A DNA stretch of 64,000 bases from Rhodobiaceae bacterium (GTDB lineage Bacteria; Pseudomonadota; Alphaproteobacteria; Parvibaculales; Parvibaculaceae). The notes beneath the pieces were generated by a model that searched no databases, had not been told where the DNA came from, and worked only from the letters and a program-made list of their open reading frames with translations. The DNA is taken from contig CP030277.1 of the NCBI GenBank assembly GCA_003330885.1, forward strand, positions 1,302,001 through 1,366,000, in the 5' to 3' direction. The translations under genes were made by a program, and so were the position numbers. Positions 1 through 64,000 of this stretch are shown here, one piece after another (position 1 is the first letter of the stretch; each line of letters starts with the position of its first letter).

Positions 1-645
1 AACGATGAGGCGCGCGACAAAATCCGCGTGCCGCTCAATGACCGCTTTTTTTAGAGGGTCGACTCCTGTGAGCTGCCGACATTCCGGCGCAACCGCGAAG
101 ATCAGCGAAGCAGCACCTGCAAGTGCGTAATACACATGGGGCAGATCCGTCTGGGAGTACCCAAGTTCATTGAGCATATAGTCAGCGAGCACTTCGAAGC
201 GCGGCCGCAGGTGGGTCGTGATCAGCCAGTCGAGCCGCTCATCCGCGTTTTTACCCTCATCAACCATGAGCCAGAAAAACTCTGGATACTCGGCAGAGAA
301 GCGGACGAACTCCCTGATGGACTCGCGTGCGTTTTCTCGCTCATCCGCCGATTGGCGCAGGGCAAGGCGGTCAAACAACCGTCCGCCAATCTCTTCAAAC
401 AGATTGTCTGCGGCCGCGCGCCATAATGCGTCTTTTGTTCCAAAGTGGTAGGTGATCAACCCCTGGTTGGTCCCGGCCTCGCTGGCAATGTCACGGGTGC
501 TTGTGCCGTGAAAGCCGCGCTTGGCGAAGGATTGCCGGGCAGCCTGCACAATGCGAGCGGATGTCTCCTCCCGTTTCTTGGACCGCGTTGTTCCCTTGGA
601 TATTTCCGCCTTGCCGTTTTTCGCTTTTGAATGATCACCAACCAT
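1..645 (-). CDS. TetR/AcrR-family transcriptional regulator (3' end beyond window)
   Basis: One-component repressor: an N-terminal helix-turn-helix binds DNA and a C-terminal domain would bind an effector. The HTH is clear around residues 25-70, with the family motif LITYHFGTKDALW after an IASEAG turn, behind a lysine-rich N-terminus. 215 codons are visible without a stop, so only the last few residues are likely lost past the left edge. The ATG at 645-643 shares one base with the stop of the glutathione transferase upstream (TAATG), so the two are translationally coupled and probably expressed as one autoregulated unit. The effector cannot be read; an electrophile or xenobiotic conjugated by the transferase is an inference. 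Confidence 0.88.
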   Translation of the reverse strand, partial: MVGDHSKAKNGKAEISKGTTRSKKREETSARIVQAARQSFAKRGFHGTSTRDIASEAGTNQGLITYHFGTKDALWRAAADNLFEEIGGRLFDRLALRQSADERENARESIREFVRFSAEYPEFFWLMVDEGKNADERLDWLITTHLRPRFEVLADYMLNELGYSQTDLPHVYYALAGAASLIFAVAPECRQLTGVDPLKKAVIERHADFVARLIV

Positions 646-1460
646 TAGGATGTCTCCTTCTTTGGGATGCCGGTCTCGTCGAGAAGTTTTTGGATAGCGT
701 CTTGGTCGCCAGGCGCCTTCTGCTTCATAAAGGCGATGATTTCTTCGGGAATCCATCGCCCGACAGCGTCCGCGTAACTCGGGCGTTGTTTCATGCGGGC
801 AAGCCAGGCCGCAACGCTTGGATGTAAGGTCACCATAGTGTCCAGCCCGAGGTGCTCAAGCCGGAGGACATAAGCCAGAACTGCTCCGTCCGCGAGGCTA
901 GGCGTTGACCCAGCAAGCCATGGAGTGCGCTGGAGCTGGGACTCCATTTCGGCCAGCATCTTGAGGAAGCGCTCAACAGCAGTTCGGAATTCTGGAGCCG
1001 CGACACCAAGATCAAGCACGCTTCGTCTTTGTGCACGCGCAGTTGGTTCAACGATGTTGGAAATTGCTGCCTCGCGAACATCTGCGGGCTGCGCGTTGAT
1101 GAGATGCCGTGGCCCCAGAGCAAACGTGATGACCGCTGCCTCTGCGTGAATCTTGTGATCAATCAGATGCACCCATGAACGCATCCGGTGTGCCTCAAGA
1201 GGGTCATCGGGGACAAGCGGTTCACCACCGCCAATCTGTTCCAGATACATCATGATCAGCGATGACTCGCGAATGATGGTCTCATCGTGACGGAGCGCTG
1301 GCACCACGTGATCGGGATGGATCTCCGTGTACCAATCCGCGTGCTGCTCTCCCGCCAGGAGGTCAATCTCCCGGGACGTGAAGTCCATTTGTTTTTCGGA
1401 AAGGATCCACCGCACCTTTTGTGAACAGGTGGATACCGCATTGTGAAACAGGGTCAGCAT
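645..1460 (-). CDS. Glutathione S-transferase family protein
   Basis: Cytosolic enzyme predicted to conjugate or exchange glutathione on electrophilic substrates. The N-terminal thioredoxin-like half begins LTLFHNAVSTCSQKVRW, with a Cys-containing active-site turn; VVPALRHDETIIRESSLI is the cis-Pro and glutathione-binding segment. An all-helical C-terminal half follows. It has 271 residues. I chose the ATG at 1460-1458 because GAGG lies eight bases upstream; a TTG at 1472 is open but would add four residues on top of that ribosome site. It is the first gene of a two-gene unit with the TetR regulator. The substrate is unknown. Confidence 0.88.
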   Translation of the reverse strand: MLTLFHNAVSTCSQKVRWILSEKQMDFTSREIDLLAGEQHADWYTEIHPDHVVPALRHDETIIRESSLIMMYLEQIGGGEPLVPDDPLEAHRMRSWVHLIDHKIHAEAAVITFALGPRHLINAQPADVREAAISNIVEPTARAQRRSVLDLGVAAPEFRTAVERFLKMLAEMESQLQRTPWLAGSTPSLADGAVLAYVLRLEHLGLDTMVTLHPSVAAWLARMKQRPSYADAVGRWIPEEIIAFMKQKAPGDQDAIQKLLDETGIPKKETS

Positions 1461-1474
1461 CAGGATCCTCAAAT

Positions 1475-1490
1475 TTATTCAAACGAATAA
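1475..1490. promoter_or_regulatory. Candidate TetR operator (palindrome)
   Basis: Inverted repeat TTATTC-AAAC-GAATAA, six-base arms with a four-base spacer, about 15 bases in front of the glutathione transferase start. A second related copy lies at 1528-1542. TetR-family proteins commonly bind such palindromes in the promoter of their own operon; assignment to the adjacent regulator is inference. Confidence 0.5.
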
Positions 1491-1527
1491 CTAATTCGCT
1501 GGTCACTTGAACAGCAAACAATTTCAC

Positions 1528-1542
1528 TTGTCAATCGAATAA
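1528..1542 (-). promoter_or_regulatory. Candidate -35 element overlapping a second operator copy
   Basis: On the minus strand this reads TTATTCGATTGACAA: it matches the 1475-1490 palindrome at 11 of 13 aligned positions and contains a consensus TTGACA (1534-1529). No good -10 is seen 17 bases on, so the promoter call is weaker than the repeat itself. Confidence 0.4.
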
Positions 1543-1711
1543 TTTGAAAATTCTGTAAATCGTAAGTCTCTCACGACAGCACCTGCCGCGGTGTTCGTAT
1601 TGATTTAGGAGCAAACGACGGCCGCTGCATGCAGGCAGCCGCCTCCAATATGTTTGGAAATGCCTCAAAGTTAGGGCAGCAAAGCAGTGCCAAGAATGAG
1701 GGGCACAACTC

Positions 1712-2113
1712 TTACGCTTTGGGCAAAAGCTGCGTCATTTCTATAAGCCGACTGTCCGCCAGCGCCGCAGCACGGATCGGCGCAATCGCCAGGTATTCGG
1801 GATCGCGCATCATGTCGACAAACTGCCGGCGCGCGGGGTACCGCACAAGCATCACCACATCCCACTCTTCATCACCTATGATGGAATTAAGCGCGCGACC
1901 CATCCAAACCGGTTCGCCACCAAACCGCGGATGCAGCTTCGCGAAAGCCCGGCCATAAGCCTCGTAAGCTTCACGCCCTGTGAGCCCGTCAACACCCGCT
2001 CCGTCGCCAGCTGCCTCCCGGTATCGAAGTAAATTGAGCATCACCACAGGCTCGCCTAGATCACCAGCAGCCATGGCTGCCAACGCCGCTTTGTCCTTGT
2101 TCACCTGCCCCAT
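1712..2113 (-). CDS. DUF1330 domain protein
   Basis: Small cytosolic protein of 133 residues with the ferredoxin-like dimeric alpha/beta barrel typical of DUF1330/EthD-like proteins: VVMLNLLRYR at the first strand, a GREAYEAYGRAF helix, then DVVMLVRYPARRQFVDMM and a closing IEMTQLL strand. The biochemical role of the family is not established. I start at the ATG 2113-2111, behind GGAG at nine bases, rather than the longer open frame reaching 2212, which would add a basic stretch unlike the family. It is divergent from the exported hydrolase at 2297, with a shared 180-base control region. Confidence 0.78.
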   Translation of the reverse strand: MGQVNKDKAALAAMAAGDLGEPVVMLNLLRYREAAGDGAGVDGLTGREAYEAYGRAFAKLHPRFGGEPVWMGRALNSIIGDEEWDVVMLVRYPARRQFVDMMRDPEYLAIAPIRAAALADSRLIEMTQLLPKA

Positions 2114-2191
2114 CACATTTCTCCGTCCCTCGTGAATTTCGTTTTTGCCACTATTCATACCGGCTCGACCAAAAGCAACGCGCCATACGTT

Positions 2192-2219
2192 CACATGAAT
2201 GTGCCTGGACACGAATGTG
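2192..2219. promoter_or_regulatory. Paired imperfect palindromes between divergent genes
   Basis: Two 12-base elements, CACATGAATGTG (2192-2203) and GACACGAATGTG (2208-2219), lie 16 bases apart on the same face of the helix, between the DUF1330 gene and the dienelactone-hydrolase-like gene. The first has perfect CACAT/ATGTG arms. This is a likely protein binding site; the regulator is unknown. Confidence 0.4.
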
Positions 2220-2296
2220 ATTGCAGAGGCCCGCCAGCCCGATAAGCTTTGTTGGCGAAAAGATCGATCCTTTCATCCGTTTATCAGGAGGCCGTC

Positions 2297-3157
2297 ATGT
2301 GCGACGAAGAGACCGTAAAAGACAGTGAAGCATATCTCTCGCGGCGTCAGGTAGGCATCGCAGGCGGCGCGGCAATTCTGATGGCAACCCTCCCCCGCGC
2401 TGCGAATGCTGCAGACGTAACTGAGTCAGACGTGACCATAACAACGCCTGATGGAGAGGCTGACGCCTATTTCGTGCATCCATCGTCAGGAACACATCCT
2501 GGCATTCTCATCTGGCCGGACATTTTGGGTCTGCGGCCTGCCTTCCGACAGATGGGAAAACGACTTGCGGAGGCCGGCTATGCAGTGCTGGTGATCAATC
2601 CCTATTATCGTGAAGCAAAATCCCCCGTGGTCGGCGAAGGTGCAAGCTTTCAGGACGAAGAAACCCGCAACCACGTGCTTCCTATGGCGCTTGCCCTATC
2701 AGCACAAACGGTCATAACCGATGCAACGGCGTTTGTGAGCTTTCTGGATGTTCAAGAAGCCACTGACACCTCAAAGAAGATAGGCACAACCGGCTATTGC
2801 ATGGGTGGCCCCTTCACCATGGTTACCGCAGCCACGCTGCCCGAGCGGATTGGCGCCGGTGCGTCTTTCCACGGCGGGCGCCTGGTGACAAATGATCCCG
2901 GCAGTCCCCATCTTCTTGTGCCGCAAATGAAAGCCGATTTCCTCTTCGCCATTGCCGAAAATGACGACGAAAAACAACCTGAAGCAAAAACGGCCCTTCG
3001 CGAGGCGTTCGGCGGTGCGGGCCTCAAGGCTGAGATTGAGGTCTATGAGGGTGCGCTCCACGGCTGGTGCCCACCAGACAGCCGAGTCTATAACGAGGCT
3101 CAGGCAGAGCGCGCCTGGTCGCGTATGCTCACACTCTTTGGCAATGTTCTCGCTTGA
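2297..3157 (+). CDS. Dienelactone hydrolase family protein with Tat-type signal
   Basis: Alpha/beta hydrolase of the dienelactone hydrolase family, 286 residues. The first 40 residues look like a twin-arginine signal: SRRQVGIAGG, a hydrophobic core and an ANA-A cleavage site, so the folded enzyme is probably exported to the periplasm. The Cys nucleophile sits in GYCMGG (about Cys168), an acidic residue in ENDDEKQPE, and the His in GALHGWC near the C-terminus. The ATG at 2297 is set by AGGAGG at 2286-2291; a longer frame to 2249 would bury the Tat motif. The substrate is unknown; annotation as carboxymethylenebutenolidase would be over-precise. Confidence 0.87.
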   Translation: MCDEETVKDSEAYLSRRQVGIAGGAAILMATLPRAANAADVTESDVTITTPDGEADAYFVHPSSGTHPGILIWPDILGLRPAFRQMGKRLAEAGYAVLVINPYYREAKSPVVGEGASFQDEETRNHVLPMALALSAQTVITDATAFVSFLDVQEATDTSKKIGTTGYCMGGPFTMVTAATLPERIGAGASFHGGRLVTNDPGSPHLLVPQMKADFLFAIAENDDEKQPEAKTALREAFGGAGLKAEIEVYEGALHGWCPPDSRVYNEAQAERAWSRMLTLFGNVLA

Positions 3158-3289
3158 TCTGTGTTCGAGCCTATTTGATACCCATCAATGCGCGTCGCAT
3201 CGCGATCAGTAGTGTAGTCCGAAGCCGCTCACCTATGACCTGTCAGCTCGGTGGAGGGGCAGCCAAGTTACTTCTACGGAGGTGATGAG

Positions 3290-4261
3290 ATGGATCGGGG
3301 TCCAGACACCAAAGGTCAGAACGTTCGAAACAGCAGTTCGGCCATCAAGTCGCTGCATGTATTGAGTTCAGGCTGGGCAGAACAGCATAAAGAACACCGG
3401 TATGGCTCTTGGATGCCGAAAACGCTATGGGCGTTGCTGTCTCGCAGCTGGGTCAAGTTACCGATCAACTATTTTCTGATTGAACATCGTGATGGACCCG
3501 TTTTGTTTGATACAGGTCTCGATCCTGAGATCCTCACAGATCCGACCTACATTTCGAGCCCGATAGGACGCTTCTTTCTTCGACGAGTGTTTCGATTTGA
3601 GGCTACAACCGGCGACTCGCTCGACAGCGTCGTGAAAGAGGCGGGCTTCAGCTCAAAAGCAATCACACGCGCGGTGATCTCCCACCTCCATTTCGACCAT
3701 ATTGGCGGGATCGACCAAATCCCGCAGGCAGAGTTGATCGTTAGCGACCGTGAGTGGGCCCAACTCTCCACGGCTCACCCGGAACGGAACTGGATCTTGC
3801 GGGAGCATATCGAGATTCCCGGCGCCCGGTGGCAACCCATTCAGTTCCAGCCCACCGACGACCCGCTCCTGCGAGGCTTTGACGGCGCCTACGATGTTGC
3901 TGGCGACGGATCGATGGTCCTGTTGCCAACACCCGGACACACACCAGGATCTCTCTCAATGCTCATTCGCCAAGAGGGCTGGCGACCTATCCTTCTGGTG
4001 GGAGATCTGACCTATGAAGCTGAGCTGTTGGAAAAGGACATCACACCTGGCATCGGCGACGCCGCCGAACTGCGAAAGTCCTACGCCAACGTGAGACACC
4101 TGAAAGAGCAGTTGCCGGACCTCGTGATTGTTCCCTCACACGATTTCGCCGCAGTTGACGACATCGAACGCGCGATCGCATCGGCGGCCGTGCCTCTCTC
4201 CGATGCGGGACCAGAGGAACTCCGCAGATCGCATGAAATCACGAAAAAGACCCCCTGCTGA
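3290..4261 (+). CDS. Metallo-beta-lactamase fold hydrolase, AHL-lactonase-like
   Basis: Zinc hydrolase of 323 residues. The HxHxDH motif is in SHLHFDHIGG (His132, His134, Asp136, His137), with a third-strand His in TPGHTPGS, a bridging Asp in VGDLTYEAE and a late VPSHDF histidine. Spacing and the FDTGLD strand resemble the N-acyl-homoserine lactonase branch, but lactonase activity is inference. GGAGGTGA at 3278-3285 fixes the ATG at 3290 over an upstream GTG at 3251. It stands alone on this strand and is convergent with the glycosidase at 4269, with a seven-base gap. Confidence 0.85.
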   Translation: MDRGPDTKGQNVRNSSSAIKSLHVLSSGWAEQHKEHRYGSWMPKTLWALLSRSWVKLPINYFLIEHRDGPVLFDTGLDPEILTDPTYISSPIGRFFLRRVFRFEATTGDSLDSVVKEAGFSSKAITRAVISHLHFDHIGGIDQIPQAELIVSDREWAQLSTAHPERNWILREHIEIPGARWQPIQFQPTDDPLLRGFDGAYDVAGDGSMVLLPTPGHTPGSLSMLIRQEGWRPILLVGDLTYEAELLEKDITPGIGDAAELRKSYANVRHLKEQLPDLVIVPSHDFAAVDDIERAIASAAVPLSDAGPEELRRSHEITKKTPC

Positions 4262-4268
4262 TCGCGGC

Positions 4269-5324
4269 CTATTTGGACGTCATTTCCCCGATCAGCTCTG
4301 TTTCCACCACATCGTAAGGACTTCCGTCCACCCGCAAGATATCGTGGAACCAGATGGATGGTTCGGGGCTACCTGGCGCGTCCGTCCAGGCAAATTTGGT
4401 TTGTGTTTTGCCATCAACCAGACCCCAATTGAAACAGCCAATCTTTTCGCGTTTGAAAACAGGCATATGGGTCTGGAACAACGAGCCACCGCGCCGATTC
4501 AAATACTCTGTACAAAGGATAGGACGTTCATATTTCTGCAATTTCGGAATCAGCCGCTCTAAAGCCTCCACCGACCCATAATGATGGAAACTGACAATGT
4601 CAGATAATTCAATGAGCTGCGGGTTTAAGTCGTCATTTTTCATATAGATGCCCGCAGTAAGCGGCTGCGAGGGAGCAACCGCGCGGGCCCAGCCAAAAGC
4701 AACAATTGCCAATTCAGTCGCCGCAACTGTTTGTGCCTCGCGGTCGCGCTCAGATTTTGCTTCCGCTTCCCTTAAATCATCGCCTGACAGGTTGAGTGAA
4801 GGCATGGCGACATTCGTGACCTCATTGTAAATGTCCCAACCGAGAACCCTTTTGTCGTCACCAAAACGCTTAACGACATCCCCAACATATTCCTCTAGCT
4901 GTCCCCAACAAGTCCGGTCTAGAAGCTTCTGGCGACCGGGGCACCTGGCCCAGCCGGAATTGTGAACACCACGGCGGGGCGCAGGTTGAACACCGGCGAC
5001 AGGTTCGTGCCAACAATCGTCAAACAGCACCAGAAGTGTTTGAATACCGTGCCGGTCTGCGATCTTCAGATAGGCATCGATCCAGGTGAAAAAGCCATCA
5101 CGATCTTCAAGCCAGGGCAGATCATGGAGGTACACTCGCATTGCATTGAAACCGATCCTGGCTGCCCACCCAAGTTCACGGTCGATCGTTTCTGGATCGA
5201 ATGTCGACGCAGACCACATTTCGATCTGGTTGATTGCAGTTGAGGGAATAAAGTTACATCCCCGGAACCAGGGCTGCTGGTCATACCAGGTCAACGCCTT
5301 CTCAACATTCCAACGATCAGACAT
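4269..5324 (-). CDS. Glycoside hydrolase, GH5/cellulase-like TIM barrel
   Basis: A 351-residue (beta/alpha)8 barrel. WDIYNEVTN near the middle carries the expected acid/base Glu after strand 4 and CTEYLNR the nucleophile Glu after strand 7; NAMRVYLHDL and LLVLFDDCW are earlier barrel strands. No signal peptide, so the predicted site is cytosolic, which suits short oligosaccharides more than polymers. The ATG at 5324-5322 follows GGAGGG by seven bases; an upstream TTG would place that ribosome site inside the frame. No transporter or sugar regulator accompanies it, so the substrate is open. Confidence 0.8.
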   Translation of the reverse strand: MSDRWNVEKALTWYDQQPWFRGCNFIPSTAINQIEMWSASTFDPETIDRELGWAARIGFNAMRVYLHDLPWLEDRDGFFTWIDAYLKIADRHGIQTLLVLFDDCWHEPVAGVQPAPRRGVHNSGWARCPGRQKLLDRTCWGQLEEYVGDVVKRFGDDKRVLGWDIYNEVTNVAMPSLNLSGDDLREAEAKSERDREAQTVAATELAIVAFGWARAVAPSQPLTAGIYMKNDDLNPQLIELSDIVSFHHYGSVEALERLIPKLQKYERPILCTEYLNRRGGSLFQTHMPVFKREKIGCFNWGLVDGKTQTKFAWTDAPGSPEPSIWFHDILRVDGSPYDVVETELIGEMTSK

Positions 5325-5367
5325 AGGAGACCCTCCGGGCAATCAAGCATCAAATTCCGGGGGAAAA

Positions 5368-5458
5368 TGGCGGAGAGGAAGGGATTCGAACCCTCGATAC
5401 GCTATTAACGTATACACCCTTAGCAGGGGCGCGCCTTCAGCCACTCGGCCACCTCTCC
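5368..5458 (-). tRNA. tRNA-Ser (anticodon GCT)
   Basis: Type II tRNA of 91 bases including an encoded CCA. On the minus strand the acceptor GGAGAGG pairs with CCTCTCC, the D-arm region reads GGCCGAGTGGCTGAAGG, the anticodon stem CCCCT/AAGGG encloses GCT (5424-5422), a long variable arm GTATACG...CGTATC follows, and the T-arm contains GGTTCGAATCC. The long variable arm and the GCT anticodon identify serine decoding AGC/AGT. Confidence 0.95.
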
Positions 5459-5615
5459 ACCGCCGTGTATGCCGCACAAGCCCTAATGATTCAAGAGCAT
5501 ATTTCACCGTTTTCAGCGCCGAATGCAGTCCCTGAATCCCGTCAGCCACACATTCAAGTTCTATCCACCGTGGAATCGGGTCACACTGCGCCCACCAATA
5601 AATGGGGGTAAATCT

Positions 5616-5987
5616 ATGCTGGCACGTATTCTGGCCGCCCTGCCCGGGCTTGCGATGGGCATCAACGCATTCATGTGGATCACAAACCCGGCCGCCGCCG
5701 CCGAAAATCTCGGCATGCCGCTGCTCGACGGTATCGGTCGCAGCACACAAGCTGGCGATTTCACAGCGTTTTTCTTCGCATGCTCAGCGATGGCGTTTCT
5801 TGCGGCCTGGAAGCAGAACGCCACCTGGGCTTATGGCGCAGCACTCATCCTTGGCGGCGCGGCGGTCTTTCGCACACTCGCCTGGGCCATTCACGGCGCT
5901 GAATTTGCGACCATCTTCATTATCGTCGAGGCAGTGTTGACGCTGATGCTTTTGGCCTCTGCACAAATGATGAAAAACAACGCTTAA
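5616..5987 (+). CDS. Small four-helix membrane protein, DUF4345-like
   Basis: A 123-residue hydrophobic protein with about four membrane helices: ARILAALPGLAMGINAF, a TAFFFACSAMAFLAAW segment, YGAALILGGAAVF, and IFIIVEAVLTLMLLASA. Size and topology fit DUF4345-type inner-membrane proteins, whose role is unknown; the family call is tentative. I start at the ATG 5616 behind GGGGGTAA; the open frame upstream to 5523 is polar and runs toward the tRNA promoter. It ends in a strong bidirectional terminator. Confidence 0.68.
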   Translation: MLARILAALPGLAMGINAFMWITNPAAAAENLGMPLLDGIGRSTQAGDFTAFFFACSAMAFLAAWKQNATWAYGAALILGGAAVFRTLAWAIHGAEFATIFIIVEAVLTLMLLASAQMMKNNA

Positions 5988-6004
5988 ACCAGGCTTTAGC
6001 TAAC

Positions 6005-6046
6005 AAAAAACCCGGCCCTGCAATCCGCAAGGCCGGGTTTCTTTTG
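6005..6046. terminator. Bidirectional intrinsic terminator
   Basis: Ten-base perfect stem AAACCCGGCC (6008-6017) / GGCCGGGTTT (6031-6040), flanked by A-rich sequence on one side and TTTCTTTTG on the other. It serves both the small membrane protein gene on the left and the convergent aldehyde dehydrogenase gene on the right. Confidence 0.88.
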
Positions 6047-6059
6047 TTCTTGAACGCCT

Positions 6060-7463
6060 TTAGCGCGCGATATTGATGATCTTGAGCTGAGTAAACTCTT
6101 CAAGACCTTCTTCGCCAAGCTCACTTCCCAGGCCCGACATGCCGGCACCACCAAAGGGAATGGCAGGATCGAGTTCTGCGTGCTTGTTCACCCACACGGT
6201 ACCAGACTCCATCTTGTCAGCCAGAGCATACGCTTTGTCTGCATCCGCCGACCAGATAGACCCGCCAAGGCCATATTCTGACGCATTTGCACGGTCAATC
6301 GCATCGTCCACGTCAGCATATTTGATGACAGGCAACACCGGACCGAACTGCTCCTCATCCACAATGCGCGATCCCTCGGCGACATCACGGACAATAGTTG
6401 GTCGGATAAAGTAGCCAGGCTTATCAGGCACATCGCCACCAGCGATGATCTTGCCGTCCTCGCCCGCGGCCTTGATGAGTTCCTGAACCTTTTCGAACTG
6501 CATCTTGTTTTGAAGCGGCCCGAGCTGAGTGCCCTGCTCCAGCCCATCACCAATGATGGCATTGTCGGCTATTGTCGCAAGCTCATCGCACATCTCGTCA
6601 TAAATAGACTCATGTACGTAAAGCCGCTTCATGGCGATACACACCTGCCCACTATTCTGGAACGCGCTGTCAAAGAGCTTTGGTGCAGCTTCTTTCGGAT
6701 CAACATCACCAAGCACAATGCCGGCATCATTGCCGCCGAGCTCCAATGTAATGCGTTTCAGCAGACCAGCAGCCCCGGCCATAACTTTGGCACCCGTCGC
6801 CGTTGATCCCGTAAAGGAGATCTTCCGGACATCGGGGTGAGCCGTCAGCGGCGCGCCGAGATCATTTGCATCCGCAATGATGTTCACAACACCTGCCGGA
6901 AGAATGTCTTTGATCAACTCACCTAGTTTCAAACTTGTCAGTGGTGTGGTTGGCGCTGGCTTCAACACAACCGTATTCCCTGCGAGCAGCGCAGGCGGCA
7001 ATTTAAAGGCCATGAGGATCATCGGGAAGTTCCACGGCACAATCGCCCCGATAACGCCCAGTGGCTTTCTATGAGCTTCTACGCGGCGTCCTTCGCTATC
7101 ATCAAGCACCTTCACCGGCAGATCGAGCGAAGTGAAGTAGCGGAAGAAGGCGGCAGTCCCAAAAACTTCGCCTGTCGCATCTGCAAGTGGCTTGCCTTGC
7201 TCCTGGGTCAGGAGCCGCGCCAGTTCTTCACCGTTCGCCTCAATCGCATCAGCAATCGCTGTAATTGCTTTCTTGCGCTCTTCTATGCTTGTGGCAGACC
7301 AAGCTGGGAAAGCTGCTTTTGCGGCTGCGATGGCACTTTCAAGCTGTGCCTCTGACGCACGGGCGCATGTGGCAACTGTTTCCTCTGTCGCGGGATTCAG
7401 GACATCCATTTCCATGTCGCCGTCAACCAGGTCGCCATTGATCAAAAGTTTGAATTCACTCAT
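6060..7463 (-). CDS. NAD(P)+-dependent aldehyde dehydrogenase
   Basis: Oxidises an aldehyde to a carboxylic acid in the cytosol. It has 467 residues, slightly shorter than the usual 480-500. IVPWNFPM and the FTGSTATG loop bind the cofactor, LELGGND carries the general-base Glu, and GQVCIA the nucleophilic Cys; EQFGPVLPV closes the catalytic domain. The ATG at 7463 has GGGAG upstream. It is divergent from a flavin monooxygenase across a 237-base region holding a perfect operator-like palindrome, so the pair may act in one oxidative route, for example ketone to ester to alcohol/aldehyde to acid. That pairing is inference. Confidence 0.92.
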   Translation of the reverse strand: MSEFKLLINGDLVDGDMEMDVLNPATEETVATCARASEAQLESAIAAAKAAFPAWSATSIEERKKAITAIADAIEANGEELARLLTQEQGKPLADATGEVFGTAAFFRYFTSLDLPVKVLDDSEGRRVEAHRKPLGVIGAIVPWNFPMILMAFKLPPALLAGNTVVLKPAPTTPLTSLKLGELIKDILPAGVVNIIADANDLGAPLTAHPDVRKISFTGSTATGAKVMAGAAGLLKRITLELGGNDAGIVLGDVDPKEAAPKLFDSAFQNSGQVCIAMKRLYVHESIYDEMCDELATIADNAIIGDGLEQGTQLGPLQNKMQFEKVQELIKAAGEDGKIIAGGDVPDKPGYFIRPTIVRDVAEGSRIVDEEQFGPVLPVIKYADVDDAIDRANASEYGLGGSIWSADADKAYALADKMESGTVWVNKHAELDPAIPFGGAGMSGLGSELGEEGLEEFTQLKIINIAR

Positions 7464-7592
7464 TTCGCATCTCCCTTAGACGGACGTTCTTTCGGCCTGC
7501 GCACAATGCAGACATGTCCTTTGCCCAGAGCTTTCCACTTCACTCCTTGCATTTCAACGACATTCGACTACTGGCATTCAAGTTGACGTAGC

Positions 7593-7610
7593 GTGTTCAA
7601 GGATGAACAC
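7593..7610. promoter_or_regulatory. Candidate operator between aldehyde dehydrogenase and monooxygenase
   Basis: Perfect inverted repeat GTGTTCA-AGGA-TGAACAC, seven-base arms, in the divergent promoter region. A TTGACG hexamer (7583-7588) lies just before it on the plus strand. This is likely a regulator site controlling one or both genes; no regulator gene is adjacent. Confidence 0.45.
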
Positions 7611-7700
7611 CCAAATCACCAATGACCCCAGAATAGAATGGCTGTTCTTGACCCAGAAGATAGATACACTTTCCAAAAGCATTTCGTTTGGGAGGACAGG

Positions 7701-9176
7701 ATGACAACAAAGATACGCGTAGCAGTGGTCGGCGCAGGACTGGGTGGTGTTGCCGCCGCAGTTAAGCTGAAGGAAGCGGGCATTGACGATTTTGTGGTTT
7801 TTGACAGAAACCAAAAGGTCGGCGGTGTCTGGCACGAAAATAAATATCCTGGGTGCTGTTGCGACACACCCGTTGCGCTATACGAATTTTCCTTCGCCCC
7901 CAACCCGGGCTGGACGCATCTCTTTCCAAGAGCTGCAGAAGTACAGGCCTATGCGGAGAGCATCGTCGAGAACCATCAGCTTACCAGCCATCTGAAGCTC
8001 GGCGATGGCATGGCAAGTGCCGTTTGGAACGAAACCAGCAACACATGGCTGCTTAAAACCGAAAACGGCACCGAATATGAGGCGGATGCCGTAATTGCCG
8101 GCATGGGCCAGCTCAACCGCCCCGCCTACCCCGACATTGAGGGTCGCGACACATTCAAAGGTCCCTCAATGCATTCTGCACGTTGGGATCAGAATGTTTC
8201 ATTGAAGGGCAAACGTGTCGGCGTGATTGGGTCCGCCGCAAGTGCGGTGCAGCTCATTCCCGAAGTGGCGAAAGAAGCTGCGCATATGACGGTGTTCCAG
8301 CGTACGCCAAATTGGGTGATCCCACGCAACGACCAAGAGATCAGCGACGAAACCAAAGCGCTGATGATGACGGACATCGAGCTGGCGATGGATCTTGGCA
8401 AGCGCAATCGGGATCTTCTTTACGATAATGCAGACCATTTCTTCTGGAAAGCCTTTGAATGGACACCAGAGGGCCGTGCGGCCTTCACCCGCCAGGCGAC
8501 AGACCAATTGGAAAAACAAATCCCAGACGCAGAGCTTCGCAAAAAACTGCTTCCTGACTATCCCATCGGCTGCAAACGCATCCTGATCTGTGATGATTTT
8601 TACCCAACCCTGATGATGGATCATGTGGAGCTGGAGACAAATGGCATCGCGAGGATCAACGGCGACGGTGTTGAAACAGCCGATGGCGTGCAACATGACT
8701 TCGACGTTCTGATCTATGCAACCGGGTTTGAAACGACCGGATGGCGCTGGTCAATGGAAGTTACCGGGCAGAACGGTCAAAACCTCAATGAGCTTTGGGA
8801 AGAAAGCCCTGAAGCCTATCTAGGCGTCACGGCAACAGGCTTCCCGAACCTGTTCGTTCTGTATGGTCCCAACACCAATCTGGGCCACAACACCATCACC
8901 TTTATGTTGGAACACCAGGTTGCTTATACGATCAAAGCTCTGAAGGCGTTGGAAGAGGCTGGCGCAAAAGCCCTGATGCCGAGCAGAGCCGCTCAGGACC
9001 GTTTCAACGACGAGATCCAAAAAGATCTATCGGGAACCGTCTGGGCCGACCCCCACTGCGCGTCCTGGTACAAAAACGCTGATGGTCGCATCACACAGAA
9101 CTGGTCGAGCCATACGCGCGCCTATGCAGCGGCCACCGCCAATATTGAGATGGCCGACTACGAACTGATTGGTTGA
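7701..9176 (+). CDS. Flavin-containing monooxygenase, Baeyer-Villiger type
   Basis: Class B flavoprotein monooxygenase of 491 residues, using FAD, NADPH and O2. The FAD-binding GxGxxG is VVGAGLGGVAAA near the N-terminus and the NADPH-binding site is GVIGSAASAVQL near residue 175. Between them FKGPSMHSARWD matches the Baeyer-Villiger fingerprint FxGxxxHxxxW, with Asp in the last position as in one subgroup. ATGFETTG is a typical late FAD contact. GGAGGA precedes the ATG at 7701; the frame is open to 7638 without a ribosome site. It is divergent from an aldehyde dehydrogenase; the substrate (ketone or cyclic ketone) is unknown. Confidence 0.9.
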   Translation: MTTKIRVAVVGAGLGGVAAAVKLKEAGIDDFVVFDRNQKVGGVWHENKYPGCCCDTPVALYEFSFAPNPGWTHLFPRAAEVQAYAESIVENHQLTSHLKLGDGMASAVWNETSNTWLLKTENGTEYEADAVIAGMGQLNRPAYPDIEGRDTFKGPSMHSARWDQNVSLKGKRVGVIGSAASAVQLIPEVAKEAAHMTVFQRTPNWVIPRNDQEISDETKALMMTDIELAMDLGKRNRDLLYDNADHFFWKAFEWTPEGRAAFTRQATDQLEKQIPDAELRKKLLPDYPIGCKRILICDDFYPTLMMDHVELETNGIARINGDGVETADGVQHDFDVLIYATGFETTGWRWSMEVTGQNGQNLNELWEESPEAYLGVTATGFPNLFVLYGPNTNLGHNTITFMLEHQVAYTIKALKALEEAGAKALMPSRAAQDRFNDEIQKDLSGTVWADPHCASWYKNADGRITQNWSSHTRAYAAATANIEMADYELIG

Positions 9177-9184
9177 AGAGGACT

Positions 9185-9212
9185 GGGCTTATCCGCGATA
9201 GCGGATGAGCCC
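9185..9212. repeat. Hairpin at the convergent gene ends
   Basis: GGGCTTATCCGC (9185-9196), loop GATA, GCGGATGAGCCC (9201-9212): a 12-base stem with one G-T pair that includes the tesB stop codon. There is no T tract, so it may be a transcript-end stabiliser rather than a classical terminator. Confidence 0.5.
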
Positions 9213-10049
9213 TTCCTGCGCCACAGACGCCACAAGCAGGCCCTCGCGGGTGTAGATACTGCCGCGATTGAAGCCACGGGCACCAACAGCATTGGGGCTG
9301 TCTTGGTCATAGAGCATCCAATCATTCGTCTGGAATGGATGATGGAACCACATGGCATGGTCAAGACTTGCTGACTGCAATTTGCCGGACATCCAGCTCA
9401 CCCCGTGCGGACGAATGCATGTATCGAGCAAGGTCATGTCTGAGGCATACGCAAGCACACATTGCTGCATGGCAATGTCGTCGGGCATCGGGCTCGTTGC
9501 GCGGAACCAGACTTTGAATTCCGGGTCGGCGGGCTCTGGATCAATATATTGCTGCGGATCAACGGCGCGCATCTCAATCGGACGCGGGCGCGTAAAGTGG
9601 GTACGAACTGCCTCCGGCAATTTATCTATGATCGCTTCTCGGCGCTCCCGCTCTGTCGGAAGGTCTTCAGGCGCTGGCACATCGGGCATGTTCAGCTGAT
9701 GCTCAAACCCTTTTTCCTCAACTTGGAAAGAGGCAGCTAGATTGAAAATCTGTTTCCCATGCTGGATCGCTACAACGCGGCGCGTCGTGAAACTGCGTCC
9801 ATCGCGCGCACGATCAACCTCATAAAGGATAGGTACTTTGGGGTCACCGGGACGAATAAAATAGGCATGAAGGGAATGACAGATGCGGCCTTCATCAACT
9901 GTCTTATAGGCTGCCATCAGAGCTTGACCAATCACCTGCCCGCCAAACACGCGCTGCCAACTCGTCTCCGGACTGTGTCCTCGGTAAAGGTTGAGCTCAA
10001 TCTGCTCCAGGTCCAATAGGGAAATAAGATCTTCAACAGCGTCGGTCAT
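9189..10049 (-). CDS. tesB: Acyl-CoA thioesterase II
   Basis: Hydrolyses medium- and long-chain acyl-CoA to free acid and CoA. The 286 residues form the double hot-dog TesB fold. RVFGGQVIGQAL and HSLHAYFIRPGDP are hallmark strands of the first hot-dog; SDMTLLDT in the second holds the catalytic Asp and Thr, and VASVAQEGLIR the catalytic Gln. It is full length and starts at ATG 10049. It is convergent with the monooxygenase, separated by 12 bases and a shared hairpin. Its partner pathway is not evident locally. Confidence 0.95.
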   Translation of the reverse strand: MTDAVEDLISLLDLEQIELNLYRGHSPETSWQRVFGGQVIGQALMAAYKTVDEGRICHSLHAYFIRPGDPKVPILYEVDRARDGRSFTTRRVVAIQHGKQIFNLAASFQVEEKGFEHQLNMPDVPAPEDLPTERERREAIIDKLPEAVRTHFTRPRPIEMRAVDPQQYIDPEPADPEFKVWFRATSPMPDDIAMQQCVLAYASDMTLLDTCIRPHGVSWMSGKLQSASLDHAMWFHHPFQTNDWMLYDQDSPNAVGARGFNRGSIYTREGLLVASVAQEGLIRYRG

Positions 10050-10157
10050 GCGGGGGCATCATCCTTTTCTTAGTCTTGGTTTGCGCTGCAACATAAGCGC
10101 TTCGGCATGACCTGTCACGTGAGGTTTCTGGCCGGAAAGACAGAAGGCAAACATGAC

Positions 10158-10193
10158 AAAACCCGCAGGCGAACACATGCTCGCGCGGGTTTC
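10158..10193 (-). terminator. Terminator downstream of the Sel1 gene
   Basis: Stem AAACCCGC (10159-10166) / GCGGGTTT (10185-10192) with an 18-base loop; on the minus strand the stem runs into TTTTG. It lies 36 bases past the Sel1 gene stop. Confidence 0.6.
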
Positions 10194-10228
10194 ACACAAT
10201 AGTTTCAATGACTTGTCGAAAAACCGGA

Positions 10229-10498
10229 TTACCGGCTCGAAAGCCACTCGCGAGCCAAACGCTGCGCTTCAGAAATCTGCGAAGCATCCATTTCCAGCGC
10301 TACATCAGAGCGGCTGTCGCGTGCAGCATGGCTGCCTCGCATCGCGGCTAAGTTGAACCACTTATGCGCATTGACGAAATCAACATCGACGCCTTTGCCG
10401 GTCGCATAAATAAGACCAAGGCTATAAAGCGCCTCTGGGGCACCTGCTTCTGCTGCTAGCTCACATTTTTCCAGCTGATCGATATCCCGACGGGCCAT
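10229..10498 (-). CDS. Small Sel1-repeat protein
   Basis: An 89-residue helical protein with one clear Sel1 (TPR-like) unit, EALYSLGLIYATGKGVDVDFVNAHKWFNLAA, written here as a unit spanning roughly residues 25-55, and a degenerate second half ending SEAQRLAREWLSSR. Sel1 proteins usually mediate protein-protein contacts; the partner is unknown. The start ATG at 10498 is chosen for its GGAGG at nine bases; the open frame upstream reaches 10663 through the next gene's terminator and is not coding. No signal peptide. Confidence 0.75.
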   Translation of the reverse strand: MARRDIDQLEKCELAAEAGAPEALYSLGLIYATGKGVDVDFVNAHKWFNLAAMRGSHAARDSRSDVALEMDASQISEAQRLAREWLSSR

Positions 10499-10628
10499 CT
10501 CGCTGTCCTCCAGTGTGGCGCACGTAAACTCCAACTCACCGTGTGCGCATCCTCCAACCGCAAGGCTCCTCCTTGCATAGGAGTAGGAAATCATCTGGCC
10601 ACTGAAAATTTGGTTAACGCAAAACACA

Positions 10629-10657
10629 AAAAAACGGCGGGTTTCCGCGCCCGCCGC
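10629..10657 (-). terminator. Intrinsic terminator of the glutathione transferase gene
   Basis: Seven-base GC stem CGGCGGG (10635-10641) / CCCGCCG (10650-10656); on the minus strand it is followed by TTTTTTTG. It lies 34 bases past the stop at 10691. Confidence 0.85.
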
Positions 10658-10690
10658 TTTCAAAACTACGTCAAATTGAATTTTTTTGGC

Positions 10691-11329
10691 TCAGGAGGCC
10701 ACTTCTGGAACCGCCATGCCCTTAATCACAGCCGGACGTTCGCCAATCGTTTTGATCCAACGAGCAACATTCTCGCCCTCGCCGATCACATCGGGCTTCG
10801 CTGACTTAATCAGATCAAACCCAAGGATCACCCATGGATAGGTTGCCATATCCGCGATCGAATAATCACCTGCCATGAATTCTGTTTTGCCCAACTGCGT
10901 ATCAAGCACTTTGATCAGGCGCGCAGACTCAGAAATAAAACGATCAATAGCGTACGGCACTTGTTCAGGCGCCTGCGTTGTGAAATGACCCGCCTGCCCC
11001 ATGATTGGACCAATGCCACCCATCTGCCAGAACAACCATTCGAGCACCTTCGCGCGCTCTGGCCCATCTGCTGGCAAAAACTTGCCGGACTTGTCGGCCA
11101 GGTGAAGCAGGATCGCGCCAGATTCAAAAATGGAAACCGGTCCGCCGGGTACATCGTGATCAACGATCGCTGGGATCTTATTGTTGGGCGCAATCGCCAA
11201 AAACTCTGGCTTGAATTGTTCCTCTTTCTGAAGGTTCACAGCATGTGTCGTGTATTCAAGTCCACATTCTTCAAGCATCACCGAGATCTTGCGCCCATTC
11301 GGTGTCGTCCACGTATAAAAATCAATCAA
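10691..11329 (-). CDS. Glutathione S-transferase, YfcG/Ure2p-like disulfide reductase
   Basis: Predicted glutathione-dependent disulfide-bond oxidoreductase or transferase, 212 residues. The opening IDFYTWTTPNGRKISVMLEE is diagnostic of the YfcG/YghU group, where TTPNGRK replaces a catalytic Cys/Ser motif by Thr and Asn; NNKIPAIVDHD carries the cis-Pro and FESGAIL the glutathione carboxylate site. The start is decided by the ribosome site: AGGAGG at 11341-11336 is six bases before a TTG at 11329, giving the family's usual N-terminus. A GTG at 11356 is open but would put AGGAGG inside the gene. It ends at a strong terminator. Confidence 0.88.
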   Translation of the reverse strand: MIDFYTWTTPNGRKISVMLEECGLEYTTHAVNLQKEEQFKPEFLAIAPNNKIPAIVDHDVPGGPVSIFESGAILLHLADKSGKFLPADGPERAKVLEWLFWQMGGIGPIMGQAGHFTTQAPEQVPYAIDRFISESARLIKVLDTQLGKTEFMAGDYSIADMATYPWVILGFDLIKSAKPDVIGEGENVARWIKTIGERPAVIKGMAVPEVAS

Positions 11330-11419
11330 ACCCAGCCTCCTATTGGCAACAGGCACGCATAACCGTGCCGAAAATCAGCACAGCATATGGGGACACTGAT
11401 GAGCGATTACGAGAGAAGG

Positions 11420-11466
11420 AGAGCATTTCCAGTTGAAGTTGAAGCACTTCAGCGTCCGGAAATGCG
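11420..11466. repeat. Dispersed palindromic repeat, copy 1
   Basis: 47-base element starting AGAGCATTTCC and ending CGTCCGGAAATGCG. The outer arms GCATTTCC/GGAAATGC are perfectly complementary; the middle differs from the copies at 27386 and 37347. It sits between the convergent-side ends of the small exported protein gene and the glutathione transferase promoter. Confidence 0.8.
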
Positions 11467-11480
11467 AAAAACAAAAAGCT

Positions 11481-11831
11481 CTAGTATTCCACTGTCACTT
11501 CAACGTGATGATGAAGGTGCGTTTTGCAGGTAAGCGGAAAAATCTTGTAATCACCAGCCTGGAGATCAAATCCGACTGCATCATCCGGAAACAAGAAGTC
11601 GCCAACAACATTGTCGTTCTCGTCTCGGATCTGAAAACCATAGGTTCCGCCCATCACGCGGATGATCGTTCCTTGATCACGAACAGACAGCGAGCGACCC
11701 CAATGCTTAACGGAGCCAAAGGTCTGGTTCTCGATGATTGTTCCGGTCCCGGTAACGCGATCAGCTGACCAGGTTGGCGTCGACACAATTGTTGCAAGCG
11801 CCAACACTGCGGCAAATCCACTAAAACGCAT
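11481..11831 (-). CDS. Small exported beta-rich protein, unknown function
   Basis: A 116-residue protein with a clean Sec signal: MRFSGFAAVLALATIV core and a TWSA cleavage site near residue 22. The mature part is beta-rich (GTGTIIENQTF, WGRSLSVRDQGTIIRV, FDLQAGDYKIF), ending with a single Cys and a THLHHH histidine cluster that might bind metal. I do not recognise the family. ATG 11831 has GAGGAAG five bases upstream; a GTG one codon earlier is less likely. It is monocistronic; the end lies close to a dispersed palindrome. Confidence 0.75.
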   Translation of the reverse strand: MRFSGFAAVLALATIVSTPTWSADRVTGTGTIIENQTFGSVKHWGRSLSVRDQGTIIRVMGGTYGFQIRDENDNVVGDFLFPDDAVGFDLQAGDYKIFPLTCKTHLHHHVEVTVEY

Positions 11832-12148
11832 CACTCTTCCTCATCAATTCGCAATACCATCCTGTCAGACAGGCTATCATGGCCGGTTGGCGAAGAAAAA
11901 CCACCAAATCCGGCAGTTCAAAGATGTGGTTTATGAGGAGTTCAGGTCCAGAACGGGTCACTACCGCCGTTCAAAAACAAAAACGGCGGCACGCAAACTG
12001 CGGAAAGGCATAGGATCGGCAAAAGCCTGGGTCTCTATGCCCCTGGGTTCTTACTACATCCCCCCGGAAGCAGTATGTACCCTCAACGCAGTCAGCGTGC
12101 GCACCGTTAGATGCCAATTGGCGGACCAAAGCCCGCCAATTCAGGCTT
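11832..12148. other. 317-base gap without a supported gene
   Basis: Holds the promoter of the small exported protein, a hairpin CCGCCGTT/AACGGCGG, and next to the H1-like gene stop a perfect nine-base stem AATTGGCGG (12116-12124) / CCGCCAATT (12133-12141). Open frames here (plus 11734-12183) have no ribosome site and resemble no family. Confidence 0.6.
12116..12141 (-). terminator. Hairpin after the H1-like gene
   Basis: Perfect nine-base stem with an eight-base loop seven bases past the stop of the H1-like gene. No T run follows, so it may be a 3'-end stabiliser rather than an intrinsic terminator. Confidence 0.45.
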
Positions 12149-12565
12149 TTACCGTCTCTTGCGAGCCGGTGCTTTCCGCTTAGCGGCTTTGCGCTTAGGA
12201 GCTGCCTTCTTCTTGGCAGTTTTCTTCTTAGCGACTTTCTTTTTAGCTGCCTTGCGCTTAGGAGCTGCTTTCTTCTTAGCAGTTTTCTTCTTAGCGACTT
12301 TCTTCTTGGCAGTTTTCTTCTTAGCTGCCTTGCGCTTAGGAGCTGCTTTCTTCTTAGCAGTTTTCTTCTTAGCGACTTTCTTCTTGGCAGTTTTCTTCTT
12401 AGCAACTTTCTTCTTCGCGGCTTTCCGCTTAGGAGCTGCTTTTTTCTTAGCGACTTTCTTCTTCGCGGCTTTCCGCTTAGGAGCTGCCTTCTTCTTGGCA
12501 ACTTTTTTCTTTGCGGCTTTGCGTTTAGGCGCAGCCTTTTTCTTCGCTTTAGGTCTCGTAGCCAT
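12149..12565 (-). CDS. Histone H1-like lysine/alanine-rich DNA-binding protein
   Basis: A 138-residue, extremely basic low-complexity protein made of AAPKRKAAKKK and VAKKKTAKKK units repeated throughout, ending APARKRR. Composition matches bacterial H1-like proteins (as in Bordetella and chlamydiae), which bind and compact DNA; the function here is inferred from composition only. No folded domain is visible. ATG 12565 follows GAGGACGA. The repeats resemble the C-terminal tail of TopA in this window (24840-24990). Copy number of units is likely to vary between strains because the DNA itself is repetitive. Confidence 0.82.
   Translation of the reverse strand: MATRPKAKKKAAPKRKAAKKKVAKKKAAPKRKAAKKKVAKKKAAPKRKAAKKKVAKKKTAKKKVAKKKTAKKKAAPKRKAAKKKTAKKKVAKKKTAKKKAAPKRKAAKKKVAKKKTAKKKAAPKRKAAKRKAPARKRR
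12185..12560. repeat. Internal tandem repeats of the H1-like gene
   Basis: Degenerate repeats of a 15-16 base core (TTTCTTCTTAGCAGT, TTTCTTCTTAGCGAC and variants) alternating with GCGCTTAGGAGCTGC blocks. Several blocks are identical over more than 40 bases, e.g. around 12240-12300 and 12340-12400, so slippage or recombination is likely. Confidence 0.8.
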
Positions 12566-12799
12566 ATTCGTCCTCGTTCCTGATGTGCCGTTTTCTACAA
12601 CGACGAAACTTGAGTCATAAAACGCACACTAACGCGCCCCCTCGAAATGCAGGACGCTAAACACAAATACTATGAGCACTTGAACTCAAGCAGGCAACAC
12701 TTTGCTTAACGCAAACAAAGCCTGCCGAACACAACATGTCCGAGAAAGTATTGATAAAAGGTTGATCGCAACAAACGAATTCGGTCGTCCGTGCGCGAA

Positions 12800-14260
12800 C
12801 TACAGGTCTAGTTTTTTAGCCAATAGTTCGTTCACGGATTTTGGATTTGCCTTACCACCAGTGGATTTCATGACTTGCCCAACAAACCAGCCAACCATTT
12901 TTGGCTTCTCTTTCGCCTGCTCTACTTTGTCTGGGTTAGCTGCAATTATTTCATCAATAGCTGCTTCAATCGCACCCAAATCAGTTACCTGCCGCAATCC
13001 CTTTTCTTCGACGATTTTCGCTGGGTCATCGCCCGTTTCGAACATTATCTCGAAAACTTCCTTAGCGATTCGCCCGGAGATGGTGTCGTCAGAGATCAGA
13101 TTAATCAGATCGCCAAGCTGTTTTGCACTCACTGGAGAGCTTTCAATTTGCAAACCAGCTTTGTTTAGCGCCCCAAAAAACTCACCTGTCACCCAGTTCG
13201 CTGCAAGTTTCGGATCGCGCCCATCTGCAACAGCTTCAAAGAAATCACACGACGCTTTTTCAGAGACAAGAACGCCTGCATCGTAGGGAGACAGACCATA
13301 TTCACGAACGAAACGCGCTTTCTTTTCGTCTGGAAGCTCGGGCAACTCATCACGAAGCTTGTCGACCAACTCTTGCTTAACAACCAACGGTAAAAGATCG
13401 GGATCCGGGAAATAGCGGTAGTCATGCGCCTCTTCTTTCGAGCGCATTGACCGCGTTTCGCCAGCACGCGGGTCAAACAACCGGGTTTCCTGGTCAATTG
13501 ATCCGCCGTCTTCAAGCACGTCAATCTGCCTGCGGGCCTCATATTCTATCGCCTGGCCAATAAAACGAATGGAGTTGACGTTCTTGATCTCACAACGCGT
13601 GCCCAGGTCTTCGCCCGGACGTCGAACAGACACGTTGACGTCTGCACGTAGAGATCCCTCTTCCATATTGCCATCGCAAGTGCCCAGATAACGCAAGATC
13701 GAGCGGATCTTCTTCACATAGGCCTGAGCTTCTTCCGCGCAACGCATATCTGGCTTGGAAACGATCTCCATCAGCGCAACACCGGAGCGGTTAAGGTCAA
13801 CAAAGCTCATCGACGGGTGCTGATCGTGAACACTTTTGCCTGCATCCTGCTCCAGATGCAGCCGTTCAATACCTACACGCTTTACAGAACCGTCTTTCAG
13901 ATCAATTTCGATTTCCCCTTCGCCGACGATCGGGTCTTTGAACTGCGAAATCTGATAGCCCTGTGGCAGATCTGGATAGAAATAGTTCTTGCGGTCGAAA
14001 ACAGACCGCAAATGAATTTCTGCACCAAGGCCAAGGCCGGTACGCACGGCTTGTTGCACACATTCTTCGTTGATAACCGGCAACATGCCCGGCAGCGCTG
14101 CATCAACCAGACTTACCTGGCTGTTCTGCTCAGCTCCGAACTCGGTTGGTGCGCCAGAAAAGAGCTTCGCTTTCGATGCGACCTGCGCATGAATTTCGAG
14201 CCCCATCACGATTTCCCAGAACCCAGTCGCCCCTTCAATGAGGTTTTTGTTCTCACTCAT
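12800..14260 (-). CDS. gatB: Asp-tRNA(Asn)/Glu-tRNA(Gln) amidotransferase subunit B
   Basis: Kinase and tRNA-binding subunit of GatCAB, which converts Glu-tRNA(Gln) and/or Asp-tRNA(Asn) to the amidated form. 486 residues: the cradle domain opens [13 protein letters not shown], with [14 protein letters not shown] and [19 protein letters not shown], then a helical domain and the YqeY-like tail ([17 protein letters not shown]) that contacts tRNA. The ATG at 14260-14258 overlaps the gatA stop as ATGA; the extra N-terminal residues of the longer frame are not needed. Transcription order is gatC-gatA-gatB. Confidence 0.97.
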
Positions 14261-15738
14261 GCTTCTGTCCACCATTTGGAAGGTTCAGCGCTAAATCCGG
14301 CAGCCTCTTCAAGGACATCGGCAGCGCGCAACAGTGTTTCTTCATCAAACGTCCGTCCGATCAGCTGAAGGCCAAGCGGCAATCCATTTGAGCTCAGGCC
14401 CGCTGGCAGGGAAATCCCTGGCAGCCCCGCCAGGTTCACCGGTACAGTGAACACATCATTCAAATACATTGAGAGCGGGTCATTCACCTTTTCGCCAATA
14501 GCGAATGCTGGCGACGGCGCTGTTGGCGTCAGGAGAAGATCTACCTTCTCGTAAGCCTGTTTGAAGTCCTGCGCGATCAAGGTACGGATCTTCTGCGCCT
14601 TGATGTAATAGGCGTCATAGTAGCCCGCAGAGAGCACATAAGTGCCGATCAGGACACGGCGGCGCACTTCATCGCCAAACCCTTCAGCGCGCGTCTTCTC
14701 ATACATGTCCGTAATGTCATCGCCCTGAACCCGAAGGCCGTAGCGCACGCCGTCGTACCGGGCGAGGTTCGATGATGCTTCAGCCGGAGCCACAATGTAG
14801 TAGGCCGGAAGTGCATATTTCGTATGTGGAAGACTGACATCCACAATTTCAGCGCCTGCGCTCTTCAGCCAGTCAATGCCTTGTGTCCAGAGCTTCTCAA
14901 TCTCATCCGACATGCCTTCAACGCGGTATTCTTTTGGAATGCCGATTTTGAGGCCACGAATGTCTCCCGTGAGCGCTGCTTCGTAGTCTGGAACATCAAT
15001 GTCGACGCTGGTTGTGTCTTTCTCATCATGTCCCGCCATGCTTTTCAGCATGATTGCCGCATCGCGTACTGTGCGGGTGATGGGTCCGGCCTGATCGAGA
15101 GACGATGCGAACGCCACAGTGCCCCATCGCGAACACCGCCCATAGGTGGGCTTCATACCGACCGTCCCAGTAAAGGACGCAGGCTGGCGAATTGACCCGC
15201 CTGTATCGGTCGCAGTGGCACCAAGTGCTAAATGTGCGGCAACAGCAGCAGACGAACCACCGGAAGATCCGCCTGGTACAAGGTCAGCGTCACTGTCGGA
15301 TGCTTTCCACGGATTAACACAAGGGCCAAAGCGGCTGGTTTCGTTAGACGACCCCATTGCAAACTCATCGTTGTTGAGCTTACCCAGCATCACTGCACCG
15401 TCCGCCCAAAGGTTGGCTGTAACGGTTGACTCATATGTCGGTGTAAAATCATCAAGAATATTGCTGCAGGCCGTTGTCCGCACACCATCAGTGCAGAAAA
15501 GATCTTTGACACCCAAAGGAACACCTTCAAGCGGGCCCGCTTCACCTTTTGCAATCCGCGCGTCGGATGCAGCAGCCATCTCTAGCGCCACATCAGGCGT
15601 CAGTGTGACATAGGCGTTGAGCTTGTCAGACGCCTTCGCAGCAGCAAGATGCGCTTCTGTTAGTTCAACGGAGGTGATTTCTTTTGCTGCAAGCTTGGAA
15701 CGTGCGTCAGCAAGCGTGAGTTTTGTCAGTTCGGTCAT
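14257..15738 (-). CDS. gatA: Asp-tRNA(Asn)/Glu-tRNA(Gln) amidotransferase subunit A
   Basis: Glutaminase subunit that frees ammonia from glutamine and channels it to GatB. 493 residues with the amidase signature: Lys in PLGVKDLFC, and the Ser-rich [13 protein letters not shown] holding the cis-Ser and nucleophilic Ser about 25 residues before [12 protein letters not shown]. The C-terminus contains the conserved PGISLPAG segment. It is separated from gatC by nine bases and overlaps gatB by four. Presence of this complex usually means the genome lacks GlnRS or AsnRS or both. Confidence 0.97.
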
Positions 15739-15747
15739 GTCGGCGCC

Positions 15748-16035
15748 CTACTCAATAACTTTTGGCACAGTGAAGAAGCCATCTTCAGATTGCGGCGCGT
15801 TCTGCGTCACCTGCTTCTGAAGATTGTCATGACGCACAATGTCTTCGCGCATCTTGATTTCCATCTCCACGACGCTGGTCATAGGCGGCACGTGATCTGT
15901 GTCGACCTCCCCCAATTGCTCCACCCAATCGAGAATGGTGGAGAGATCTTTGGAAAGTGGAGCCAGTTCTTCTTCCGTCACTGCAATGCGGGCGAGCTTT
16001 GCGATGCGCCGGACTGTATTTTCGTCGACCGACAT
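15748..16035 (-). CDS. gatC: Asp-tRNA(Asn)/Glu-tRNA(Gln) amidotransferase subunit C
   Basis: A 95-residue subunit that wraps GatA and GatB together. VRRIAKLARIAVTEEEL at the N-terminus and ILDWVEQLGEVDTDHVPPM in the middle are family hallmarks; the tail ends DGFFTVPKVIE. It is first in the gatCAB operon and divergent from ruvX across a 197-base region. Confidence 0.96.
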   Translation of the reverse strand: MSVDENTVRRIAKLARIAVTEEELAPLSKDLSTILDWVEQLGEVDTDHVPPMTSVVEMEIKMREDIVRHDNLQKQVTQNAPQSEDGFFTVPKVIE

Positions 16036-16106
16036 AGGCCTCTCTTTTCTGAAATTGGGGGGTCAAATGGCAGAAATTTGCCACAGGACCTTTGTGAAAC
16101 CCTGTT

Positions 16107-16135
16107 TTGACACCCTGATTTGGCGCGGAAAATAT
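16107..16135 (+). promoter_or_regulatory. Possible ruvX promoter
   Basis: Consensus TTGACA (16107-16112), 17-base spacer, weak AAATAT -10 (16130-16135). The -10 is poor, so this is only a candidate. Confidence 0.35.
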
Positions 16136-16232
16136 CAGACCACCCCAACCCCCGCAACAAGCGTACCCCAGGAGAGGACAATAGAGGCACCGGTTTGCCG
16201 TGCGCATCATATTCCACTAGAAACCTCATCCC

Positions 16233-16703
16233 ATGGCAGCCGACATCGTAGAAATAGACGCTCTGAAAGAGCGCGCGGCCGGAAAGGCCCTGATTGGGCT
16301 CGACCTTGGGTCAAAAACCATCGGAATTGCGACCTCAGACCCGCTCTGGACTGTCGCCGCCCCCAGAGAGACCATCAGACGCACGAAATTCAATCCAGAT
16401 GCAGAACGCCTGGTTGAAATCATCAACGAAATCGACGCTGGCGCCATCATTCTGGGCCTCCCCCTTAATATGGATGGATCTGAAGGACCGCGCGTGCAAT
16501 CCACGCGGACCTTTGCCCGAAACCTGTCTCCCAAAATAGACATCCCTATCTTCTTCTGGGATGAACGCCTGTCGACCGTCGCGGTAACCAGAACCCTTCT
16601 TGAGGCTGATACGAGCCGTAAGAAGCGTGCAGAGGTCGTCGACAAGATGGCTGCCTCCTTCATCCTGCAGGGTGTTCTCGAGCGATTGCGGTCCATGTCA
16701 TGA
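16233..16703 (+). CDS. ruvX: YqgF/RuvX family putative Holliday junction resolvase
   Basis: RNase-H-fold nuclease involved in 16S rRNA 5' maturation and/or Holliday junction processing. 156 residues: LIGLDLGSKTIGIA supplies the first catalytic Asp, IILGLPLNMDGSEGP the second strand, and FFWDERLSTV the Glu; a last Asp is in KKRAEVVDKMAA. No clear ribosome site precedes ATG 16233. The last four bases overlap the downstream permease (ATGA). Position beside gatCAB and pyrB is common in alphaproteobacteria. Confidence 0.93.
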   Translation: MAADIVEIDALKERAAGKALIGLDLGSKTIGIATSDPLWTVAAPRETIRRTKFNPDAERLVEIINEIDAGAIILGLPLNMDGSEGPRVQSTRTFARNLSPKIDIPIFFWDERLSTVAVTRTLLEADTSRKKRAEVVDKMAASFILQGVLERLRSMS

Positions 16704-17614
16704 TCGCCATCCTCAATTCCCTGATCCCGGTCTTTTTGGTGATTGCACTAGGCGCTGCAATCAAGCGCTTTGACTTTCCAGGCGAGGGCCTTTGGCAGCC
16801 TCTTGACCGGCTCACCTACTACGTCTTCTTCCCAGCTCTTTTGCTTCACACGCTCGCAACCGCAGACCTTGCGACCTTTGATGTCTGGCCTATGGCCTAC
16901 GCATTGTGGGCAGGCCTCTTTTCCATGGTTGGATTGTTGATGGTGCTGCGCGCAACCTCCAACCTCACCGGCCCTCAATTCTCAAGCGTGTTTCAGGGTG
17001 CCGCCCGGTGGAACGGCTTTGTCGCCCTGGCAGCAATCGCTCAACTCTTTGGCCCAGAAGGTGTCACCCTTGCCGCAGTGGCATTTGCGACACTGGTCCC
17101 CACCGTCAACGTGCTTTCCGTCACCATCCTGACCCGCTATGCAGGCGACGAGCCGGCGGGGCTTGGGACCGTCTTACGCCTCATCTCCAAGAATCCACTG
17201 ATCCTTGCCTGCGCAGCCGGAATTTTCCTGAACATTACTGGCATTCGCCTCCCAGGACCCCTCGCACCAACCGCCGACATTCTGGGGCAAGCCGCTTTGA
17301 CGCTTGGCCTGCTGGCCATTGGTGCGGGACTTCGTCTCGACCACGCCTATGAAACAAAAGGCATTGTCCTTCTCACCAGCACCCTCAAACTAATTGTCAT
17401 GCCCCTGTTCCTACTCGGCTGGTGCTGGGTGTTTAATATAGAGGGGCTTGCCCGCCTCGTGATCCTCCTCTGCGGAACCGTTCCTGGGGCCACCTCGTCA
17501 TACATCCTTGCCAGACAGTTGGGCGGTGATGCGACGCTTATGGCGAGTCTCATAACCGGCTCCACCATTCTGGCGGCCTTCACCATGCCACTCATGCTCT
17601 ATCTGTTTACCTAG
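16700..17614 (+). CDS. AEC-family (auxin efflux carrier-like) permease
   Basis: Inner-membrane carrier of 304 residues with about ten membrane helices in two five-helix halves. LIPVFLVIALGAAIKRF at the start, LTYYVFFPALLL, a central AAIAQLFGPEGVTLAAVAF and the late PGATSSYILARQLGGD are typical of the family. Members export or import dicarboxylates and similar anions; the substrate is not readable. It is translationally coupled to ruvX by an ATGA overlap. A promoter for pyrB lies directly downstream. Confidence 0.88.
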   Translation: MIAILNSLIPVFLVIALGAAIKRFDFPGEGLWQPLDRLTYYVFFPALLLHTLATADLATFDVWPMAYALWAGLFSMVGLLMVLRATSNLTGPQFSSVFQGAARWNGFVALAAIAQLFGPEGVTLAAVAFATLVPTVNVLSVTILTRYAGDEPAGLGTVLRLISKNPLILACAAGIFLNITGIRLPGPLAPTADILGQAALTLGLLAIGAGLRLDHAYETKGIVLLTSTLKLIVMPLFLLGWCWVFNIEGLARLVILLCGTVPGATSSYILARQLGGDATLMASLITGSTILAAFTMPLMLYLFT

Positions 17615-17648
17615 AGTGAGCGTTTCTGCGGCAAGCCTCATTCAATAC

Positions 17649-17677
17649 TTGCGTGAAACCCGTCCCACTCCTATAAG
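17649..17677 (+). promoter_or_regulatory. pyrB promoter
   Basis: TTGCGT (17649-17654), exactly 17 bases, TATAAG (17672-17677). Transcription would begin near 17683-17686, only about 3-6 bases before the pyrB ATG at 17689, leaving practically no leader and no room for a Shine-Dalgarno. Confidence 0.6.
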
Positions 17678-17688
17678 ATGCGGCTTTA

Positions 17689-18669
17689 ATGACCAGCTCG
17701 GACGCAAACCCAACACCGCTCTTCCCACACCGGCATTTGATCGGTATCGAAGGCCTTTCCCAAGCTGACATTACCTCCCTTCTTGATCTTGCAGATGGAT
17801 ATGTCGACCAAAACCGGCAGATCAACAAAAAGGGCGACGTGCTGCGTGGCCGCACCCAGATCAATCTTTTCTTTGAAGCCTCCACCAGAACGCAAAGCTC
17901 GTTCGAGTTAGCTGGCAAGCGCCTGGGCGCCGATGTCATGAACATGTCGGTCAGTTCGTCCTCCATCAAAAAAGGCGAGACTCTGATCGACACCGCTACG
18001 ACCCTTAATGCCATGCATCCGGACCTGATCGTTGTTCGCCATGGAGACAGTGGCGCGGTGGAATTGCTCTCCCAGAAGGTCGGCTGTTCTGTCCTGAACG
18101 CCGGCGATGGCAGTCATGAACATCCAACGCAGGCACTTTTGGACGCACTCACCATCCGACGTCGCAAAGGTCGCCTGGAAGGTCTGACTGTCGCCATATG
18201 CGGCGACATCCTTCACAGTCGCGTGGCGCGTTCAAACATTCTTCTGCTGAACATTATGGGCGCGCGGGTGCGCGTCATCGCTCCGAAAACACTTTTACCA
18301 ATTGGTATTGAGCGACTTGGCGTCGAAGTCTTCAACGACATGACTGAAGGCTTGAAGGATGTCGACATTGTCATGATGCTCCGCCTGCAGCTGGAACGCA
18401 TGCATGGATCTTTCGTGCCGTCAGTGCGGGAATATTTCCGCTACTTCGGGCTGGACTATGAAAAGCTCAAGGTCGCAAAACCCGACGCCTTGATCATGCA
18501 TCCAGGGCCCATGAACCGCGGCGTAGAGATCGACAGTGCGGTCGCCGACGACATCAATCGCTCTGTCATTCGCGAACAGGTGGAAATGGGTGTTGCTGTT
18601 CGTATGGCCGCGCTTGACGCCCTCGCCCGCAACCTGCCGAACGAACAACAAGCAGGAAATGGCGCATGA
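17689..18669 (+). CDS. pyrB: Aspartate carbamoyltransferase catalytic subunit
   Basis: Carbamoyl phosphate + L-aspartate to N-carbamoylaspartate, the committed pyrimidine step. 326 residues: the carbamoyl-phosphate site [22 protein letters not shown], split over STRT near residue 65, SIKKGETL with the 80s-loop Lys, HPTQALLD at the hinge, and MMLRLQLER in the aspartate domain. No Shine-Dalgarno is present; the promoter's -10 ends 12 bases before the ATG, so translation is probably leaderless. It overlaps pyrC' by four bases. Confidence 0.96.
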
Positions 18670-19961
18670 ACCGCACCGCCTACATTAATGCGCGGCTCTT
18701 TGACCCGGCCAATAGCCTCGATGAAACCGGCGCACTTCTTGTAGAAGATGGAAAGATCGCAGACCTCGGTGCGTCGCTCTTTTCCGCTGGCGTCCCGCAA
18801 GACATGGAAACCGTTGATTGCGGCGGCAAACTTCTCACCCCTGGCCTCATCGACATGCGCGTGTTCACTGGAGAACCAGGCACCGAATTTCGTGAAACGC
18901 TGGGCAGCGCCAGTCAGTCAGCGGCGGCGGGCGGCATCACCACCATCATTGTGATGCCCAATACAGATCCTGTCATAGACGACGTTGCGCTTGTCGATTT
19001 TGTAGAGCGCCGCGCCAGAGATACGGCCATCGTGAATGTGCACCCCATGGCCGCTTTGACACGCGGCTGTGCAGGCGAACAGATGACAGAGATTGGTCTC
19101 CTGAAAGATGCGGGTGCTGTGGCATTTACCGACGGTGACAGACCGCTGGCCGACCCTTTGGTCATGCGCCGCGCCCTCTCTTACGCACACTTTTTCGACG
19201 CACTCATCGTCCAACATGCCGAAGACCGCGCTTTAGCCGCCGGAGGCGTGATGAACGAGGGCGAGCTTGCAAGCCGCCTCGGCCTGTCAGGCAGACCCTC
19301 AGCTGCCGAGACCATCATGATCGAGCGGGACCTACGCCTGGTTGAACTTACCGGCGCTCGCTATCACGTGGCACAAGTCACCTGCAAAGCCTCTGTCGAT
19401 GTCATCCGGCGTGCAAAACAAAATGGTCTTCCTGTGACCTGCGGTGTCTCGGCGCCGCACCTCACCTTGAACGAGAATGATGTCGCGAGCTATCGCAGCT
19501 TCATGAAGCTGTCGCCACCCCTTCGTCACGAAGATGACCGGTTGGCCGTTGTTGCCGGCGTCGCTGATGGAACGATCGACGTCATTGTTTCCAGCCATGA
19601 CCCGCAGGACCCGGAAACCAAGCGTCTTCCTTTCGCCCAGGCAGCCTATGGCGCAGTGGGACTAGAAACATTGCTGCCAGCAACGCTGTCATTGGTTCAT
19701 GGGGGAACCCTGTCGCTCGAGCGCGCAATCGAAGCAATGACCACTGGCCCCGCATCACTCTTGGGCCTGAAATCCGGACGCCTCACCAAAGGAGCGCCAG
19801 CTGATCTCACGCTGGTCGATATGAATGTTCCCTGGGTGCTCAACCCTGAGGACCTAAAATCAAAGTCAAAAAACACGCCCTACGATGAACGCCGCTTGCA
19901 AGGTCGCGCCATTCGCACGATCGTAGGTGGAAAAGAAGTGCACGTTTCCGGAGGGAAGTGA
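18666..19961 (+). CDS. pyrC: Dihydroorotase-like, non-catalytic ATCase partner (PyrC')
   Basis: Amidohydrolase-fold protein of 431 residues that probably assembles with PyrB rather than catalysing. The usual zinc motif after PGLID (DxHxH) reads [14 protein letters not shown], so both His ligands are gone; the HVS histidine is replaced in [11 protein letters not shown]; and the usual TDHAPH reads SSHDPQ, losing the catalytic Asp. QHAEDRAL keeps one His. In Pseudomonas an inactive PyrC' of this type is required for ATCase assembly, and similar pairs are common in alphaproteobacteria. An active dihydroorotase should lie elsewhere in the genome. It is coupled to pyrB by ATGA. Confidence 0.9.
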
Positions 19962-19963
19962 TT

Positions 19964-20584
19964 ATGCCTGATCCCATCAGTTGGTCTGCGGCAATGCCCT
20001 ATTATGCCGCCGCGCTTGCGGTAGGCTACCTGTTGGGGTCCATCCCTTTCGGTTTGATCATCACCCGCTTTGCCGGTCTTGGTGATATTCGCGACATTGG
20101 ATCGGGAAATATCGGGGCAACCAACGCTCTAAGGACTGGTAATAAGTGGGTCGCGGGCGGCACGTTTCTGGGCGACATGGCCAAAGGCGCTGCAGCCGTC
20201 CTGCTCGCTCGGCAATTTGGACCAGATTTAGCCGTAATAGCTGCCTTCGGTGCTCTAGTGGGCCATCTCTTCCCTGTCTGGCTAAGGTTTAAGGGCGGCA
20301 AAGGCATTTCGACCTATATCGGCATTTTATTGGCCCTCGCCTGGCCTGTTGGCCTGCTCTTTTGCGCTACCTGGCTCGTTGTTGCGCTCATCTTCCGCAT
20401 GTCTTCTTTGTCTGCACTGGTTGCCTCACTGCTATCGCCAGTTTACTTTGTCTGGGTCGGCCAGTGGCAGATGGTCGAATTGAGTGTATTGCTGGTAATC
20501 CTCGTCTTTTATGCACACCGAGAGAACATCCAGCGTCTGCTCAGCGGCACAGAGCCGCGCATTGGACAAAAAGACGACGCCTAA
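19964..20584 (+). CDS. plsY: Acyl-phosphate:glycerol-3-phosphate acyltransferase
   Basis: Inner-membrane enzyme making lysophosphatidic acid from acyl-phosphate. 206 residues, about five helices; the three conserved loops are visible: LLGSIPFGLIITR, DIRDIGSGNIGATNALRT, and a GHLFPVWLRFKGGKG block. ATG 19964 lies eight bases past GGAGGG; a GTG at 19958 overlaps the pyrC' stop and is the alternative start. It is last in the pyrB-pyrC'-plsY unit; dprA follows after 39 bases with a hairpin. Confidence 0.96.
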   Translation: MPDPISWSAAMPYYAAALAVGYLLGSIPFGLIITRFAGLGDIRDIGSGNIGATNALRTGNKWVAGGTFLGDMAKGAAAVLLARQFGPDLAVIAAFGALVGHLFPVWLRFKGGKGISTYIGILLALAWPVGLLFCATWLVVALIFRMSSLSALVASLLSPVYFVWVGQWQMVELSVLLVILVFYAHRENIQRLLSGTEPRIGQKDDA

Positions 20585-20597
20585 CCCTTCGTTGGTG

Positions 20598-20616
20598 CCA
20601 GGGCGTAGAGCCCTGG
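20598..20616 (+). repeat. Hairpin at the dprA ribosome-binding site
   Basis: Perfect seven-base stem CCAGGGC/GCCCTGG with loop GTAGA. Its right arm runs into GGAGGCAG, the dprA Shine-Dalgarno, so folding could lower dprA translation. Confidence 0.5.
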
Positions 20617-20623
20617 AGGCAGA

Positions 20624-21754
20624 ATGCCCACGACTCTTTCTGATCAGGAACGATTGGATCGTCTCCGGCTGATCCGAAGTGAAAATGTCGGTCCCGTCAC
20701 CTTTAGGGATCTTCTCGAACAGTTTGGCTCAGCCAGTGATGCTTTGGTCGCTCTCCCGGACCTGGCTAAGCGCGGGGGCCGGAAGCGAGCGATTAAGATC
20801 GCAAGCGCTACCCACGCAAAGCAGGAAATGAACGAAGCGCACAAGCTGGGCGCGCACCTGTTATTTGTCGGCGAAAAATCCTATCCCCCGCTCTTGTCTC
20901 AAGCAGATCCGCCCCCGCCGGTCATCGCAGCAATTGGAGCTCTTCACCTGCTGGAGGAACCAAGCCTCGCAATCGTTGGCTCACGCAGTGCTTCTGCGGC
21001 AGGCCTCCGCATGGCTGCTGATCTGTCCCGCGATCTGGGAGAAGCCGGCTATGTCATTACATCCGGCCTTGCCCGAGGTATTGACGCCGCAGCGCATAAG
21101 GCAACCCTATCCACAGGCACCGTCGCCGTTATCGCGGGCGGCATCGATATTGTGTACCCGCAAGAAAACCTCAGCCTCTATGAACAGATTAAAGAACAAG
21201 GTGTCCTGGTCAGCGAAATGCCGCCTGGCATAAGGCCTCAGGGGCGCCATTTCCCGCGGCGGAACAGGATCATTGCCGGCCTGTCTCGTGGTGTGATCGT
21301 CGTAGAGGCAGCACTGAGATCTGGATCCCTCATCACCGCGCGGTTTGCGTTGGAACAAAATCGGGAGGTCATGGTCGTGCCGGGCTCTCCGTTGGATCCC
21401 CGTGCCAAAGGGGGCAATCGGCTCATTAAACAGGGGGCCACCCTGGTGGAAAGTGCCGAGGACGTCATGCAGTGGTTGGAACAATCGCCACCCCCCCTCT
21501 TTTCTGAAGGAGACGAGATGCCTTATGCCAGTCCCCCAACCCCGCCACCTGAGCCAACAAGGTCAGAGCGAGCACAGCTACTTTCTCTTCTAGGCCCAAC
21601 ACCTGTGGAACAAGACGAACTCATCCGCCTCTCTGGCTTGCCCACCAGGACAGTAATAGCGCTGCTGCTGGAGATCGATCTCGCTGGAAGGCTGGTCAGA
21701 GACAATGGACAGCTAGTGTCTCTTCTCGAACAAGAAACTGAGGGAACTGATTGA
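20624..21754 (+). CDS. dprA: DNA processing protein DprA
   Basis: Loads RecA on incoming single-stranded DNA during transformation. 376 residues: an N-terminal helical SAM-like part, then the Rossmann core with LAIVGSRSASAAG, SGLARGIDAAAHKATL, the FPRRNRIIAGLS segment and VPGSPLDPRAKGGNRLI, then a Pro-rich linker and a C-terminal winged helix (PVEQDELIRLSGLPTRTVIALLLEID region). GGAGGCAG precedes ATG 20624. DprA alone does not prove competence, since the gene is widespread; no other competence genes are in view. Confidence 0.95.
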   Translation: MPTTLSDQERLDRLRLIRSENVGPVTFRDLLEQFGSASDALVALPDLAKRGGRKRAIKIASATHAKQEMNEAHKLGAHLLFVGEKSYPPLLSQADPPPPVIAAIGALHLLEEPSLAIVGSRSASAAGLRMAADLSRDLGEAGYVITSGLARGIDAAAHKATLSTGTVAVIAGGIDIVYPQENLSLYEQIKEQGVLVSEMPPGIRPQGRHFPRRNRIIAGLSRGVIVVEAALRSGSLITARFALEQNREVMVVPGSPLDPRAKGGNRLIKQGATLVESAEDVMQWLEQSPPPLFSEGDEMPYASPPTPPPEPTRSERAQLLSLLGPTPVEQDELIRLSGLPTRTVIALLLEIDLAGRLVRDNGQLVSLLEQETEGTD

Positions 21755-21760
21755 AGCTAT

Positions 21761-22027
21761 TCAAATATCAGAGCTTTTTGAAACCGAAATGCCTGCTGGT
21801 TGTTTTGCAAATTGATCAGCTGCGCTTGGGAGGCCCTCTGCCAGGCGCTGAGCCTCTTCGGCTGCCATCCCTATAAGGTAGGACAAAAATCGATGCTTTT
21901 CATCTGAACAGGTGTCACGGAGAGATTGCAGCATATCGTAGGTGTATGCGGCCAACTCATCTCCCTGCACAGAAGATTTTTTGTAGGCCTGCTTTATCTT
22001 CAATGCTTCGACTTTCCGCCCACTCAT
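21761..22027 (-). CDS. Hypothetical small helical protein
   Basis: 88 residues, convergent with dprA (six-base gap). The sequence is mostly amphipathic helix: VEALKIKQAYKKSS, AAYTYDMLQSLRDTC, FLSYLIGMAAEEAQRLAEG. No signal, no membrane helix, no recognised domain. AAGGGA lies nine bases before ATG 22027, which with the good amino-acid mix argues for a real gene. The tail is polar and probably disordered. Function unknown. Confidence 0.55.
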   Translation of the reverse strand: MSGRKVEALKIKQAYKKSSVQGDELAAYTYDMLQSLRDTCSDEKHRFLSYLIGMAAEEAQRLAEGLPSAADQFAKQPAGISVSKSSDI

Positions 22028-22342
22028 CTGAGATCCCTTACATCTAGGCTCCAGGCGAATCGGACTATGAGTAAAATCCAGATTCTGAAACCATTTACCT
22101 ATAGTTGCAGATATAAAGCAATACCCGTTTTACGATAAACATCAATACCTCTTACGGAGCTTGATCCATGCCCACGCGCGGACACCACACAGGGGACACG
22201 ATTAGGCGCTATTTGACAGGCAGGAACGTTTTCACCATGTTCCAGCCGACATGAGATCAGTTCCATATCTGTCCCCATTTCAGAAAAGGGCAGAGAATGG
22301 GCGGTTTTTGCACTTTCAACCCGTGTAAATTTGGGACCATCA
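22028..22342. other. 315-base region upstream of topA
   Basis: Carries promoters for topA and for the small minus-strand gene. The first 120 bases are A+T-rich. A 28-codon frame (22168-22254) behind GGAG is possible but unsupported. I see no strong hairpin or RNA gene. Confidence 0.5.
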
Positions 22343-25033
22343 ATGGACGTTGTCATTGTTGAATCGCCGTCAAAGGCGAAAACGATCAACAAGTATCTCG
22401 GTAAAAACTTCACCGTTCTTGCCTCCTATGGCCATGTACGCGACCTGCCGTCGAAGGATGGGTCGGTCAAGCCGGATGAAGATTTCTCCATGGCTTGGGA
22501 CGCAGACGCAAAGTCCGCCAAACGCCTGAATGACATCGCGAAGGCGGTTAAAGGCGCCGACAAACTGATCCTGGCGACTGACCCTGACCGTGAAGGGGAA
22601 GCAATTTCCTGGCACGTTCTTGAAGTGCTGAAGAAAAAGAAGGCGCTTGGCGACAAACCCGTTGAGCGCGTGGTCTTCAACGCCATCACAAAACGCGCCG
22701 TGCTCGCCGCCATGGACAGCCCGCGCGAGCTCGACACACAGCTGATCGATGCTTATCTCGCCCGCCGGGCCCTCGACTATCTGGTGGGCTTTACGCTCTC
22801 GCCGGTTTTGTGGCGCAAACTGCCAGGCAGCCGCTCTGCCGGTCGTGTGCAATCCGTTGCCCTGCGCCTGATCTGCGATAGAGAGCTCGAAATCGAAGCC
22901 TTCAATGCCCAGGAATATTGGACGGTCGAAGCGGACATGACGACCGGCAGCGGCGATGAGTTTGTCGCCCGTCTTGTGTCTCACAACGGTGAACGGCTCG
23001 ACAAATTCGACCTGCCCAACGAAAAAGCAGCAGAAGCGGTCCGTGCACGCGTTGCAGTTGAACCTTTCTCCATCCAGTCTGTTGAAAGCAAACCAGCACG
23101 GCGCAACCCGCCTGCCCCTTTCACAACGTCAACCATTCAACAGGAAGCATCACGGAAGCTTGGCTTCTCTGCCACCCGAACTATGCAGGTCGCCCAGCGC
23201 CTCTATGAAGGCATCGAGATTGATGGCGAGACCACAGGTCTCATCACCTATATGCGGACAGACGGTGTGCAGATCGCTGAAGAAGCGATTGCCCAGGCCC
23301 GCACCGTGATAACAAACGAGTTTGGCGAAGCCTATCTGCCTGACAAGGCGCGCGAATACAAAACCAAAGCCAAGAACGCGCAAGAAGCGCACGAAGCGAT
23401 CCGCCCAACGGATCTCTCGCGCCTCCCCAGCCATGTCAAAGCATTGCTGAACAATGACGAGAAACGACTCTACGAGCTTGTTTGGAATAGAACACTGGCC
23501 AGCCAGATGGAAAGCGTGCGCATGGAACGCACAACCATCGAGATGGCCTCTGAAGACAAAACCCTGGGTCTGCGCGCAAGCGGGTCTGTCATCGTCTTTG
23601 ATGGCTTTCTCAAGCTCTATCAGGAAGGCACAGACGACAAAGACGAGAGTGAAGACGACGGTCGTCTGCCGAAGGTCGCCTCGGGAGACCGTCTGGGCAC
23701 AAAAGAAGCGCGGGCCGACCAGCATTTCACGGAGCCACCTCCCCGTTTCTCCGAAGCGTCCCTCGTCAAACGGATGGAAGAGCTCAGCATTGGGCGCCCT
23801 TCGACCTATGCGAGTATTCTCGGCGTGCTTCAGGATCGCGGCTACGTCCAGCTCGACAAGAAACGCTTCATCCCGGATGACAAAGGCCGACTGGTTACAG
23901 CTTTCCTGGAGAGCTTCTTCACCCAATATGTGGAGTTCGGCTTCACGGCCGACCTTGAAGAGAAACTCGACAAGATTTCAGCCGGGGAACTGAACTGGAA
24001 AGATGTGCTGCGTGAGTTCTGGGATGGTTTTACGGCCCATGTAGACGGCACAGCGGATCTGCGCATCACCCAGGTCCTTGATCGCCTGAATGAAGTGCTG
24101 GAGCCTCACGTGTTCCCCGAAAAAGAAGATGGCAGTCCGCGTCGCGGATGTCCGTCGTGCGAAGGCGGCGAGCTATCGCTCAAAGTTGGGCGCTTCGGTG
24201 CCTTTGTGGGGTGTTCCAACTATCCTGAATGCAAATTCACCCGCCAGCTCACCAAGGGCATGGATGGAGATCCTGCAGCCGCCGACCGAATTCTGGGAAC
24301 GCACCCAGAGACGGGCAAAGACGTGGAACTGAAGAACGGTCGCTTTGGCCCCTACATCCACATGGACCCGATCGAAGAAGACGAAAAACCAAAACGCGCA
24401 GGCATTCCCAAGACCTGGGCTTTGGAAGACGTCGATCTGGAAAAGGCATTGCAGCTTTTGTCTCTGCCGCGCGAAGTCGGTCCGCACCCTGAAGACGGGG
24501 AGATGATCACCGCCGGTCTCGGCCGTTATGGTCCTTTCGTGCTCCACAACAAGACCTACGCAAACCTGGATACACCCGACGAAGTCTTCACGGTTGGGCT
24601 GAACCGTGCGGTCGCCGCCATTGCCGAGAAGAAAGCAAATCCCGGCCGCCGTCAGGCTGCCCCGCCGCTTAAGGAACTGGGTGAACACCCGGAATTTGGT
24701 GGCCCAGTGAATGTTTTGAACGGCCGCTTCGGACCCTATGTGAAGCATGACAAGATCAATGCCACTCTGCCTCGTGGTGCAAAGCCTGAAGACGTAACCA
24801 TGGAAGAAGCTGTTCGGCTCATCGCTGAACGGGCAGCCAAGGGTCCCGCGAAAAAGAAAGCGGCCAAAAAGAAGACTGCGAAGAAAAAGGTCGCTAAGAA
24901 GAAAACAGCTAAAAAGAAAGCTGCAAAGAAGAAAACCGCTAAGAAGAAAACAGCCGCTAAGAAAAAGGCTGCACCCAAAAAGGCGGCCAAAAACGATGCA
25001 GAGAGTGACGAGACGGCCGAGGCGACGGACTAA
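22343..25033 (+). CDS. topA: DNA topoisomerase I with lysine-rich tail
   Basis: Relaxes negative supercoils by single-strand passage. 896 residues: Toprim domain opening VVIVESPSKAKTINKYLG, with ATDPDREGE; DYLVGFTLSPVLWRKL in domain II; the active-site Tyr in ITYMRTDG near residue 310; a four-Cys zinc finger (CPSCEGG and VGCSNYPEC, near residue 600); then repeated RFGPYV-type modules. The last about 60 residues are a KKKTAKKK-type basic repeat ending in an acidic TEATD-like cap, very like the H1-like protein at 12149. ATG 22343 is the family start; an upstream TTG is less likely and no clear Shine-Dalgarno is seen. Confidence 0.97.
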   Translation: MDVVIVESPSKAKTINKYLGKNFTVLASYGHVRDLPSKDGSVKPDEDFSMAWDADAKSAKRLNDIAKAVKGADKLILATDPDREGEAISWHVLEVLKKKKALGDKPVERVVFNAITKRAVLAAMDSPRELDTQLIDAYLARRALDYLVGFTLSPVLWRKLPGSRSAGRVQSVALRLICDRELEIEAFNAQEYWTVEADMTTGSGDEFVARLVSHNGERLDKFDLPNEKAAEAVRARVAVEPFSIQSVESKPARRNPPAPFTTSTIQQEASRKLGFSATRTMQVAQRLYEGIEIDGETTGLITYMRTDGVQIAEEAIAQARTVITNEFGEAYLPDKAREYKTKAKNAQEAHEAIRPTDLSRLPSHVKALLNNDEKRLYELVWNRTLASQMESVRMERTTIEMASEDKTLGLRASGSVIVFDGFLKLYQEGTDDKDESEDDGRLPKVASGDRLGTKEARADQHFTEPPPRFSEASLVKRMEELSIGRPSTYASILGVLQDRGYVQLDKKRFIPDDKGRLVTAFLESFFTQYVEFGFTADLEEKLDKISAGELNWKDVLREFWDGFTAHVDGTADLRITQVLDRLNEVLEPHVFPEKEDGSPRRGCPSCEGGELSLKVGRFGAFVGCSNYPECKFTRQLTKGMDGDPAAADRILGTHPETGKDVELKNGRFGPYIHMDPIEEDEKPKRAGIPKTWALEDVDLEKALQLLSLPREVGPHPEDGEMITAGLGRYGPFVLHNKTYANLDTPDEVFTVGLNRAVAAIAEKKANPGRRQAAPPLKELGEHPEFGGPVNVLNGRFGPYVKHDKINATLPRGAKPEDVTMEEAVRLIAERAAKGPAKKKAAKKKTAKKKVAKKKTAKKKAAKKKTAKKKTAAKKKAAPKKAAKNDAESDETAEATD

Positions 25034-25038
25034 GCGCC

Positions 25039-27387
25039 TTGGCCTCACCCAAAAAGCCACCCACCAAAAAGAAGCGGGATCGCAAGCCCAAAAAGCCTGA
25101 CGTAACGCTTCCGACACGTGACCAGATCATGGCTTTCGTCACGGAGTCGCCGGGCAAGGTTGGGAAACGCGAAATCGCCAAGGCCTTTGGCATTTCAGGC
25201 TCCCAACGCATTGGCCTAAAACGCATTCTGAAAGAGCTGACCCAGGAAGGCCTGCTCAAAAAGGAAGAAGGCAAATCACTCGCTAAGCCAGGAGAGATGC
25301 CCCCTGTCGCGGTGATCGACATCACCAGACGCGACCAGGATGGCGAACTCATTGCGACACCAAACAATTGGTCAGAAGACACGCCAGTTCCGCAAATTGT
25401 CATTGTCCCCGGTGATGCGAATGACCGACAGCGCGGCGCACCGGCAGGTGTTGGTGATCGTGTCTTAGCGCGCATCACCAAGATTGGTGAAGAAGGACCT
25501 GCTGACTATCCCTACGAAGCGCGGGTTATCCGCCGCATCGGCAAAGGCAATGAGAACTTCCTCGGTATTTTCCGTAAGACCCCGACCGGCGGCCGCATTG
25601 TTCCCGTCGATAAAAAGGCCCGGAACGAATACGAAGTCACCCGGCCGCATATCGGTGAAGCAGCAGAAGGCGATCTTGTCCTGGTAGAAGCCATGCCGGG
25701 TCCCCGCTACGCGCCACGTCGGGCAAAGGTCAAAGAAACTTATGGTCGCGGTGATGAACAGCGCTCCATCAGCCTAATCGCCATTCATGCCCACGGTATT
25801 CCAGACGCGTTCCCAGATGCCGTTATCGCAGCCGCAGATGCTGCAAAACCAGTGAAGCTGAGCAAAGCCCGCGACGACCTGCGCGATGTGCCGCTCATTA
25901 CGATTGACCCGCCAGACGCCCGCGATCACGACGACGCGGTTGCCGCCCTTCCCGACGACGATCCAAAAAACGAAGGTGGCTGGATTGTTTATGTCGCTAT
26001 TGCTGACGTGTCGCACTATGTGGAGAGCGGTGGACTTCTCGACAAAGAAGCCCTGAAACGTGGCAACTCAACCTATTTCCCTGACCGCGTGGTGCCCATG
26101 CTGCCGGAACGCATCTCGAACGATCTCTGTTCGCTCCGCGAAGGGGAAGACCGGCCCTGCCTTGCTGTGCGTATGGTCTTCGACAAAAACGGCCAGAAAA
26201 AGAGCCACAAGTTTCTGCGCGGCATCATGCGCTCGGCAGCGAAACTTTCTTACGCAGAAGCCCAGTCCGCATTTGAAGGCAATCCAGACCCACGTTTTAA
26301 AGATTTGCAACGCGAAGTTATCGAACCGCTTTGGCAGGCCTATCAGGCCATGTCGAAAGCCCGAGACAAGCGCGGTCCGCTAGCTCTTGATTTGCCAGAG
26401 CATAAGATCGTGATCGACCGGGAAGTCGGCAAAATCAGCGAGGTCAAAATCGCTGACAAGTTTGAGTCCATGCGTGTAATCGAAGAATGTATGATCCAGG
26501 CAAACGTTTGCGCGGCTGAATCTCTCGAAGCGAAAAAATCACCGCTCATCTACCGCATTCACGATGCGCCCAGCCGCGAAAAGCTCATGGCTTTGTCGGA
26601 GTTCCTTGAGACACTGGACATGAAGGTGGCTAAGGGCGCGGTCATGAAACCTGCCCAGTTCAATCAGATCCTCGCGAAGGTTAAAGACACCGAATACGCC
26701 CAAATGGTGAGCGACGTTGTGTTGCGCAGCCAGGCGCAAGCAATCTACTCACCAGACAATCTGGGCCACTTCGGACTGAACCTGCGCCGCTACGCCCACT
26801 TCACATCGCCCATCCGACGCTATGCCGACCTCATTGTGCATCGCAGCCTCATTAGCGGCCTCAAGCTCGGGGATGATGGCTTGAGTGACGATGACGTGAA
26901 GCTGATGTCTCAAACTGCTGAACATATTTCGCAGACCGAACGTCGTTCCATGGTCGCTGAGCGTGACTCTAATGATCGCTACATCGCCTCCTATTTGGAA
27001 AAACAGATCGGCGCGGAATTTACAGGCCGCATCTCCGGCGTAACTCGTTTTGGTCTGTTCATCCGGTTAAGTGACACTGGGGCCGACGGTCTCATCCCCA
27101 TTGCCACCCTCGACAACGACTACTACCACCATGATGAAGGGGCACATGCGCTCATCGGAGAGCGAACCGGCACCCGCTACAGGATTGGTGACCCCGTCCG
27201 TGTACGACTGGAGGAAGCCACACCCGTGACAGGCGGACTACGCTTCACCATGCTCGAAGGCGGGACCGAGGGAAAAGGCAAACGCCGTGGAAAAAATGGT
27301 GGGCGCCCTAACTCAGGACCGGGAGGCGGCAAGAAGCCTTACAAACGCGGCGGCGGCCGAAACGCGCGGCCTCGTGGGAAAAAGTAG
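25039..27387 (+). CDS. rnr: Ribonuclease R
   Basis: 3'-5' exoribonuclease for structured RNA. 782 residues: basic Lys-rich N-terminus and a winged helix (VGKREIAKAFGISGSQR), cold-shock domains, the RNB core with ITIDPPDARDHDDAV and its metal-binding Asp residues, HFTSPIRRYADL, an S1 domain (FTGRISGVTRFGLFI), and a Gly/Arg/Lys-rich tail. No ATG fits: the frame begins with TTG at 25039, GAGG upstream, five bases after the topA stop, so topA and rnr form one unit. The stop TAG lies inside a dispersed palindrome (27386-27433). Confidence 0.95.
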   Translation: MASPKKPPTKKKRDRKPKKPDVTLPTRDQIMAFVTESPGKVGKREIAKAFGISGSQRIGLKRILKELTQEGLLKKEEGKSLAKPGEMPPVAVIDITRRDQDGELIATPNNWSEDTPVPQIVIVPGDANDRQRGAPAGVGDRVLARITKIGEEGPADYPYEARVIRRIGKGNENFLGIFRKTPTGGRIVPVDKKARNEYEVTRPHIGEAAEGDLVLVEAMPGPRYAPRRAKVKETYGRGDEQRSISLIAIHAHGIPDAFPDAVIAAADAAKPVKLSKARDDLRDVPLITIDPPDARDHDDAVAALPDDDPKNEGGWIVYVAIADVSHYVESGGLLDKEALKRGNSTYFPDRVVPMLPERISNDLCSLREGEDRPCLAVRMVFDKNGQKKSHKFLRGIMRSAAKLSYAEAQSAFEGNPDPRFKDLQREVIEPLWQAYQAMSKARDKRGPLALDLPEHKIVIDREVGKISEVKIADKFESMRVIEECMIQANVCAAESLEAKKSPLIYRIHDAPSREKLMALSEFLETLDMKVAKGAVMKPAQFNQILAKVKDTEYAQMVSDVVLRSQAQAIYSPDNLGHFGLNLRRYAHFTSPIRRYADLIVHRSLISGLKLGDDGLSDDDVKLMSQTAEHISQTERRSMVAERDSNDRYIASYLEKQIGAEFTGRISGVTRFGLFIRLSDTGADGLIPIATLDNDYYHHDEGAHALIGERTGTRYRIGDPVRVRLEEATPVTGGLRFTMLEGGTEGKGKRRGKNGGRPNSGPGGGKKPYKRGGGRNARPRGKK

Positions 27388-27433
27388 AGCATTTCCAGGA
27401 AAAGTGGGAACCGATTTTCCGTCCGGAGATGCG
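27386..27433. repeat. Dispersed palindromic repeat, copy 2
   Basis: 48-base element AGAGCATTTCC...CGTCCGGAGATGCG. Inner arms GGAAAAGT...ATTTTCC add a second palindrome. Its first two bases belong to the rnr stop codon. Confidence 0.82.
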
Positions 27434-27526
27434 CCTAAGAGTCTCATAGACACCACACGCTAGCTTGCCGCGCGTCACCCTGCCACATGTGCAAAACCCT
27501 TTAAGAACATCATGTTATCGTCGCTG

Positions 27527-27573
27527 GAGCATATTCCCGAAAAGTGTTCACGGTTTTCGGGAGAGAATATGCG
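27527..27573. repeat. Dispersed palindromic repeat, variant copy
   Basis: 47-base element GGAGCATATTCCCGAAAAGT...GGTTTTCGGGAGAGAATATGCG with arms GCATATTC/GAATATGC and inner CCGAAAA/TTTTCGG. Same plan as the other copies but with ATATTC for ATTTCC; it resembles GCATGATC...GATCATGC palindromes common in Hyphomicrobiales. Confidence 0.7.
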
Positions 27574-27647
27574 ATAGGAAAAACAAGAGCGTTTTTTAGT
27601 GGTCCTGTTTTCACTCAAAAAGCTCTGGGGTCGGTCGGAGAAAGCCC

Positions 27648-28043
27648 ATGACAAGCATTGCAGATACAGCAGACGAACATCGTCCGGTCTGGCAGTCCAT
27701 CCGCAGAGGCGGAGCTTTCAAATGCCCATCTTGCGGCGAAGGTCAGGTTTTTCGGAAATATCTGAAAGTCGCTGACAATTGCAGTCAATGCGGCGAAGAA
27801 CTGCACCACCATCGCGCAGATGATGCTCCGCCCTATTTCACCATCTTCATCGTTGGCCATATCGTGGTCCCGGCCATGCTCTGGATTGAGATGGCCTATC
27901 GACCAGACGCTTGGATCCACGCCGCCATTTGGGGGCCGCTGACATTAGCGCTCACCCTTACCATCCTGCCCATCACCAAGGGGGCGGTTGTTGGCATGCA
28001 ATGGGCCGTTAGAATGCACGGCTTTGGCGGCCACGAGGACTAG
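27648..28043 (+). CDS. DUF983 membrane protein with zinc-ribbon
   Basis: 131 residues. A treble-clef-like pair CPSCGEG and CSQCGEE (16-17 residues apart, roughly 27-48) probably binds zinc; two membrane helices follow (FTIFIVGHIVVPAMLWIEM and a second at LTLALTLTILPITKGAVV). DUF983 proteins sit between rnr and NUDIX genes in many alphaproteobacteria; their function is unknown. The gene ends before a clear terminator. The ATG at 27648 has no strong Shine-Dalgarno; it begins 260 bases after rnr. Confidence 0.9.
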   Translation: MTSIADTADEHRPVWQSIRRGGAFKCPSCGEGQVFRKYLKVADNCSQCGEELHHHRADDAPPYFTIFIVGHIVVPAMLWIEMAYRPDAWIHAAIWGPLTLALTLTILPITKGAVVGMQWAVRMHGFGGHED

Positions 28044-28113
28044 CAAACGCAGCGTTCTGCTAGGGTCTCACACCTATCTGGACAGACTCAGGCGCAAAAG
28101 GCACATTGAAGGT

Positions 28114-28142
28114 AAGGGCGTGACCGCCGGTCGCGCCTTTTT
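28114..28142 (+). terminator. Intrinsic terminator after DUF983
   Basis: GGCGTGACC (28117-28125) pairs with GGTCGCGCC (28129-28137) over nine base pairs with one G-T, loop GCC, followed by TTTTT. Confidence 0.78.
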
Positions 28143-28159
28143 CACGTGTGGAGGGTGTC

Positions 28160-28939
28160 ATGGCGACCAACAAAAAAAGCAGCAAAACAGCAACGGGCGC
28201 ATTTGACCCCAAAGAAGCCCGCAACCAGGAATACCGACACGATAAAACGCCCGCGGTTCGTCCTAAAGAAGCTGCGACCCTCATCATCGTTCGGCGTGAC
28301 GCCGCAAAGCCACGCATCCTCATGGGGAAACGCGCAGCTGGTCATAAATTCATGCCCAACAAGTTTGTCTTTCCGGGTGGCCGAATGGACGCCGCTGACA
28401 GCCGGGTAAAAGCTCACAAAGGCCTGCGTGCACCCGTCGAACGCCGTTTGCTTGATCGCATGCGGGGCACACCAAGCCCCAACAAAGCCCGGGGCCTTGC
28501 AATGGCAGCGATCAGAGAGACGTTCGAAGAAACAGGCCTCGTCATTGGCAAAAAGGTCAGTGAGCCCTTCCAGACTCGCAATCCCGAATGGCAAGCATAT
28601 TACAACGAGCATGTTGCGCCCGACCTGTCAGCCGTTGACTTCATCGCCCGCGCCATTACACCGCCCTACCGCAACCGCCGCTTCGATACGCGCTTCTTTA
28701 TGATCGACGCGGATCAGATCCGTGGCGATCTCCATGATACCGACCGGGCATCTGGCGAGCTTCTGGAACTCCACTGGCTGGAAATTGAAGATGCGTTTGA
28801 TCTTGATCTGCCAAACATCACTCGAATGATCTTAGGCGAAATGCAGGAACGCTTGGAGCTCCCAAAACCAGCTCAGGCAAAACGACCTGTCCCCTTCGTT
28901 CATTTTCGCGGTGCAAACCCCGTCAGAGACACTCTATGA
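28160..28939 (+). CDS. NUDIX hydrolase (first of tandem pair)
   Basis: Predicted pyrophosphohydrolase of a nucleoside-diphosphate-linked substrate or CoA derivative, 259 residues. The Nudix box is split by an insert: FVFPGGRMDA before, then AMAAIRETFEETGLV with the REUxEE metal site. ITPPYRNRRFDTRFF is the shared substrate-side strand. Lys-rich N-terminal extension. ATG 28160 follows GGAGGG; a GTG at 28148 is less likely. It overlaps the second NUDIX gene (ATGA), to which it is clearly paralogous. Confidence 0.9.
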   Translation: MATNKKSSKTATGAFDPKEARNQEYRHDKTPAVRPKEAATLIIVRRDAAKPRILMGKRAAGHKFMPNKFVFPGGRMDAADSRVKAHKGLRAPVERRLLDRMRGTPSPNKARGLAMAAIRETFEETGLVIGKKVSEPFQTRNPEWQAYYNEHVAPDLSAVDFIARAITPPYRNRRFDTRFFMIDADQIRGDLHDTDRASGELLELHWLEIEDAFDLDLPNITRMILGEMQERLELPKPAQAKRPVPFVHFRGANPVRDTL

Positions 28940-29619
28940 ACATAGCCAACCCAAACACGGGCAAAGCGGTAAAACCTCGCGATGCCGCCTCTCTCGTGCT
29001 TGTTGACGAAACAGGTCCAGAGCCGCGCATCCTGATGGGCAAGCGCCACGCAAAAATGAACTTCATCCCGGATGCTTTTGTGTTTCCAGGCGGCAAGCTA
29101 GACCCGCACGACCATGAGGCACTTCCCGCAACCACCTTACCTGGCGACCCGAGCCTTGGGCACACTGGGGCCTCAAAAGCCAAAACCCTGGCGCTTGCCA
29201 TGGCGGCAGTTCGGGAAACGTTTGAAGAGACCGGCATGTTACTCGCCGACAAAGGCGACATTGGTCCAGCAACTGGTGAGACCTGGGGTCAGTTCCGCGA
29301 CATGGGCCTAGCGCCAGCGCTCCACCACGTGTCCTTTATGGCACGGGCCATCACACCAACAGTGAGCCCCATTCGCTTTCATGCACGCTTCTTCAAGGCC
29401 GACGCTTCAGCCCTGACCGGCACGTTGAAAGGGAGTGGTGAATTGGATGAAATTGATTGGTATCCGCTTTCAGAAGCGCTGAAACTGCCGATTATCGATG
29501 TTACGGAATTCGTGCTCACAGAGCTTAAAAACTCGGCAGAGGGCAATCCCCGGGCGCTGCCACCGCTCTACTGTTATCTAAACGAAAAACCCAGAATCCT
29601 TGAACCCAAATCGCGTTAA
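28936..29619 (+). CDS. NUDIX hydrolase (second of tandem pair)
   Basis: 227 residues with the same plan as its neighbour: PRILMGKRHAKMNFIPDAF, FVFPGGKLDPHD, and the box AMAAVRETFEETGML, followed by ARAITPTVSPIRFHARFF. The catalytic glutamates (RETFEE) are intact. Overlap with the upstream paralogue by four bases means linked translation. Substrate unknown. An MFS permease starts 12 bases downstream and may be in the same transcript. Confidence 0.9.
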   Translation: MNIANPNTGKAVKPRDAASLVLVDETGPEPRILMGKRHAKMNFIPDAFVFPGGKLDPHDHEALPATTLPGDPSLGHTGASKAKTLALAMAAVRETFEETGMLLADKGDIGPATGETWGQFRDMGLAPALHHVSFMARAITPTVSPIRFHARFFKADASALTGTLKGSGELDEIDWYPLSEALKLPIIDVTEFVLTELKNSAEGNPRALPPLYCYLNEKPRILEPKSR

Positions 29620-29630
29620 CAGGAAGACGA

Positions 29631-30821
29631 ATGGCTGATATCGCTGAAATGGCGAAAGATCTGACGCCGCGTGAGCGAACCATCAGTCTTGCCGCAGTCA
29701 TCGCCTGCATCACCGCAGTAGGCATTGGCATGGGTGTCTCCATACCACTGCTCGCGATCCTGCTGGAACGTCAGGGTGTCTCTAGCACACTCATCGGCCT
29801 CAATACGGCTATGCCCTCGCTTGCCACTTTGGCTGTGACACCGTTCATAGCGCCGTTGCTGCGGCGTATCTCAACCGGGTCTTTTTTGCTGATCTGCCTC
29901 GTAACCTCAGCGATCTGCATGCCGCTCTATTTTGTTTTCAACAATATTTGGATCTGGTTTCCGTTGCGCTTCATCAACGGACTGGCACTTACCGGCCTCT
30001 TCGTGGTGAGTGAGTTTTGGATCAACCAGCTCGCAACAGACAAGAATCGTGGCTTCCTGATCGGCATATACGGCACCATCCTGTCAGCCGGATTCGCGGT
30101 CGGTCCTATCGTTCTCCTCACCATTGGACCGGATGGGATCGCCCCGTTTCTCATCGTGAGTTCGCTCACGCTCATCTCCGCTGTTCCCATTATCTTGGCG
30201 CGAAAACTCGCACCCCAGGTCACAGAGAAGCCAAGCCGTGGCTTGTTGGCTTTCCTGACGGTAGCGCCCGCTGCGACGCTTGCAGGCCTGGTCTACGGTG
30301 CGACCGAGACCAACATGTTCAATATGCTACCGATTTATGCCCTCCGGGTCGGTCTGACAGAAAACCTAGCCGCTCTTATTTTGACAATTTTCGCGGCGGG
30401 GAATGTTCTCTTTCAAATTCCGATTGGCCTGGCGTCAGACCGGTTCGATAGACGGACAGTGTTGCTGATCTGCGCTGGCTTCGGCTTCGCCGGAACAGCC
30501 CTTCTCCCAGTTGTCTCCCAAAACATCTGGGTCTTCTTGCCAAGCTTGTTCATTTTCGGAGGGGTGGTCGTAGGCATGTATACGGTTGGTCTCGCGCTGC
30601 TGGGCGAACGTTTTAAGGGTGCTGACCTGGCTGCTGCAAATTCAGCTTTCGTACTCATGTTCTCAACCGGCGGCCTGCTGGGCCCGCCCATTGCAGGCGC
30701 AGCCATGGACATCTGGGACCCTCATGGCCTGGCCATTGCCATGGCAGCCATATGCGGCATCTATCTGCTCATTGTGGGCTGGCGCTGGTCAGGCGGAAAA
30801 TCCGCAGAAAAGCTGGACTAA
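29631..30821 (+). CDS. MFS transporter
   Basis: Inner-membrane secondary carrier of 396 residues with twelve predicted helices. The first half opens ISLAAVIACITAVGIGMGVSIPLL; the A-like motif in the 2-3 loop is weak; LRFINGLALTGLFVVSEFWIN is a helix-4/5 segment shared with YcaD-type permeases; the central ASDRFDRRTVLL matches motif A of the second half. RBS GGAAG at nine bases. Follows the NUDIX pair; a stand-alone rpmG promoter lies beyond. Substrate unknown. Confidence 0.9.
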   Translation: MADIAEMAKDLTPRERTISLAAVIACITAVGIGMGVSIPLLAILLERQGVSSTLIGLNTAMPSLATLAVTPFIAPLLRRISTGSFLLICLVTSAICMPLYFVFNNIWIWFPLRFINGLALTGLFVVSEFWINQLATDKNRGFLIGIYGTILSAGFAVGPIVLLTIGPDGIAPFLIVSSLTLISAVPIILARKLAPQVTEKPSRGLLAFLTVAPAATLAGLVYGATETNMFNMLPIYALRVGLTENLAALILTIFAAGNVLFQIPIGLASDRFDRRTVLLICAGFGFAGTALLPVVSQNIWVFLPSLFIFGGVVVGMYTVGLALLGERFKGADLAAANSAFVLMFSTGGLLGPPIAGAAMDIWDPHGLAIAMAAICGIYLLIVGWRWSGGKSAEKLD

Positions 30822-30850
30822 GCGTTCAAAACGCGCATCTTATCGGCCCC

Positions 30851-30878
30851 TTGACTTCTCCGCTCTGCTGGTTAGTCT
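30851..30878 (+). promoter_or_regulatory. Likely rpmG promoter
   Basis: TTGACT (30851-30856), 16-base spacer, TAGTCT (30873-30878), ending 63 bases before the rpmG ATG. Confidence 0.5.
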
Positions 30879-30941
30879 GCGGCAACTTTTTCAAGGGCGC
30901 GGGAATCTACCCAAGCGCCTGTTTTATTTGAGGATTTGGTG

Positions 30942-31109
30942 ATGGCGAAGCCAACCACGATCAAGATCAAGCTGGAAAGCACAGCTGGCACAGGCTTCTA
31001 CTATGTAGCCAAGAAAAACGCGCGGACCATGACCGAGAAGATGGTCGTTAAAAAATACGACCCTGTCGTTCGCAAGCACGTGGAATTCAAGGAAACCAAA
31101 ATCAAATGA
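30942..31109 (+). CDS. rpmG: 50S ribosomal protein L33
   Basis: A 55-residue ribosomal protein: [19 protein letters not shown], then [15 protein letters not shown] and [19 protein letters not shown]. This is the cysteine-free (zinc-independent) L33 type; the usual CxxC pairs are absent. It is short but unmistakable. It has its own promoter and a strong terminator 35 bases past the stop, so it is monocistronic. Confidence 0.98.
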
Positions 31110-31144
31110 TTTTGGCCGGCCTTTCAAAGGTCGACACAAGGAAC

Positions 31145-31175
31145 AAGGCAGGCCATCGCGCCTGCCTTTTCTTTT
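31145..31175 (+). terminator. rpmG intrinsic terminator
   Basis: Stem AAGGCAGG (31145-31152) / CCTGCCTT (31161-31168), followed by TTCTTTTG. Confidence 0.88.
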
Positions 31176-31207
31176 GCCCAACTTCTGAAATTCGGAGGCT
31201 TTGACCA

Positions 31208-31870
31208 ATGACACTCGCCTCTTTCGACGCCGTGCTGTTTGACATGGATGGCACCCTCATCGACACGGAAAGCGCATACCTCGAGGAATGGGTCCGCGCA
31301 GCCAAGCTGCAGGGCTTCGAAATCACGCAGGATCTGTGGCATCAAATGCTCGGCCGTCCGACAATTGATTGCCACCAGCTCGTGCAAGATGCCTTCGGCG
31401 TCGGTTTCAATATGGATGTGTTCGCAACCGAGTATCGGTCCCGCTTGAACGACCGGCTGCGAGACCATGTGCCAGTCATGCCGGGCGTCTTGAATTTACT
31501 CCAAGACCTTAAGGTGCAAGGAACACCGCTCGCAGTCGCCACCTCGGCAACACGCAAAAGCGCTGAGGCCTATCTTTCGACAGCTGGCCTCCGAGACTAT
31601 TTCAATCACATCATCACCAGAGATGATGTGGACCAGGGGAAACCACACCCAGAACCCTTCCAGAAGGCAGCAGCAGCCCTCTCAGTCGCTCCTGAGCGCT
31701 GTCTCGCAATGGAAGATACGGAAGCTGGCATACGCTCAGCCCACGGCGCTGGCACGATCCCCATTATGATCCCCTCCCTCAAACAGCCCGCAAACGAAAT
31801 TGCAGAACTCTGCCATCTCATCTGCAGTGACATGCAGGAGGTTCACGAGCACCTTCGCCCGACGCTCTAG
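31208..31870 (+). CDS. HAD hydrolase, beta-phosphoglucomutase-like
   Basis: Phosphatase or phosphomutase of 220 residues. Motif I is FDMDGTLIDTESAYLEEW with nucleophile and acid/base Asp; motif II is VATSATRK; the Lys of motif III is in GKPHPEPFQ; motif IV is AMEDTEAGIRSA. A helical cap sits between motifs I and II (about residues 20-90), as in the subclass I beta-phosphoglucomutase/phosphoglycolate phosphatase group. GGAGG precedes ATG 31208. Substrate cannot be told from sequence. Confidence 0.9.
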   Translation: MTLASFDAVLFDMDGTLIDTESAYLEEWVRAAKLQGFEITQDLWHQMLGRPTIDCHQLVQDAFGVGFNMDVFATEYRSRLNDRLRDHVPVMPGVLNLLQDLKVQGTPLAVATSATRKSAEAYLSTAGLRDYFNHIITRDDVDQGKPHPEPFQKAAAALSVAPERCLAMEDTEAGIRSAHGAGTIPIMIPSLKQPANEIAELCHLICSDMQEVHEHLRPTL

Positions 31871-32246
31871 GCATCAAAAACGGAAAAAGGGTGGCCGATC
31901 GAACACGTGACGTAACAGAGGAGGCCACTCCTACCACGCCCCGATCGGCCGATCCCGCGGACCCAGGAGATGCGGCGGACCCAGGCACACGCGAGAACAA
32001 ACTATATCGTCAGTGAAAGCCCCCCAGCTTGCCTTACGCAGAGCATGCCAGATATTGCGGCCCCCAACCGTCACACTATGGTGAAAAGAAACTATAGCAC
32101 ACCTCTTACCGAACATGAAGAATCGGTGGAGCACCCAGCCCTAAGGCATTGTATTATAATAAAAAATTAAGGTTAACAATGAAGGTTTTTGGCTAAGAAC
32201 CTGACCTAAAACGGTATTTTGCATCAGCCCCAATACAGGATAACCC
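31871..32246. other. 376-base intergenic region with structured segment
   Basis: No supported gene. It contains a nine-base stem GGCCGATCG (31893-31901) / CGATCGGCC (31942-31950) enclosing AGGAG-GCCA-CTCCT, then an 11-base direct repeat GCGGACCCAGG (31957, 31975). The right half is A+T-rich and forms the 3' side of pleD. A small RNA is possible. Confidence 0.4.
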
Positions 32247-33614
32247 TCAAGCCGCTTCGGTGTTTACCCGGTTACGGCCATCCCGTTTTGCCTTGTAGAG
32301 CGCCTGGTCCGCACGCTCTAGAAGCGCCTCAGCACTGTCATAGGGCCAGATGGCTCCAGCAAGTCCAATGCTCACCGTTACCTCAATCGCCTGCTCTACT
32401 TCAGTCTTAAAGGCCCGCTCCGCCACACGAGCGCGAAGGCGCTCAGCGATAGCGATGGCGGTATCAGCATCTGTGTCGGGCATAACCACCACAAACTCTT
32501 CACCACCGAGCCGGCACGCAAGGTCGATCCCCCGCACATTGTCGGAAATGCGGCTGCCAAATTCCTTCAGAACCTCATCGCCAGCACCATGACCATAGGT
32601 GTCATTCACCGCTTTGAAATAGTCGATGTCCAGCAACATGAGAGAGAGCGGTTTACCGCTATGGGCGCCCTCTTCCACCAAAGTTGTCAGGTGGTTGGTC
32701 ATGTATCTGCGGTTGTAGAGACCGGTCAGCGAGTCAGTGAAAGCCATTTCAAGACTGCGCTGGAAATTGTCTTTGAGCTGGTCCTGGTAGCGTTTGCGGC
32801 GCAACTGCGTGCGACAGCGAGCCATCAGCTCATTGCGCTCAACCGGCCGCATCAAATAGTCATTCACACCCATATCCAGTGCGCGAACCAGCTTATCCAT
32901 ATCGCCTTCTTCCACCATGGCGAGGATAGGTGTTTGCCGCGTCGCATCCAGAGACCGCATCTGCGAACAAAGGCGAAGGCCGTCCTCTTCCTTCAGCGAC
33001 AGGGAAATCAGAACAAGATCAAATTCGTCGGTGGCAGCCCGTTCCATCAGATCTGCTGAGCTTTCAGCAACGGTAACTTCATGCTGCTCGCTCAGCATCT
33101 CGCACAAACGGGCGCGCTGGCGTTCGCGATCATCAACAACGAGACAGCGTCCACCAATGTCACTTGGCAGTTCATTGCTAGCTGAGTCTATTCCACCAAT
33201 CCGCTGGCCAGTGGACTCGCGCATGCGGAGCTCATCTGTCAGGGTTTTCAGGCGGACAAGGCTTTTCACCCTCGCAAACAACGCAATATCGTTGATCGGT
33301 TTGGTCAAAAAATCGTCTGCACCGCTCTCCAGACCCTTAACCCTGTCGGATTGCTGATCGAGTGCAGTCACCATGACGATGGGAATATGGTGCGTTTCGG
33401 GAAGCTGTTTCAGACGCTCACAGACTTCATAGCCGTCCATGCCAGGCATCATCACATCAAGCAAGACAATGTCAGGCTGCTCGCTCTGCGCCATCTCAAT
33501 AGCCGTCGGTCCATCCGGTGCTTGAATGACATCGAAATACTCAGCCGTCAGCTTGGCTTCCAAGAGCTTCAGATTGGCTGGAATATCATCAACTATGAGA
33601 ACTCGGGCGGTCAC
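32247..33614 (-). CDS. pleD: Response regulator/diguanylate cyclase PleD
   Basis: Makes cyclic-di-GMP during the swarmer-to-stalked type transition. 455 residues: receiver 1 (VLIVDDIPANLKLLEAKL; phosphoacceptor Asp in LLDVMMPGMDG), a degenerate receiver 2 (CLVVDDRERQRARL), and a GGDEF domain with LTGLYNRRYM and the active site RLGGEEFVVV. The RGID sequence five residues before GGEEF is the inhibitory I-site. The start is GTG at 33614, three bases past the divK stop, so the two are co-transcribed as in Caulobacter relatives. Confidence 0.96.
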   Translation of the reverse strand: MTARVLIVDDIPANLKLLEAKLTAEYFDVIQAPDGPTAIEMAQSEQPDIVLLDVMMPGMDGYEVCERLKQLPETHHIPIVMVTALDQQSDRVKGLESGADDFLTKPINDIALFARVKSLVRLKTLTDELRMRESTGQRIGGIDSASNELPSDIGGRCLVVDDRERQRARLCEMLSEQHEVTVAESSADLMERAATDEFDLVLISLSLKEEDGLRLCSQMRSLDATRQTPILAMVEEGDMDKLVRALDMGVNDYLMRPVERNELMARCRTQLRRKRYQDQLKDNFQRSLEMAFTDSLTGLYNRRYMTNHLTTLVEEGAHSGKPLSLMLLDIDYFKAVNDTYGHGAGDEVLKEFGSRISDNVRGIDLACRLGGEEFVVVMPDTDADTAIAIAERLRARVAERAFKTEVEQAIEVTVSIGLAGAIWPYDSAEALLERADQALYKAKRDGRNRVNTEAA

Positions 33615-33617
33615 GGC

Positions 33618-33983
33618 TTACCCCAAAAAACGTTGAACCGTTTCCAGGAACTGCGTCACCGAGATCGGCTTCGCAATATAAGCCTCACATCCACCTTCCC
33701 GGATCTTCTCTTCGTCACCCTTCATCGCAAACGCGGTAACGGCAACAACAGGGATTTCCCGCAGATTGTCGTCTTCCTTGATCCACTTCGTGACTTCAAG
33801 GCCAGAGACTTCCGGCAGTTGGATGTCCATCAGAATCAGGTCAGGATGGTTGGATCGAGCGATTTCTAGCGCTTCGATACCATCCTTCGTTTGAAGAGTC
33901 TGATATCCGTGCGCATCAAGAAGATCGTGAAAGAGCTTCATATTGAGCTCATTGTCTTCAACGATAAGAACCGTTTTCGACAT
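33618..33983 (-). CDS. divK: Single-domain response regulator DivK
   Basis: Cell-fate regulator that acts through DivL/CckA on CtrA. 121 residues, one receiver domain: [21 protein letters not shown], phosphoacceptor Asp in [19 protein letters not shown], conserved Thr/Lys in [12 protein letters not shown] and AKPISV. Nearly the textbook DivK sequence. I start at ATG 33983-33981 because GGAG lies 11 bases before it but only two before the ATG at 33992. It precedes pleD in the same transcript. Confidence 0.96.
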
Positions 33984-34188
33984 CGCTTTCATAACTCCAA
34001 CACCCCATACTCTACCTGCTAGGATCAGCAGCGCTGCCGGGCGGAGGCAGCTTGTGACACAAAAATGACCGACTTTTCAGTCTCCCATCAGACCTCAATA
34101 TCCTTAACCAATCCTTTAAGATTTGGGGGATATCCGCCAATATCCTTACTTGACCAGCACTTCATAAATATTTGGTTTCAAAAAGAAA

Positions 34189-34479
34189 ATGCACACACCC
34201 CTATCCTCCGAGGTCGCTGAAGCGGTCGCCCTTCAAGCCCTCACCCATATCGCTGCAGACGACGACCTTTTGGGCGCATTTCTCGCCCAAACAGGCCTTG
34301 CGGTTGATGAACTGAAGATCAAGGCCACAGACCCAGCCCTCCTGGGCGGAGTCCTTGATTTCCTCATGAGCGATGAAGCTGGCCTTCTGGCGTTCTGCGA
34401 GGCAGCCAGCATCGAGCCCGAGATGCCGGGTCTCGCCCGACGGTCCTTGCCGGGTGGTGAAGAGGTGCACTGGACATGA
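34189..34479 (+). CDS. DUF3572 family protein
   Basis: 96 residues, mostly helical: EAVALQALTHIAADDDLLGAF, LAVDELK, GGVLDFLMSDEAGLLAFCE. The family sits beside divK/dinB in alphaproteobacteria and has no known function. Overlaps the HAD-like gene by four bases (ATGA). The 200-base region before it also drives divK in the other direction. Confidence 0.88.
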   Translation: MHTPLSSEVAEAVALQALTHIAADDDLLGAFLAQTGLAVDELKIKATDPALLGGVLDFLMSDEAGLLAFCEAASIEPEMPGLARRSLPGGEEVHWT

Positions 34480-35153
34480 ACGCCCCAGCTGAATTGGATG
34501 CAGATGTCCGCGACGCTCTCAATACACTCCACCTAGACCCGGCCCGTCCGCTCATCATCTCTGATGCGGATGAGGTCCTGCTGCAGTTTGTGGCAGGCCT
34601 CGAGCGCTATCTGGATGGCCAGGGTATGTGGCTTGACCTTCAGACATTTGCTTTGTCTGGCAACATCAAACGCAAAGACACCGGCGACCCAGTTCCCGTT
34701 GAAGAAACGCCAGACCTTCTCTCTGGATTTTTCAAGGCCGAAGCGGGAAATCTGACTGCTGTAGACCATGCAGCAGATGCGCTGAGTACACTTTCCAGCC
34801 GCGCTCAAATCATCGTCTTGACCAATGTGCCAACAGCGCAGAGGGATGCCAGGGCCGAAAGTCTCGCCCGCCAGGGCATGAACTATCCCGTCATCGCCAA
34901 CAAGGGTCTCAAAGGTCCGGCAGTGAGCCACATTGCCGATGCTTTCACAGCTCCGGTGTTCTTCCTGGATGACATCCCCCACAATCTAAAATCCGTTGCA
35001 GAATCCCATAAGGAGAGCCGTAGACTGCATTTCATCGCCGACAAGCGGCTGGCGAAACTTCTGCCACCTTCTGAGCACAGCCACTTCCATTCAAGCCATT
35101 GGCCAGACGCACAGGCCTTTATGGAAGCAGAACTTGCCGCGCACGGGTTCTAG
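34476..35153 (+). CDS. HAD-like protein with altered motif I
   Basis: 225 residues. LIISDADEVLLQFVAG resembles HAD motif I (DxD) but lacks the usual Thr/Val-Leu pattern; VLTNVPTAQRDAR is a motif II-like strand with Thr; KGLKGPAVSHI could supply the Lys; FFLDDIPHNLKSVAE is motif IV. The C-terminus is His-rich (HSHFHSSHW). Phosphatase activity is plausible but not certain because motif I reads DAD-E. Coupled to DUF3572. Confidence 0.78.
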   Translation: MNAPAELDADVRDALNTLHLDPARPLIISDADEVLLQFVAGLERYLDGQGMWLDLQTFALSGNIKRKDTGDPVPVEETPDLLSGFFKAEAGNLTAVDHAADALSTLSSRAQIIVLTNVPTAQRDARAESLARQGMNYPVIANKGLKGPAVSHIADAFTAPVFFLDDIPHNLKSVAESHKESRRLHFIADKRLAKLLPPSEHSHFHSSHWPDAQAFMEAELAAHGF

Positions 35154-35165
35154 GAGGAACCAAAT

Positions 35166-36074
35166 ATGCGACTTGGGGTGGACCTGGGCGGGACGAAAAT
35201 CGAAGCCATCTTGATGGATCGGGATGGCAACATCGTCGAGCGCAAGCGTGTCGCAACCCCGCGCGGTGACTACGAACAAACGGTGTTGGCGATCCGCGAT
35301 CTTGTTGATGATGTCAGTCGCGACGCGCCAGAGTCGCTACCCGTCGGCATGGGCATTCCCGGCACCGTATCACCTGCAACCGGTCTCATAAAAAATGCGA
35401 ACTCCACCTGGCTGATCGGCAAGCCCTTCGACAAAAATCTCGAAGCGGCCATGAAGAGGCCGGTGCGTCTCGCGAATGACGCGGATTGCTTCGCTCTTTC
35501 AGAGGCTGCCGATGGCGCAGGTGCTGGCCACGCGTCAGTATTTGGGGTCATCCTCGGAACAGGCGTCGGTGGTGGCGTTGTCATCAACGGGAAACCCGTC
35601 TCAGGTCCAAATGCCATTGCAGGCGAATGGGGGCACAACGCCCTACCCTGGCCTGAGGCCGCCGAGCTCCCTGGCCCCAAATGTTATTGCGGCAAAACAG
35701 GCTGTATCGAAACCTGGCTGTCAGGACCAGCGTTGGAACGGCAGGCAAAATCCGAAAGCCTATCGGGCCTCAGTGCATTAGACCTAGCAAGCGCGGCGCG
35801 ATCAGGCCAGGAGGACGCTCGAGCGCTTATCGAGCACTATGCAGACCGCCTTGCCCGCGCGCTCGCCGGAGTGATCAACATTCTGGATCCAAATGTGATC
35901 GTGCTTGGCGGTGGCCTCTCAGGGATAGACGAGCTCTATACGCTCGTGCCTGAAAAATGGGGTGCGCACGTCTTCTCGGACACTGTTGCTACAGAATTGA
36001 AGTCAAACACGCATGGGGACTCAAGCGGTGTCCGGGGCGCTGCATGGCTCTGGCCCAACACAGAGGCCCACTGA
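35166..36074 (+). CDS. ROK-family sugar kinase (fructokinase/GlcNAc kinase-like)
   Basis: ATP-dependent hexose kinase of 302 residues. Phosphate-1 site [14 protein letters not shown]; catalytic Asp in [25 protein letters not shown] phosphate-2; the ROK zinc motif GEWGHN...[15 protein letters not shown] with four ligands; and VLGGGLSGI near the end. The GHNALPW stretch resembles fructokinase Mak more than glucokinase; substrate is inference. RBS AGGAGG nine bases before ATG 35166. dinB starts one base past its stop. Confidence 0.93.
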
Positions 36075-36075
36075 T

Positions 36076-37344
36076 ATGGCCCTTCCCACCCACGGATATT
36101 GCCGAGATTGCCTCGAGCCTGTCCCTAAGGACAAAAACAGATGTCCAGCCTGCAGACGCCCCAGAGTTCTGCACCATCCTGAGCTTCATAAGCTCAGCAT
36201 TGCCCATCTGGACTGCGATGCTTTCTACGCTGCGGTTGAAAAACGCGACAATCCAGACCTGAAAGACAAACCCGTCATTATTGGAGGCGGTAAGCGCGGC
36301 GTCGTGAGCACCGCTTGCTACATCGCACGTATTCGTGGCGTGGGTTCGGCAATGCCCATGTTCAAAGCGCTCAAGGCATGCCCGGACGCCGTCGTCGTAA
36401 AACCGAATATGGAAAAATATGCAAAAGCTGGAGGTGAGGTTCGCGCCTTAATGCGTGAACTCACGCCACTGGTCGAACCACTTTCCATCGATGAAGCATT
36501 CATGGACTTAAGTGGCACCGAGAGGCTGCACCATGCCCCGCCAGCCCTGACAATGCTGCGCCTTGTGAACCGTATCGAAGAAGAAATTGGGATCACAGTC
36601 TCTGTCGGCCTGAGCTTCAACAAGTTCCTCGCAAAAGTCGCATCCGACCTTAACAAACCGCGGGGCTTCTCGATCATTGGCGAAGAAGAGGCCATGGATT
36701 TTCTAGGCGACAAGCCTGTGTCGATCATCTGGGGCGTCGGCAAGGCCTTTAACGCCAAACTGAAGAAGGACGGCATCACATTGGTCCGCCATCTGCGCCA
36801 ATATGAAGAAAGCGCGTTGATGGCGCGCTACGGGTCGATGGGTCGTCGCCTGTGGCAACTCTCCAACTGCCAGGACAGTCGGCGGATCAAGCCTCACGGT
36901 GCCGCGAAGAGCATCTCAGCAGAGACCACCTTCTTCGACGACATATCAGAGTTTGAAGAACTGAAGCGCAAACTCTGGCCCTTATGTGAGCGGGTGGCCA
37001 AACGCGCAAAGAAAGCTGAGATTGCCGGAAAAACGGTGACACTGAAGCTAAAGACAGCAAGCTTCAAATCACGCACCCGCAGCCAAACACTTCCCAACCC
37101 GACACTTCTTGCCGATGTCCTTTACGAGACGGCACTCCCGTTATTGGAACCTGAAGCAGACGGTACACCTTTTCGTCTGATGGGGATCGGTATGTCGTCC
37201 CTGACAGATTCAGATCTGGCGGACCCAGCGGACCTTCTTGATCCAGGAGCGACCCGCCGCGCAGACGCAGAACGTGCCATGGATAGCGTCCGCGCAAAAT
37301 TCGGCGAGGACGCTATCAAAAAGGGACGCGGTCTTAAGCGATAA
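36076..37344 (+). CDS. dinB: DNA polymerase IV with N-terminal zinc-ribbon
   Basis: Y-family translesion polymerase, 422 residues. A leader [21 protein letters not shown] (two CxxC pairs, residues about 9-26) is not in E. coli DinB but is common in alphaproteobacteria and may bind zinc. Then the palm: [20 protein letters not shown] fingers, and [11 protein letters not shown] with catalytic acidic residues; helix-hairpin-helix in [11 protein letters not shown]; little-finger domain follows. The usual C-terminal beta-clamp motif QLxLF is not seen; the tail ends GLKR. ATG 36076 is two bases past the ROK gene stop. Confidence 0.95.
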
Positions 37345-37346
37345 GC

Positions 37347-37394
37347 AGAGCATTTCCTGGTTAAGTGGATACCGGTGCACCGTCTGGAAATGCG
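37347..37394. repeat. Dispersed palindromic repeat, copy 3
   Basis: 48-base element AGAGCATTTCC...CGTCTGGAAATGCG, two bases past the dinB stop and 13 before the eipB stop on the other strand. Same outer arms as copies at 11420 and 27386. Confidence 0.82.
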
Positions 37395-37407
37395 ACAACC
37401 AAGGACT

Positions 37408-38277
37408 CTAACAGGGATCGGGCACGAGATAGGTAAGGTCTGTCAGCGTGCCATCAATGACGATGTCGCCATAATCCAGACGCATATTGGACGAGACACC
37501 ATTCTCGAACAATCGGTAGGAGACCTGGTAGTCAGGAAGACCTTCTCGCTCATGTGGCAAAAAATAGCTCACCTGAACCGGCCAGGAAGCTGCGCCCTCA
37601 AGGTCCATGCCCTCCCCCTCTTTCGAGACCGGATCTGTGTCCGCTTTACCCGGTTTCCCGATAAAGGAACTGACCAGGAAATAATGGTCCGACTCCGCAC
37701 CTTCAAAAACGGGGACGCTCATAAGCGACTTGCCAGAAGCCGCAGTCGCGACCAGGTCCCGAACGAATTCACTCGGAAAAACAATGTCGTCTGGCAGATC
37801 CAAAACAACATCTCTGGGTTGGGAAAAACTAGCCGATGGCGCAGTCTCAGATCTGTCTGCAAACCCGGAGACTGTTTCCTCTAATTGCGCTCCGATATAC
37901 CGCTGCACCTCAAATCGGAACTGGTCGCCATCGCCGCTTTCCCAGGACGACATACGCAGGTCGCGAACCATCACCCCACCGTCCGTATCTGAGAGCTGCG
38001 TAACCAGTCGCTGGCCCAGCGTGTACCCATCGCAGCTATTGCCGGTCCATTCCAAAACCATGCGACCTGAGAGACCGGCAATATCCGCACTAGATTCCGC
38101 CGCTGACAATTTGAGATCGTAAGCCGCCCGGTGATTGGCAAGTTCTGCTGCAAATGCTCCGCTTGCTGAGCTGACAACAAAAACCACCGACACGGCCCTT
38201 GCGACCGTCGAAAATAGGCGCGATTGTACGTCCCGCCCGTGTGGCCGCCGACGCTCTTTAGATCGAAAAAAACTCAT
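37408..38277 (-). CDS. eipB: EipB-like periplasmic cell-envelope integrity protein (DUF1849)
   Basis: 289 residues. A basic n-region, hydrophobic core AVSVVFVVSSASGAFA and cleavage after AFA (about residue 43) predict export. The mature part is a long beta-sheet protein: HRAAYDLKLS, GRMVLEWTG, NSCDGYTLGQR with Cys82, and a C-terminal PDPC ending exactly on Cys289; in Brucella EipB two such cysteines form a disulfide and the protein supports envelope integrity. The only ATG (38277-38275) overlaps the start of the divergent dehydrogenase in CATG. No Shine-Dalgarno is visible. Confidence 0.85.
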   Translation of the reverse strand: MSFFRSKERRRPHGRDVQSRLFSTVARAVSVVFVVSSASGAFAAELANHRAAYDLKLSAAESSADIAGLSGRMVLEWTGNSCDGYTLGQRLVTQLSDTDGGVMVRDLRMSSWESGDGDQFRFEVQRYIGAQLEETVSGFADRSETAPSASFSQPRDVVLDLPDDIVFPSEFVRDLVATAASGKSLMSVPVFEGAESDHYFLVSSFIGKPGKADTDPVSKEGEGMDLEGAASWPVQVSYFLPHEREGLPDYQVSYRLFENGVSSNMRLDYGDIVIDGTLTDLTYLVPDPC

Positions 38278-39241
38278 GTCCAAACCAAGAATCCTTGTTA
38301 CGCGAAAGCTCCCGCCAGCCGTCGAAGAAAGATTGCAAAAAGACTATCAGCCTGACCTTAACGGGTCAGATGAAATTTATGGACAAGAAGAATTGATTGA
38401 GCGCGCAAAAGGTGCCGATGCGCTCCTGATCACTGTGACCGACACCATCGATCGTAATGTTATTGAGCAGCTCCCTCAATCCATTCAAATGATCGCCACA
38501 TTCTCCGTGGGGTACGATCAGATTGATGTCGCGGCAGCCCAGGAACGCAAGATTGCGGTGAGCAACACGCCGGGCGTCCTGACCAACGCCACGGCCGATA
38601 TCGCCATGCTCCTCCTTTTGGGCGCTGCACGCGGGGCCGGCAATGGGGAACACGCCATCCGGCAAAACTCCTGGCAGAACTGGGCTCCAACCGGGTTTCT
38701 GGGTCGTGATTTCACTGGAAAACGCCTCGGCATTCTCGGCATGGGGCGTATCGGACGAGCCGTGGCAAAGCGAGCACGCGCCTTCGAGATGGAGATCCAT
38801 TACCACAATCGAAGCCAGCTGCCGGAGCAAGAGGAGGCCGGAGCCCGCTACCATGACAGCTTGGAAAGTCTTCTCCCAAACTGCGATTTTCTATCGGTCC
38901 ATGCAGCCTCAACACCTCAAACACGGGGCATAATCAATGCGGAGACCCTGCAGGCGCTTCCGCGGGGCGCCATCATTGTGAATACTGCCCGAGGCGACCT
39001 TGTGGACGATAATGCACTCATCAGCGCCCTTGAATCTGGCTATATTGGCGCAGCAGGCCTCGATGTTTTCAACGATGAACCCCAATTGGACCCACGCTAC
39101 CGCACGCTTCCAAACACATTTCTACTTCCACACCTGGGCAGCGCCACACTTGAGACACGCAACGCCATGGGCTTCTGCGCACTTGACAATCTGGACGCAT
39201 TTTTCGCCGGGAAGGCGCTTCCAAACCCCGTCACGCTCTAG
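38276..39241 (+). CDS. D-2-hydroxyacid dehydrogenase (glyoxylate/hydroxypyruvate reductase type)
   Basis: NAD(P)-dependent enzyme of 321 residues. LGILGMGRIGRAVAKRA is the GxGxxG site; the sugar-phosphate-binding HNRSQ loop points to NADPH; catalytic Arg in VNTARGDLVDD, Glu in DVFNDEPQLDP, and His in LLPHLGSAT. Order and sequence suit D-glycerate dehydrogenase/glyoxylate reductase. ATG 38276 fits the family N-terminus PRILVTRKLPP; upstream codons read antisense into eipB. No ribosome site; it shares CATG with the divergent eipB start, so its promoter lies within eipB. Confidence 0.92.
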   Translation: MSKPRILVTRKLPPAVEERLQKDYQPDLNGSDEIYGQEELIERAKGADALLITVTDTIDRNVIEQLPQSIQMIATFSVGYDQIDVAAAQERKIAVSNTPGVLTNATADIAMLLLLGAARGAGNGEHAIRQNSWQNWAPTGFLGRDFTGKRLGILGMGRIGRAVAKRARAFEMEIHYHNRSQLPEQEEAGARYHDSLESLLPNCDFLSVHAASTPQTRGIINAETLQALPRGAIIVNTARGDLVDDNALISALESGYIGAAGLDVFNDEPQLDPRYRTLPNTFLLPHLGSATLETRNAMGFCALDNLDAFFAGKALPNPVTL

Positions 39242-39413
39242 GCAAACAAATACATCTTGCGTCGATACCACCCGGCAATTTCTGCCGCTGCACACCGCTC
39301 GAGCACCAATTCCTCAAGGTTTCTGCCATTCTCATTTTGGCACGTGGTTTGCGACTGCTCCTCCAAACACATGCGCGCAAACCGTCATCGGTGCGCCTTA
39401 AGGAGACCAGGCA

Positions 39414-40130
39414 ATGGGCCAGCAGATACCAAATGAGCGAGCTGCGAACGCATTTAGCGAGAGCATACACCCGGTCATCGACACCATGGAAATGCGCCTT
39501 CGCTGCGAACTGCTCAGAGAAGCACAAGAGTCGGTAGATCCCGACACTGTTGTCGTCAAAGCCCTTGAATATGCAGCCGAGGCAGAACAGCGCATTGCTG
39601 AACTCAACGCTCGCGTGCGTACATTGGAATCTCTGGCGAAGACAGATGAACTCACAGGCCTTCTCAATCGCCGTGGTTTTTATGATGCCGTAAGGCGAGA
39701 GTTACAGCAATCCGCGCGCCATAAAGAGACGGGTGTCCTTGCCTATATTGACTTGGATGAGTTCAAACCCATCAATGACACACTCGGACACGCAGCCGGC
39801 GACGAAGTTCTCCGCGCCGTTGGAAGACAGTTAGGCACGAACATTCGGGCGACAGACTTTGCCGCGCGCCTTGGTGGCGACGAGTTTGCTGTCCTCTTCG
39901 TGCGCGCAGAACACATTCCTGCACGCAAACGCGCACGCGTGATGCTGGAAGAATTAAACAGCCTCACAGTGCCTTGGAAACGAAAAAAGGTCCAAGTACG
40001 AGCCAGCATGGGACTTGCAAACTACACGGGCGAAACTGCGTTCGAAGAACTGCTCGCCCAATCAGATCGGGCGATGTATCGCGAAAAACGCAAAGCGACC
40101 GAAAGCCGCTCAGCCGCTGCTACCCGGTAA
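39414..40130 (+). CDS. Diguanylate cyclase (GGDEF) with coiled-coil
   Basis: 238 residues. The first about 85 are helical, with a coiled-coil (EYAAEAEQRIAELNARVRTLE) typical of dimerisation; the rest is a GGDEF domain: LTGLLNRRGF, FAARLGGDEFAVLF. An inhibitory site RATD sits five residues before GGDEF, so feedback by cyclic-di-GMP is likely. AAGGAG lies eight bases before ATG 39414. No sensor or membrane domain. The last 21 bases overlap the convergent gene at 40110. Confidence 0.92.
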   Translation: MGQQIPNERAANAFSESIHPVIDTMEMRLRCELLREAQESVDPDTVVVKALEYAAEAEQRIAELNARVRTLESLAKTDELTGLLNRRGFYDAVRRELQQSARHKETGVLAYIDLDEFKPINDTLGHAAGDEVLRAVGRQLGTNIRATDFAARLGGDEFAVLFVRAEHIPARKRARVMLEELNSLTVPWKRKKVQVRASMGLANYTGETAFEELLAQSDRAMYREKRKATESRSAAATR

Positions 40131-41162
40131 AGCAGGTTCTGGCTGGGTGAGACGTCGAATAGCACCTCCCCCTTTTGCAAGCACAGGTGTTGGTACCTGC
40201 ACCACCTTTCTGTCTGAATAGACCGCACCGATGATCGAGGCAGCGACCGCATCGTTTGGGTCTCCATAGGACGGCATGATCACCGCACCATTGGCCACAT
40301 AATAATCCAAATAATTCGATGCTAGAGGTTTCCCATCAAAGCCAGCCTGCTGGTTCTGAGGCAGCGGTACTGATGTGATCGTAAGCCTGTCACCTCGCGC
40401 CGTAACAGCTGACTCCAAATGAGCCTTGTTATCTTCCAGTGTCGCTCTGTCGAAATCATCTGCATCTGATACTTCTGAAACAAGTACTCGGTCTCGCCCG
40501 GCAAAAACCGCAACACGGCTAACCTGCCCCTGCGTTGGGTCTGCGGCCAGGCCACCGCCAAGCCACACAACCTTCCGAGCCCCCAGAAAAAGCGCAAGTC
40601 GCTCTTCAATCTCCGGTCGGGTCAATTCCGGATTGCGGTCTTCATTGAGAAGGCACTCTTCTGTTGCAAGCACAGTTCCATACCCGTCAGCGCTGATTGC
40701 GCCGCCTTCCAACACCATATCGGCTGCGAAGCTCTTCGTATTTTCGTGCCGGAGAACACTTGCTGCGAGCGCAGCGTCCCTGGCAATACCATGAACAGAA
40801 TTGCCCCAGCCATTGAACTGCCAGGCGATGCCTGCAATAGCGTCCTCACCATTGCTCAGAAACATCGGGGCTGTATCCCGCGCCCAGCAATCATCGATTG
40901 GGAGCTCAAGAAACTGAACATTTTTGTTGCGACCACAAGCAAACCGCGCCTGAGACGCGTCCTCTTCCCGAACAATAACCGTCACCGGTTCGTATTCGGC
41001 AATAGAACGAATGACTTCTGCCGCTTCGGTGTATGCCTGAGGCATCAAATCGCGCCAGCGATCAGCTCGTGACGGCCATTGCACCCAACACCGCTTGTGT
41101 GGCTCCCACTCTCCGGGCAGAAAAAACCCCTCACCCACCGGAGAGTGTAAATAATCGTCCAT
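40110..41162 (-). CDS. Agmatine deiminase-like protein lacking catalytic residues
   Basis: Guanidino-modifying (pentein) fold protein, 350 residues, aligned along its whole length with agmatine deiminase: GEWEPHKRCWVQWP, DDCWARDTAP, FNGWGN, VLEGGAIS, LLNEDRNPELT. But the nucleophile motif IHCIT reads AIRRLTQ (335-339), so the Cys is Arg337, and the DGHVDN motif reads QGQVSR (211-216), so the catalytic His is Gln213 and its Asp is Ser215. Deiminase or hydrolase activity is therefore unlikely; a binding or regulatory role is inference. No frameshift is seen. AGGGGA precedes ATG 41162. It is divergent from ridA. Confidence 0.85.
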   Translation of the reverse strand: MDDYLHSPVGEGFFLPGEWEPHKRCWVQWPSRADRWRDLMPQAYTEAAEVIRSIAEYEPVTVIVREEDASQARFACGRNKNVQFLELPIDDCWARDTAPMFLSNGEDAIAGIAWQFNGWGNSVHGIARDAALAASVLRHENTKSFAADMVLEGGAISADGYGTVLATEECLLNEDRNPELTRPEIEERLALFLGARKVVWLGGGLAADPTQGQVSRVAVFAGRDRVLVSEVSDADDFDRATLEDNKAHLESAVTARGDRLTITSVPLPQNQQAGFDGKPLASNYLDYYVANGAVIMPSYGDPNDAVAASIIGAVYSDRKVVQVPTPVLAKGGGAIRRLTQPEPALPGSSG

Positions 41163-41252
41163 CAGGTCCCCTAATCCGACTCAAAACACTGCGCAGAAGA
41201 CCCATTGTGCCGTAAACTGCTGAGAAAGAAAAATCACTGACAGGATGTTGAA

Positions 41253-41720
41253 ATGAGTGAAAGTACCGCAGCCAAGTTGAACCAACTCGGGATCACCCTT
41301 CCAAAGCCAACACCTGCGGCAGGGACATACTCGCCCTACACCATTTCAGGCAATCTTGTCTTCATCTCCGGCCAGGTCCCTGTAGGGCCTAGCGGCCTGG
41401 AGTTCCAAGGCAAGGTCGGTGACAAATTCAACGTCGACCAAGCCAAAGCTGCGGCCCGTCTCTGCGCTATCAACATACTGTCCCAACTGTCTGCCGCGCT
41501 CGAAGGTGATCTCGACCGCGTCACGCGCTGCGTGAAGCTGGGCGGCTTTGTGAATTCAGTGCCTGACTTCGGTGACCACCCTGCCGTCATGAACGGCGCA
41601 TCCGATCTCATGGTTGAGGTGTTTGGCGACAAGGGCAAACATGCCCGCTTCGCCGTCGGCGCTCCGTCTTTGCCCTTCGACGTGGCGGTAGAAGTCGAAG
41701 CCATCTTCGAGATTGCGTGA
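41253..41720 (+). CDS. RidA/YjgF family protein
   Basis: 155 residues, trimeric chorismate-mutase-like fold. Hallmarks: YSPYTISGNLVFISGQVP, RLCAINILSQLSAALEGDLDRVTR, and HARFAVGAPSLPFDVAVEVEAIF, where the Arg would bind the imine/enamine carboxylate. RidA proteins hydrolyse reactive 2-aminoacrylate formed by PLP enzymes; the longer subfamily seen here has less settled roles. Separated from the deiminase-like gene by a 90-base divergent region. The next gene starts ten bases on. Confidence 0.93.
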   Translation: MSESTAAKLNQLGITLPKPTPAAGTYSPYTISGNLVFISGQVPVGPSGLEFQGKVGDKFNVDQAKAAARLCAINILSQLSAALEGDLDRVTRCVKLGGFVNSVPDFGDHPAVMNGASDLMVEVFGDKGKHARFAVGAPSLPFDVAVEVEAIFEIA

Positions 41721-41730
41721 GCGCCAGCTT

Positions 41731-42912
41731 ATGGGTGATGCCGAACAGGTGGTGATGAAGGTCGTGCCCCGCATGGAAGAAATTCCAGCGGCTGCATGGG
41801 ACGCCTGTGCCAATCCAGGTGGCGAGATTGCAGACATTCCCTTCCTGTCACACGCCTTTCTGAAGGCATTGGAAGAAAGTGGATCAGCAACTGCCAGAAC
41901 CGGTTGGGCACCCCACCACCTCATCCTTGAAGAGCCCGACGGCAGCCTTGCTGGCGTCGTTCCGATGTATATGAAAAGCCACAGCCAGGGCGAATATGTG
42001 TTCGACTATGGCTGGGCCGATGCTTTTGAGCGCGCCGGCGGCAACTATTATCCAAAACTGCAAGTCTCTGTGCCCTTCACGCCAGCGACTAGTCGGCGCA
42101 TTTTGGCGCGCCCAGGTCTGTTTCAGGAGCGGACCGAAGACCAATTGACAGCTGGCATGATCGAACTGGCGCGGCAGCTGGAAGTCTCTTCTGTTCACCT
42201 CACCTTTTTGCCTGAAAAACAATGGACAAGATTGGGAGAACTGGGCTTTCTCCAACGAACAGACCAACAGTTTCACTGGCTGAACAATGGCTATGATACT
42301 TTTGATGATTTCCTGACGGACCTCGCCTCCCGCAAGCGCAAAAACCTTCGCAAAGAACGAGAACGCGCGCTTGAAAATGGCATTGAAATCGAATGGGTAA
42401 CAGGGTCCGACCTGAAAGAAACTCACTGGGATGCGTTTTTTGAATTCTACACCGATACCGGCATGCGCAAATGGGGCTCGCCCTATCTGACACGTGAGTT
42501 CTTTTCCATGATCGGCGAAACCATGGCCGACGAAACGCTACTGATCATGGCAAAGCGTGAGGGTCGCTATATAGCCGGTGCGCTGAATTTTGTCGGTTCG
42601 GAAACCCTATTTGGCAGGAATTGGGGCTGCATCGAGCACCACCCATTTCTGCATTTTGAAGTTTGCTACTATCAGGCGATCGATTTTGCCATCTCCAAGG
42701 GACTGAAGAAGGTTGAAGCAGGCGCTCAAGGGGCCCACAAGCTTGCCCGCGGCTATTTGCCAACCCACACCTATTCCGCCCACTATATTGCCAATCCAAG
42801 CTTCCGGGAGGCTGTAGAGCACTATCTTGAACAAGAGCGGCGTCATATAGATCATGACATTGCTGCGCTCAGCAGGCACGCACCCTTTCGGCAATCCGGC
42901 GACGAGAACTAG
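41731..42912 (+). CDS. COG3146/DUF482 GNAT-fold protein
   Basis: 393 residues with two acyltransferase-like (GNAT) halves, as in COG3146 proteins annotated peptidoglycan biosynthesis or N-acetyltransferase. Signature pieces: DIPFLSHAFLKALEESGSA, FDYGWADAFERAGGNYYPKL, RKRKNLRKERE, FYTDTGMRKWGSPYLTREFF, and AGAQGAHKLARGY. The substrate is not known; FemAB-like ligation is possible. I start at ATG 41731, with no strong Shine-Dalgarno; another ATG lies 24 bases on. Likely co-transcribed with ridA and the HIT gene. Confidence 0.85.
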   Translation: MGDAEQVVMKVVPRMEEIPAAAWDACANPGGEIADIPFLSHAFLKALEESGSATARTGWAPHHLILEEPDGSLAGVVPMYMKSHSQGEYVFDYGWADAFERAGGNYYPKLQVSVPFTPATSRRILARPGLFQERTEDQLTAGMIELARQLEVSSVHLTFLPEKQWTRLGELGFLQRTDQQFHWLNNGYDTFDDFLTDLASRKRKNLRKERERALENGIEIEWVTGSDLKETHWDAFFEFYTDTGMRKWGSPYLTREFFSMIGETMADETLLIMAKREGRYIAGALNFVGSETLFGRNWGCIEHHPFLHFEVCYYQAIDFAISKGLKKVEAGAQGAHKLARGYLPTHTYSAHYIANPSFREAVEHYLEQERRHIDHDIAALSRHAPFRQSGDEN

Positions 42913-42921
42913 GAAACATCC

Positions 42922-43338
42922 ATGGCGTATGATGACAATAATATTTTCGCGAAAATTCTGCGGGGCGAAGCCCCATGCATCAAGGTTTATGAAGACGACA
43001 AGACCTTTTCCTTCATGGATGTGATGCCGCAGGCCGAAGGCCATACCCTTGTCATTCCCAAGGCGCCAGCAGAGAACCTTTTTGACCTTGAACCAGAGCA
43101 TTACGCGTCACTCGCTCAGACAACCCAGAAGATTGCCGCGGCTGTCAAGCAGGCGATTGGATCGCCAGGCGTAATGATCGCCCAGTTGAACGGGGCGGAG
43201 GCAGGACAGACAGTTTTCCATTTCCACAACCACATCATTCCGCGCTGGAGCGGCTTGGAGATGAAACTCCATGCACGCGAGATGGCAGATATGGCCGAAC
43301 TGGAAGAACAAGCACAGAAAATTCGCGCGGCTCTCTAA
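42922..43338 (+). CDS. HIT family nucleotide-binding protein
   Basis: 138 residues of the histidine-triad (Hint) family, which hydrolyse AMP-lysine-type phosphoramidates and related nucleotides. IFAKILRGEAPCIKVYED at the start, VIPKAPAENLF, and the triad VFHFHNHIIPRW with HxHxH followed by the active-site region. ATG 42922 has GGAAA upstream. It follows the COG3146 gene after nine bases and precedes an exported beta-propeller gene. Confidence 0.94.
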   Translation: MAYDDNNIFAKILRGEAPCIKVYEDDKTFSFMDVMPQAEGHTLVIPKAPAENLFDLEPEHYASLAQTTQKIAAAVKQAIGSPGVMIAQLNGAEAGQTVFHFHNHIIPRWSGLEMKLHAREMADMAELEEQAQKIRAAL

Positions 43339-43376
43339 AACTATGCGCAAAAACATTTCTATTGGGGGATAGGATT

Positions 43377-45005
43377 ATGTTGACCAACAAGCTCACCGCG
43401 ACATTGATGATGTCTGCAGCCATGCTTATGCCCGCGTACGCCGCAGAAGGCGCGTCCGGCTTCACACTGGAAGAAGTCGTTCCTGGATCGGCGTTTCACG
43501 GCATCCACGGCATCACTTTCACGTCCGACAACCGCCTGTTGGCAGGCAGCGTCTTGGGCCGCGCGATATATGAGATCGACGCTGAGACTGGTGACACATC
43601 CATCTATATCGATGCGCCAGAGGGAATGGCGGACGATTTGGAAGAAGGCCCCAACGGCGAACTCGGCTGGACAGCGTTCCTTGATGGCAAGTACTACCTT
43701 CGCACAAAAGACGGAGAGATCCTGACATTGGCAGAAGGCTTACCGGGCCTCAATTCTACTGCCTGGTCTCCCGATGGACGCCTATTCACCACGCAGGTGT
43801 TCTTAGGCGATGCGCTCTACGAACTCGACCCGGCTGGCAACGCTCCGCCTCGCAAGATCATGGAAGGCATGGGCGGCCTGAATGGGTTCGATTTTGGTCC
43901 TGATGGCAAACTCTACGGTCCCCTCTGGTTCAAAGGTCAAATCGCAAGGGTCGACGTGGACACCGCGGAACTGGAAGTGATCGCGGATGGGTTCGAGGTG
44001 CCAGCAGCCGTCAACTTCGATTCAAAGGGCAACCTTTGGGTTGTCGACACTGCGCGAGGCGAAGTTGTTAGGGTCGATATAACCACAGGTGACAAAACAC
44101 TGGTCGCTGAGGTTGACGCTGCTATCGACAATCTGGCGATTAGCGCGACCGATGAGCTGGTGATCACCAATATGGCCGACAACGCCGTCATCAGGATCGA
44201 CACCGAGACAGGTGAAAGCACACCGCTGACAAGTGGCGCGCTAGCGGTTGCCGCCGACCTCGCCATGGTGACCAGCGAAGACGGCAAAGAAACACTCTAT
44301 GTTGGCGACCTATTCTCCTTCCGCGCGCTCGATATTGAGAGCGGTGCGGTGTCGGAAGTGGGACGTGTTTTTGGTGCCAATATTGACTACCCCATCAGCG
44401 TCGGCGCCAATGGCAGTGAGATTGCCCTCGCCGGCTGGTCAGCTGGCATGGTGCAACGCTACAACACCACAACCGGTGAGCTGGGCGACATCCACCATAA
44501 CTTCACGACACCGCTTGATGCATTACCCTTGCCCGGCGGCGATACGCTTGTAGCTGAATATGCGCGCGGTGCTCTTGTACGCATCGATAGTACGGATTGG
44601 ACCAAGCGGACAGACGTCGCGACAGATCTCGCCGGCCCATCAACATTGTTGGCGCTGGAGAATGGCAATGTGCTTGTCTCCGAAAACATCTCAGGCGTCA
44701 TTTCCGAGATCAATTTGGAAACTGGTGAAAAGACGGTGATCGTAGAAGGACTCTCCGGCCCGGAAGGTTTTGATCGAAGCGCCGACGGAACACTCTATAT
44801 CGCGGAAGTCGGAGCCAAACAGATCACAATGATCTCCGCATCAGGCGAAAAATCAGCCATCGGAACAGAGCTTCCCATCGGCTTTGCCGGCCCGGCAGAC
44901 GGCCTACCCATCTATGTTCCAACAGGACTTGCCGTCTCTGCCGCGGGCGATGTTTACTTCGCCTCTGATATGGAAGCCGCAATTTACAGGTTGAGCCGCC
45001 AATGA
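43377..45005 (+). CDS. Exported SMP-30/gluconolactonase-like beta-propeller protein
   Basis: 542 residues. A Sec signal (MLTNKLTATLMMSAAMLMPAYA, cut after AYA) precedes a long propeller built from NGLxxDxxGxLYV-like blades: HGITFTSDNRLLAG, LNGFDFGPDGKLYG, NFDSKGNLWVVDT, GPEGFDRSADGTLYIAE. Such proteins bind a metal and hydrolyse lactones or just bind ligands; no substrate can be named. The length suggests two propellers or about eight to nine blades. GGGGGATAGG sets ATG 43377. Its last bases overlap the VOC gene (ATGA). Confidence 0.85.
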   Translation: MLTNKLTATLMMSAAMLMPAYAAEGASGFTLEEVVPGSAFHGIHGITFTSDNRLLAGSVLGRAIYEIDAETGDTSIYIDAPEGMADDLEEGPNGELGWTAFLDGKYYLRTKDGEILTLAEGLPGLNSTAWSPDGRLFTTQVFLGDALYELDPAGNAPPRKIMEGMGGLNGFDFGPDGKLYGPLWFKGQIARVDVDTAELEVIADGFEVPAAVNFDSKGNLWVVDTARGEVVRVDITTGDKTLVAEVDAAIDNLAISATDELVITNMADNAVIRIDTETGESTPLTSGALAVAADLAMVTSEDGKETLYVGDLFSFRALDIESGAVSEVGRVFGANIDYPISVGANGSEIALAGWSAGMVQRYNTTTGELGDIHHNFTTPLDALPLPGGDTLVAEYARGALVRIDSTDWTKRTDVATDLAGPSTLLALENGNVLVSENISGVISEINLETGEKTVIVEGLSGPEGFDRSADGTLYIAEVGAKQITMISASGEKSAIGTELPIGFAGPADGLPIYVPTGLAVSAAGDVYFASDMEAAIYRLSRQ

Positions 45006-45385
45006 TCGATGTCTTTCCGGAAGCCGACACGCTTCCATTGTTTCCAAGCCGCGACTTCAAGAAAACCATCGCCTTCTACGACAAATTAGGCTTCGGCGTG
45101 GATCTGCATGTACCAGGCCCAGAGGGCTATCTTATCTTGGTGAGTGGCCCGATGGAGCTACACTTCTTCCCCTGTCCCGACCTTGACCCCAAAACCAGCA
45201 TCGTCGGCGTCTACATTCGGTCTGATGATGTGGACACGCTTTTCGACATTATCTCACCCGAATTCTTGCCCGGTGAAGGGATTCCTCGCTACGAACCTCC
45301 CGCCGATCGCCCGTGGGGAATGCGGGAGTTCTATGTCGTTGATGAAGACGGCAGCATCCTCAAATTCGGACAACAGATCGAATAG
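45002..45385 (+). CDS. VOC (glyoxalase/bleomycin-resistance) family protein
   Basis: 127 residues, two beta-alpha-beta-beta-beta units: PLFPSRDFKKTIAFYDKLGF, YLILVSGPMELHFFP, and WGMREFYVVDEDGSILKFGQ. The overall pattern matches bleomycin-resistance-like proteins that bind and neutralise a ligand without metal, but glyoxalase-type activity cannot be excluded. Coupled to the upstream propeller gene by ATGA. Confidence 0.88.
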   Translation: MIDVFPEADTLPLFPSRDFKKTIAFYDKLGFGVDLHVPGPEGYLILVSGPMELHFFPCPDLDPKTSIVGVYIRSDDVDTLFDIISPEFLPGEGIPRYEPPADRPWGMREFYVVDEDGSILKFGQQIE

Positions 45386-45387
45386 TC

Positions 45388-45771
45388 TTAAGGCGCAAAG
45401 CTGGACCGGCACTTAATGCCCCAATGTCCGTTTTCCAGGGTCACCACATAGATTGAGTCGAAGTGGCCTATTACGCTGCCATCTTCGCGGTAACGGGTGA
45501 AGCGTGTATCAAAATGCACTTTGTCGTCGCCTGCATGAATGACGTCGCACCGGTCCCAACCTGAATGGTGCCAACCATCCCCCAGACTTTTGTCAAACAT
45601 GTCCGGCTTGTGCCATCCCGGAGCATCGATGGTCACCATCGTGTTAGAGGCAAGACGAATGCTCGGAAAGTTGAAGGTCTTCTCCCAAGCCGGCAGGTCC
45701 CGCGCATTAAAAGCGCTCATAAACGCGTCGAGGCAGGCTTGCGCCCCGGCGACAGCTGTTTCATTTGACAT
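45388..45771 (-). CDS. SnoaL/NTF2-like small protein
   Basis: 127 residues of the cystatin-like NTF2 fold: ACLDAFMSAFNARDLPAWEKTF opening helices, FNFPSIRL strand, then VHFDTRFTRYREDGSVIG and YVVTLENGHWGIKCRSSF closing strands. Members are ketosteroid-isomerase-like enzymes or ligand binders; no catalytic Asp pattern is certain. Of two adjacent ATGs I choose 45771-45769, five bases past GGAGGG. The start sits directly behind the clpA terminator. It is convergent with the VOC gene, two bases apart. Confidence 0.8.
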   Translation of the reverse strand: MSNETAVAGAQACLDAFMSAFNARDLPAWEKTFNFPSIRLASNTMVTIDAPGWHKPDMFDKSLGDGWHHSGWDRCDVIHAGDDKVHFDTRFTRYREDGSVIGHFDSIYVVTLENGHWGIKCRSSFAP

Positions 45772-45785
45772 CATTCCCTCCAATG

Positions 45786-45819
45786 AAAAAGCCGACCCCT
45801 CACTCAAAAGGGATCGGCT
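45786..45819 (-). terminator. clpA intrinsic terminator
   Basis: Stem of eleven bases with one mismatch: 45790-45800 (AGCCGACCCCT) against 45809-45819 (AGGGATCGGCT); on the minus strand it is followed by TTTTTC. It lies 23 bases past the clpA stop. Confidence 0.82.
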
Positions 45820-45841
45820 GATATGTCTGATGTGAATTTGG

Positions 45842-48247
45842 TTAGTCGACCAAGAGAGGAACCTTTGGCACAGAACCACCATCACCGCCGGACCCATCAT
45901 CGTCTGGCTTATCGGGCCCTTTGCCGTCACCCTTGTTAGCGCGGGGCTTCCTGGCTTTCGGCGGATTGGCTTCACACTCGAACGCAAGCTCGTTCTTATC
46001 AGCATCCACAGTAACCCGAACGATGCCGCCTTTGGTCAACTGGCCGAACAGAACTTCATCGGCAAGTGGTTTCTTGATGTTCTCCTGGATGACACGCGCC
46101 AAGGGTCGTGCGCCCAGTTGTTCATCATATCCACGCTCGGCGATCCAACGGTTAGCTTCTTCTGTCAACTCAATCGTTACATTGCGGTCTGCGAGCTGAC
46201 CTTCAAGCTGAAGAACGAACTTCTCAACCACCCGGGCGATAACATCTTCCGGCAGGTTCTGGAACGGAATGGTTGCATCCAGACGGTTACGGAATTCAGG
46301 CGTGAAGAGCTTCTTGATCGCGTCTTCATCTTCGCCTTCCCGCTTGGTCCGGCCGAACCCTATCGGCGCCCGCGCCATATCAGACGCACCCGCATTGGTC
46401 GTCATGATCAGCACAACATTGCTGAAGTCGATCTTCTTACCATTGTGGTCGGTGAGTTTCCCGTGATCCATGATCTGCAACAGAATGTTGAAGAGGTCCG
46501 GATGGGCCTTCTCGATTTCATCAAGCAACAGCACACAGTGAGGATGCTGATCGACACCATCTGTGAGCAGACCACCCTGGTCAAAGCCCACATAACCGGG
46601 AGGCGCCCCGATCAGACGAGACACGGTGTGGCGTTCCATATATTCCGACATGTCGAAGCGCAGCATCTCAACGCCCATAATGTCAGCAAGCTGGCGCGCG
46701 ACTTCTGTCTTACCCACACCCGTTGGGCCAGAGAAGAGGTAGGAGCCGATAGGCTTCTCAGGTTCACGAAGCCCTGCCCGCGCGAGCTTAATCGACGACG
46801 CAAGCGCTTCAATCGCCTGGTCCTGCCCATAGACAACCCGCTTCAGCTCGACATCCAGATCCTTGAGCTTCTCAGTATCCGTTTTGGAAACAGATTTCGG
46901 TGGAATGCGCGCCATCGTTGCAACGACTTCCTCAATCTCTTTCACACCAACGGTTTTCTTGCGGCGCCCTTCCGGCTTAAGCATCTGTCGTGCACCGGCT
47001 TCATCGATCACGTCGATCGCCTTATCCGGCAGCTTGCGGTCATGCATATATTTGGATGACAGATCGACAGCCGACTTGATCGCATCATTGGTGTAACGAA
47101 GCGCATGAAACTCTTCGAAATAGGGTTTCAGCCCTTTGAGGATCTTCACGGCATCCGGAATTGACGGCTCCGCCACATCGATCTTCTGGAAGCGCCGAAC
47201 GAGTGCCCGGTCCTTCTCAAAATGCTGACGATATTCTTTGTAAGTCGTCGAGCCCATACAGCGCAATGTACCGCTCGCCAGGGCAGGCTTCAGCAGATTG
47301 GACGCATCCATGGCTCCACCGCTGGTGGCACCTGCACCGATAACAGTGTGAATCTCATCAATGAACATGACGGCGCCGGGATATTCTTCCAGCTCTTTGA
47401 TCACCTGCTTGATGCGCTCTTCGAAGTCCCCGCGATAGCGCGTTCCGGCAAGCAGAGTTCCCATATCCAAAGAGAAAATTGTCGCGTCTTCGAGAACTTT
47501 AGGCACTTCACCCTGAACGATTTTCCGCGCAAGTCCTTCAGCGATGGCTGTCTTGCCAACACCTGGATCACCAACGAACAAGGGATTGTTCTTAGACCGA
47601 CGGCAGAGAATCTGGATTGTACGCTCAACTTCCTTGTCGCGCCCGATCAGCGGATCAATCTTTCCGCTCTTAGCCTTCTCGTTGAGATTAACGCAATAGG
47701 CATCGAGCGCTTCAGTTGTGCTTTTGGCAGCGCCGCCTTCTTCTGACGAAGAGGGTGTCTCTTCTTCGTCCGACGCACCGCGCGGAGCCCGCGTCTCGCT
47801 CATGTCGCCGCGTTTAGCGATCCCATGCGAGATGTAATTGACCGCATCATAGCGGGTCATTTCTTGTTCTTGGAGGAAGTAAGCTGCGTGGCTTTCGCGC
47901 TCTGCAAACATTGCCACCAACACATTGGCGCCGGTCACCTCTTCACGACCTGATGATTGAACATGGATAACGGCACGCTGGATCACGCGCTGGAAACCAG
48001 CGGTTGGTTTGGCCTCTTCTTCTCCATCCACAATCAGACTGGAGAGCTCATTATCGATGTAATGCAGTAACTGCTGGCGAAGCGCATCCAGATCCACATT
48101 GCACGCACGCATAACCGCGGCTGAATCTTGATCATCAAGCAGCGAAAGCAGCAAATGCTCAAGCGTCGCATATTCGTGATTGCGCTCATTTGCGAGCGCC
48201 AGCGCGCGATGAAGGCCTTCTTCCAAACTACGAGACAGTGATGGCAC
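45842..48247 (-). CDS. clpA: ATP-dependent Clp protease ATP-binding subunit ClpA
   Basis: AAA+ unfoldase that feeds substrates, including N-degrons delivered by ClpS, to ClpP. 801 residues: N-domain ([26 protein letters not shown] region), an acidic linker, AAA-1 with [13 protein letters not shown], the middle segment, AAA-2 with [14 protein letters not shown], arginine-rich Walker [12 protein letters not shown], the ClpP-loop tripeptide region, and a 35-residue disordered Lys/Pro/Asp-rich tail. The start is GTG at 48247-48245 with AAGGGA six bases before; no ATG is near. clpS lies 195 bases upstream in the same direction. Confidence 0.97.
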
Positions 48248-48442
48248 GACGTCCCTTTCTGTTGGCTGTGACCGAGACGGGCCGTCCCGATCAAACTCTT
48301 TTACCCCGCCCTCTTCAGAATCAGTGCTCCGTTAAGAATCTAGGAACCATAAGAGTCTGGAGATTAGCTTAGCCGCATTCAAGCCCCTGTCCACGTAGAT
48401 TTTCTGCGGAGGACGGAGCCAATTGAGCCCGGCAGTGCCGAC

Positions 48443-48781
48443 TCAATCCCGCTCCATGGTGCATTGGAGCGGATGTTGGTTCTGGCGGGCAAAATCAACC
48501 ACCTGGGTAACCTTGGTCTCAGCGACTTCGTAGGTATAGACCCCGCAGATACCCACACCATTCTGATGGACATGCAGCATGATGGTCGTCGCCTCTTCCA
48601 TGTTCTTATTGAAGAATTTCTGAATAACGTGCACGACAAACTCCATAGGAGTGTAGTCGTCATTCAGGATCAAAACCTTGTACAGAGACGGTTTTTTGGT
48701 CTTCGGCTTGCTGCGGGTAATGACTCCGGTGTCGGATCCATTCCCCCCATCAAAATCATCATCGCGGTCATTATCAGCCAT
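48443..48781 (-). CDS. clpS: ClpS adaptor (N-end rule)
   Basis: 112 residues. An acidic disordered head, then the adaptor core: [36 protein letters not shown], split by the Asn-Asp-Asp that binds the N-terminal amino group, and [20 protein letters not shown]. It delivers proteins with Leu, Phe, Tyr or Trp at the N-terminus to ClpA. The open frame reaches 48925 but the ATG at 48781-48779 gives the normal length. A hairpin (48422-48447) covers its stop codon. Confidence 0.95.
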
Positions 48782-49166
48782 GCAGGGCTCAAAAACTCTT
48801 TTATGGGCTCGACCTGCCGACAGAGCGCCACAGAAGGCACACGAAATCGACCGGCCCGCCGCCAGTAATCTTTGCGACATAAGATAATCCATGTCAGCCG
48901 ATTTGTAAGGGACCTTCCCCCGCAAAATTCTCCGAAAACTGCGGCTGAGGTGGTCATAGCCGGAAATGGCGCGGCGCCTGGCGCATGATTCAGGCCTCAG
49001 GCCTCCTTACCCACAGGCACATGGCGCCGTTAACCTTACGGTAACCGGTGAGGCGTAATTTGGACCCTTGTAAAAATGCCTGAGTTTCTGCGTTTTTTTT
49101 TGCGCATTAAGGCGAGCAAGGGACACGTTCCTGGAGTACAGGCTTCCGGCACGTGGCGTTTTGACC
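48782..49166. other. Intergenic region between clpS and the carboxypeptidase gene
   Basis: 385 bases serving clpS leftward and the carboxypeptidase gene rightward. It includes a CtrA-box-like element at 49030-49045 and T-rich tracts near 49095. No other gene-like frame is seen except the 43-codon frame at 49167. Confidence 0.5.
49030..49045 (+). promoter_or_regulatory. CtrA-box-like element
   Basis: TTAA-N7-GTAAC, one mismatch from the full CtrA consensus TTAA-N7-TTAAC, also an imperfect palindrome (GTTAACC/GGTAACC). The presence of divK and pleD in this window makes CtrA control plausible, but the match is partial. Confidence 0.35.
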
Positions 49167-49298
49167 ATGTTGATGTTGATCCTGCCGGAAGCGATTGAAA
49201 CGGCAAAAGTCTATGCGGAGTTAGCTTTTATGGGAGACCCGGTTGAAGTGGCGCTGGGTGTCGCATTGTCCGCTTTGGCACTTCTATCGCTTCAATAA
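49167..49298 (+). CDS. Possible 43-residue hydrophobic small protein
   Basis: Frame MLMLILPEAIETAKVYAELA... ending ALLSLQ, stop at 49296, 15 bases before the carboxypeptidase GTG. It has a hydrophobic C-terminal half (VALGVALSALALLSL) that could be a membrane helix. No Shine-Dalgarno precedes it, so the call is weak; it might instead be a leader. Confidence 0.3.
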   Translation: MLMLILPEAIETAKVYAELAFMGDPVEVALGVALSALALLSLQ

Positions 49299-49313
49299 CG
49301 CTGGAGGAGGCTG

Positions 49314-50699
49314 GTGGCTTCTAAGATGACCCTGGAAACGACGAGGGCGAAATCAGCCGATTCGTGCCGGAAGAAACTCTCCTTCAGGCATCTCTGGGCA
49401 TTTACCGTGGCCATTCTCATTGGGCTCACCGCTCAAGTACCCGCCCCTGCACATGCTAACAACAAATATGCAGCGGTCGTCATCGATGGCCATACAGGAC
49501 GCATTGTCTATGCGCGCAGCGCTGACAGACCACGCTACCCTGCCTCTCTGACCAAGGTCATGACCCTCTACCTCCTCTTCGAAGAGTTGGAAGCCGGTCG
49601 TGTTACGCCAAGTACCCGCATGCAAGTCTCGCCGCGTGCCGCAGCCCAGCCCCCTTCCAAACTGGGCGTCCGCGCGGGCACGACGATCACCGTAGACGAT
49701 GCGATCCGTGCACTTGTGACCAAATCAGCGAATGATGTAGCCGTCGTCGTCGCGGAACATATTTCCGGAAGTGAGTATCGCTTTGCCCAGCGCATGACGA
49801 CACGCGCAAGATCACTCGGCATGCGTCGCACCCGCTTCATGAATGCCTCCGGACTTCCCAACAATCGTCAACTCACCACTGCGCGTGACATGGCCACATT
49901 GGCACAGCGCGTCCAGCGTGATTTCCCTGACTATTACAGCTTCTTCTCTGTCACTGAGTTTCGGTTCAATGGCCGCCGGTATACCAATCACAACCGGCTT
50001 GTCGGACGCTATTCAGGCACAACGGGTCTTAAGACCGGCTATACACGCGCTTCCGGCTTCAACCTCACCGCTACCGTAGAACGCCAAGGCAAATATCTGA
50101 TCGGTGTTGTGCTCGGCGGTCGCACTGCCCGCTCTCGCGATGATCACATGGTCTCCATTCTGGACCGAGCCTGGGGCAGCGCCGTCGCGATGAACAGCAC
50201 GCGGACCAGACTTGCCTCAACACCTATGCCGCGGACCCGACCAGGCACGAGAAGCACCAGATACGTGCTAGCATCCGCCGTGACGACACCATTGCCCGCC
50301 CCGCCCCCACAGGGTGACACAAGTCTCGATATTGCCTTTTCTGGCCCTGAGGACCTGGCCCTTGTAGACACCACCACCCTGCGGTCCACAACACTTGAGG
50401 CCGAAAGCGACGCTTTCAACCCGACAAGCTGGGTCATCCAGGTTGGCGCTTATGCCAAACCATCAGAGGCTGTTGAGCGCATCAGGCAAGCTGTCACCGC
50501 TGCGCCCGTTCTTCTCGCCAATGCTGTTCCGATCACGATGCCCGTCTCATCATCCGATCAGACGCTCTATCGGTCACGGTTTGGCGGACTGAACGAAACG
50601 AATGCTCGCAAGGCCTGCCGCGAGCTTTCAAGAGCCGCGATCAGCTGCATCGCCATCCCGCCTCACGGCTGGGGTCGTTCAGCAAGCATCAGCCGCTAA
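49314..50699 (+). CDS. D-alanyl-D-alanine carboxypeptidase with SPOR domain
   Basis: Periplasmic peptidoglycan enzyme (PBP5/6, peptidase S11), 461 residues. An N-terminal signal/anchor (LWAFTVAILIGLTAQVPAPAHA) is followed by the penicillin-binding motifs: SLTK in YPASLTKVM, SAN in TKSANDVAVV, and KTG in GLKTGYT. The last 80 residues form a SPOR domain (SWVIQVGAYAKPSEA) that binds denuded glycan at the septum. GTG 49314 is favoured: GGAGGAGG ends four bases before it, while ATG 49326 is too far. It trims pentapeptides; the SPOR domain suggests septal action. Confidence 0.93.
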   Translation: MASKMTLETTRAKSADSCRKKLSFRHLWAFTVAILIGLTAQVPAPAHANNKYAAVVIDGHTGRIVYARSADRPRYPASLTKVMTLYLLFEELEAGRVTPSTRMQVSPRAAAQPPSKLGVRAGTTITVDDAIRALVTKSANDVAVVVAEHISGSEYRFAQRMTTRARSLGMRRTRFMNASGLPNNRQLTTARDMATLAQRVQRDFPDYYSFFSVTEFRFNGRRYTNHNRLVGRYSGTTGLKTGYTRASGFNLTATVERQGKYLIGVVLGGRTARSRDDHMVSILDRAWGSAVAMNSTRTRLASTPMPRTRPGTRSTRYVLASAVTTPLPAPPPQGDTSLDIAFSGPEDLALVDTTTLRSTTLEAESDAFNPTSWVIQVGAYAKPSEAVERIRQAVTAAPVLLANAVPITMPVSSSDQTLYRSRFGGLNETNARKACRELSRAAISCIAIPPHGWGRSASISR

Positions 50700-50702
50700 C
50701 AG

Positions 50703-51431
50703 TTAGTCTCCAAGTAGAAGGTCTTTGGCTGCGTTCACCCGCGCGGCCAACAATGTCGAGCCGCCATGGTCCGGGTGAAGCTTGAGCATGAGTTCTTTGT
50801 GCGCTTTGCGGATAGCCTCAGCGGTGGCACCAGGACGAAGCCCAAGCACATCATATGCTTCGTCTCGCGTCATCGCACCAAATGAGCTCGCCCGCTTTCC
50901 GCCTGCCTGCCCCGCATCTTCCCGCCAGTCAGGGCCAACATGGCGGTCGAGATACGCTTCCAAAAGACGGGCACTGTCCGCGTCAACCGAAACCTCTTCA
51001 AGGAGCTGGTAGAGGTCAGATAGATTGAGGTCACCGAGACGCGTACCGACAAACCGGCCCTGAAGCACCTTGCCTTCCATCTCCCCGCTGTCGTGGTCGA
51101 GCGACATGGAGAGAAATGCGGTCTCTATGTCTGAGGCTTGACCAGCTGTTTTGGGCCCACCGCCAAAGCCACCCCCAAATCCACCGGGAAAACCGCCACC
51201 CATACCTGGAATGGGCAATCGGCGGCCCATAAGCCAGAAGCAAAACATGAAGACAGGCACCGCAAACCCGAAGCGCCCCGTAACCAACAAAACCAGGCCC
51301 AAAAGTCCGGACACGCCGATACCGACATATCGGATGATCTTCGCAAGCGATTTTGGGTCGGCACGGGCAGCCAGTTGCAAGACCACAACAAATCCGAGAA
51401 GAAGGGCAACTATCAGAAGAAAAGTGCTCAT
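50703..51431 (-). CDS. Membrane-anchored C-terminal J-domain protein
   Basis: 242 residues. Two membrane helices (STFLLIVALLLGFVVVLQLAA and IGVSGLLGLVLLVTGRF) with a third hydrophobic stretch, then a Gly-rich linker GGGFPGGFGGGFGGG, an MSLDHDSGEMEG region, and a C-terminal J-domain: YDVLGLRPGATAEAIRKAHKELMLKLHPDHGG with the HPD. The TIM14/DjlA-like plan recruits Hsp70 (DnaK) to the inner membrane. ATG 51431-51429 overlaps the stop of the VWA gene (ATGA). Confidence 0.9.
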   Translation of the reverse strand: MSTFLLIVALLLGFVVVLQLAARADPKSLAKIIRYVGIGVSGLLGLVLLVTGRFGFAVPVFMFCFWLMGRRLPIPGMGGGFPGGFGGGFGGGPKTAGQASDIETAFLSMSLDHDSGEMEGKVLQGRFVGTRLGDLNLSDLYQLLEEVSVDADSARLLEAYLDRHVGPDWREDAGQAGGKRASSFGAMTRDEAYDVLGLRPGATAEAIRKAHKELMLKLHPDHGGSTLLAARVNAAKDLLLGD

Positions 51432-52138
51432 CGCTTTACCTGTGTAATCAACTGCTGCACTTCCCGACTTTGTTTCGGCCCTAGTCGAGTGAGGGCATTG
51501 TGACCACCAGACGCATAGACGGCAACGGCACGAAGCAGGTCCTTCAACCGCGCCGCCGAACCCGCATCTAAATGGCAATAGGCGCCTCCAGTTAACCGGG
51601 CAATCTCCTGAAAGGCGCGTGCCGACGCGCCGTCTCCCCCATCCTGAAACATGAAGGCTGGAAGGCCGAGCATCCCAAGCTGTCCAGCTGTCGCCGCAAG
51701 GTCGTCTACATTCTCCTCTACGCAATCGCCCACATAGATCAACGCGTTGACCTTTGAGCGTTTGGTTTCCTGAAGCGTGTGGTTGAGCACGCGTCCTATT
51801 TGCGTATGCCCGCCACGACATCTAACCCGCGTCATAGCCTTGCCAAGAGATTTGGCGTCAGAGGCCCATTTGCTTGCGGAGAATTCTCCAAAGCCCCGAA
51901 ACCAGACAAGTTGAACGTCCAATCCGCCAAGATCAGCTGCAGCGTTGAACATTTCGCTCTGAATACCGATAGCTCGATCCCAACTCGGTTCCCGGCTCAT
52001 TGTGGCATCCATCGCGAAGATCAGCCGACCACGAGCACCCGCCATAGTCGGCAGCGGTGTCGATTTTACCTTCGCCAGAAAACTGTCCACGCTTGATGTG
52101 GTTTCCTTAGCCGGCACACTATGTCGGTCTTTAGCCAT
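51428..52138 (-). CDS. VWA-fold protein
   Basis: 236 residues with a von Willebrand factor A fold: RGRLIFAMDATMSREPSW contains the DxTxS metal site (DATMS), VDVQLVWFRG-like strand 2, GHTQIGRVLNHTL the third metal-site Thr, LIYVGDCVEEN the last Asp, and a closing AGSAARLKDLLRAVAVY helix. No signal peptide; cytosolic. GGGAG is seven bases before ATG 52138. Sits between mipZ and the J-domain gene and is translationally coupled to the latter. Function unknown; the pairing suggests a chaperone-linked role (inference). Confidence 0.85.
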   Translation of the reverse strand: MAKDRHSVPAKETTSSVDSFLAKVKSTPLPTMAGARGRLIFAMDATMSREPSWDRAIGIQSEMFNAAADLGGLDVQLVWFRGFGEFSASKWASDAKSLGKAMTRVRCRGGHTQIGRVLNHTLQETKRSKVNALIYVGDCVEENVDDLAATAGQLGMLGLPAFMFQDGGDGASARAFQEIARLTGGAYCHLDAGSAARLKDLLRAVAVYASGGHNALTRLGPKQSREVQQLITQVKR

Positions 52139-52233
52139 CAGCTCCCATCTTGAGCAGGAATATTGAGCAACTCTACTACAAATGGGGCGCAAAATGCCGA
52201 CGCCAAGCCTGTGACATCGCGAAAAACCCTGTG

Positions 52234-53082
52234 TTAGGCTTGAGCCTGTTGCCTCTGGTCTGGATGAAGATCAGGTAGCTCCAGCGTAGCGATCAACTGT
52301 CGCACTTCCGCCCGGGCAGCCACATGGGACATGGATAGGCCGCCACCGGCACCTTTTTCCCGAAGATCCAGGAGCGTCAGACCAGACGGAAACATCTCCC
52401 GGAAGATCACCCGCTCACCAAACCCCGGCGCGATCCGAAATCCGATCCGGTCGCTCAAAGCTTCAAGGCCCGCCTCCACGCGTCGCTTGTTCTTCGCATC
52501 AAGCGACGACAGACGGTTCCGCATGACCACCCAGTCAATGGTACCACCATCAGCAATAGCACGGCGCTTGCGCGCATCCCACACCATCTCTGCATAGAGA
52601 CTTGGGCGCTTCACTTCATACGTATCGGGATTGACCTGAGCCAGAAGATCAAAATCGACAAAGCTGTCATTCATCGGCGTAATAATTGTGTCGGCGACCG
52701 CATGACCAAGGCGCGAAAGAAAGGTATCGCTCCCTGGACTGTCAATCACGATCACATCATTGGCAGCGGTCAGTTGCGCATAAACAGTCTCAAATGCCTG
52801 TCGTTCTGCCCGATGTTGTTCGGTTAACACGTCGGCATCTGAACGATCGACCACATGATGGTCCGGCATGGCCAGCGGAACGTCATTGGTCTCGCTCCAA
52901 TTGCGCCGATTTTCAACATAGCGAGAAAGCGACCGCTGGCGGCTATCAAGATCGATGGACCCAACGCGCAAACCTTCTGCAAGCAGTGACGCAATCACAT
53001 GCATGGCTGATGTGGTTTTGCCAGAGCCACCCTTTTCGTTTCCAAGGACGATTGTATGTTTTTTGGCGAGCATCACAGGCAT
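52234..53082 (-). CDS. mipZ: Division-plane positioning ATPase MipZ
   Basis: ParA/MinD-like ATPase that forms a bipolar gradient and inhibits FtsZ away from midcell. 282 residues: deviant Walker A GNEKGGSGKTTSAMHV, Walker A' SIDLDSRQRSLSRYVENRRNW, Walker B IVIDSPGSDTFLSRL, TPMNDSFVDFDLL, WVVMRNRLSS, and MFPSGLTLLDL at the C-terminus match Caulobacter MipZ closely. Starts at 53082 or 53073 are equally possible; neither has a Shine-Dalgarno. The VWA and J-domain genes lie downstream on the same strand. Confidence 0.94.
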   Translation of the reverse strand: MPVMLAKKHTIVLGNEKGGSGKTTSAMHVIASLLAEGLRVGSIDLDSRQRSLSRYVENRRNWSETNDVPLAMPDHHVVDRSDADVLTEQHRAERQAFETVYAQLTAANDVIVIDSPGSDTFLSRLGHAVADTIITPMNDSFVDFDLLAQVNPDTYEVKRPSLYAEMVWDARKRRAIADGGTIDWVVMRNRLSSLDAKNKRRVEAGLEALSDRIGFRIAPGFGERVIFREMFPSGLTLLDLREKGAGGGLSMSHVAARAEVRQLIATLELPDLHPDQRQQAQA

Positions 53083-53329
53083 TGTCACAGTTGGTCGTTC
53101 ACGAACCAGCGCGAACCGGTAGAACGACTCAGAAGTCGGATTTTGCGGAGTGTCTGCCTGCCACAACACCAAGTCAACCAACCTTCAAGCGCCCGATTTG
53201 CGCAAATGTGCCTGTTCTCATTTCAACATCACCGCTACACTGTCGACACCGCAAAAAGACTAGATATGAAGGCCGAGTATCTCTACCCAACCCAACCATA
53301 TCGGCAAAACTTCAGCCCTCCTGATCTTT

Positions 53330-53944
53330 GTGCTGAGCGTCGGATGCACACTCCTTTTCAGCACCGCCAAAGGACGCGCGGAAGTGACTTACGACGTCGC
53401 GAATGTTGCCACCGACGATCAGCTAAATGTCCGCGCAACACCATCCGCCACCGCTGAGAAGGTTGGAACTCTTGCCTTTGATGCGACGGCGATTGCTGCT
53501 ACCGGAGCCTCGCGTCAGGTCGGCAGGTCGACCTGGTTTGAGATCATCGTTGAAGGTCGAAAGGGCTGGGTCAATGCCGCCTATCTGACTCCAACCCGCG
53601 CCCCCTCGTCCTTGTTCAGAGAGCCCCTCGTCTGCAGCGGAACAGAGCCATTCTGGGCCTTACAGCTAGACAACACGAGCGGTGAGTTTGACTCGCTATC
53701 AGAGGGAAAATCCGACATCGAGTTTCACAGCTCCAGGTCCGCCCTCGGCGTTCCCATCATATGGTCTCTCAAAGGATCAACTGGCCCGGCGCACTCAGCA
53801 GTTTTTGCGCTGTTAGAAGAAACCAATCAATGTTCTGATGGCATGTCTGATCTCACCTATCGATATTCAATTCGCATCGATATTGAGGATGGACCATTCT
53901 ATGCTGGCTGCTGCAATCCACATCCAGGACAACATGCTCCTTGA
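53330..53944 (+). CDS. Exported SH3b protein with COG3650-like domain
   Basis: About 204 residues. A hydrophobic stretch (VGCTLLFSTAKGRA) precedes a bacterial SH3 domain (LNVRATPSATAEKVGTLAFDA ... RKGWVNAAYL), then a second domain beginning VCSGTEPFWALQLDN, as in COG3650 envelope proteins; paired cysteines near the end (CC) may form a disulfide. The start is uncertain: GTG 53330 trims the positive n-region, no ATG/TTG/GTG lies further upstream in frame before the stop at 53267, and a nearby ATG at 53266 is in another frame. A frameshift near the start or a rare start codon is possible. Confidence 0.7.
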   Translation: MLSVGCTLLFSTAKGRAEVTYDVANVATDDQLNVRATPSATAEKVGTLAFDATAIAATGASRQVGRSTWFEIIVEGRKGWVNAAYLTPTRAPSSLFREPLVCSGTEPFWALQLDNTSGEFDSLSEGKSDIEFHSSRSALGVPIIWSLKGSTGPAHSAVFALLEETNQCSDGMSDLTYRYSIRIDIEDGPFYAGCCNPHPGQHAP

Positions 53945-53986
53945 CCCACATTATTGGCGTCCGCCAAAGAACAAGAAAGAGACCTC

Positions 53987-55351
53987 ATGAACGGTAAGCT
54001 CGACCTTGATCAACTGACCAATCTTGTGACGACGGGAGAAATTGACACCATCATCGTCTGCATGCCCGACATGCAGGGGCGCCTGGTGGGGAAACGCGTG
54101 ACGGGAGCCTTCTTCCTGGACAGCGTTGTTGAGGAAACCCACGCCTGCAATTATCTGCTGACTGTCGACATGGATATGGAGCCTGTGCCCGGCTACAAAG
54201 CAGCCAGCTGGGAAAAGGGCTATGGCGACTTCACCCTGAAACCCGACCTTGCAACCTTGCGCCGCATCCCCTGGCTACCTGCCACAGCGCTGGTGATCTG
54301 CGACACGCTCGATCACCACGGCGAGGACATTCCAGTCGCCCCAAGAGCTATTCTCAAAAAGCAGCTGAAGCGCTTGGCTGAGAAAGACATGATGGCCTAT
54401 ATGGCCTCGGAGCTGGAATTTTTCCTCTTTGATGAACCCTTCGAGTCGGCCCATGAGAAAAACTACAAGGATCTAAAGACCGCCAGCTGGTACATTGAGG
54501 ATTACCACATCTTCCAGACATCGAAGGAAGAAGGCATCATGCGAGCCATCCGAAACGGATTGGACGCTGCCGGCATCCCCGTCGAAAATTCAAAAGGTGA
54601 ATGGGGACCGGGCCAGGAAGAAATCAATGTGCGCTATGCCGAAGCCCTCGACATGGCCGACCGCCACGTGATCCTGAAAAACGGCATCAAGGAAATTGCC
54701 CACCTGCACGGAAAATCCGTGACCTTCATGGCGAAGTGGAACCAGAAACTGGCAGGAAACTCCTGTCACATCCATTGCTCGCTTTGGGACAAAGCCGCTC
54801 AAAACTCCGTTTTCCACGACAAGTCGGACGCCAATGGCATGTCCCCGCTGTTTAAGAAATTCATCGCGGGCCAACTCTCCGCCAGTCGCGAGATGAGCTA
54901 TTTTCTCGCACCCGGCATAAACTCTTACAAACGATTTGCAGATCAATCTTTCGCGCCAACGACAGCGGTTTGGAGCATGGATAACAGGACAGCAGGATAC
55001 AGGGTTGTGGGTAGCGGAAACGCCACACGGGTCGAATGCCGTATTGGCGGCGCAGACCTGAACCCCTACCTCGCCTTTGCGGGCATTATCGGTGCTGGGC
55101 TTCACGGGATCGAAAATGACATGGAGCTTGAGCCCGAATTCAGGGGTGACGCCTATGCCACCGAAGACATCCGCTCCCTGCCCAAATCATTGCGAGAAGC
55201 GCTTGACCTGCTCGATAAATCAGAGACGATGCGCGCCGCCTTTGGCGACGAAGTCATCGATCACTATCTTCACACGGGACATTGGGAACAGGCGGAATAT
55301 GACCGCGCTGTCACCGACTGGGAATTGACAAGAGGTTTTGAACGCGGATGA
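53987..55351 (+). CDS. Glutamine synthetase-like gamma-glutamylation enzyme
   Basis: 454 residues of the glutamine synthetase superfamily, probably gamma-glutamylating an amine rather than ammonia. N-terminal beta-grasp: TIIVCMPDMQGRLVGKRV; catalytic: ASELEFFLFDE (metal Glu), GPGQEEINVRYAEALDMAD, SVTFMAKWN, GNSCHIHCSLWD, the Arg-rich VECRIGGADLNPYLA, and a last GIEND. It lacks an adenylylation Tyr loop. The following aldehyde and iron alcohol dehydrogenases point to an amino alcohol or polyamine route, as in Puu- or Ipu-type pathways. ATG 53987 is preferred over a TTG at 53954. Confidence 0.9.
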   Translation: MNGKLDLDQLTNLVTTGEIDTIIVCMPDMQGRLVGKRVTGAFFLDSVVEETHACNYLLTVDMDMEPVPGYKAASWEKGYGDFTLKPDLATLRRIPWLPATALVICDTLDHHGEDIPVAPRAILKKQLKRLAEKDMMAYMASELEFFLFDEPFESAHEKNYKDLKTASWYIEDYHIFQTSKEEGIMRAIRNGLDAAGIPVENSKGEWGPGQEEINVRYAEALDMADRHVILKNGIKEIAHLHGKSVTFMAKWNQKLAGNSCHIHCSLWDKAAQNSVFHDKSDANGMSPLFKKFIAGQLSASREMSYFLAPGINSYKRFADQSFAPTTAVWSMDNRTAGYRVVGSGNATRVECRIGGADLNPYLAFAGIIGAGLHGIENDMELEPEFRGDAYATEDIRSLPKSLREALDLLDKSETMRAAFGDEVIDHYLHTGHWEQAEYDRAVTDWELTRGFERG

Positions 55352-56739
55352 GCAACACGCTGAAACTCATTACACCCATTGACGGGTCTGTTTATGTAGA
55401 ACGTCCTTATGCGACAGAAGCAGAAGTCGCGGCAGCCTTTGACCGGTCCAGCGAGGCGCAAGCCGCATGGAAGCGCGTACCCATTTCAGAACGCGCAGCA
55501 CTAATGACGAAATTCGTCGATGCCTTTGTCGCTATGAAAGACGAGATCGTCCCGGAACTGGCCTGGCAGATGGGCCGCCCGATTGCCTATGGCGGCAATG
55601 AGGTGAACGGCTTTGCTGACCGCGCGCGCCACATGATCAAAATCGCGCCAGAGTGTTTGGAACATGTGCGGCCCGACCCCATCGATGGGTTTGACCGCTA
55701 TATCAAACGTGAACCGCTGGGCGTCGTCTTTGCCATTGCCGCCTGGAACTTTCCCTACATGATCGCGGTGAACTCCGTCGTCCCGGCCCTCATGGCCGGC
55801 AACACGGTTGTCTTGAAACATTCCGGACAAACGCCGCTCTGTGCAGAGCGGATGGCCGAAGCACTGGACAAAGCCGGCGCGCCGGACGGGCTCTTTCAGG
55901 TCCTGCACATGGGTCATGAGCTGACCGAAAAAGCGATCCAGCACCCAGCCTGTGCCTACGTCAATTTTACAGGCTCTGTTGCAGGCGGCCACGCTATTCA
56001 GCGCGCCACCGTCAGTCGCTTCATAAATTTAGGTCTAGAGCTCGGTGGCAAAGATCCCGCCTATGTCCGAGCCGACGCTGACGTGGCCTTCGCCGCTGAA
56101 AACATTGTCGACGGCGCGTTCTTCAATTCCGGCCAGTCCTGCTGCGGCAAAGAACGCATCTATGTGGATGCAAGCGTTTACGACAGCTTCGTAGAGCAAT
56201 TCGTCGAGACCGCAAGAACCTACAAGCTCGGCAGCTCTCTGGATGCAGATACAACAATCGGCCCCATGGTACGCACCAGCGCCGCGACTTTCGTGCGTGG
56301 CCAGGTGGCAGATGCTGTGAGGGATGGCGCGAAGTCCCTCATTCCTGAAAGCCACTTCCCTGAGTCCAAAGACGGGACGCCCTACCTCGGACCGCAGGTC
56401 GTGGTGGATGTCGACCATTCCATGAGCCTCATGAAAGATGAGACCTTCGGCCCCGCCGTTGGCATCATGAAAGTCTCGAGCGACGAAGAGGCCATCCGCC
56501 TCATGAATGACAGCCCCTATGGCCTCACCGCCTCCATCTGGACGTCAGATGCAGACGCCGCTGTGCACATTGGGGATCAGGTGGAAACCGGCACCTGGTT
56601 CCAGAACCGCTGCGACTATCTGGACCCGGCCCTTGCCTGGACAGCGGTAAAAGACAGCGGGCGCGGCGCCACGCTTTCTGCAGTGGGCTATGAGTTCCTC
56701 ACCCGCCCGAAAAGCTACCACCTGCGACTAAAGACCTGA
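55348..56739 (+). CDS. Aldehyde dehydrogenase (in glutamylation cluster)
   Basis: 463 residues: AAWNFPYM and FTGSVAGG for NAD, LELGGKDPAYV with the catalytic Glu, and GQSCCG with the nucleophilic Cys followed by a second Cys. It has the short C-terminus seen in succinate-semialdehyde- and gamma-glutamyl-aldehyde-type enzymes. Overlaps the upstream glutamine-synthetase-like gene by four bases (ATGA); an iron alcohol dehydrogenase starts five bases after its stop. Confidence 0.93.
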   Translation: MSNTLKLITPIDGSVYVERPYATEAEVAAAFDRSSEAQAAWKRVPISERAALMTKFVDAFVAMKDEIVPELAWQMGRPIAYGGNEVNGFADRARHMIKIAPECLEHVRPDPIDGFDRYIKREPLGVVFAIAAWNFPYMIAVNSVVPALMAGNTVVLKHSGQTPLCAERMAEALDKAGAPDGLFQVLHMGHELTEKAIQHPACAYVNFTGSVAGGHAIQRATVSRFINLGLELGGKDPAYVRADADVAFAAENIVDGAFFNSGQSCCGKERIYVDASVYDSFVEQFVETARTYKLGSSLDADTTIGPMVRTSAATFVRGQVADAVRDGAKSLIPESHFPESKDGTPYLGPQVVVDVDHSMSLMKDETFGPAVGIMKVSSDEEAIRLMNDSPYGLTASIWTSDADAAVHIGDQVETGTWFQNRCDYLDPALAWTAVKDSGRGATLSAVGYEFLTRPKSYHLRLKT

Positions 56740-56743
56740 GCCT

Positions 56744-57931
56744 ATGCCAGAGCCAAAAATCGATAATTATCAAAGCTTGATCGCCAATTGGAGCTATCCG
56801 ACCTCTATTCGGTTTGGCCCGGGACGTATCTCTGAACTTGCCAATGCCTGTCGGGGTGCGGGCATTCACGCACCGCTGCTCGTCACCGATCCAGGACTGA
56901 GCGCCCTGCCTATCGTGACCGATGCACTCAATGCACTCGAAGAGAACGGCCTTTCAACCGTGCTCTTCTCCAAACTGCAGGCAAACCCGGTTGCGGCCAA
57001 TGTTGAAGAAGGCGTCGCGATCTACAAGCGTGGCCACCATGACGGCGTCATTGCCTTTGGCGGCGGTTCCGCTCTCGACACAGCCAAGGCCATCGCCTTC
57101 ATGTCCGGCCAGTCCCGGCCCATCTGGGATTTTGAGGACCGGGAAGATTGGTGGACACGGGCGGACCCGGCGGGCATCGCTCCCATCATTGCCGTGCCAA
57201 CAACCGCTGGGACAGGCTCCGAGGTGGGACGTGCGGCCGTGATCACAGATGAAACTGATCACACAAAGAAGGTCATCTTCCATCCAAAGATGCTGCCGGT
57301 GGAAGTCATCGCAGACCCGGCACTGACAACCGGCCTGCCTGCGCCCATTACGGCGGCAACAGGCATGGATGCCCTCTCCCACGCTTTGGAGGCCTATTGC
57401 AGCCCTTTCTGGCACCCTATGGGACAGGGCATCGCGCTCGAAGCCATGCGGCTCGTGAAAGAATGGCTGCCAGAGGCAACTGCCAATGGGGAGAATGTCG
57501 ACGCCCGCGCCTACATGATGGCGGCGTCGTCTATGGGCGCAGTTGCCTTCCAGAAGGGCCTCGGCGCCATGCACGCCATGAGCCACCCCTGTTCGAGCCT
57601 GAAAGGCACCCATCATGGCCTCACCAATGCTGTGGTGATGCCCTATGTGCTGCACCACAATCTGAACGTGATTGATGAAAAGCTCGCCGCTGCCGCGCGG
57701 TACCTGAACCTCGGCGACAGCGCTGCAAGCTTTATCGATTGGGTGCTGCGCTTACGCGAAGAACTTCAAATCCCAAACACGCTGCATGATCTGGGCATCA
57801 CGCCGGATCTCATCAGCCAAATGGCTCCCATGGCGCTCGAAGATCCCTGCACCGGCGGCAACCCGGTGTCCATGACGACAGGTGCCTACGAAACCCTCTA
57901 CGACAAAGCCATTAACGGCATCCTCGGCTGA
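56744..57931 (+). CDS. Iron-containing alcohol dehydrogenase
   Basis: 395 residues, group III alcohol dehydrogenase. NAD-binding GGGSALDTAKAIA, IAVPTTAGTGSEV, and metal ligands Asp in GMDALSHAL (with its His), His in AMHAMSHP and His in GTHHGLTNAVVMP. In the same run as the glutamine-synthetase-like and aldehyde dehydrogenase genes, so it may oxidise a glutamylated amino alcohol, or reduce an aldehyde. panC starts five bases downstream and may be read from the same transcript. Confidence 0.93.
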   Translation: MPEPKIDNYQSLIANWSYPTSIRFGPGRISELANACRGAGIHAPLLVTDPGLSALPIVTDALNALEENGLSTVLFSKLQANPVAANVEEGVAIYKRGHHDGVIAFGGGSALDTAKAIAFMSGQSRPIWDFEDREDWWTRADPAGIAPIIAVPTTAGTGSEVGRAAVITDETDHTKKVIFHPKMLPVEVIADPALTTGLPAPITAATGMDALSHALEAYCSPFWHPMGQGIALEAMRLVKEWLPEATANGENVDARAYMMAASSMGAVAFQKGLGAMHAMSHPCSSLKGTHHGLTNAVVMPYVLHHNLNVIDEKLAAAARYLNLGDSAASFIDWVLRLREELQIPNTLHDLGITPDLISQMAPMALEDPCTGGNPVSMTTGAYETLYDKAINGILG

Positions 57932-57935
57932 TCCC

Positions 57936-58811
57936 ATGGCGATAGACACGACGACATATGCGGTGCCGCTAGTCCGCACCATCACCGACATGCGTGAGCA
58001 AGTAGCCAAATGGCGCGCAGCAGGCGAGAAAATCGCTCTGGTGCCGACCATGGGCGCGCTCCACGAAGGGCATCTCTCGCTCATTGATGTTGCGAAAGCT
58101 CATGGCGCCACCAAGGCGATTGTCTCAATCTTCGTGAACCCCACCCAGTTTGGACCCGGCGAAGATTTCGACGCTTACCCCCGCACGGAAGAAACGGATG
58201 CCGAAAAGCTGGTGGATCGCGCACAGCTCATCTTCGCGCCGAACGGTGCTGAAATGTATCCCGACGGCTACGGTACAACGGTGTCTGTAAAGGGTGTCAC
58301 CAATACCCTGGAAGGCGAAGCCCGCCCCACCCACTTTGACGGTGTTGCGACCGTGGTAAGCAAACTCCTGCTCGCAGCCCTGCCCGACTGTGCAGTCTTC
58401 GGCGAAAAGGACTATCAGCAGCTCCTCACCATCCGCCGCATGGGGGCAGACTTGGGTATCCCCGTCGAAATTCTGGGTGGCCCCATCCTGCGCGAGCCAG
58501 ACGGCCTCGCCATGTCGTCCCGCAATGTTTACCTCACAGAGAAAGAGCGCAAAGCGGCAGGTCAGCTCAACGTAATCCTGAAAGCAACAGCTGATGCGAT
58601 CACCAAGGGCGCAGACATCAAGACAGCAACAGCGGACGCGGAGAAGCAACTCATAGAGTTAGGTTTCGACAAGGTAGACTATCTGACGGTCCGTGACACA
58701 AAGACGCTGAAACCTATTGAGACGCTCACGGAAAAAGCCCGCATCCTCGTCGCCGCCAAAATCGGCCAGCCCCGTTTGCTCGATAATATGCCTGTGAAGT
58801 TTAGGGATTAG
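57936..58811 (+). CDS. panC: Pantothenate synthetase (pantoate-beta-alanine ligase)
   Basis: ATP-dependent condensation of pantoate and beta-alanine to pantothenate, for CoA. 291 residues: ALVPTMGALHEGHLSLI with the HIGH-like motif, VSIFVNPTQFGPGEDFDAYPRT, THFDGVATVVSKLL, FGEKDYQQLLTIRRM, and LAMSSRNVYLT with the second nucleotide loop. Start ATG 57936 is within five bases of the alcohol dehydrogenase stop; no distinct Shine-Dalgarno, so coupling is likely. Confidence 0.97.
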   Translation: MAIDTTTYAVPLVRTITDMREQVAKWRAAGEKIALVPTMGALHEGHLSLIDVAKAHGATKAIVSIFVNPTQFGPGEDFDAYPRTEETDAEKLVDRAQLIFAPNGAEMYPDGYGTTVSVKGVTNTLEGEARPTHFDGVATVVSKLLLAALPDCAVFGEKDYQQLLTIRRMGADLGIPVEILGGPILREPDGLAMSSRNVYLTEKERKAAGQLNVILKATADAITKGADIKTATADAEKQLIELGFDKVDYLTVRDTKTLKPIETLTEKARILVAAKIGQPRLLDNMPVKFRD

Positions 58812-58828
58812 TCTATCTGGCTAGGGCG

Positions 58829-59104
58829 CTACCAAAAGAAAACGCAGAGCAGAAAAACAACAAAACCACAGTTGAACGGCAATCCAACGCGCCATCTACT
58901 ATAAATTCTCTTACCATCTGCGTTGAGAAGTTCCATCGTCTGCATTTGAGCACCGTGATCTCTTGTACGCAAATATTTCCAAAATCCTTTAGTGGATCGA
59001 TCAATTCGATAAATCACTAAGGAAGCACGAAAAACAACGTAACTGATCACAAATGTAATCCCGCCGAGAGTTATGCCCATGGCCACAGCTGTATCTGACT
59101 CCAA
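58829..59104 (-). CDS. Small membrane protein of unknown function
   Basis: 91 residues with two membrane segments: GITLGGITFVISYVVFRASLVI near the N-terminus and LPFNCGFVVFLLCVFF at the very C-terminus, joined by a basic loop that carries RDHGAQMQTMELLNADGKRIYSRWRV. I recognise no family. The start is probably TTG 59104, seven bases past GGAGA; the ATG at 59080 has no ribosome site. It is a single gene between panC and an intergenic repeat. The second helix leaves almost no C-terminal tail. Confidence 0.5.
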   Translation of the reverse strand: MESDTAVAMGITLGGITFVISYVVFRASLVIYRIDRSTKGFWKYLRTRDHGAQMQTMELLNADGKRIYSRWRVGLPFNCGFVVFLLCVFFW

Positions 59105-59186
59105 TTGACGGTCTCCGCTACTTGGACGCTAGCCGCAAGATGCCCTCTAACGAAACTAGGACTCAGATCATAAATCCAAACACAAT

Positions 59187-59279
59187 CGTCATTGCCGGAT
59201 TTATTCCGGCAATCCAGGGGCTTGGGGCACAGCCAACGTTACCTTGCCCTGGATACCCGGAACAAGTCCGGGTATGACG
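59187..59279. repeat. Long intergenic palindrome
   Basis: Outer arms CGTCAT...ATGACG and AATCCAGGGG/CCCTGGAT bracket two local hairpins, TGCCGG-ATTTATT-CCGGCA and ACCCGG-AACAAGT-CCGGGT. Repeats of this CCTGGAT...CCGGG...ATGACG type are frequent between genes in alphaproteobacteria. It can form a cruciform or an RNA four-way structure and may act as a transcript end. Confidence 0.75.
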
Positions 59280-59305
59280 ACAAGTAGGTGACAGGGAGAG
59301 TAGTT

Positions 59306-59740
59306 CTAAAGCAGCCCTAGCTCTCTGAGCTCTTCGCGCATCTCCAATGGCATTTCGTCTTCACCCTCTACTGCGCGCGCATCTTTCGGTGCACTTTCCG
59401 GCTCCAGATAGCGCCAGCCTTGAAAGGGACGCTTGGCGAGCCGTTCCGTCAGGATGAGCTCCGGATCAAGCACCAGACCGCAATGCTTTTTGCCCTCATC
59501 ATCCACGAGGGGTTTGAGCTCGAGCACCTTCTGGCGACAGCGCACCACACCCTTCATGACCCAATAGATCGATCCGCCATCGGTAAGCTCGTCCGCCCGC
59601 TTTGGCGTCATGCGGGTGACGTGCATGACTTCAACCGGCTGGCCCGCTTTTTTCTTCTGGGCAAGGCGCATAGCTTGATAGTCCCGGAGCGTTTCCGGGT
59701 CTTCCACGCCAACACACAGTTTGATGAGATGAACGGTCAC
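59306..59740 (-). CDS. DUF1489 family protein
   Basis: 144 residues, conserved in alphaproteobacteria and of unknown function. Hallmarks: MTVHLIKLCVGVEDPETLRDY, VMHVTRMTPKRADEL, DGGSIYWVMKGVVRCRQ, GLVLDPELILTERLAKRPFQGWRYLE. It lies eight bases after the carboxylase alpha-subunit gene in the same direction and is probably the last gene of that operon. Confidence 0.92.
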   Translation of the reverse strand: MTVHLIKLCVGVEDPETLRDYQAMRLAQKKKAGQPVEVMHVTRMTPKRADELTDGGSIYWVMKGVVRCRQKVLELKPLVDDEGKKHCGLVLDPELILTERLAKRPFQGWRYLEPESAPKDARAVEGEDEMPLEMREELRELGLL

Positions 59741-59748
59741 GTGGGGCG

Positions 59749-61740
59749 CTACTCTGCCGCCTCTTCAAAAGAGACAAGCAATGCGCCTGCTTCCACCTGA
59801 TCACCCTCGCTGACACCAACTGTCTCGACGGTGCCCGCACTTTGCGCCTGAATGGTTTGCTCCATCTTCATGGCTTCAAGCACCACAAGCGGCGCACCGG
59901 CACGGACCTTGTCTCCCGGCTTTACGAGCACCTGAATGATCTTGCCCGGCAAAGGTGCAACAAAACGATTGCCGCCGGCCTGTTCCTGCAGATCAACATC
60001 CAGCGGATCAGGCCGCGTAAACTCATAAGACGCGCCCTTATGCATCAGCACAAACCCACCACCCAGTTCAATCACACCGACAGCAAAGCGCTGACCGTTT
60101 ACCTGTGCCGTCAAGCGCCCGTCCAGCAGGTGCCCCTTTGCCGTAAACGAGGCCCCATCCATATTGATCTGCCAGGCATCCTCAACAGCGTGTGCCGAGA
60201 GAGCGATTGGGTCGCCCCCAAACTCCAGGGGCACAGGTTCCGTGCGTCCTCCGCCAAGCGCCCAGCTGTCCGTCGCTTCCCAAGGGGACTGAGGATCAGC
60301 ATCGTCGCCTCGTTGAAGAACCTCATGAAGGGCGGCGAGCGCAATCACCTCAGGCTGAGGCAGTCCCGCTGACGGCACCAGCTCGTCCAGATGCGCGTCA
60401 ATAAAGCCCGTATCAATATCGCCAGAGATGAAGTCTTTGTTCTGGACGATCTCGGCCAGGAACGCCGTATTGGCACGAAGCCCCGCGATCTCTGTTGTTT
60501 CAAGCGCCCGCGCCATCTGGCGAAGTGCGCCGTCGCGTGTTTCATCCCAGGTGATGAGTTTCGCGATCATCGGGTCATAGAACATCGAGACCGTATCACC
60601 CTCGCGAACACCGGTATCAACGCGCACGCCCTCTTCTTCTGAGGGCAGACGCAGCCGGTGCAGTGTGCCCGTTGACGGGAAGAACTTCTTCGCCGGGTCT
60701 TCTGCGTAGAGACGCACTTCTACCGCGTGCCCATCAATGAACAAATCATCCTGGGTAACTGGAAGCTCTTCCCCAGCTGCAACGCGCAACTGCCATTCAA
60801 CCAGATCCTGGCCCGTGATCATTTCTGTGACCGGGTGCTCGACCTGAAGCCGCGTATTCATCTCCATGAAGTAGAAGCCATCAGCTTTCAACCCGTCGGA
60901 GGCGTCCGCGATGAATTCAATGGTCCCAGCCCCGCGATAGTCGATGGCCTTCGCCGCCGCAACCGCCGCAGCACCCATCGCTTCGCGCATGTCGAGCGGC
61001 ATGTCAGGGGCTGGCGCTTCTTCCACCACCTTCTGGTGACGTCGCTGCAACGAGCAATCGCGTTCAAAGAGATGAACCGCATTACCATGAGCATCCGCAA
61101 AGACCTGGATCTCAATATGCCGGGGCCGCGCCACAAATTTCTCAACAAGGACGCGATCATCGCCAAACGCGCTTGCCGCTTCCCGCTGGGCGGACGCCAG
61201 TGCCTTTTCAAACTTATCTGGTTCATCGACACGGCGCATGCCCTTGCCGCCCCCACCAGCAACAGCTTTGATGAGAACCGGATAGCCGATCTCGCCCGCT
61301 TGGCCCGCAAGGAAAGCAGGATCCTGATTGTCTCCATGATAGCCAGGCACAACGGGAACGTTGGCCTTCTCCATCAGCACTTTGGCCGCATCTTTCAGCC
61401 CCATCGCGCGGATGGCCGACGCTGTTGGGCCAATGAAAATCACACCGGCCTTTTCGCAGGCCTCAGCAAAGTCTGCATTCTCAGAGAGGAAGCCATAGCC
61501 TGGATGAATAGCTTCAGCGCCACTGCGCTTCGCCACATCCAGAATGACGTCTGCTTTGAGATAGCTCTCATTGGCAGGTGATGGCCCAATGTGGTGGGCC
61601 TCGTCGGCTTCCGCTACGTGCGCAGCATTCGCGTCCGCGTCGGAATAAACCGCGATGGTGCGCAGCCCCATGGCTTTGGCAGTGCGCATGACACGACAGG
61701 CGATTTCGCCGCGATTAGCGATCAGGACAGAAGAAAACAT
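59749..61740 (-). CDS. Methylcrotonyl-CoA carboxylase, biotin-containing alpha subunit
   Basis: 663 residues: biotin carboxylase (VLIANRGEIACRVMRTAK; ATP loop GGGGKGMRRV; ERDCSLQRRHQKVVEEAP; FMEMNTRLQVEHPVTE), a linker/BT region, and a C-terminal biotinyl domain with the lysine in EAMKMEQ (about residue 625). With the beta subunit it carboxylates 3-methylcrotonyl-CoA in leucine degradation; an acetyl- or propionyl-CoA carboxylase of the same build is less likely because the beta subunit is of the MCC type. Four bases separate it from that gene. Confidence 0.93.
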   Translation of the reverse strand: MFSSVLIANRGEIACRVMRTAKAMGLRTIAVYSDADANAAHVAEADEAHHIGPSPANESYLKADVILDVAKRSGAEAIHPGYGFLSENADFAEACEKAGVIFIGPTASAIRAMGLKDAAKVLMEKANVPVVPGYHGDNQDPAFLAGQAGEIGYPVLIKAVAGGGGKGMRRVDEPDKFEKALASAQREAASAFGDDRVLVEKFVARPRHIEIQVFADAHGNAVHLFERDCSLQRRHQKVVEEAPAPDMPLDMREAMGAAAVAAAKAIDYRGAGTIEFIADASDGLKADGFYFMEMNTRLQVEHPVTEMITGQDLVEWQLRVAAGEELPVTQDDLFIDGHAVEVRLYAEDPAKKFFPSTGTLHRLRLPSEEEGVRVDTGVREGDTVSMFYDPMIAKLITWDETRDGALRQMARALETTEIAGLRANTAFLAEIVQNKDFISGDIDTGFIDAHLDELVPSAGLPQPEVIALAALHEVLQRGDDADPQSPWEATDSWALGGGRTEPVPLEFGGDPIALSAHAVEDAWQINMDGASFTAKGHLLDGRLTAQVNGQRFAVGVIELGGGFVLMHKGASYEFTRPDPLDVDLQEQAGGNRFVAPLPGKIIQVLVKPGDKVRAGAPLVVLEAMKMEQTIQAQSAGTVETVGVSEGDQVEAGALLVSFEEAAE

Positions 61741-61744
61741 GGGG

Positions 61745-63352
61745 CTACATCCTGAATACGCCGAACTTCATGTCCGGTATGGGGGCGTTGAGAGTGGCTG
61801 AAAGTGACAGTGCCAGAACACGGCGGGTTTCTCGGGGGCTGATGATCCCGTCATCCCACACTCGGGCCGTCGCAAAATAAGGATGCCCTTCATCGTCATA
61901 TTGCGCCCGGATAGGGGCCTTGAAAGCTTCCTCTTCCTCCGCGCTCCAGTCTTCACCACGCGCTTCCATCCCATCCCGTTTGACGGTGGCCAGCACGCTA
62001 GACGCTTGCTCGCCGCCCATCACAGAGATACGGGAGTTTGGCCACATGAAAAGGAAGCGCGGCGAATAGGCCCGGCCACACATGCCGTAATTGCCAGCAC
62101 CATAGGAGCCACCGATCACCACGGTGATCTTAGGCACCTGGGCCGTGGCGACGGCGGTCACAAGCTTCGCACCATCTTTGGCAATACCGCCCGCCTCATA
62201 TTCCCGGCCCACCATGAAGCCCGCAATATTCTGCAGGAACAGAAGTGGTACTTTGCGTTGGCAGCAAAGCTCGATGAAGTGGGCGCCTTTCAGCGCAGAT
62301 TCTGAGAAGAGAATGCCGTTATTGGCCACAATGCCCACGGGCATCCCATGAATATGGGCAAAGCCCGTAACCAGTGTCTCACCGTAGAGCGGCTTGAATT
62401 CGTCAAAGTCGGAGCCGTCCACAAGGCGGGCAATCACTTCGCGCACATCATATTGAACCGCGAGCGAGGATGGCACGACCCCATCGAGCTCAGCCGGGTC
62501 ATAGAGCGGCTCTTGCGGGTCCTGCAGTTTGACTTGCGGCTCTTTGCGACGATTGAGCGTACCTGCAATCTGCCGCATCAGCGCCAACGCATGATCATCA
62601 TCGAGTGCATAATGGTCTGTGACCCCGCTGGTGCGCGAATGAACGTCCGCGCCGCCTAAGTCTTCAGCACTCACCACCTCGCCGGTCGCCGCCTTCACCA
62701 GCGGCGGACCGCCAAGGAAGATTGTCCCCTGCTCTTTCACAATGATGTTCTCATCCGACATGGCAGGCACATAGGCCCCGCCAGCGGTACATGAGCCCAT
62801 CACGATGGAAAGCTGTGGAATGCCCTTCGCAGACATATTCGCTTGATTATAGAAAATCCGGCCAAAATGGGTTTTGTCGGGAAAGATATCTGCCTGGTTC
62901 GGAAGGTTCGCACCGCCAGAATCCACCAAATAGATACAGGGCAGATTGTTTTCCAACGCGACTTCCTGTGCCCGAAGATGCTTCTTCACCGTCTCCGGAT
63001 AATAGGTCCCGCCTTTGATTGTCGCGTCGTTGCAGACGATCACACATTCCTGATCAGCAACCCGACCAATACCTGTGATGATGCCGGACCCGTGAATTTC
63101 ACCGCCATGCATCCCGTGGGCCGCCATGGGAGAGAGTTCGAGAAAAGGACTTCCTGCGTCCAGTAGGCCATAGACCCGATCACGCGGCAGCTTCTTGCCG
63201 CGAGAAACGTGCCGCGCCCGTGACTTTTCGTTGCCGCCGACGGCATGTTTGGCACGCTGTGCCTCCAGATCCGCCACCAGCTCAGTCATTGCTGCCTGGT
63301 TTTCTTTAAAACGGTCATCACGTGAGGAAACTTTGGTCTTCAGAACGGCCAT
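61745..63352 (-). CDS. Methylcrotonyl-CoA carboxylase, carboxyltransferase beta subunit
   Basis: 535 residues, two crotonase-like halves. N-half: [53 protein letters not shown]-half: [51 protein letters not shown]. The MVGREYE and GANLPNQ sequences distinguish MCC from propionyl-CoA carboxylase beta chains. Start ATG 63352, with only a distant GGGAG. First visible full gene of the alpha/beta/DUF1489 run; a thiolase gene lies 146 bases upstream. Confidence 0.94.
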
Positions 63353-63498
63353 GCGCCGCGCACTCCCTAGGTTTTTCTTCTTTTATGCTGTGGAGAATAA
63401 GGCGCCTGCCTGCAATGCCAAGTGGTTTCTGGCCCATCGCCCCGCGACAAATAACCCGGGGCATTCAATGACTTAGAAAGTTCTCCTTAGGGACCGAT

Positions 63499-64000
63499 TC
63501 AAGCCGCGGGTCTTTCCAGCGCTACAGCAGTCGCCTCCCCACCACCAATACAGAGAGAGGCCACCCCTTTTGACACGCCCTTCTGCTCCATCGCATTGAG
63601 CAAAGTCACAATGATCCGCGCGCCAGACGCTCCAATTGGGTGTCCGAGCGCGCACGCGCCGCCATAGATGTTGACCCGCTCATGGTCAAGATCGAGCTCT
63701 TGCATCGCAGCCATCGCCACCACAGCGAACGCTTCATTGATCTCATAGAGATCCACATCACCTGCCGACCAGCCGACCTGCTCCAATAGCTTGCCCATTG
63801 CACCCACGGGTGCTGTCGTGAACCAGGCAGGCGCCTGAGCGTGCATCGCCTGCCCCTTGATCACGGCCAAAGGGGCCAGCCCGCGCCGGTCCGCTTCTGA
63901 GCGACGCATCATAACGAGGGCTGCAGCACCATCCGAGATCGAAGATGAGTTTGCCGCTGTCACCGTTCCATCAGGAGCAAAGGCGGGCTTCAACGTCGGG
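63499..64000 (-). CDS. Acetyl-CoA acetyltransferase/thiolase, C-terminal part
   Basis: C-terminal about 167 residues of a thiolase (N-terminus beyond the right edge). SSISDGAAALVMM, LYEINEAFAVVAM with the N-E-A-F active-site turn, GGACALGHPIGASGAR with the catalytic His, and SLCIGGGEATAVALE with the general-base Cys. It forms or cleaves acetoacetyl-CoA or a 3-ketoacyl-CoA. Placed before the carboxylase genes, it fits leucine or branched-chain catabolism, where acetoacetate is an end product. Confidence 0.94.
   Translation of the reverse strand, partial: PTLKPAFAPDGTVTAANSSSISDGAAALVMMRRSEADRRGLAPLAVIKGQAMHAQAPAWFTTAPVGAMGKLLEQVGWSAGDVDLYEINEAFAVVAMAAMQELDLDHERVNIYGGACALGHPIGASGARIIVTLLNAMEQKGVSKGVASLCIGGGEATAVALERPAA

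Follow-up and report, generated by a model that had tools for sequence, protein, structure and literature searches.

Agmatine deiminases work with a Cys as the nucleophile, a His as the general acid and an Asp as the anchor of the substrate guanidine, and in the MtAIH enzyme the amine of agmatine is held by Asp220 (PMC6447857). Also, a Cys-His-Asn triad has been proposed for these enzymes, with an Asn (Asn306 in EfAgDI) as its third residue (PMC4487231). AguA2 from Listeria monocytogenes is a precedent for an inactive family member (PMC7698193). Moreover, human PADI6 is a retained pentein relative of the arginine deiminases that is inactive in vitro, with the Cys replaced and the pocket closed (PMC11402830). 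The protein studied here is encoded in the window, a stretch of 64,000 nucleotides from a Rhodobiaceae bacterium (contig CP030277.1, positions 1,302,001 to 1,366,000), and it resembles these cases in part. Like PADI6, it is a retained pentein relative of the arginine deiminases with the Cys replaced; however, PADI6, which is of animal origin and sits on a different branch of the superfamily, keeps the His and both Asp residues. The defect of Listeria AguA2 is a single substitution that leaves the Cys and His motifs in place, whereas in the window protein the catalytic residues themselves are replaced. AguA2 also has an active paralogue beside it, whereas six of the seven species of the window's genus have no other AguA-type copy. 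Then, with AguA2 and PADI6 already known as inactive members, it is the stepwise and repeated character of the loss that adds interest here. Among the papers searched, none pairs agmatine deiminase with pseudoenzyme, and agmatine deiminase and RidA co-occur in two of them, a single time in each and in unrelated contexts.

The gene (40110-41162, minus strand) is an uninterrupted reading frame of 350 residues, annotated as a PAD_porph pentein-fold pseudoenzyme of the agmatine deiminase family on the basis of the reading frame, PF04371, TIGR03380, AlphaFold2 and Foldseek. With 323 bits against a PF04371 cut-off of 25, the protein is by sequence a clear member of the Porphyromonas-type PAD family, but one whose catalytic residues have been lost. 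Its 279 bits against TIGR03380, the NCBIfam agmatine deiminase equivalog, fall below the cut-off of 381.8, a weak test, since intact orthologues at the syntenic position mostly miss it too, at about 350-384 bits. The pentein fold, a five-bladed alpha/beta propeller, is predicted to be intact in the AlphaFold2 model (pLDDT 91.9), and agmatine deiminases rank first in a Foldseek search with this model, with a TM score of 0.94 and an rmsd of 1.5 for 3h7c (AtAIH). The reference structures are 3H7C and 3H7K for AtAIH, 6NIB for MtAIH and 2JER for EfAgDI. The window protein shares with the AguA/AIH enzymes the fold, the family-wide framework and syntenic orthology to intact homologues, but it lacks the catalytic Cys, His, Asp and Asn and the amine-binding acid, and its genome, searched by protein family, lacks AguB.

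At its 3' end the gene converges on, and overlaps by 21 bp, a GGDEF diguanylate cyclase gene (39414-40130, plus strand). On the other side it is divergent from ridA (41253-41720, plus strand; PF14588 and PF01042), which is followed by a gene for a FemAB-like protein (41731-42912, plus strand; PF04339). The sequence-only reading had placed the two divergent genes 90 bp apart, which corresponds to an intergenic region at 41163-41252 that is partly conserved in six species of the genus and where no sigma-70 consensus was found.

For the residue comparison, the window protein was aligned with 33 intact homologues and the numbering was matched through alignment with PDB structures. The motifs read DDCWARDTAP (90-99), VLEGGAIS (150-157), DPTQGQVSR (208-216) and GGGAIRRLT (331-339). 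The nucleophile position 337 (EfAgDI Cys357, MtAIH Cys366) is Arg, as is position 336, the His of the IHC motif in homologues (both codons at 40152-40157, minus strand), and His-Cys is present in 33/33 intact homologues. In the DPTQGQVSR segment (codons 40515-40541, minus strand; PMC6447857), which carries Pro209, Gln213, Ser215 and Arg216, the general-acid position 213 (EfAgDI His218) has become Gln and the second guanidine-binding acid at position 215 (EfAgDI Asp220; the MtAIH pair is Asp94 and Asp226) has become Ser. The earlier claim that Arg, Gln and Ser stand in place of the Cys, His and Asp is thus exact against the functional family. Two further replacements were absent from its list: the catalytic Asn at position 286 (EfAgDI Asn306; PMC4487231) is Asp (codon 40305-40307, minus strand), and the amine-binding acid at position 209 (MtAIH Asp220) is Pro. 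On the other hand, Asp91, Trp93 and Trp119 are kept, as are Asp96, the guanidine-anchoring Asp of RDxGP (codon 40875-40877, minus strand), and Glu152 of the EGG motif (codon 40707-40709, minus strand). Among 82 invariant or nearly invariant columns of the intact homologues, 63 are kept in the window's genus and 19 are lost, about half of the losses being in the catalytic motifs (E209P, H213Q, D215S, S283N, N286D, H336R, C337R, I338L, Q341P and Q342E). A chance motif match is ruled out, as the 33 intact homologues are invariant at the substituted positions. We infer that the window protein would be unable to deiminate agmatine, and the gene, likely to be named agmatine deiminase (family), would then be annotated with a step that it probably cannot carry out.

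The family sample comprised 40 genomes, and an order-level search gave the identical set. The protein is present at the same locus in 7/7 genomes of the window's genus (g1), and six of these species carry the identical substitutions GQVSR...RR (75-94% identity to the window protein). The deepest branch of the genus (G004, 60% identity) reads GHVSK...RR, with Arg-Arg, Ser215 and Asp286 present and His213 still in place. The IRR/QVSR pattern noticed in the single sequence is therefore fixed in a clade, RR in 7/7 and QVS in 6/7 genomes, and among 385 class-wide genomes RR occurs in three, all from g1. In a second genus with a dead protein at the same locus (g5, two genomes), Cys is replaced by Ala, Asn by Gly and Trp93 by Arg, while the His and Asp are retained. 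Both dead genera have the Cys and Asn altered; within g1, Asp215 is altered in 7/7 and His213 in 6/7. The genera g2 and g4 and the family f121 have intact proteins at this same syntenic position. The window protein is a syntenic, vertically inherited orthologue of the intact agmatine deiminases of neighboring genera, and a single locus displays a stepwise series: intact, then Cys and Asn lost, then Asp lost, and finally His lost.

In the protein tree, g1 and g5 form one clade (support 98/96, rising to 100/98 once the columns of the active site are masked), and their proteins have a 2-residue insertion in common. However, a 7-gene tree of the neighboring genes does not group both genera as sisters, although sisterhood is not rejected either (AU p 0.2), so one or two losses are possible in g1 and g5.

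Under a codon model, omega is 0.057 for the dead g1 protein (six species) and 0.089 for its intact g4 counterparts; nine genes neighboring the g1 locus span 0.021-0.106, and purifying selection on the dead protein thus matches that on its neighbors. Also, close pairs show dN/dS of about 0.04-0.05, the g5 pair shows a dN of 0.019 with a dS of 0.368, and there are no frameshifts or stops in the nine genomes of g1 and g5. A pseudoenzyme is recognized by catalytic residues lost in a gene under purifying selection, and both are found here; that this dead deiminase has been kept under selection is very well supported. Sequencing error or a recent pseudogene is ruled out, because the substitutions are common to seven species and omega is low. 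Gene decay after replacement of the pathway would agree with the longer stem branches of the dead clade in the protein tree, but the low omega, nine open frames, fixed new residues and intact predicted fold make it scarcely credible. The same evidence upholds the proposal of the sequence-only reading that the protein was retained rather than decaying.

The conservation extends to the pocket. Sixteen pocket positions were picked by homology, nine of them with ancestral residues and seven with new ones, and across six g1 species 16/16 are invariant compared with 214/334 positions elsewhere (Fisher p 0.002). The chance that the dead protein has a ligand-binding pocket is, in our judgment, slightly short of even. 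A rebuilt pocket and a structural requirement are inseparable by sequence alone, and the rebuilt pocket is the weakest step of the mechanism. The protein could instead be a pure scaffold acting only through its surface, in an oligomer with RidA, with the FemAB-like protein or with some other protein, while the pocket is sealed and irrelevant. Non-catalytic penteins that act by binding are known, for example eIF6 (PMC3820961), such a role is proposed for PADI6 (PMC11402830), and the retained family-invariant residues and conserved neighborhood point in the same direction; however, the new pocket residues are fixed in six species beyond what is expected for a freely drifting pocket, so that we hold a scaffold to be unlikely. 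A fixed and highly conserved pocket, where Asp96, Glu152 and two Trp residues are kept beside new Arg, Gln, Ser and Asp residues, might also suit a new enzyme, rebuilt for another reaction in which the Cys nucleophile is dispensable. Against this, no catalytic constellation of the pentein superfamily is left, and the differing subsets of losses in g5 and in a further family, f67, fit loss of function better than one gained chemistry; a new enzyme is thus very improbable.

The genomic context of polyamine synthesis offers a plausible trigger for the loss. The agmatinase family converts agmatine to putrescine in one step, whereas an agmatine deiminase turns agmatine into N-carbamoylputrescine and is followed in its route by AguB. 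AguB scores over the cut-off in 29/31 other genomes of the family and in 0/9 dead-protein genomes, whereas an arginase-family gene is found in 9/9 of the latter and in 0/31 of the others. The two arginase-family genes tested, one from g1 (G000) and one from g5 (G038), reach 236 and 245 bits against an agmatinase equivalog cut-off of 174.3, and the agmatinase gene has the same neighbors in both genera. Moreover, eight g4 genomes (G017, G021, G023, G025, G026, G028, G030 and G031) have AguB together with only the syntenic-type deiminase, a pairing that supports a biosynthetic role of the intact orthologue. One such intact protein matches plant agmatine iminohydrolases at 282-294 bits. The exchange of AguB for agmatinase is a reasonably probable cause of the deiminase loss, although no more than two evolutionary events, and perhaps a single one, underlie the correlation seen in the family.

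The same distribution bears on another possible role: as a pseudo-subunit or an allosteric effector, the protein could sense agmatine or polyamines and regulate agmatinase or whatever active deiminase remains. All nine dead-protein genomes have a possible agmatinase partner, and g5 and one g1 genome (G008) carry a second, canonical AguA. However, the other six g1 genomes lack any further AguA-type protein, the agmatinase gene lies away from the pseudoenzyme locus among unrelated neighbors (G000:C1:2624349), and the amine-binding acid is gone in g1, which together render such regulation improbable. The AguA of G008, the only canonical one seen in g1, belongs to a catabolic agmatine deiminase cluster (L068:8061-12706) with a GadC-like permease, a putrescine carbamoyltransferase and an amino-acid kinase. 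As for other polyamine enzymes, nspC (carboxynorspermidine decarboxylase) is absent throughout the family and is therefore uninformative, and a LysA-fold decarboxylase class (PF02784, about 185-199 bits, e.g., L077 and L078), which we read as ODC-like, occurs in g2, g4 and g5 and in 0/7 g1 genomes; g1 may therefore be without the ornithine route to putrescine.

Taken as a whole, the explanation that we favor as likely is that the deiminase chemistry was lost after the switch to agmatinase while a second, non-deiminase role was retained. Before the genera split, a working biosynthetic-type agmatine deiminase would have occupied the GGDEF-PAD-ridA-femAB locus. The putrescine route would then have switched to agmatinase, removing selection for deiminase chemistry. 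Gone from the protein are the nucleophile, the general acid, the guanidine-binding Asp, the catalytic Asn and the amine-binding acid. Its retention would reflect a second job that the deiminase was already doing and that needed a folded, probably ligand-occupied protein; as the agmatinase-using relatives share the loss, the protein looks retained for such a role. The pocket would have been rebuilt with Arg216, Arg336, Arg337 and Asp286 beside the old Asp96 and Glu152, and could either bind a different, partly acidic metabolite or have Arg337 as an internal plug where the substrate guanidinium would sit, the rebuilding favoring a changed ligand or self-plugging over mere neglect. In that case the protein would work as a sensor or oligomeric partner, through binding and without turnover. 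Because the pocket and the synteny are conserved, the second role would probably be ligand-binding or regulatory at the PAD-RidA locus.

The sequence-only reading had also linked the protein to reactive nitrogen intermediates through ridA. The position is indeed conserved, the divergent PAD-RidA pair being found in three families; but the pair occurs with intact and dead proteins alike, so the pairing is older than the loss and cannot account for it, and the RidA link to the pseudoenzyme is only positional.

Among the best 26 hits outside the family, damage is also seen in the three proteins of genus g170 (family f67), while that of a family-mate (L108) is intact. The damaged proteins read GQVNK, SYLD and IHC (L099, genome G317), GQVNK, SYLD and IHS (L106), and GHVDK, SYLD and IHS (L109). 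L099 is half-dead: the IHC Cys is kept although Gln has replaced the His, Asn the Asp and Asp the Asn, an order of loss unlike that of g5. In the tree they group with L108, and a single origin of all dead forms, with f67 in a common clade with g1 and g5, is rejected (AU p = 0.0034); the changes H to Q, D to S/N and N to D therefore arose in parallel, the steps in f67 being H to Q, D to N, N to D and C to S. Selection on the f67 protein may be somewhat relaxed, since its omega of 0.113 exceeds those of its RidA (0.048) and FemAB (0.057). In f67, too, the gene is divergent from ridA, and downstream of ridA come a GDPD-family phosphodiesterase gene (L121, L122 and L123) and then femAB; in the window, no GDPD-family gene lies between ridA and femAB.

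Outside the family, the association with AguB and agmatinase is loose. For example, the dead-protein genomes G394 and G224 are without AguB over the cut-off and have agmatinase-scoring genes, while the half-dead G317 has AguB. Also, G370, G343 and G150 combine intact proteins with agmatinase-scoring genes, a combination on which a strict rule that agmatinase implies a dead protein fails, and G262 and G159 have intact proteins with neither AguB nor agmatinase, as is the case in f121. A broader proposal is that the agmatine deiminases of alphaproteobacterial PAD-RidA loci also serve a non-catalytic purpose, which was laid bare on two or more independent occasions when agmatinase takeover made the deiminase chemistry dispensable, while the pocket was remodeled along parallel lines (H to Q, D to S/N, N to D, C to R/S) to give a novel sensor that binds a ligand; we regard it as conceivable but doubtful. 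Comparison of intact, half-dead and dead orthologues makes a non-deiminase function of agmatine deiminase testable.

Finally, two other genes were observed in the same genome. The window encodes a protein of the aspartate/ornithine carbamoyltransferase family at 17689-18669 (plus strand). A second, very divergent PAD_porph protein (L049:1938-3215, minus strand, corresponding to G000:C1:471802-472710) retains the Cys motif GGGVRCMSW and possibly has a signal sequence.
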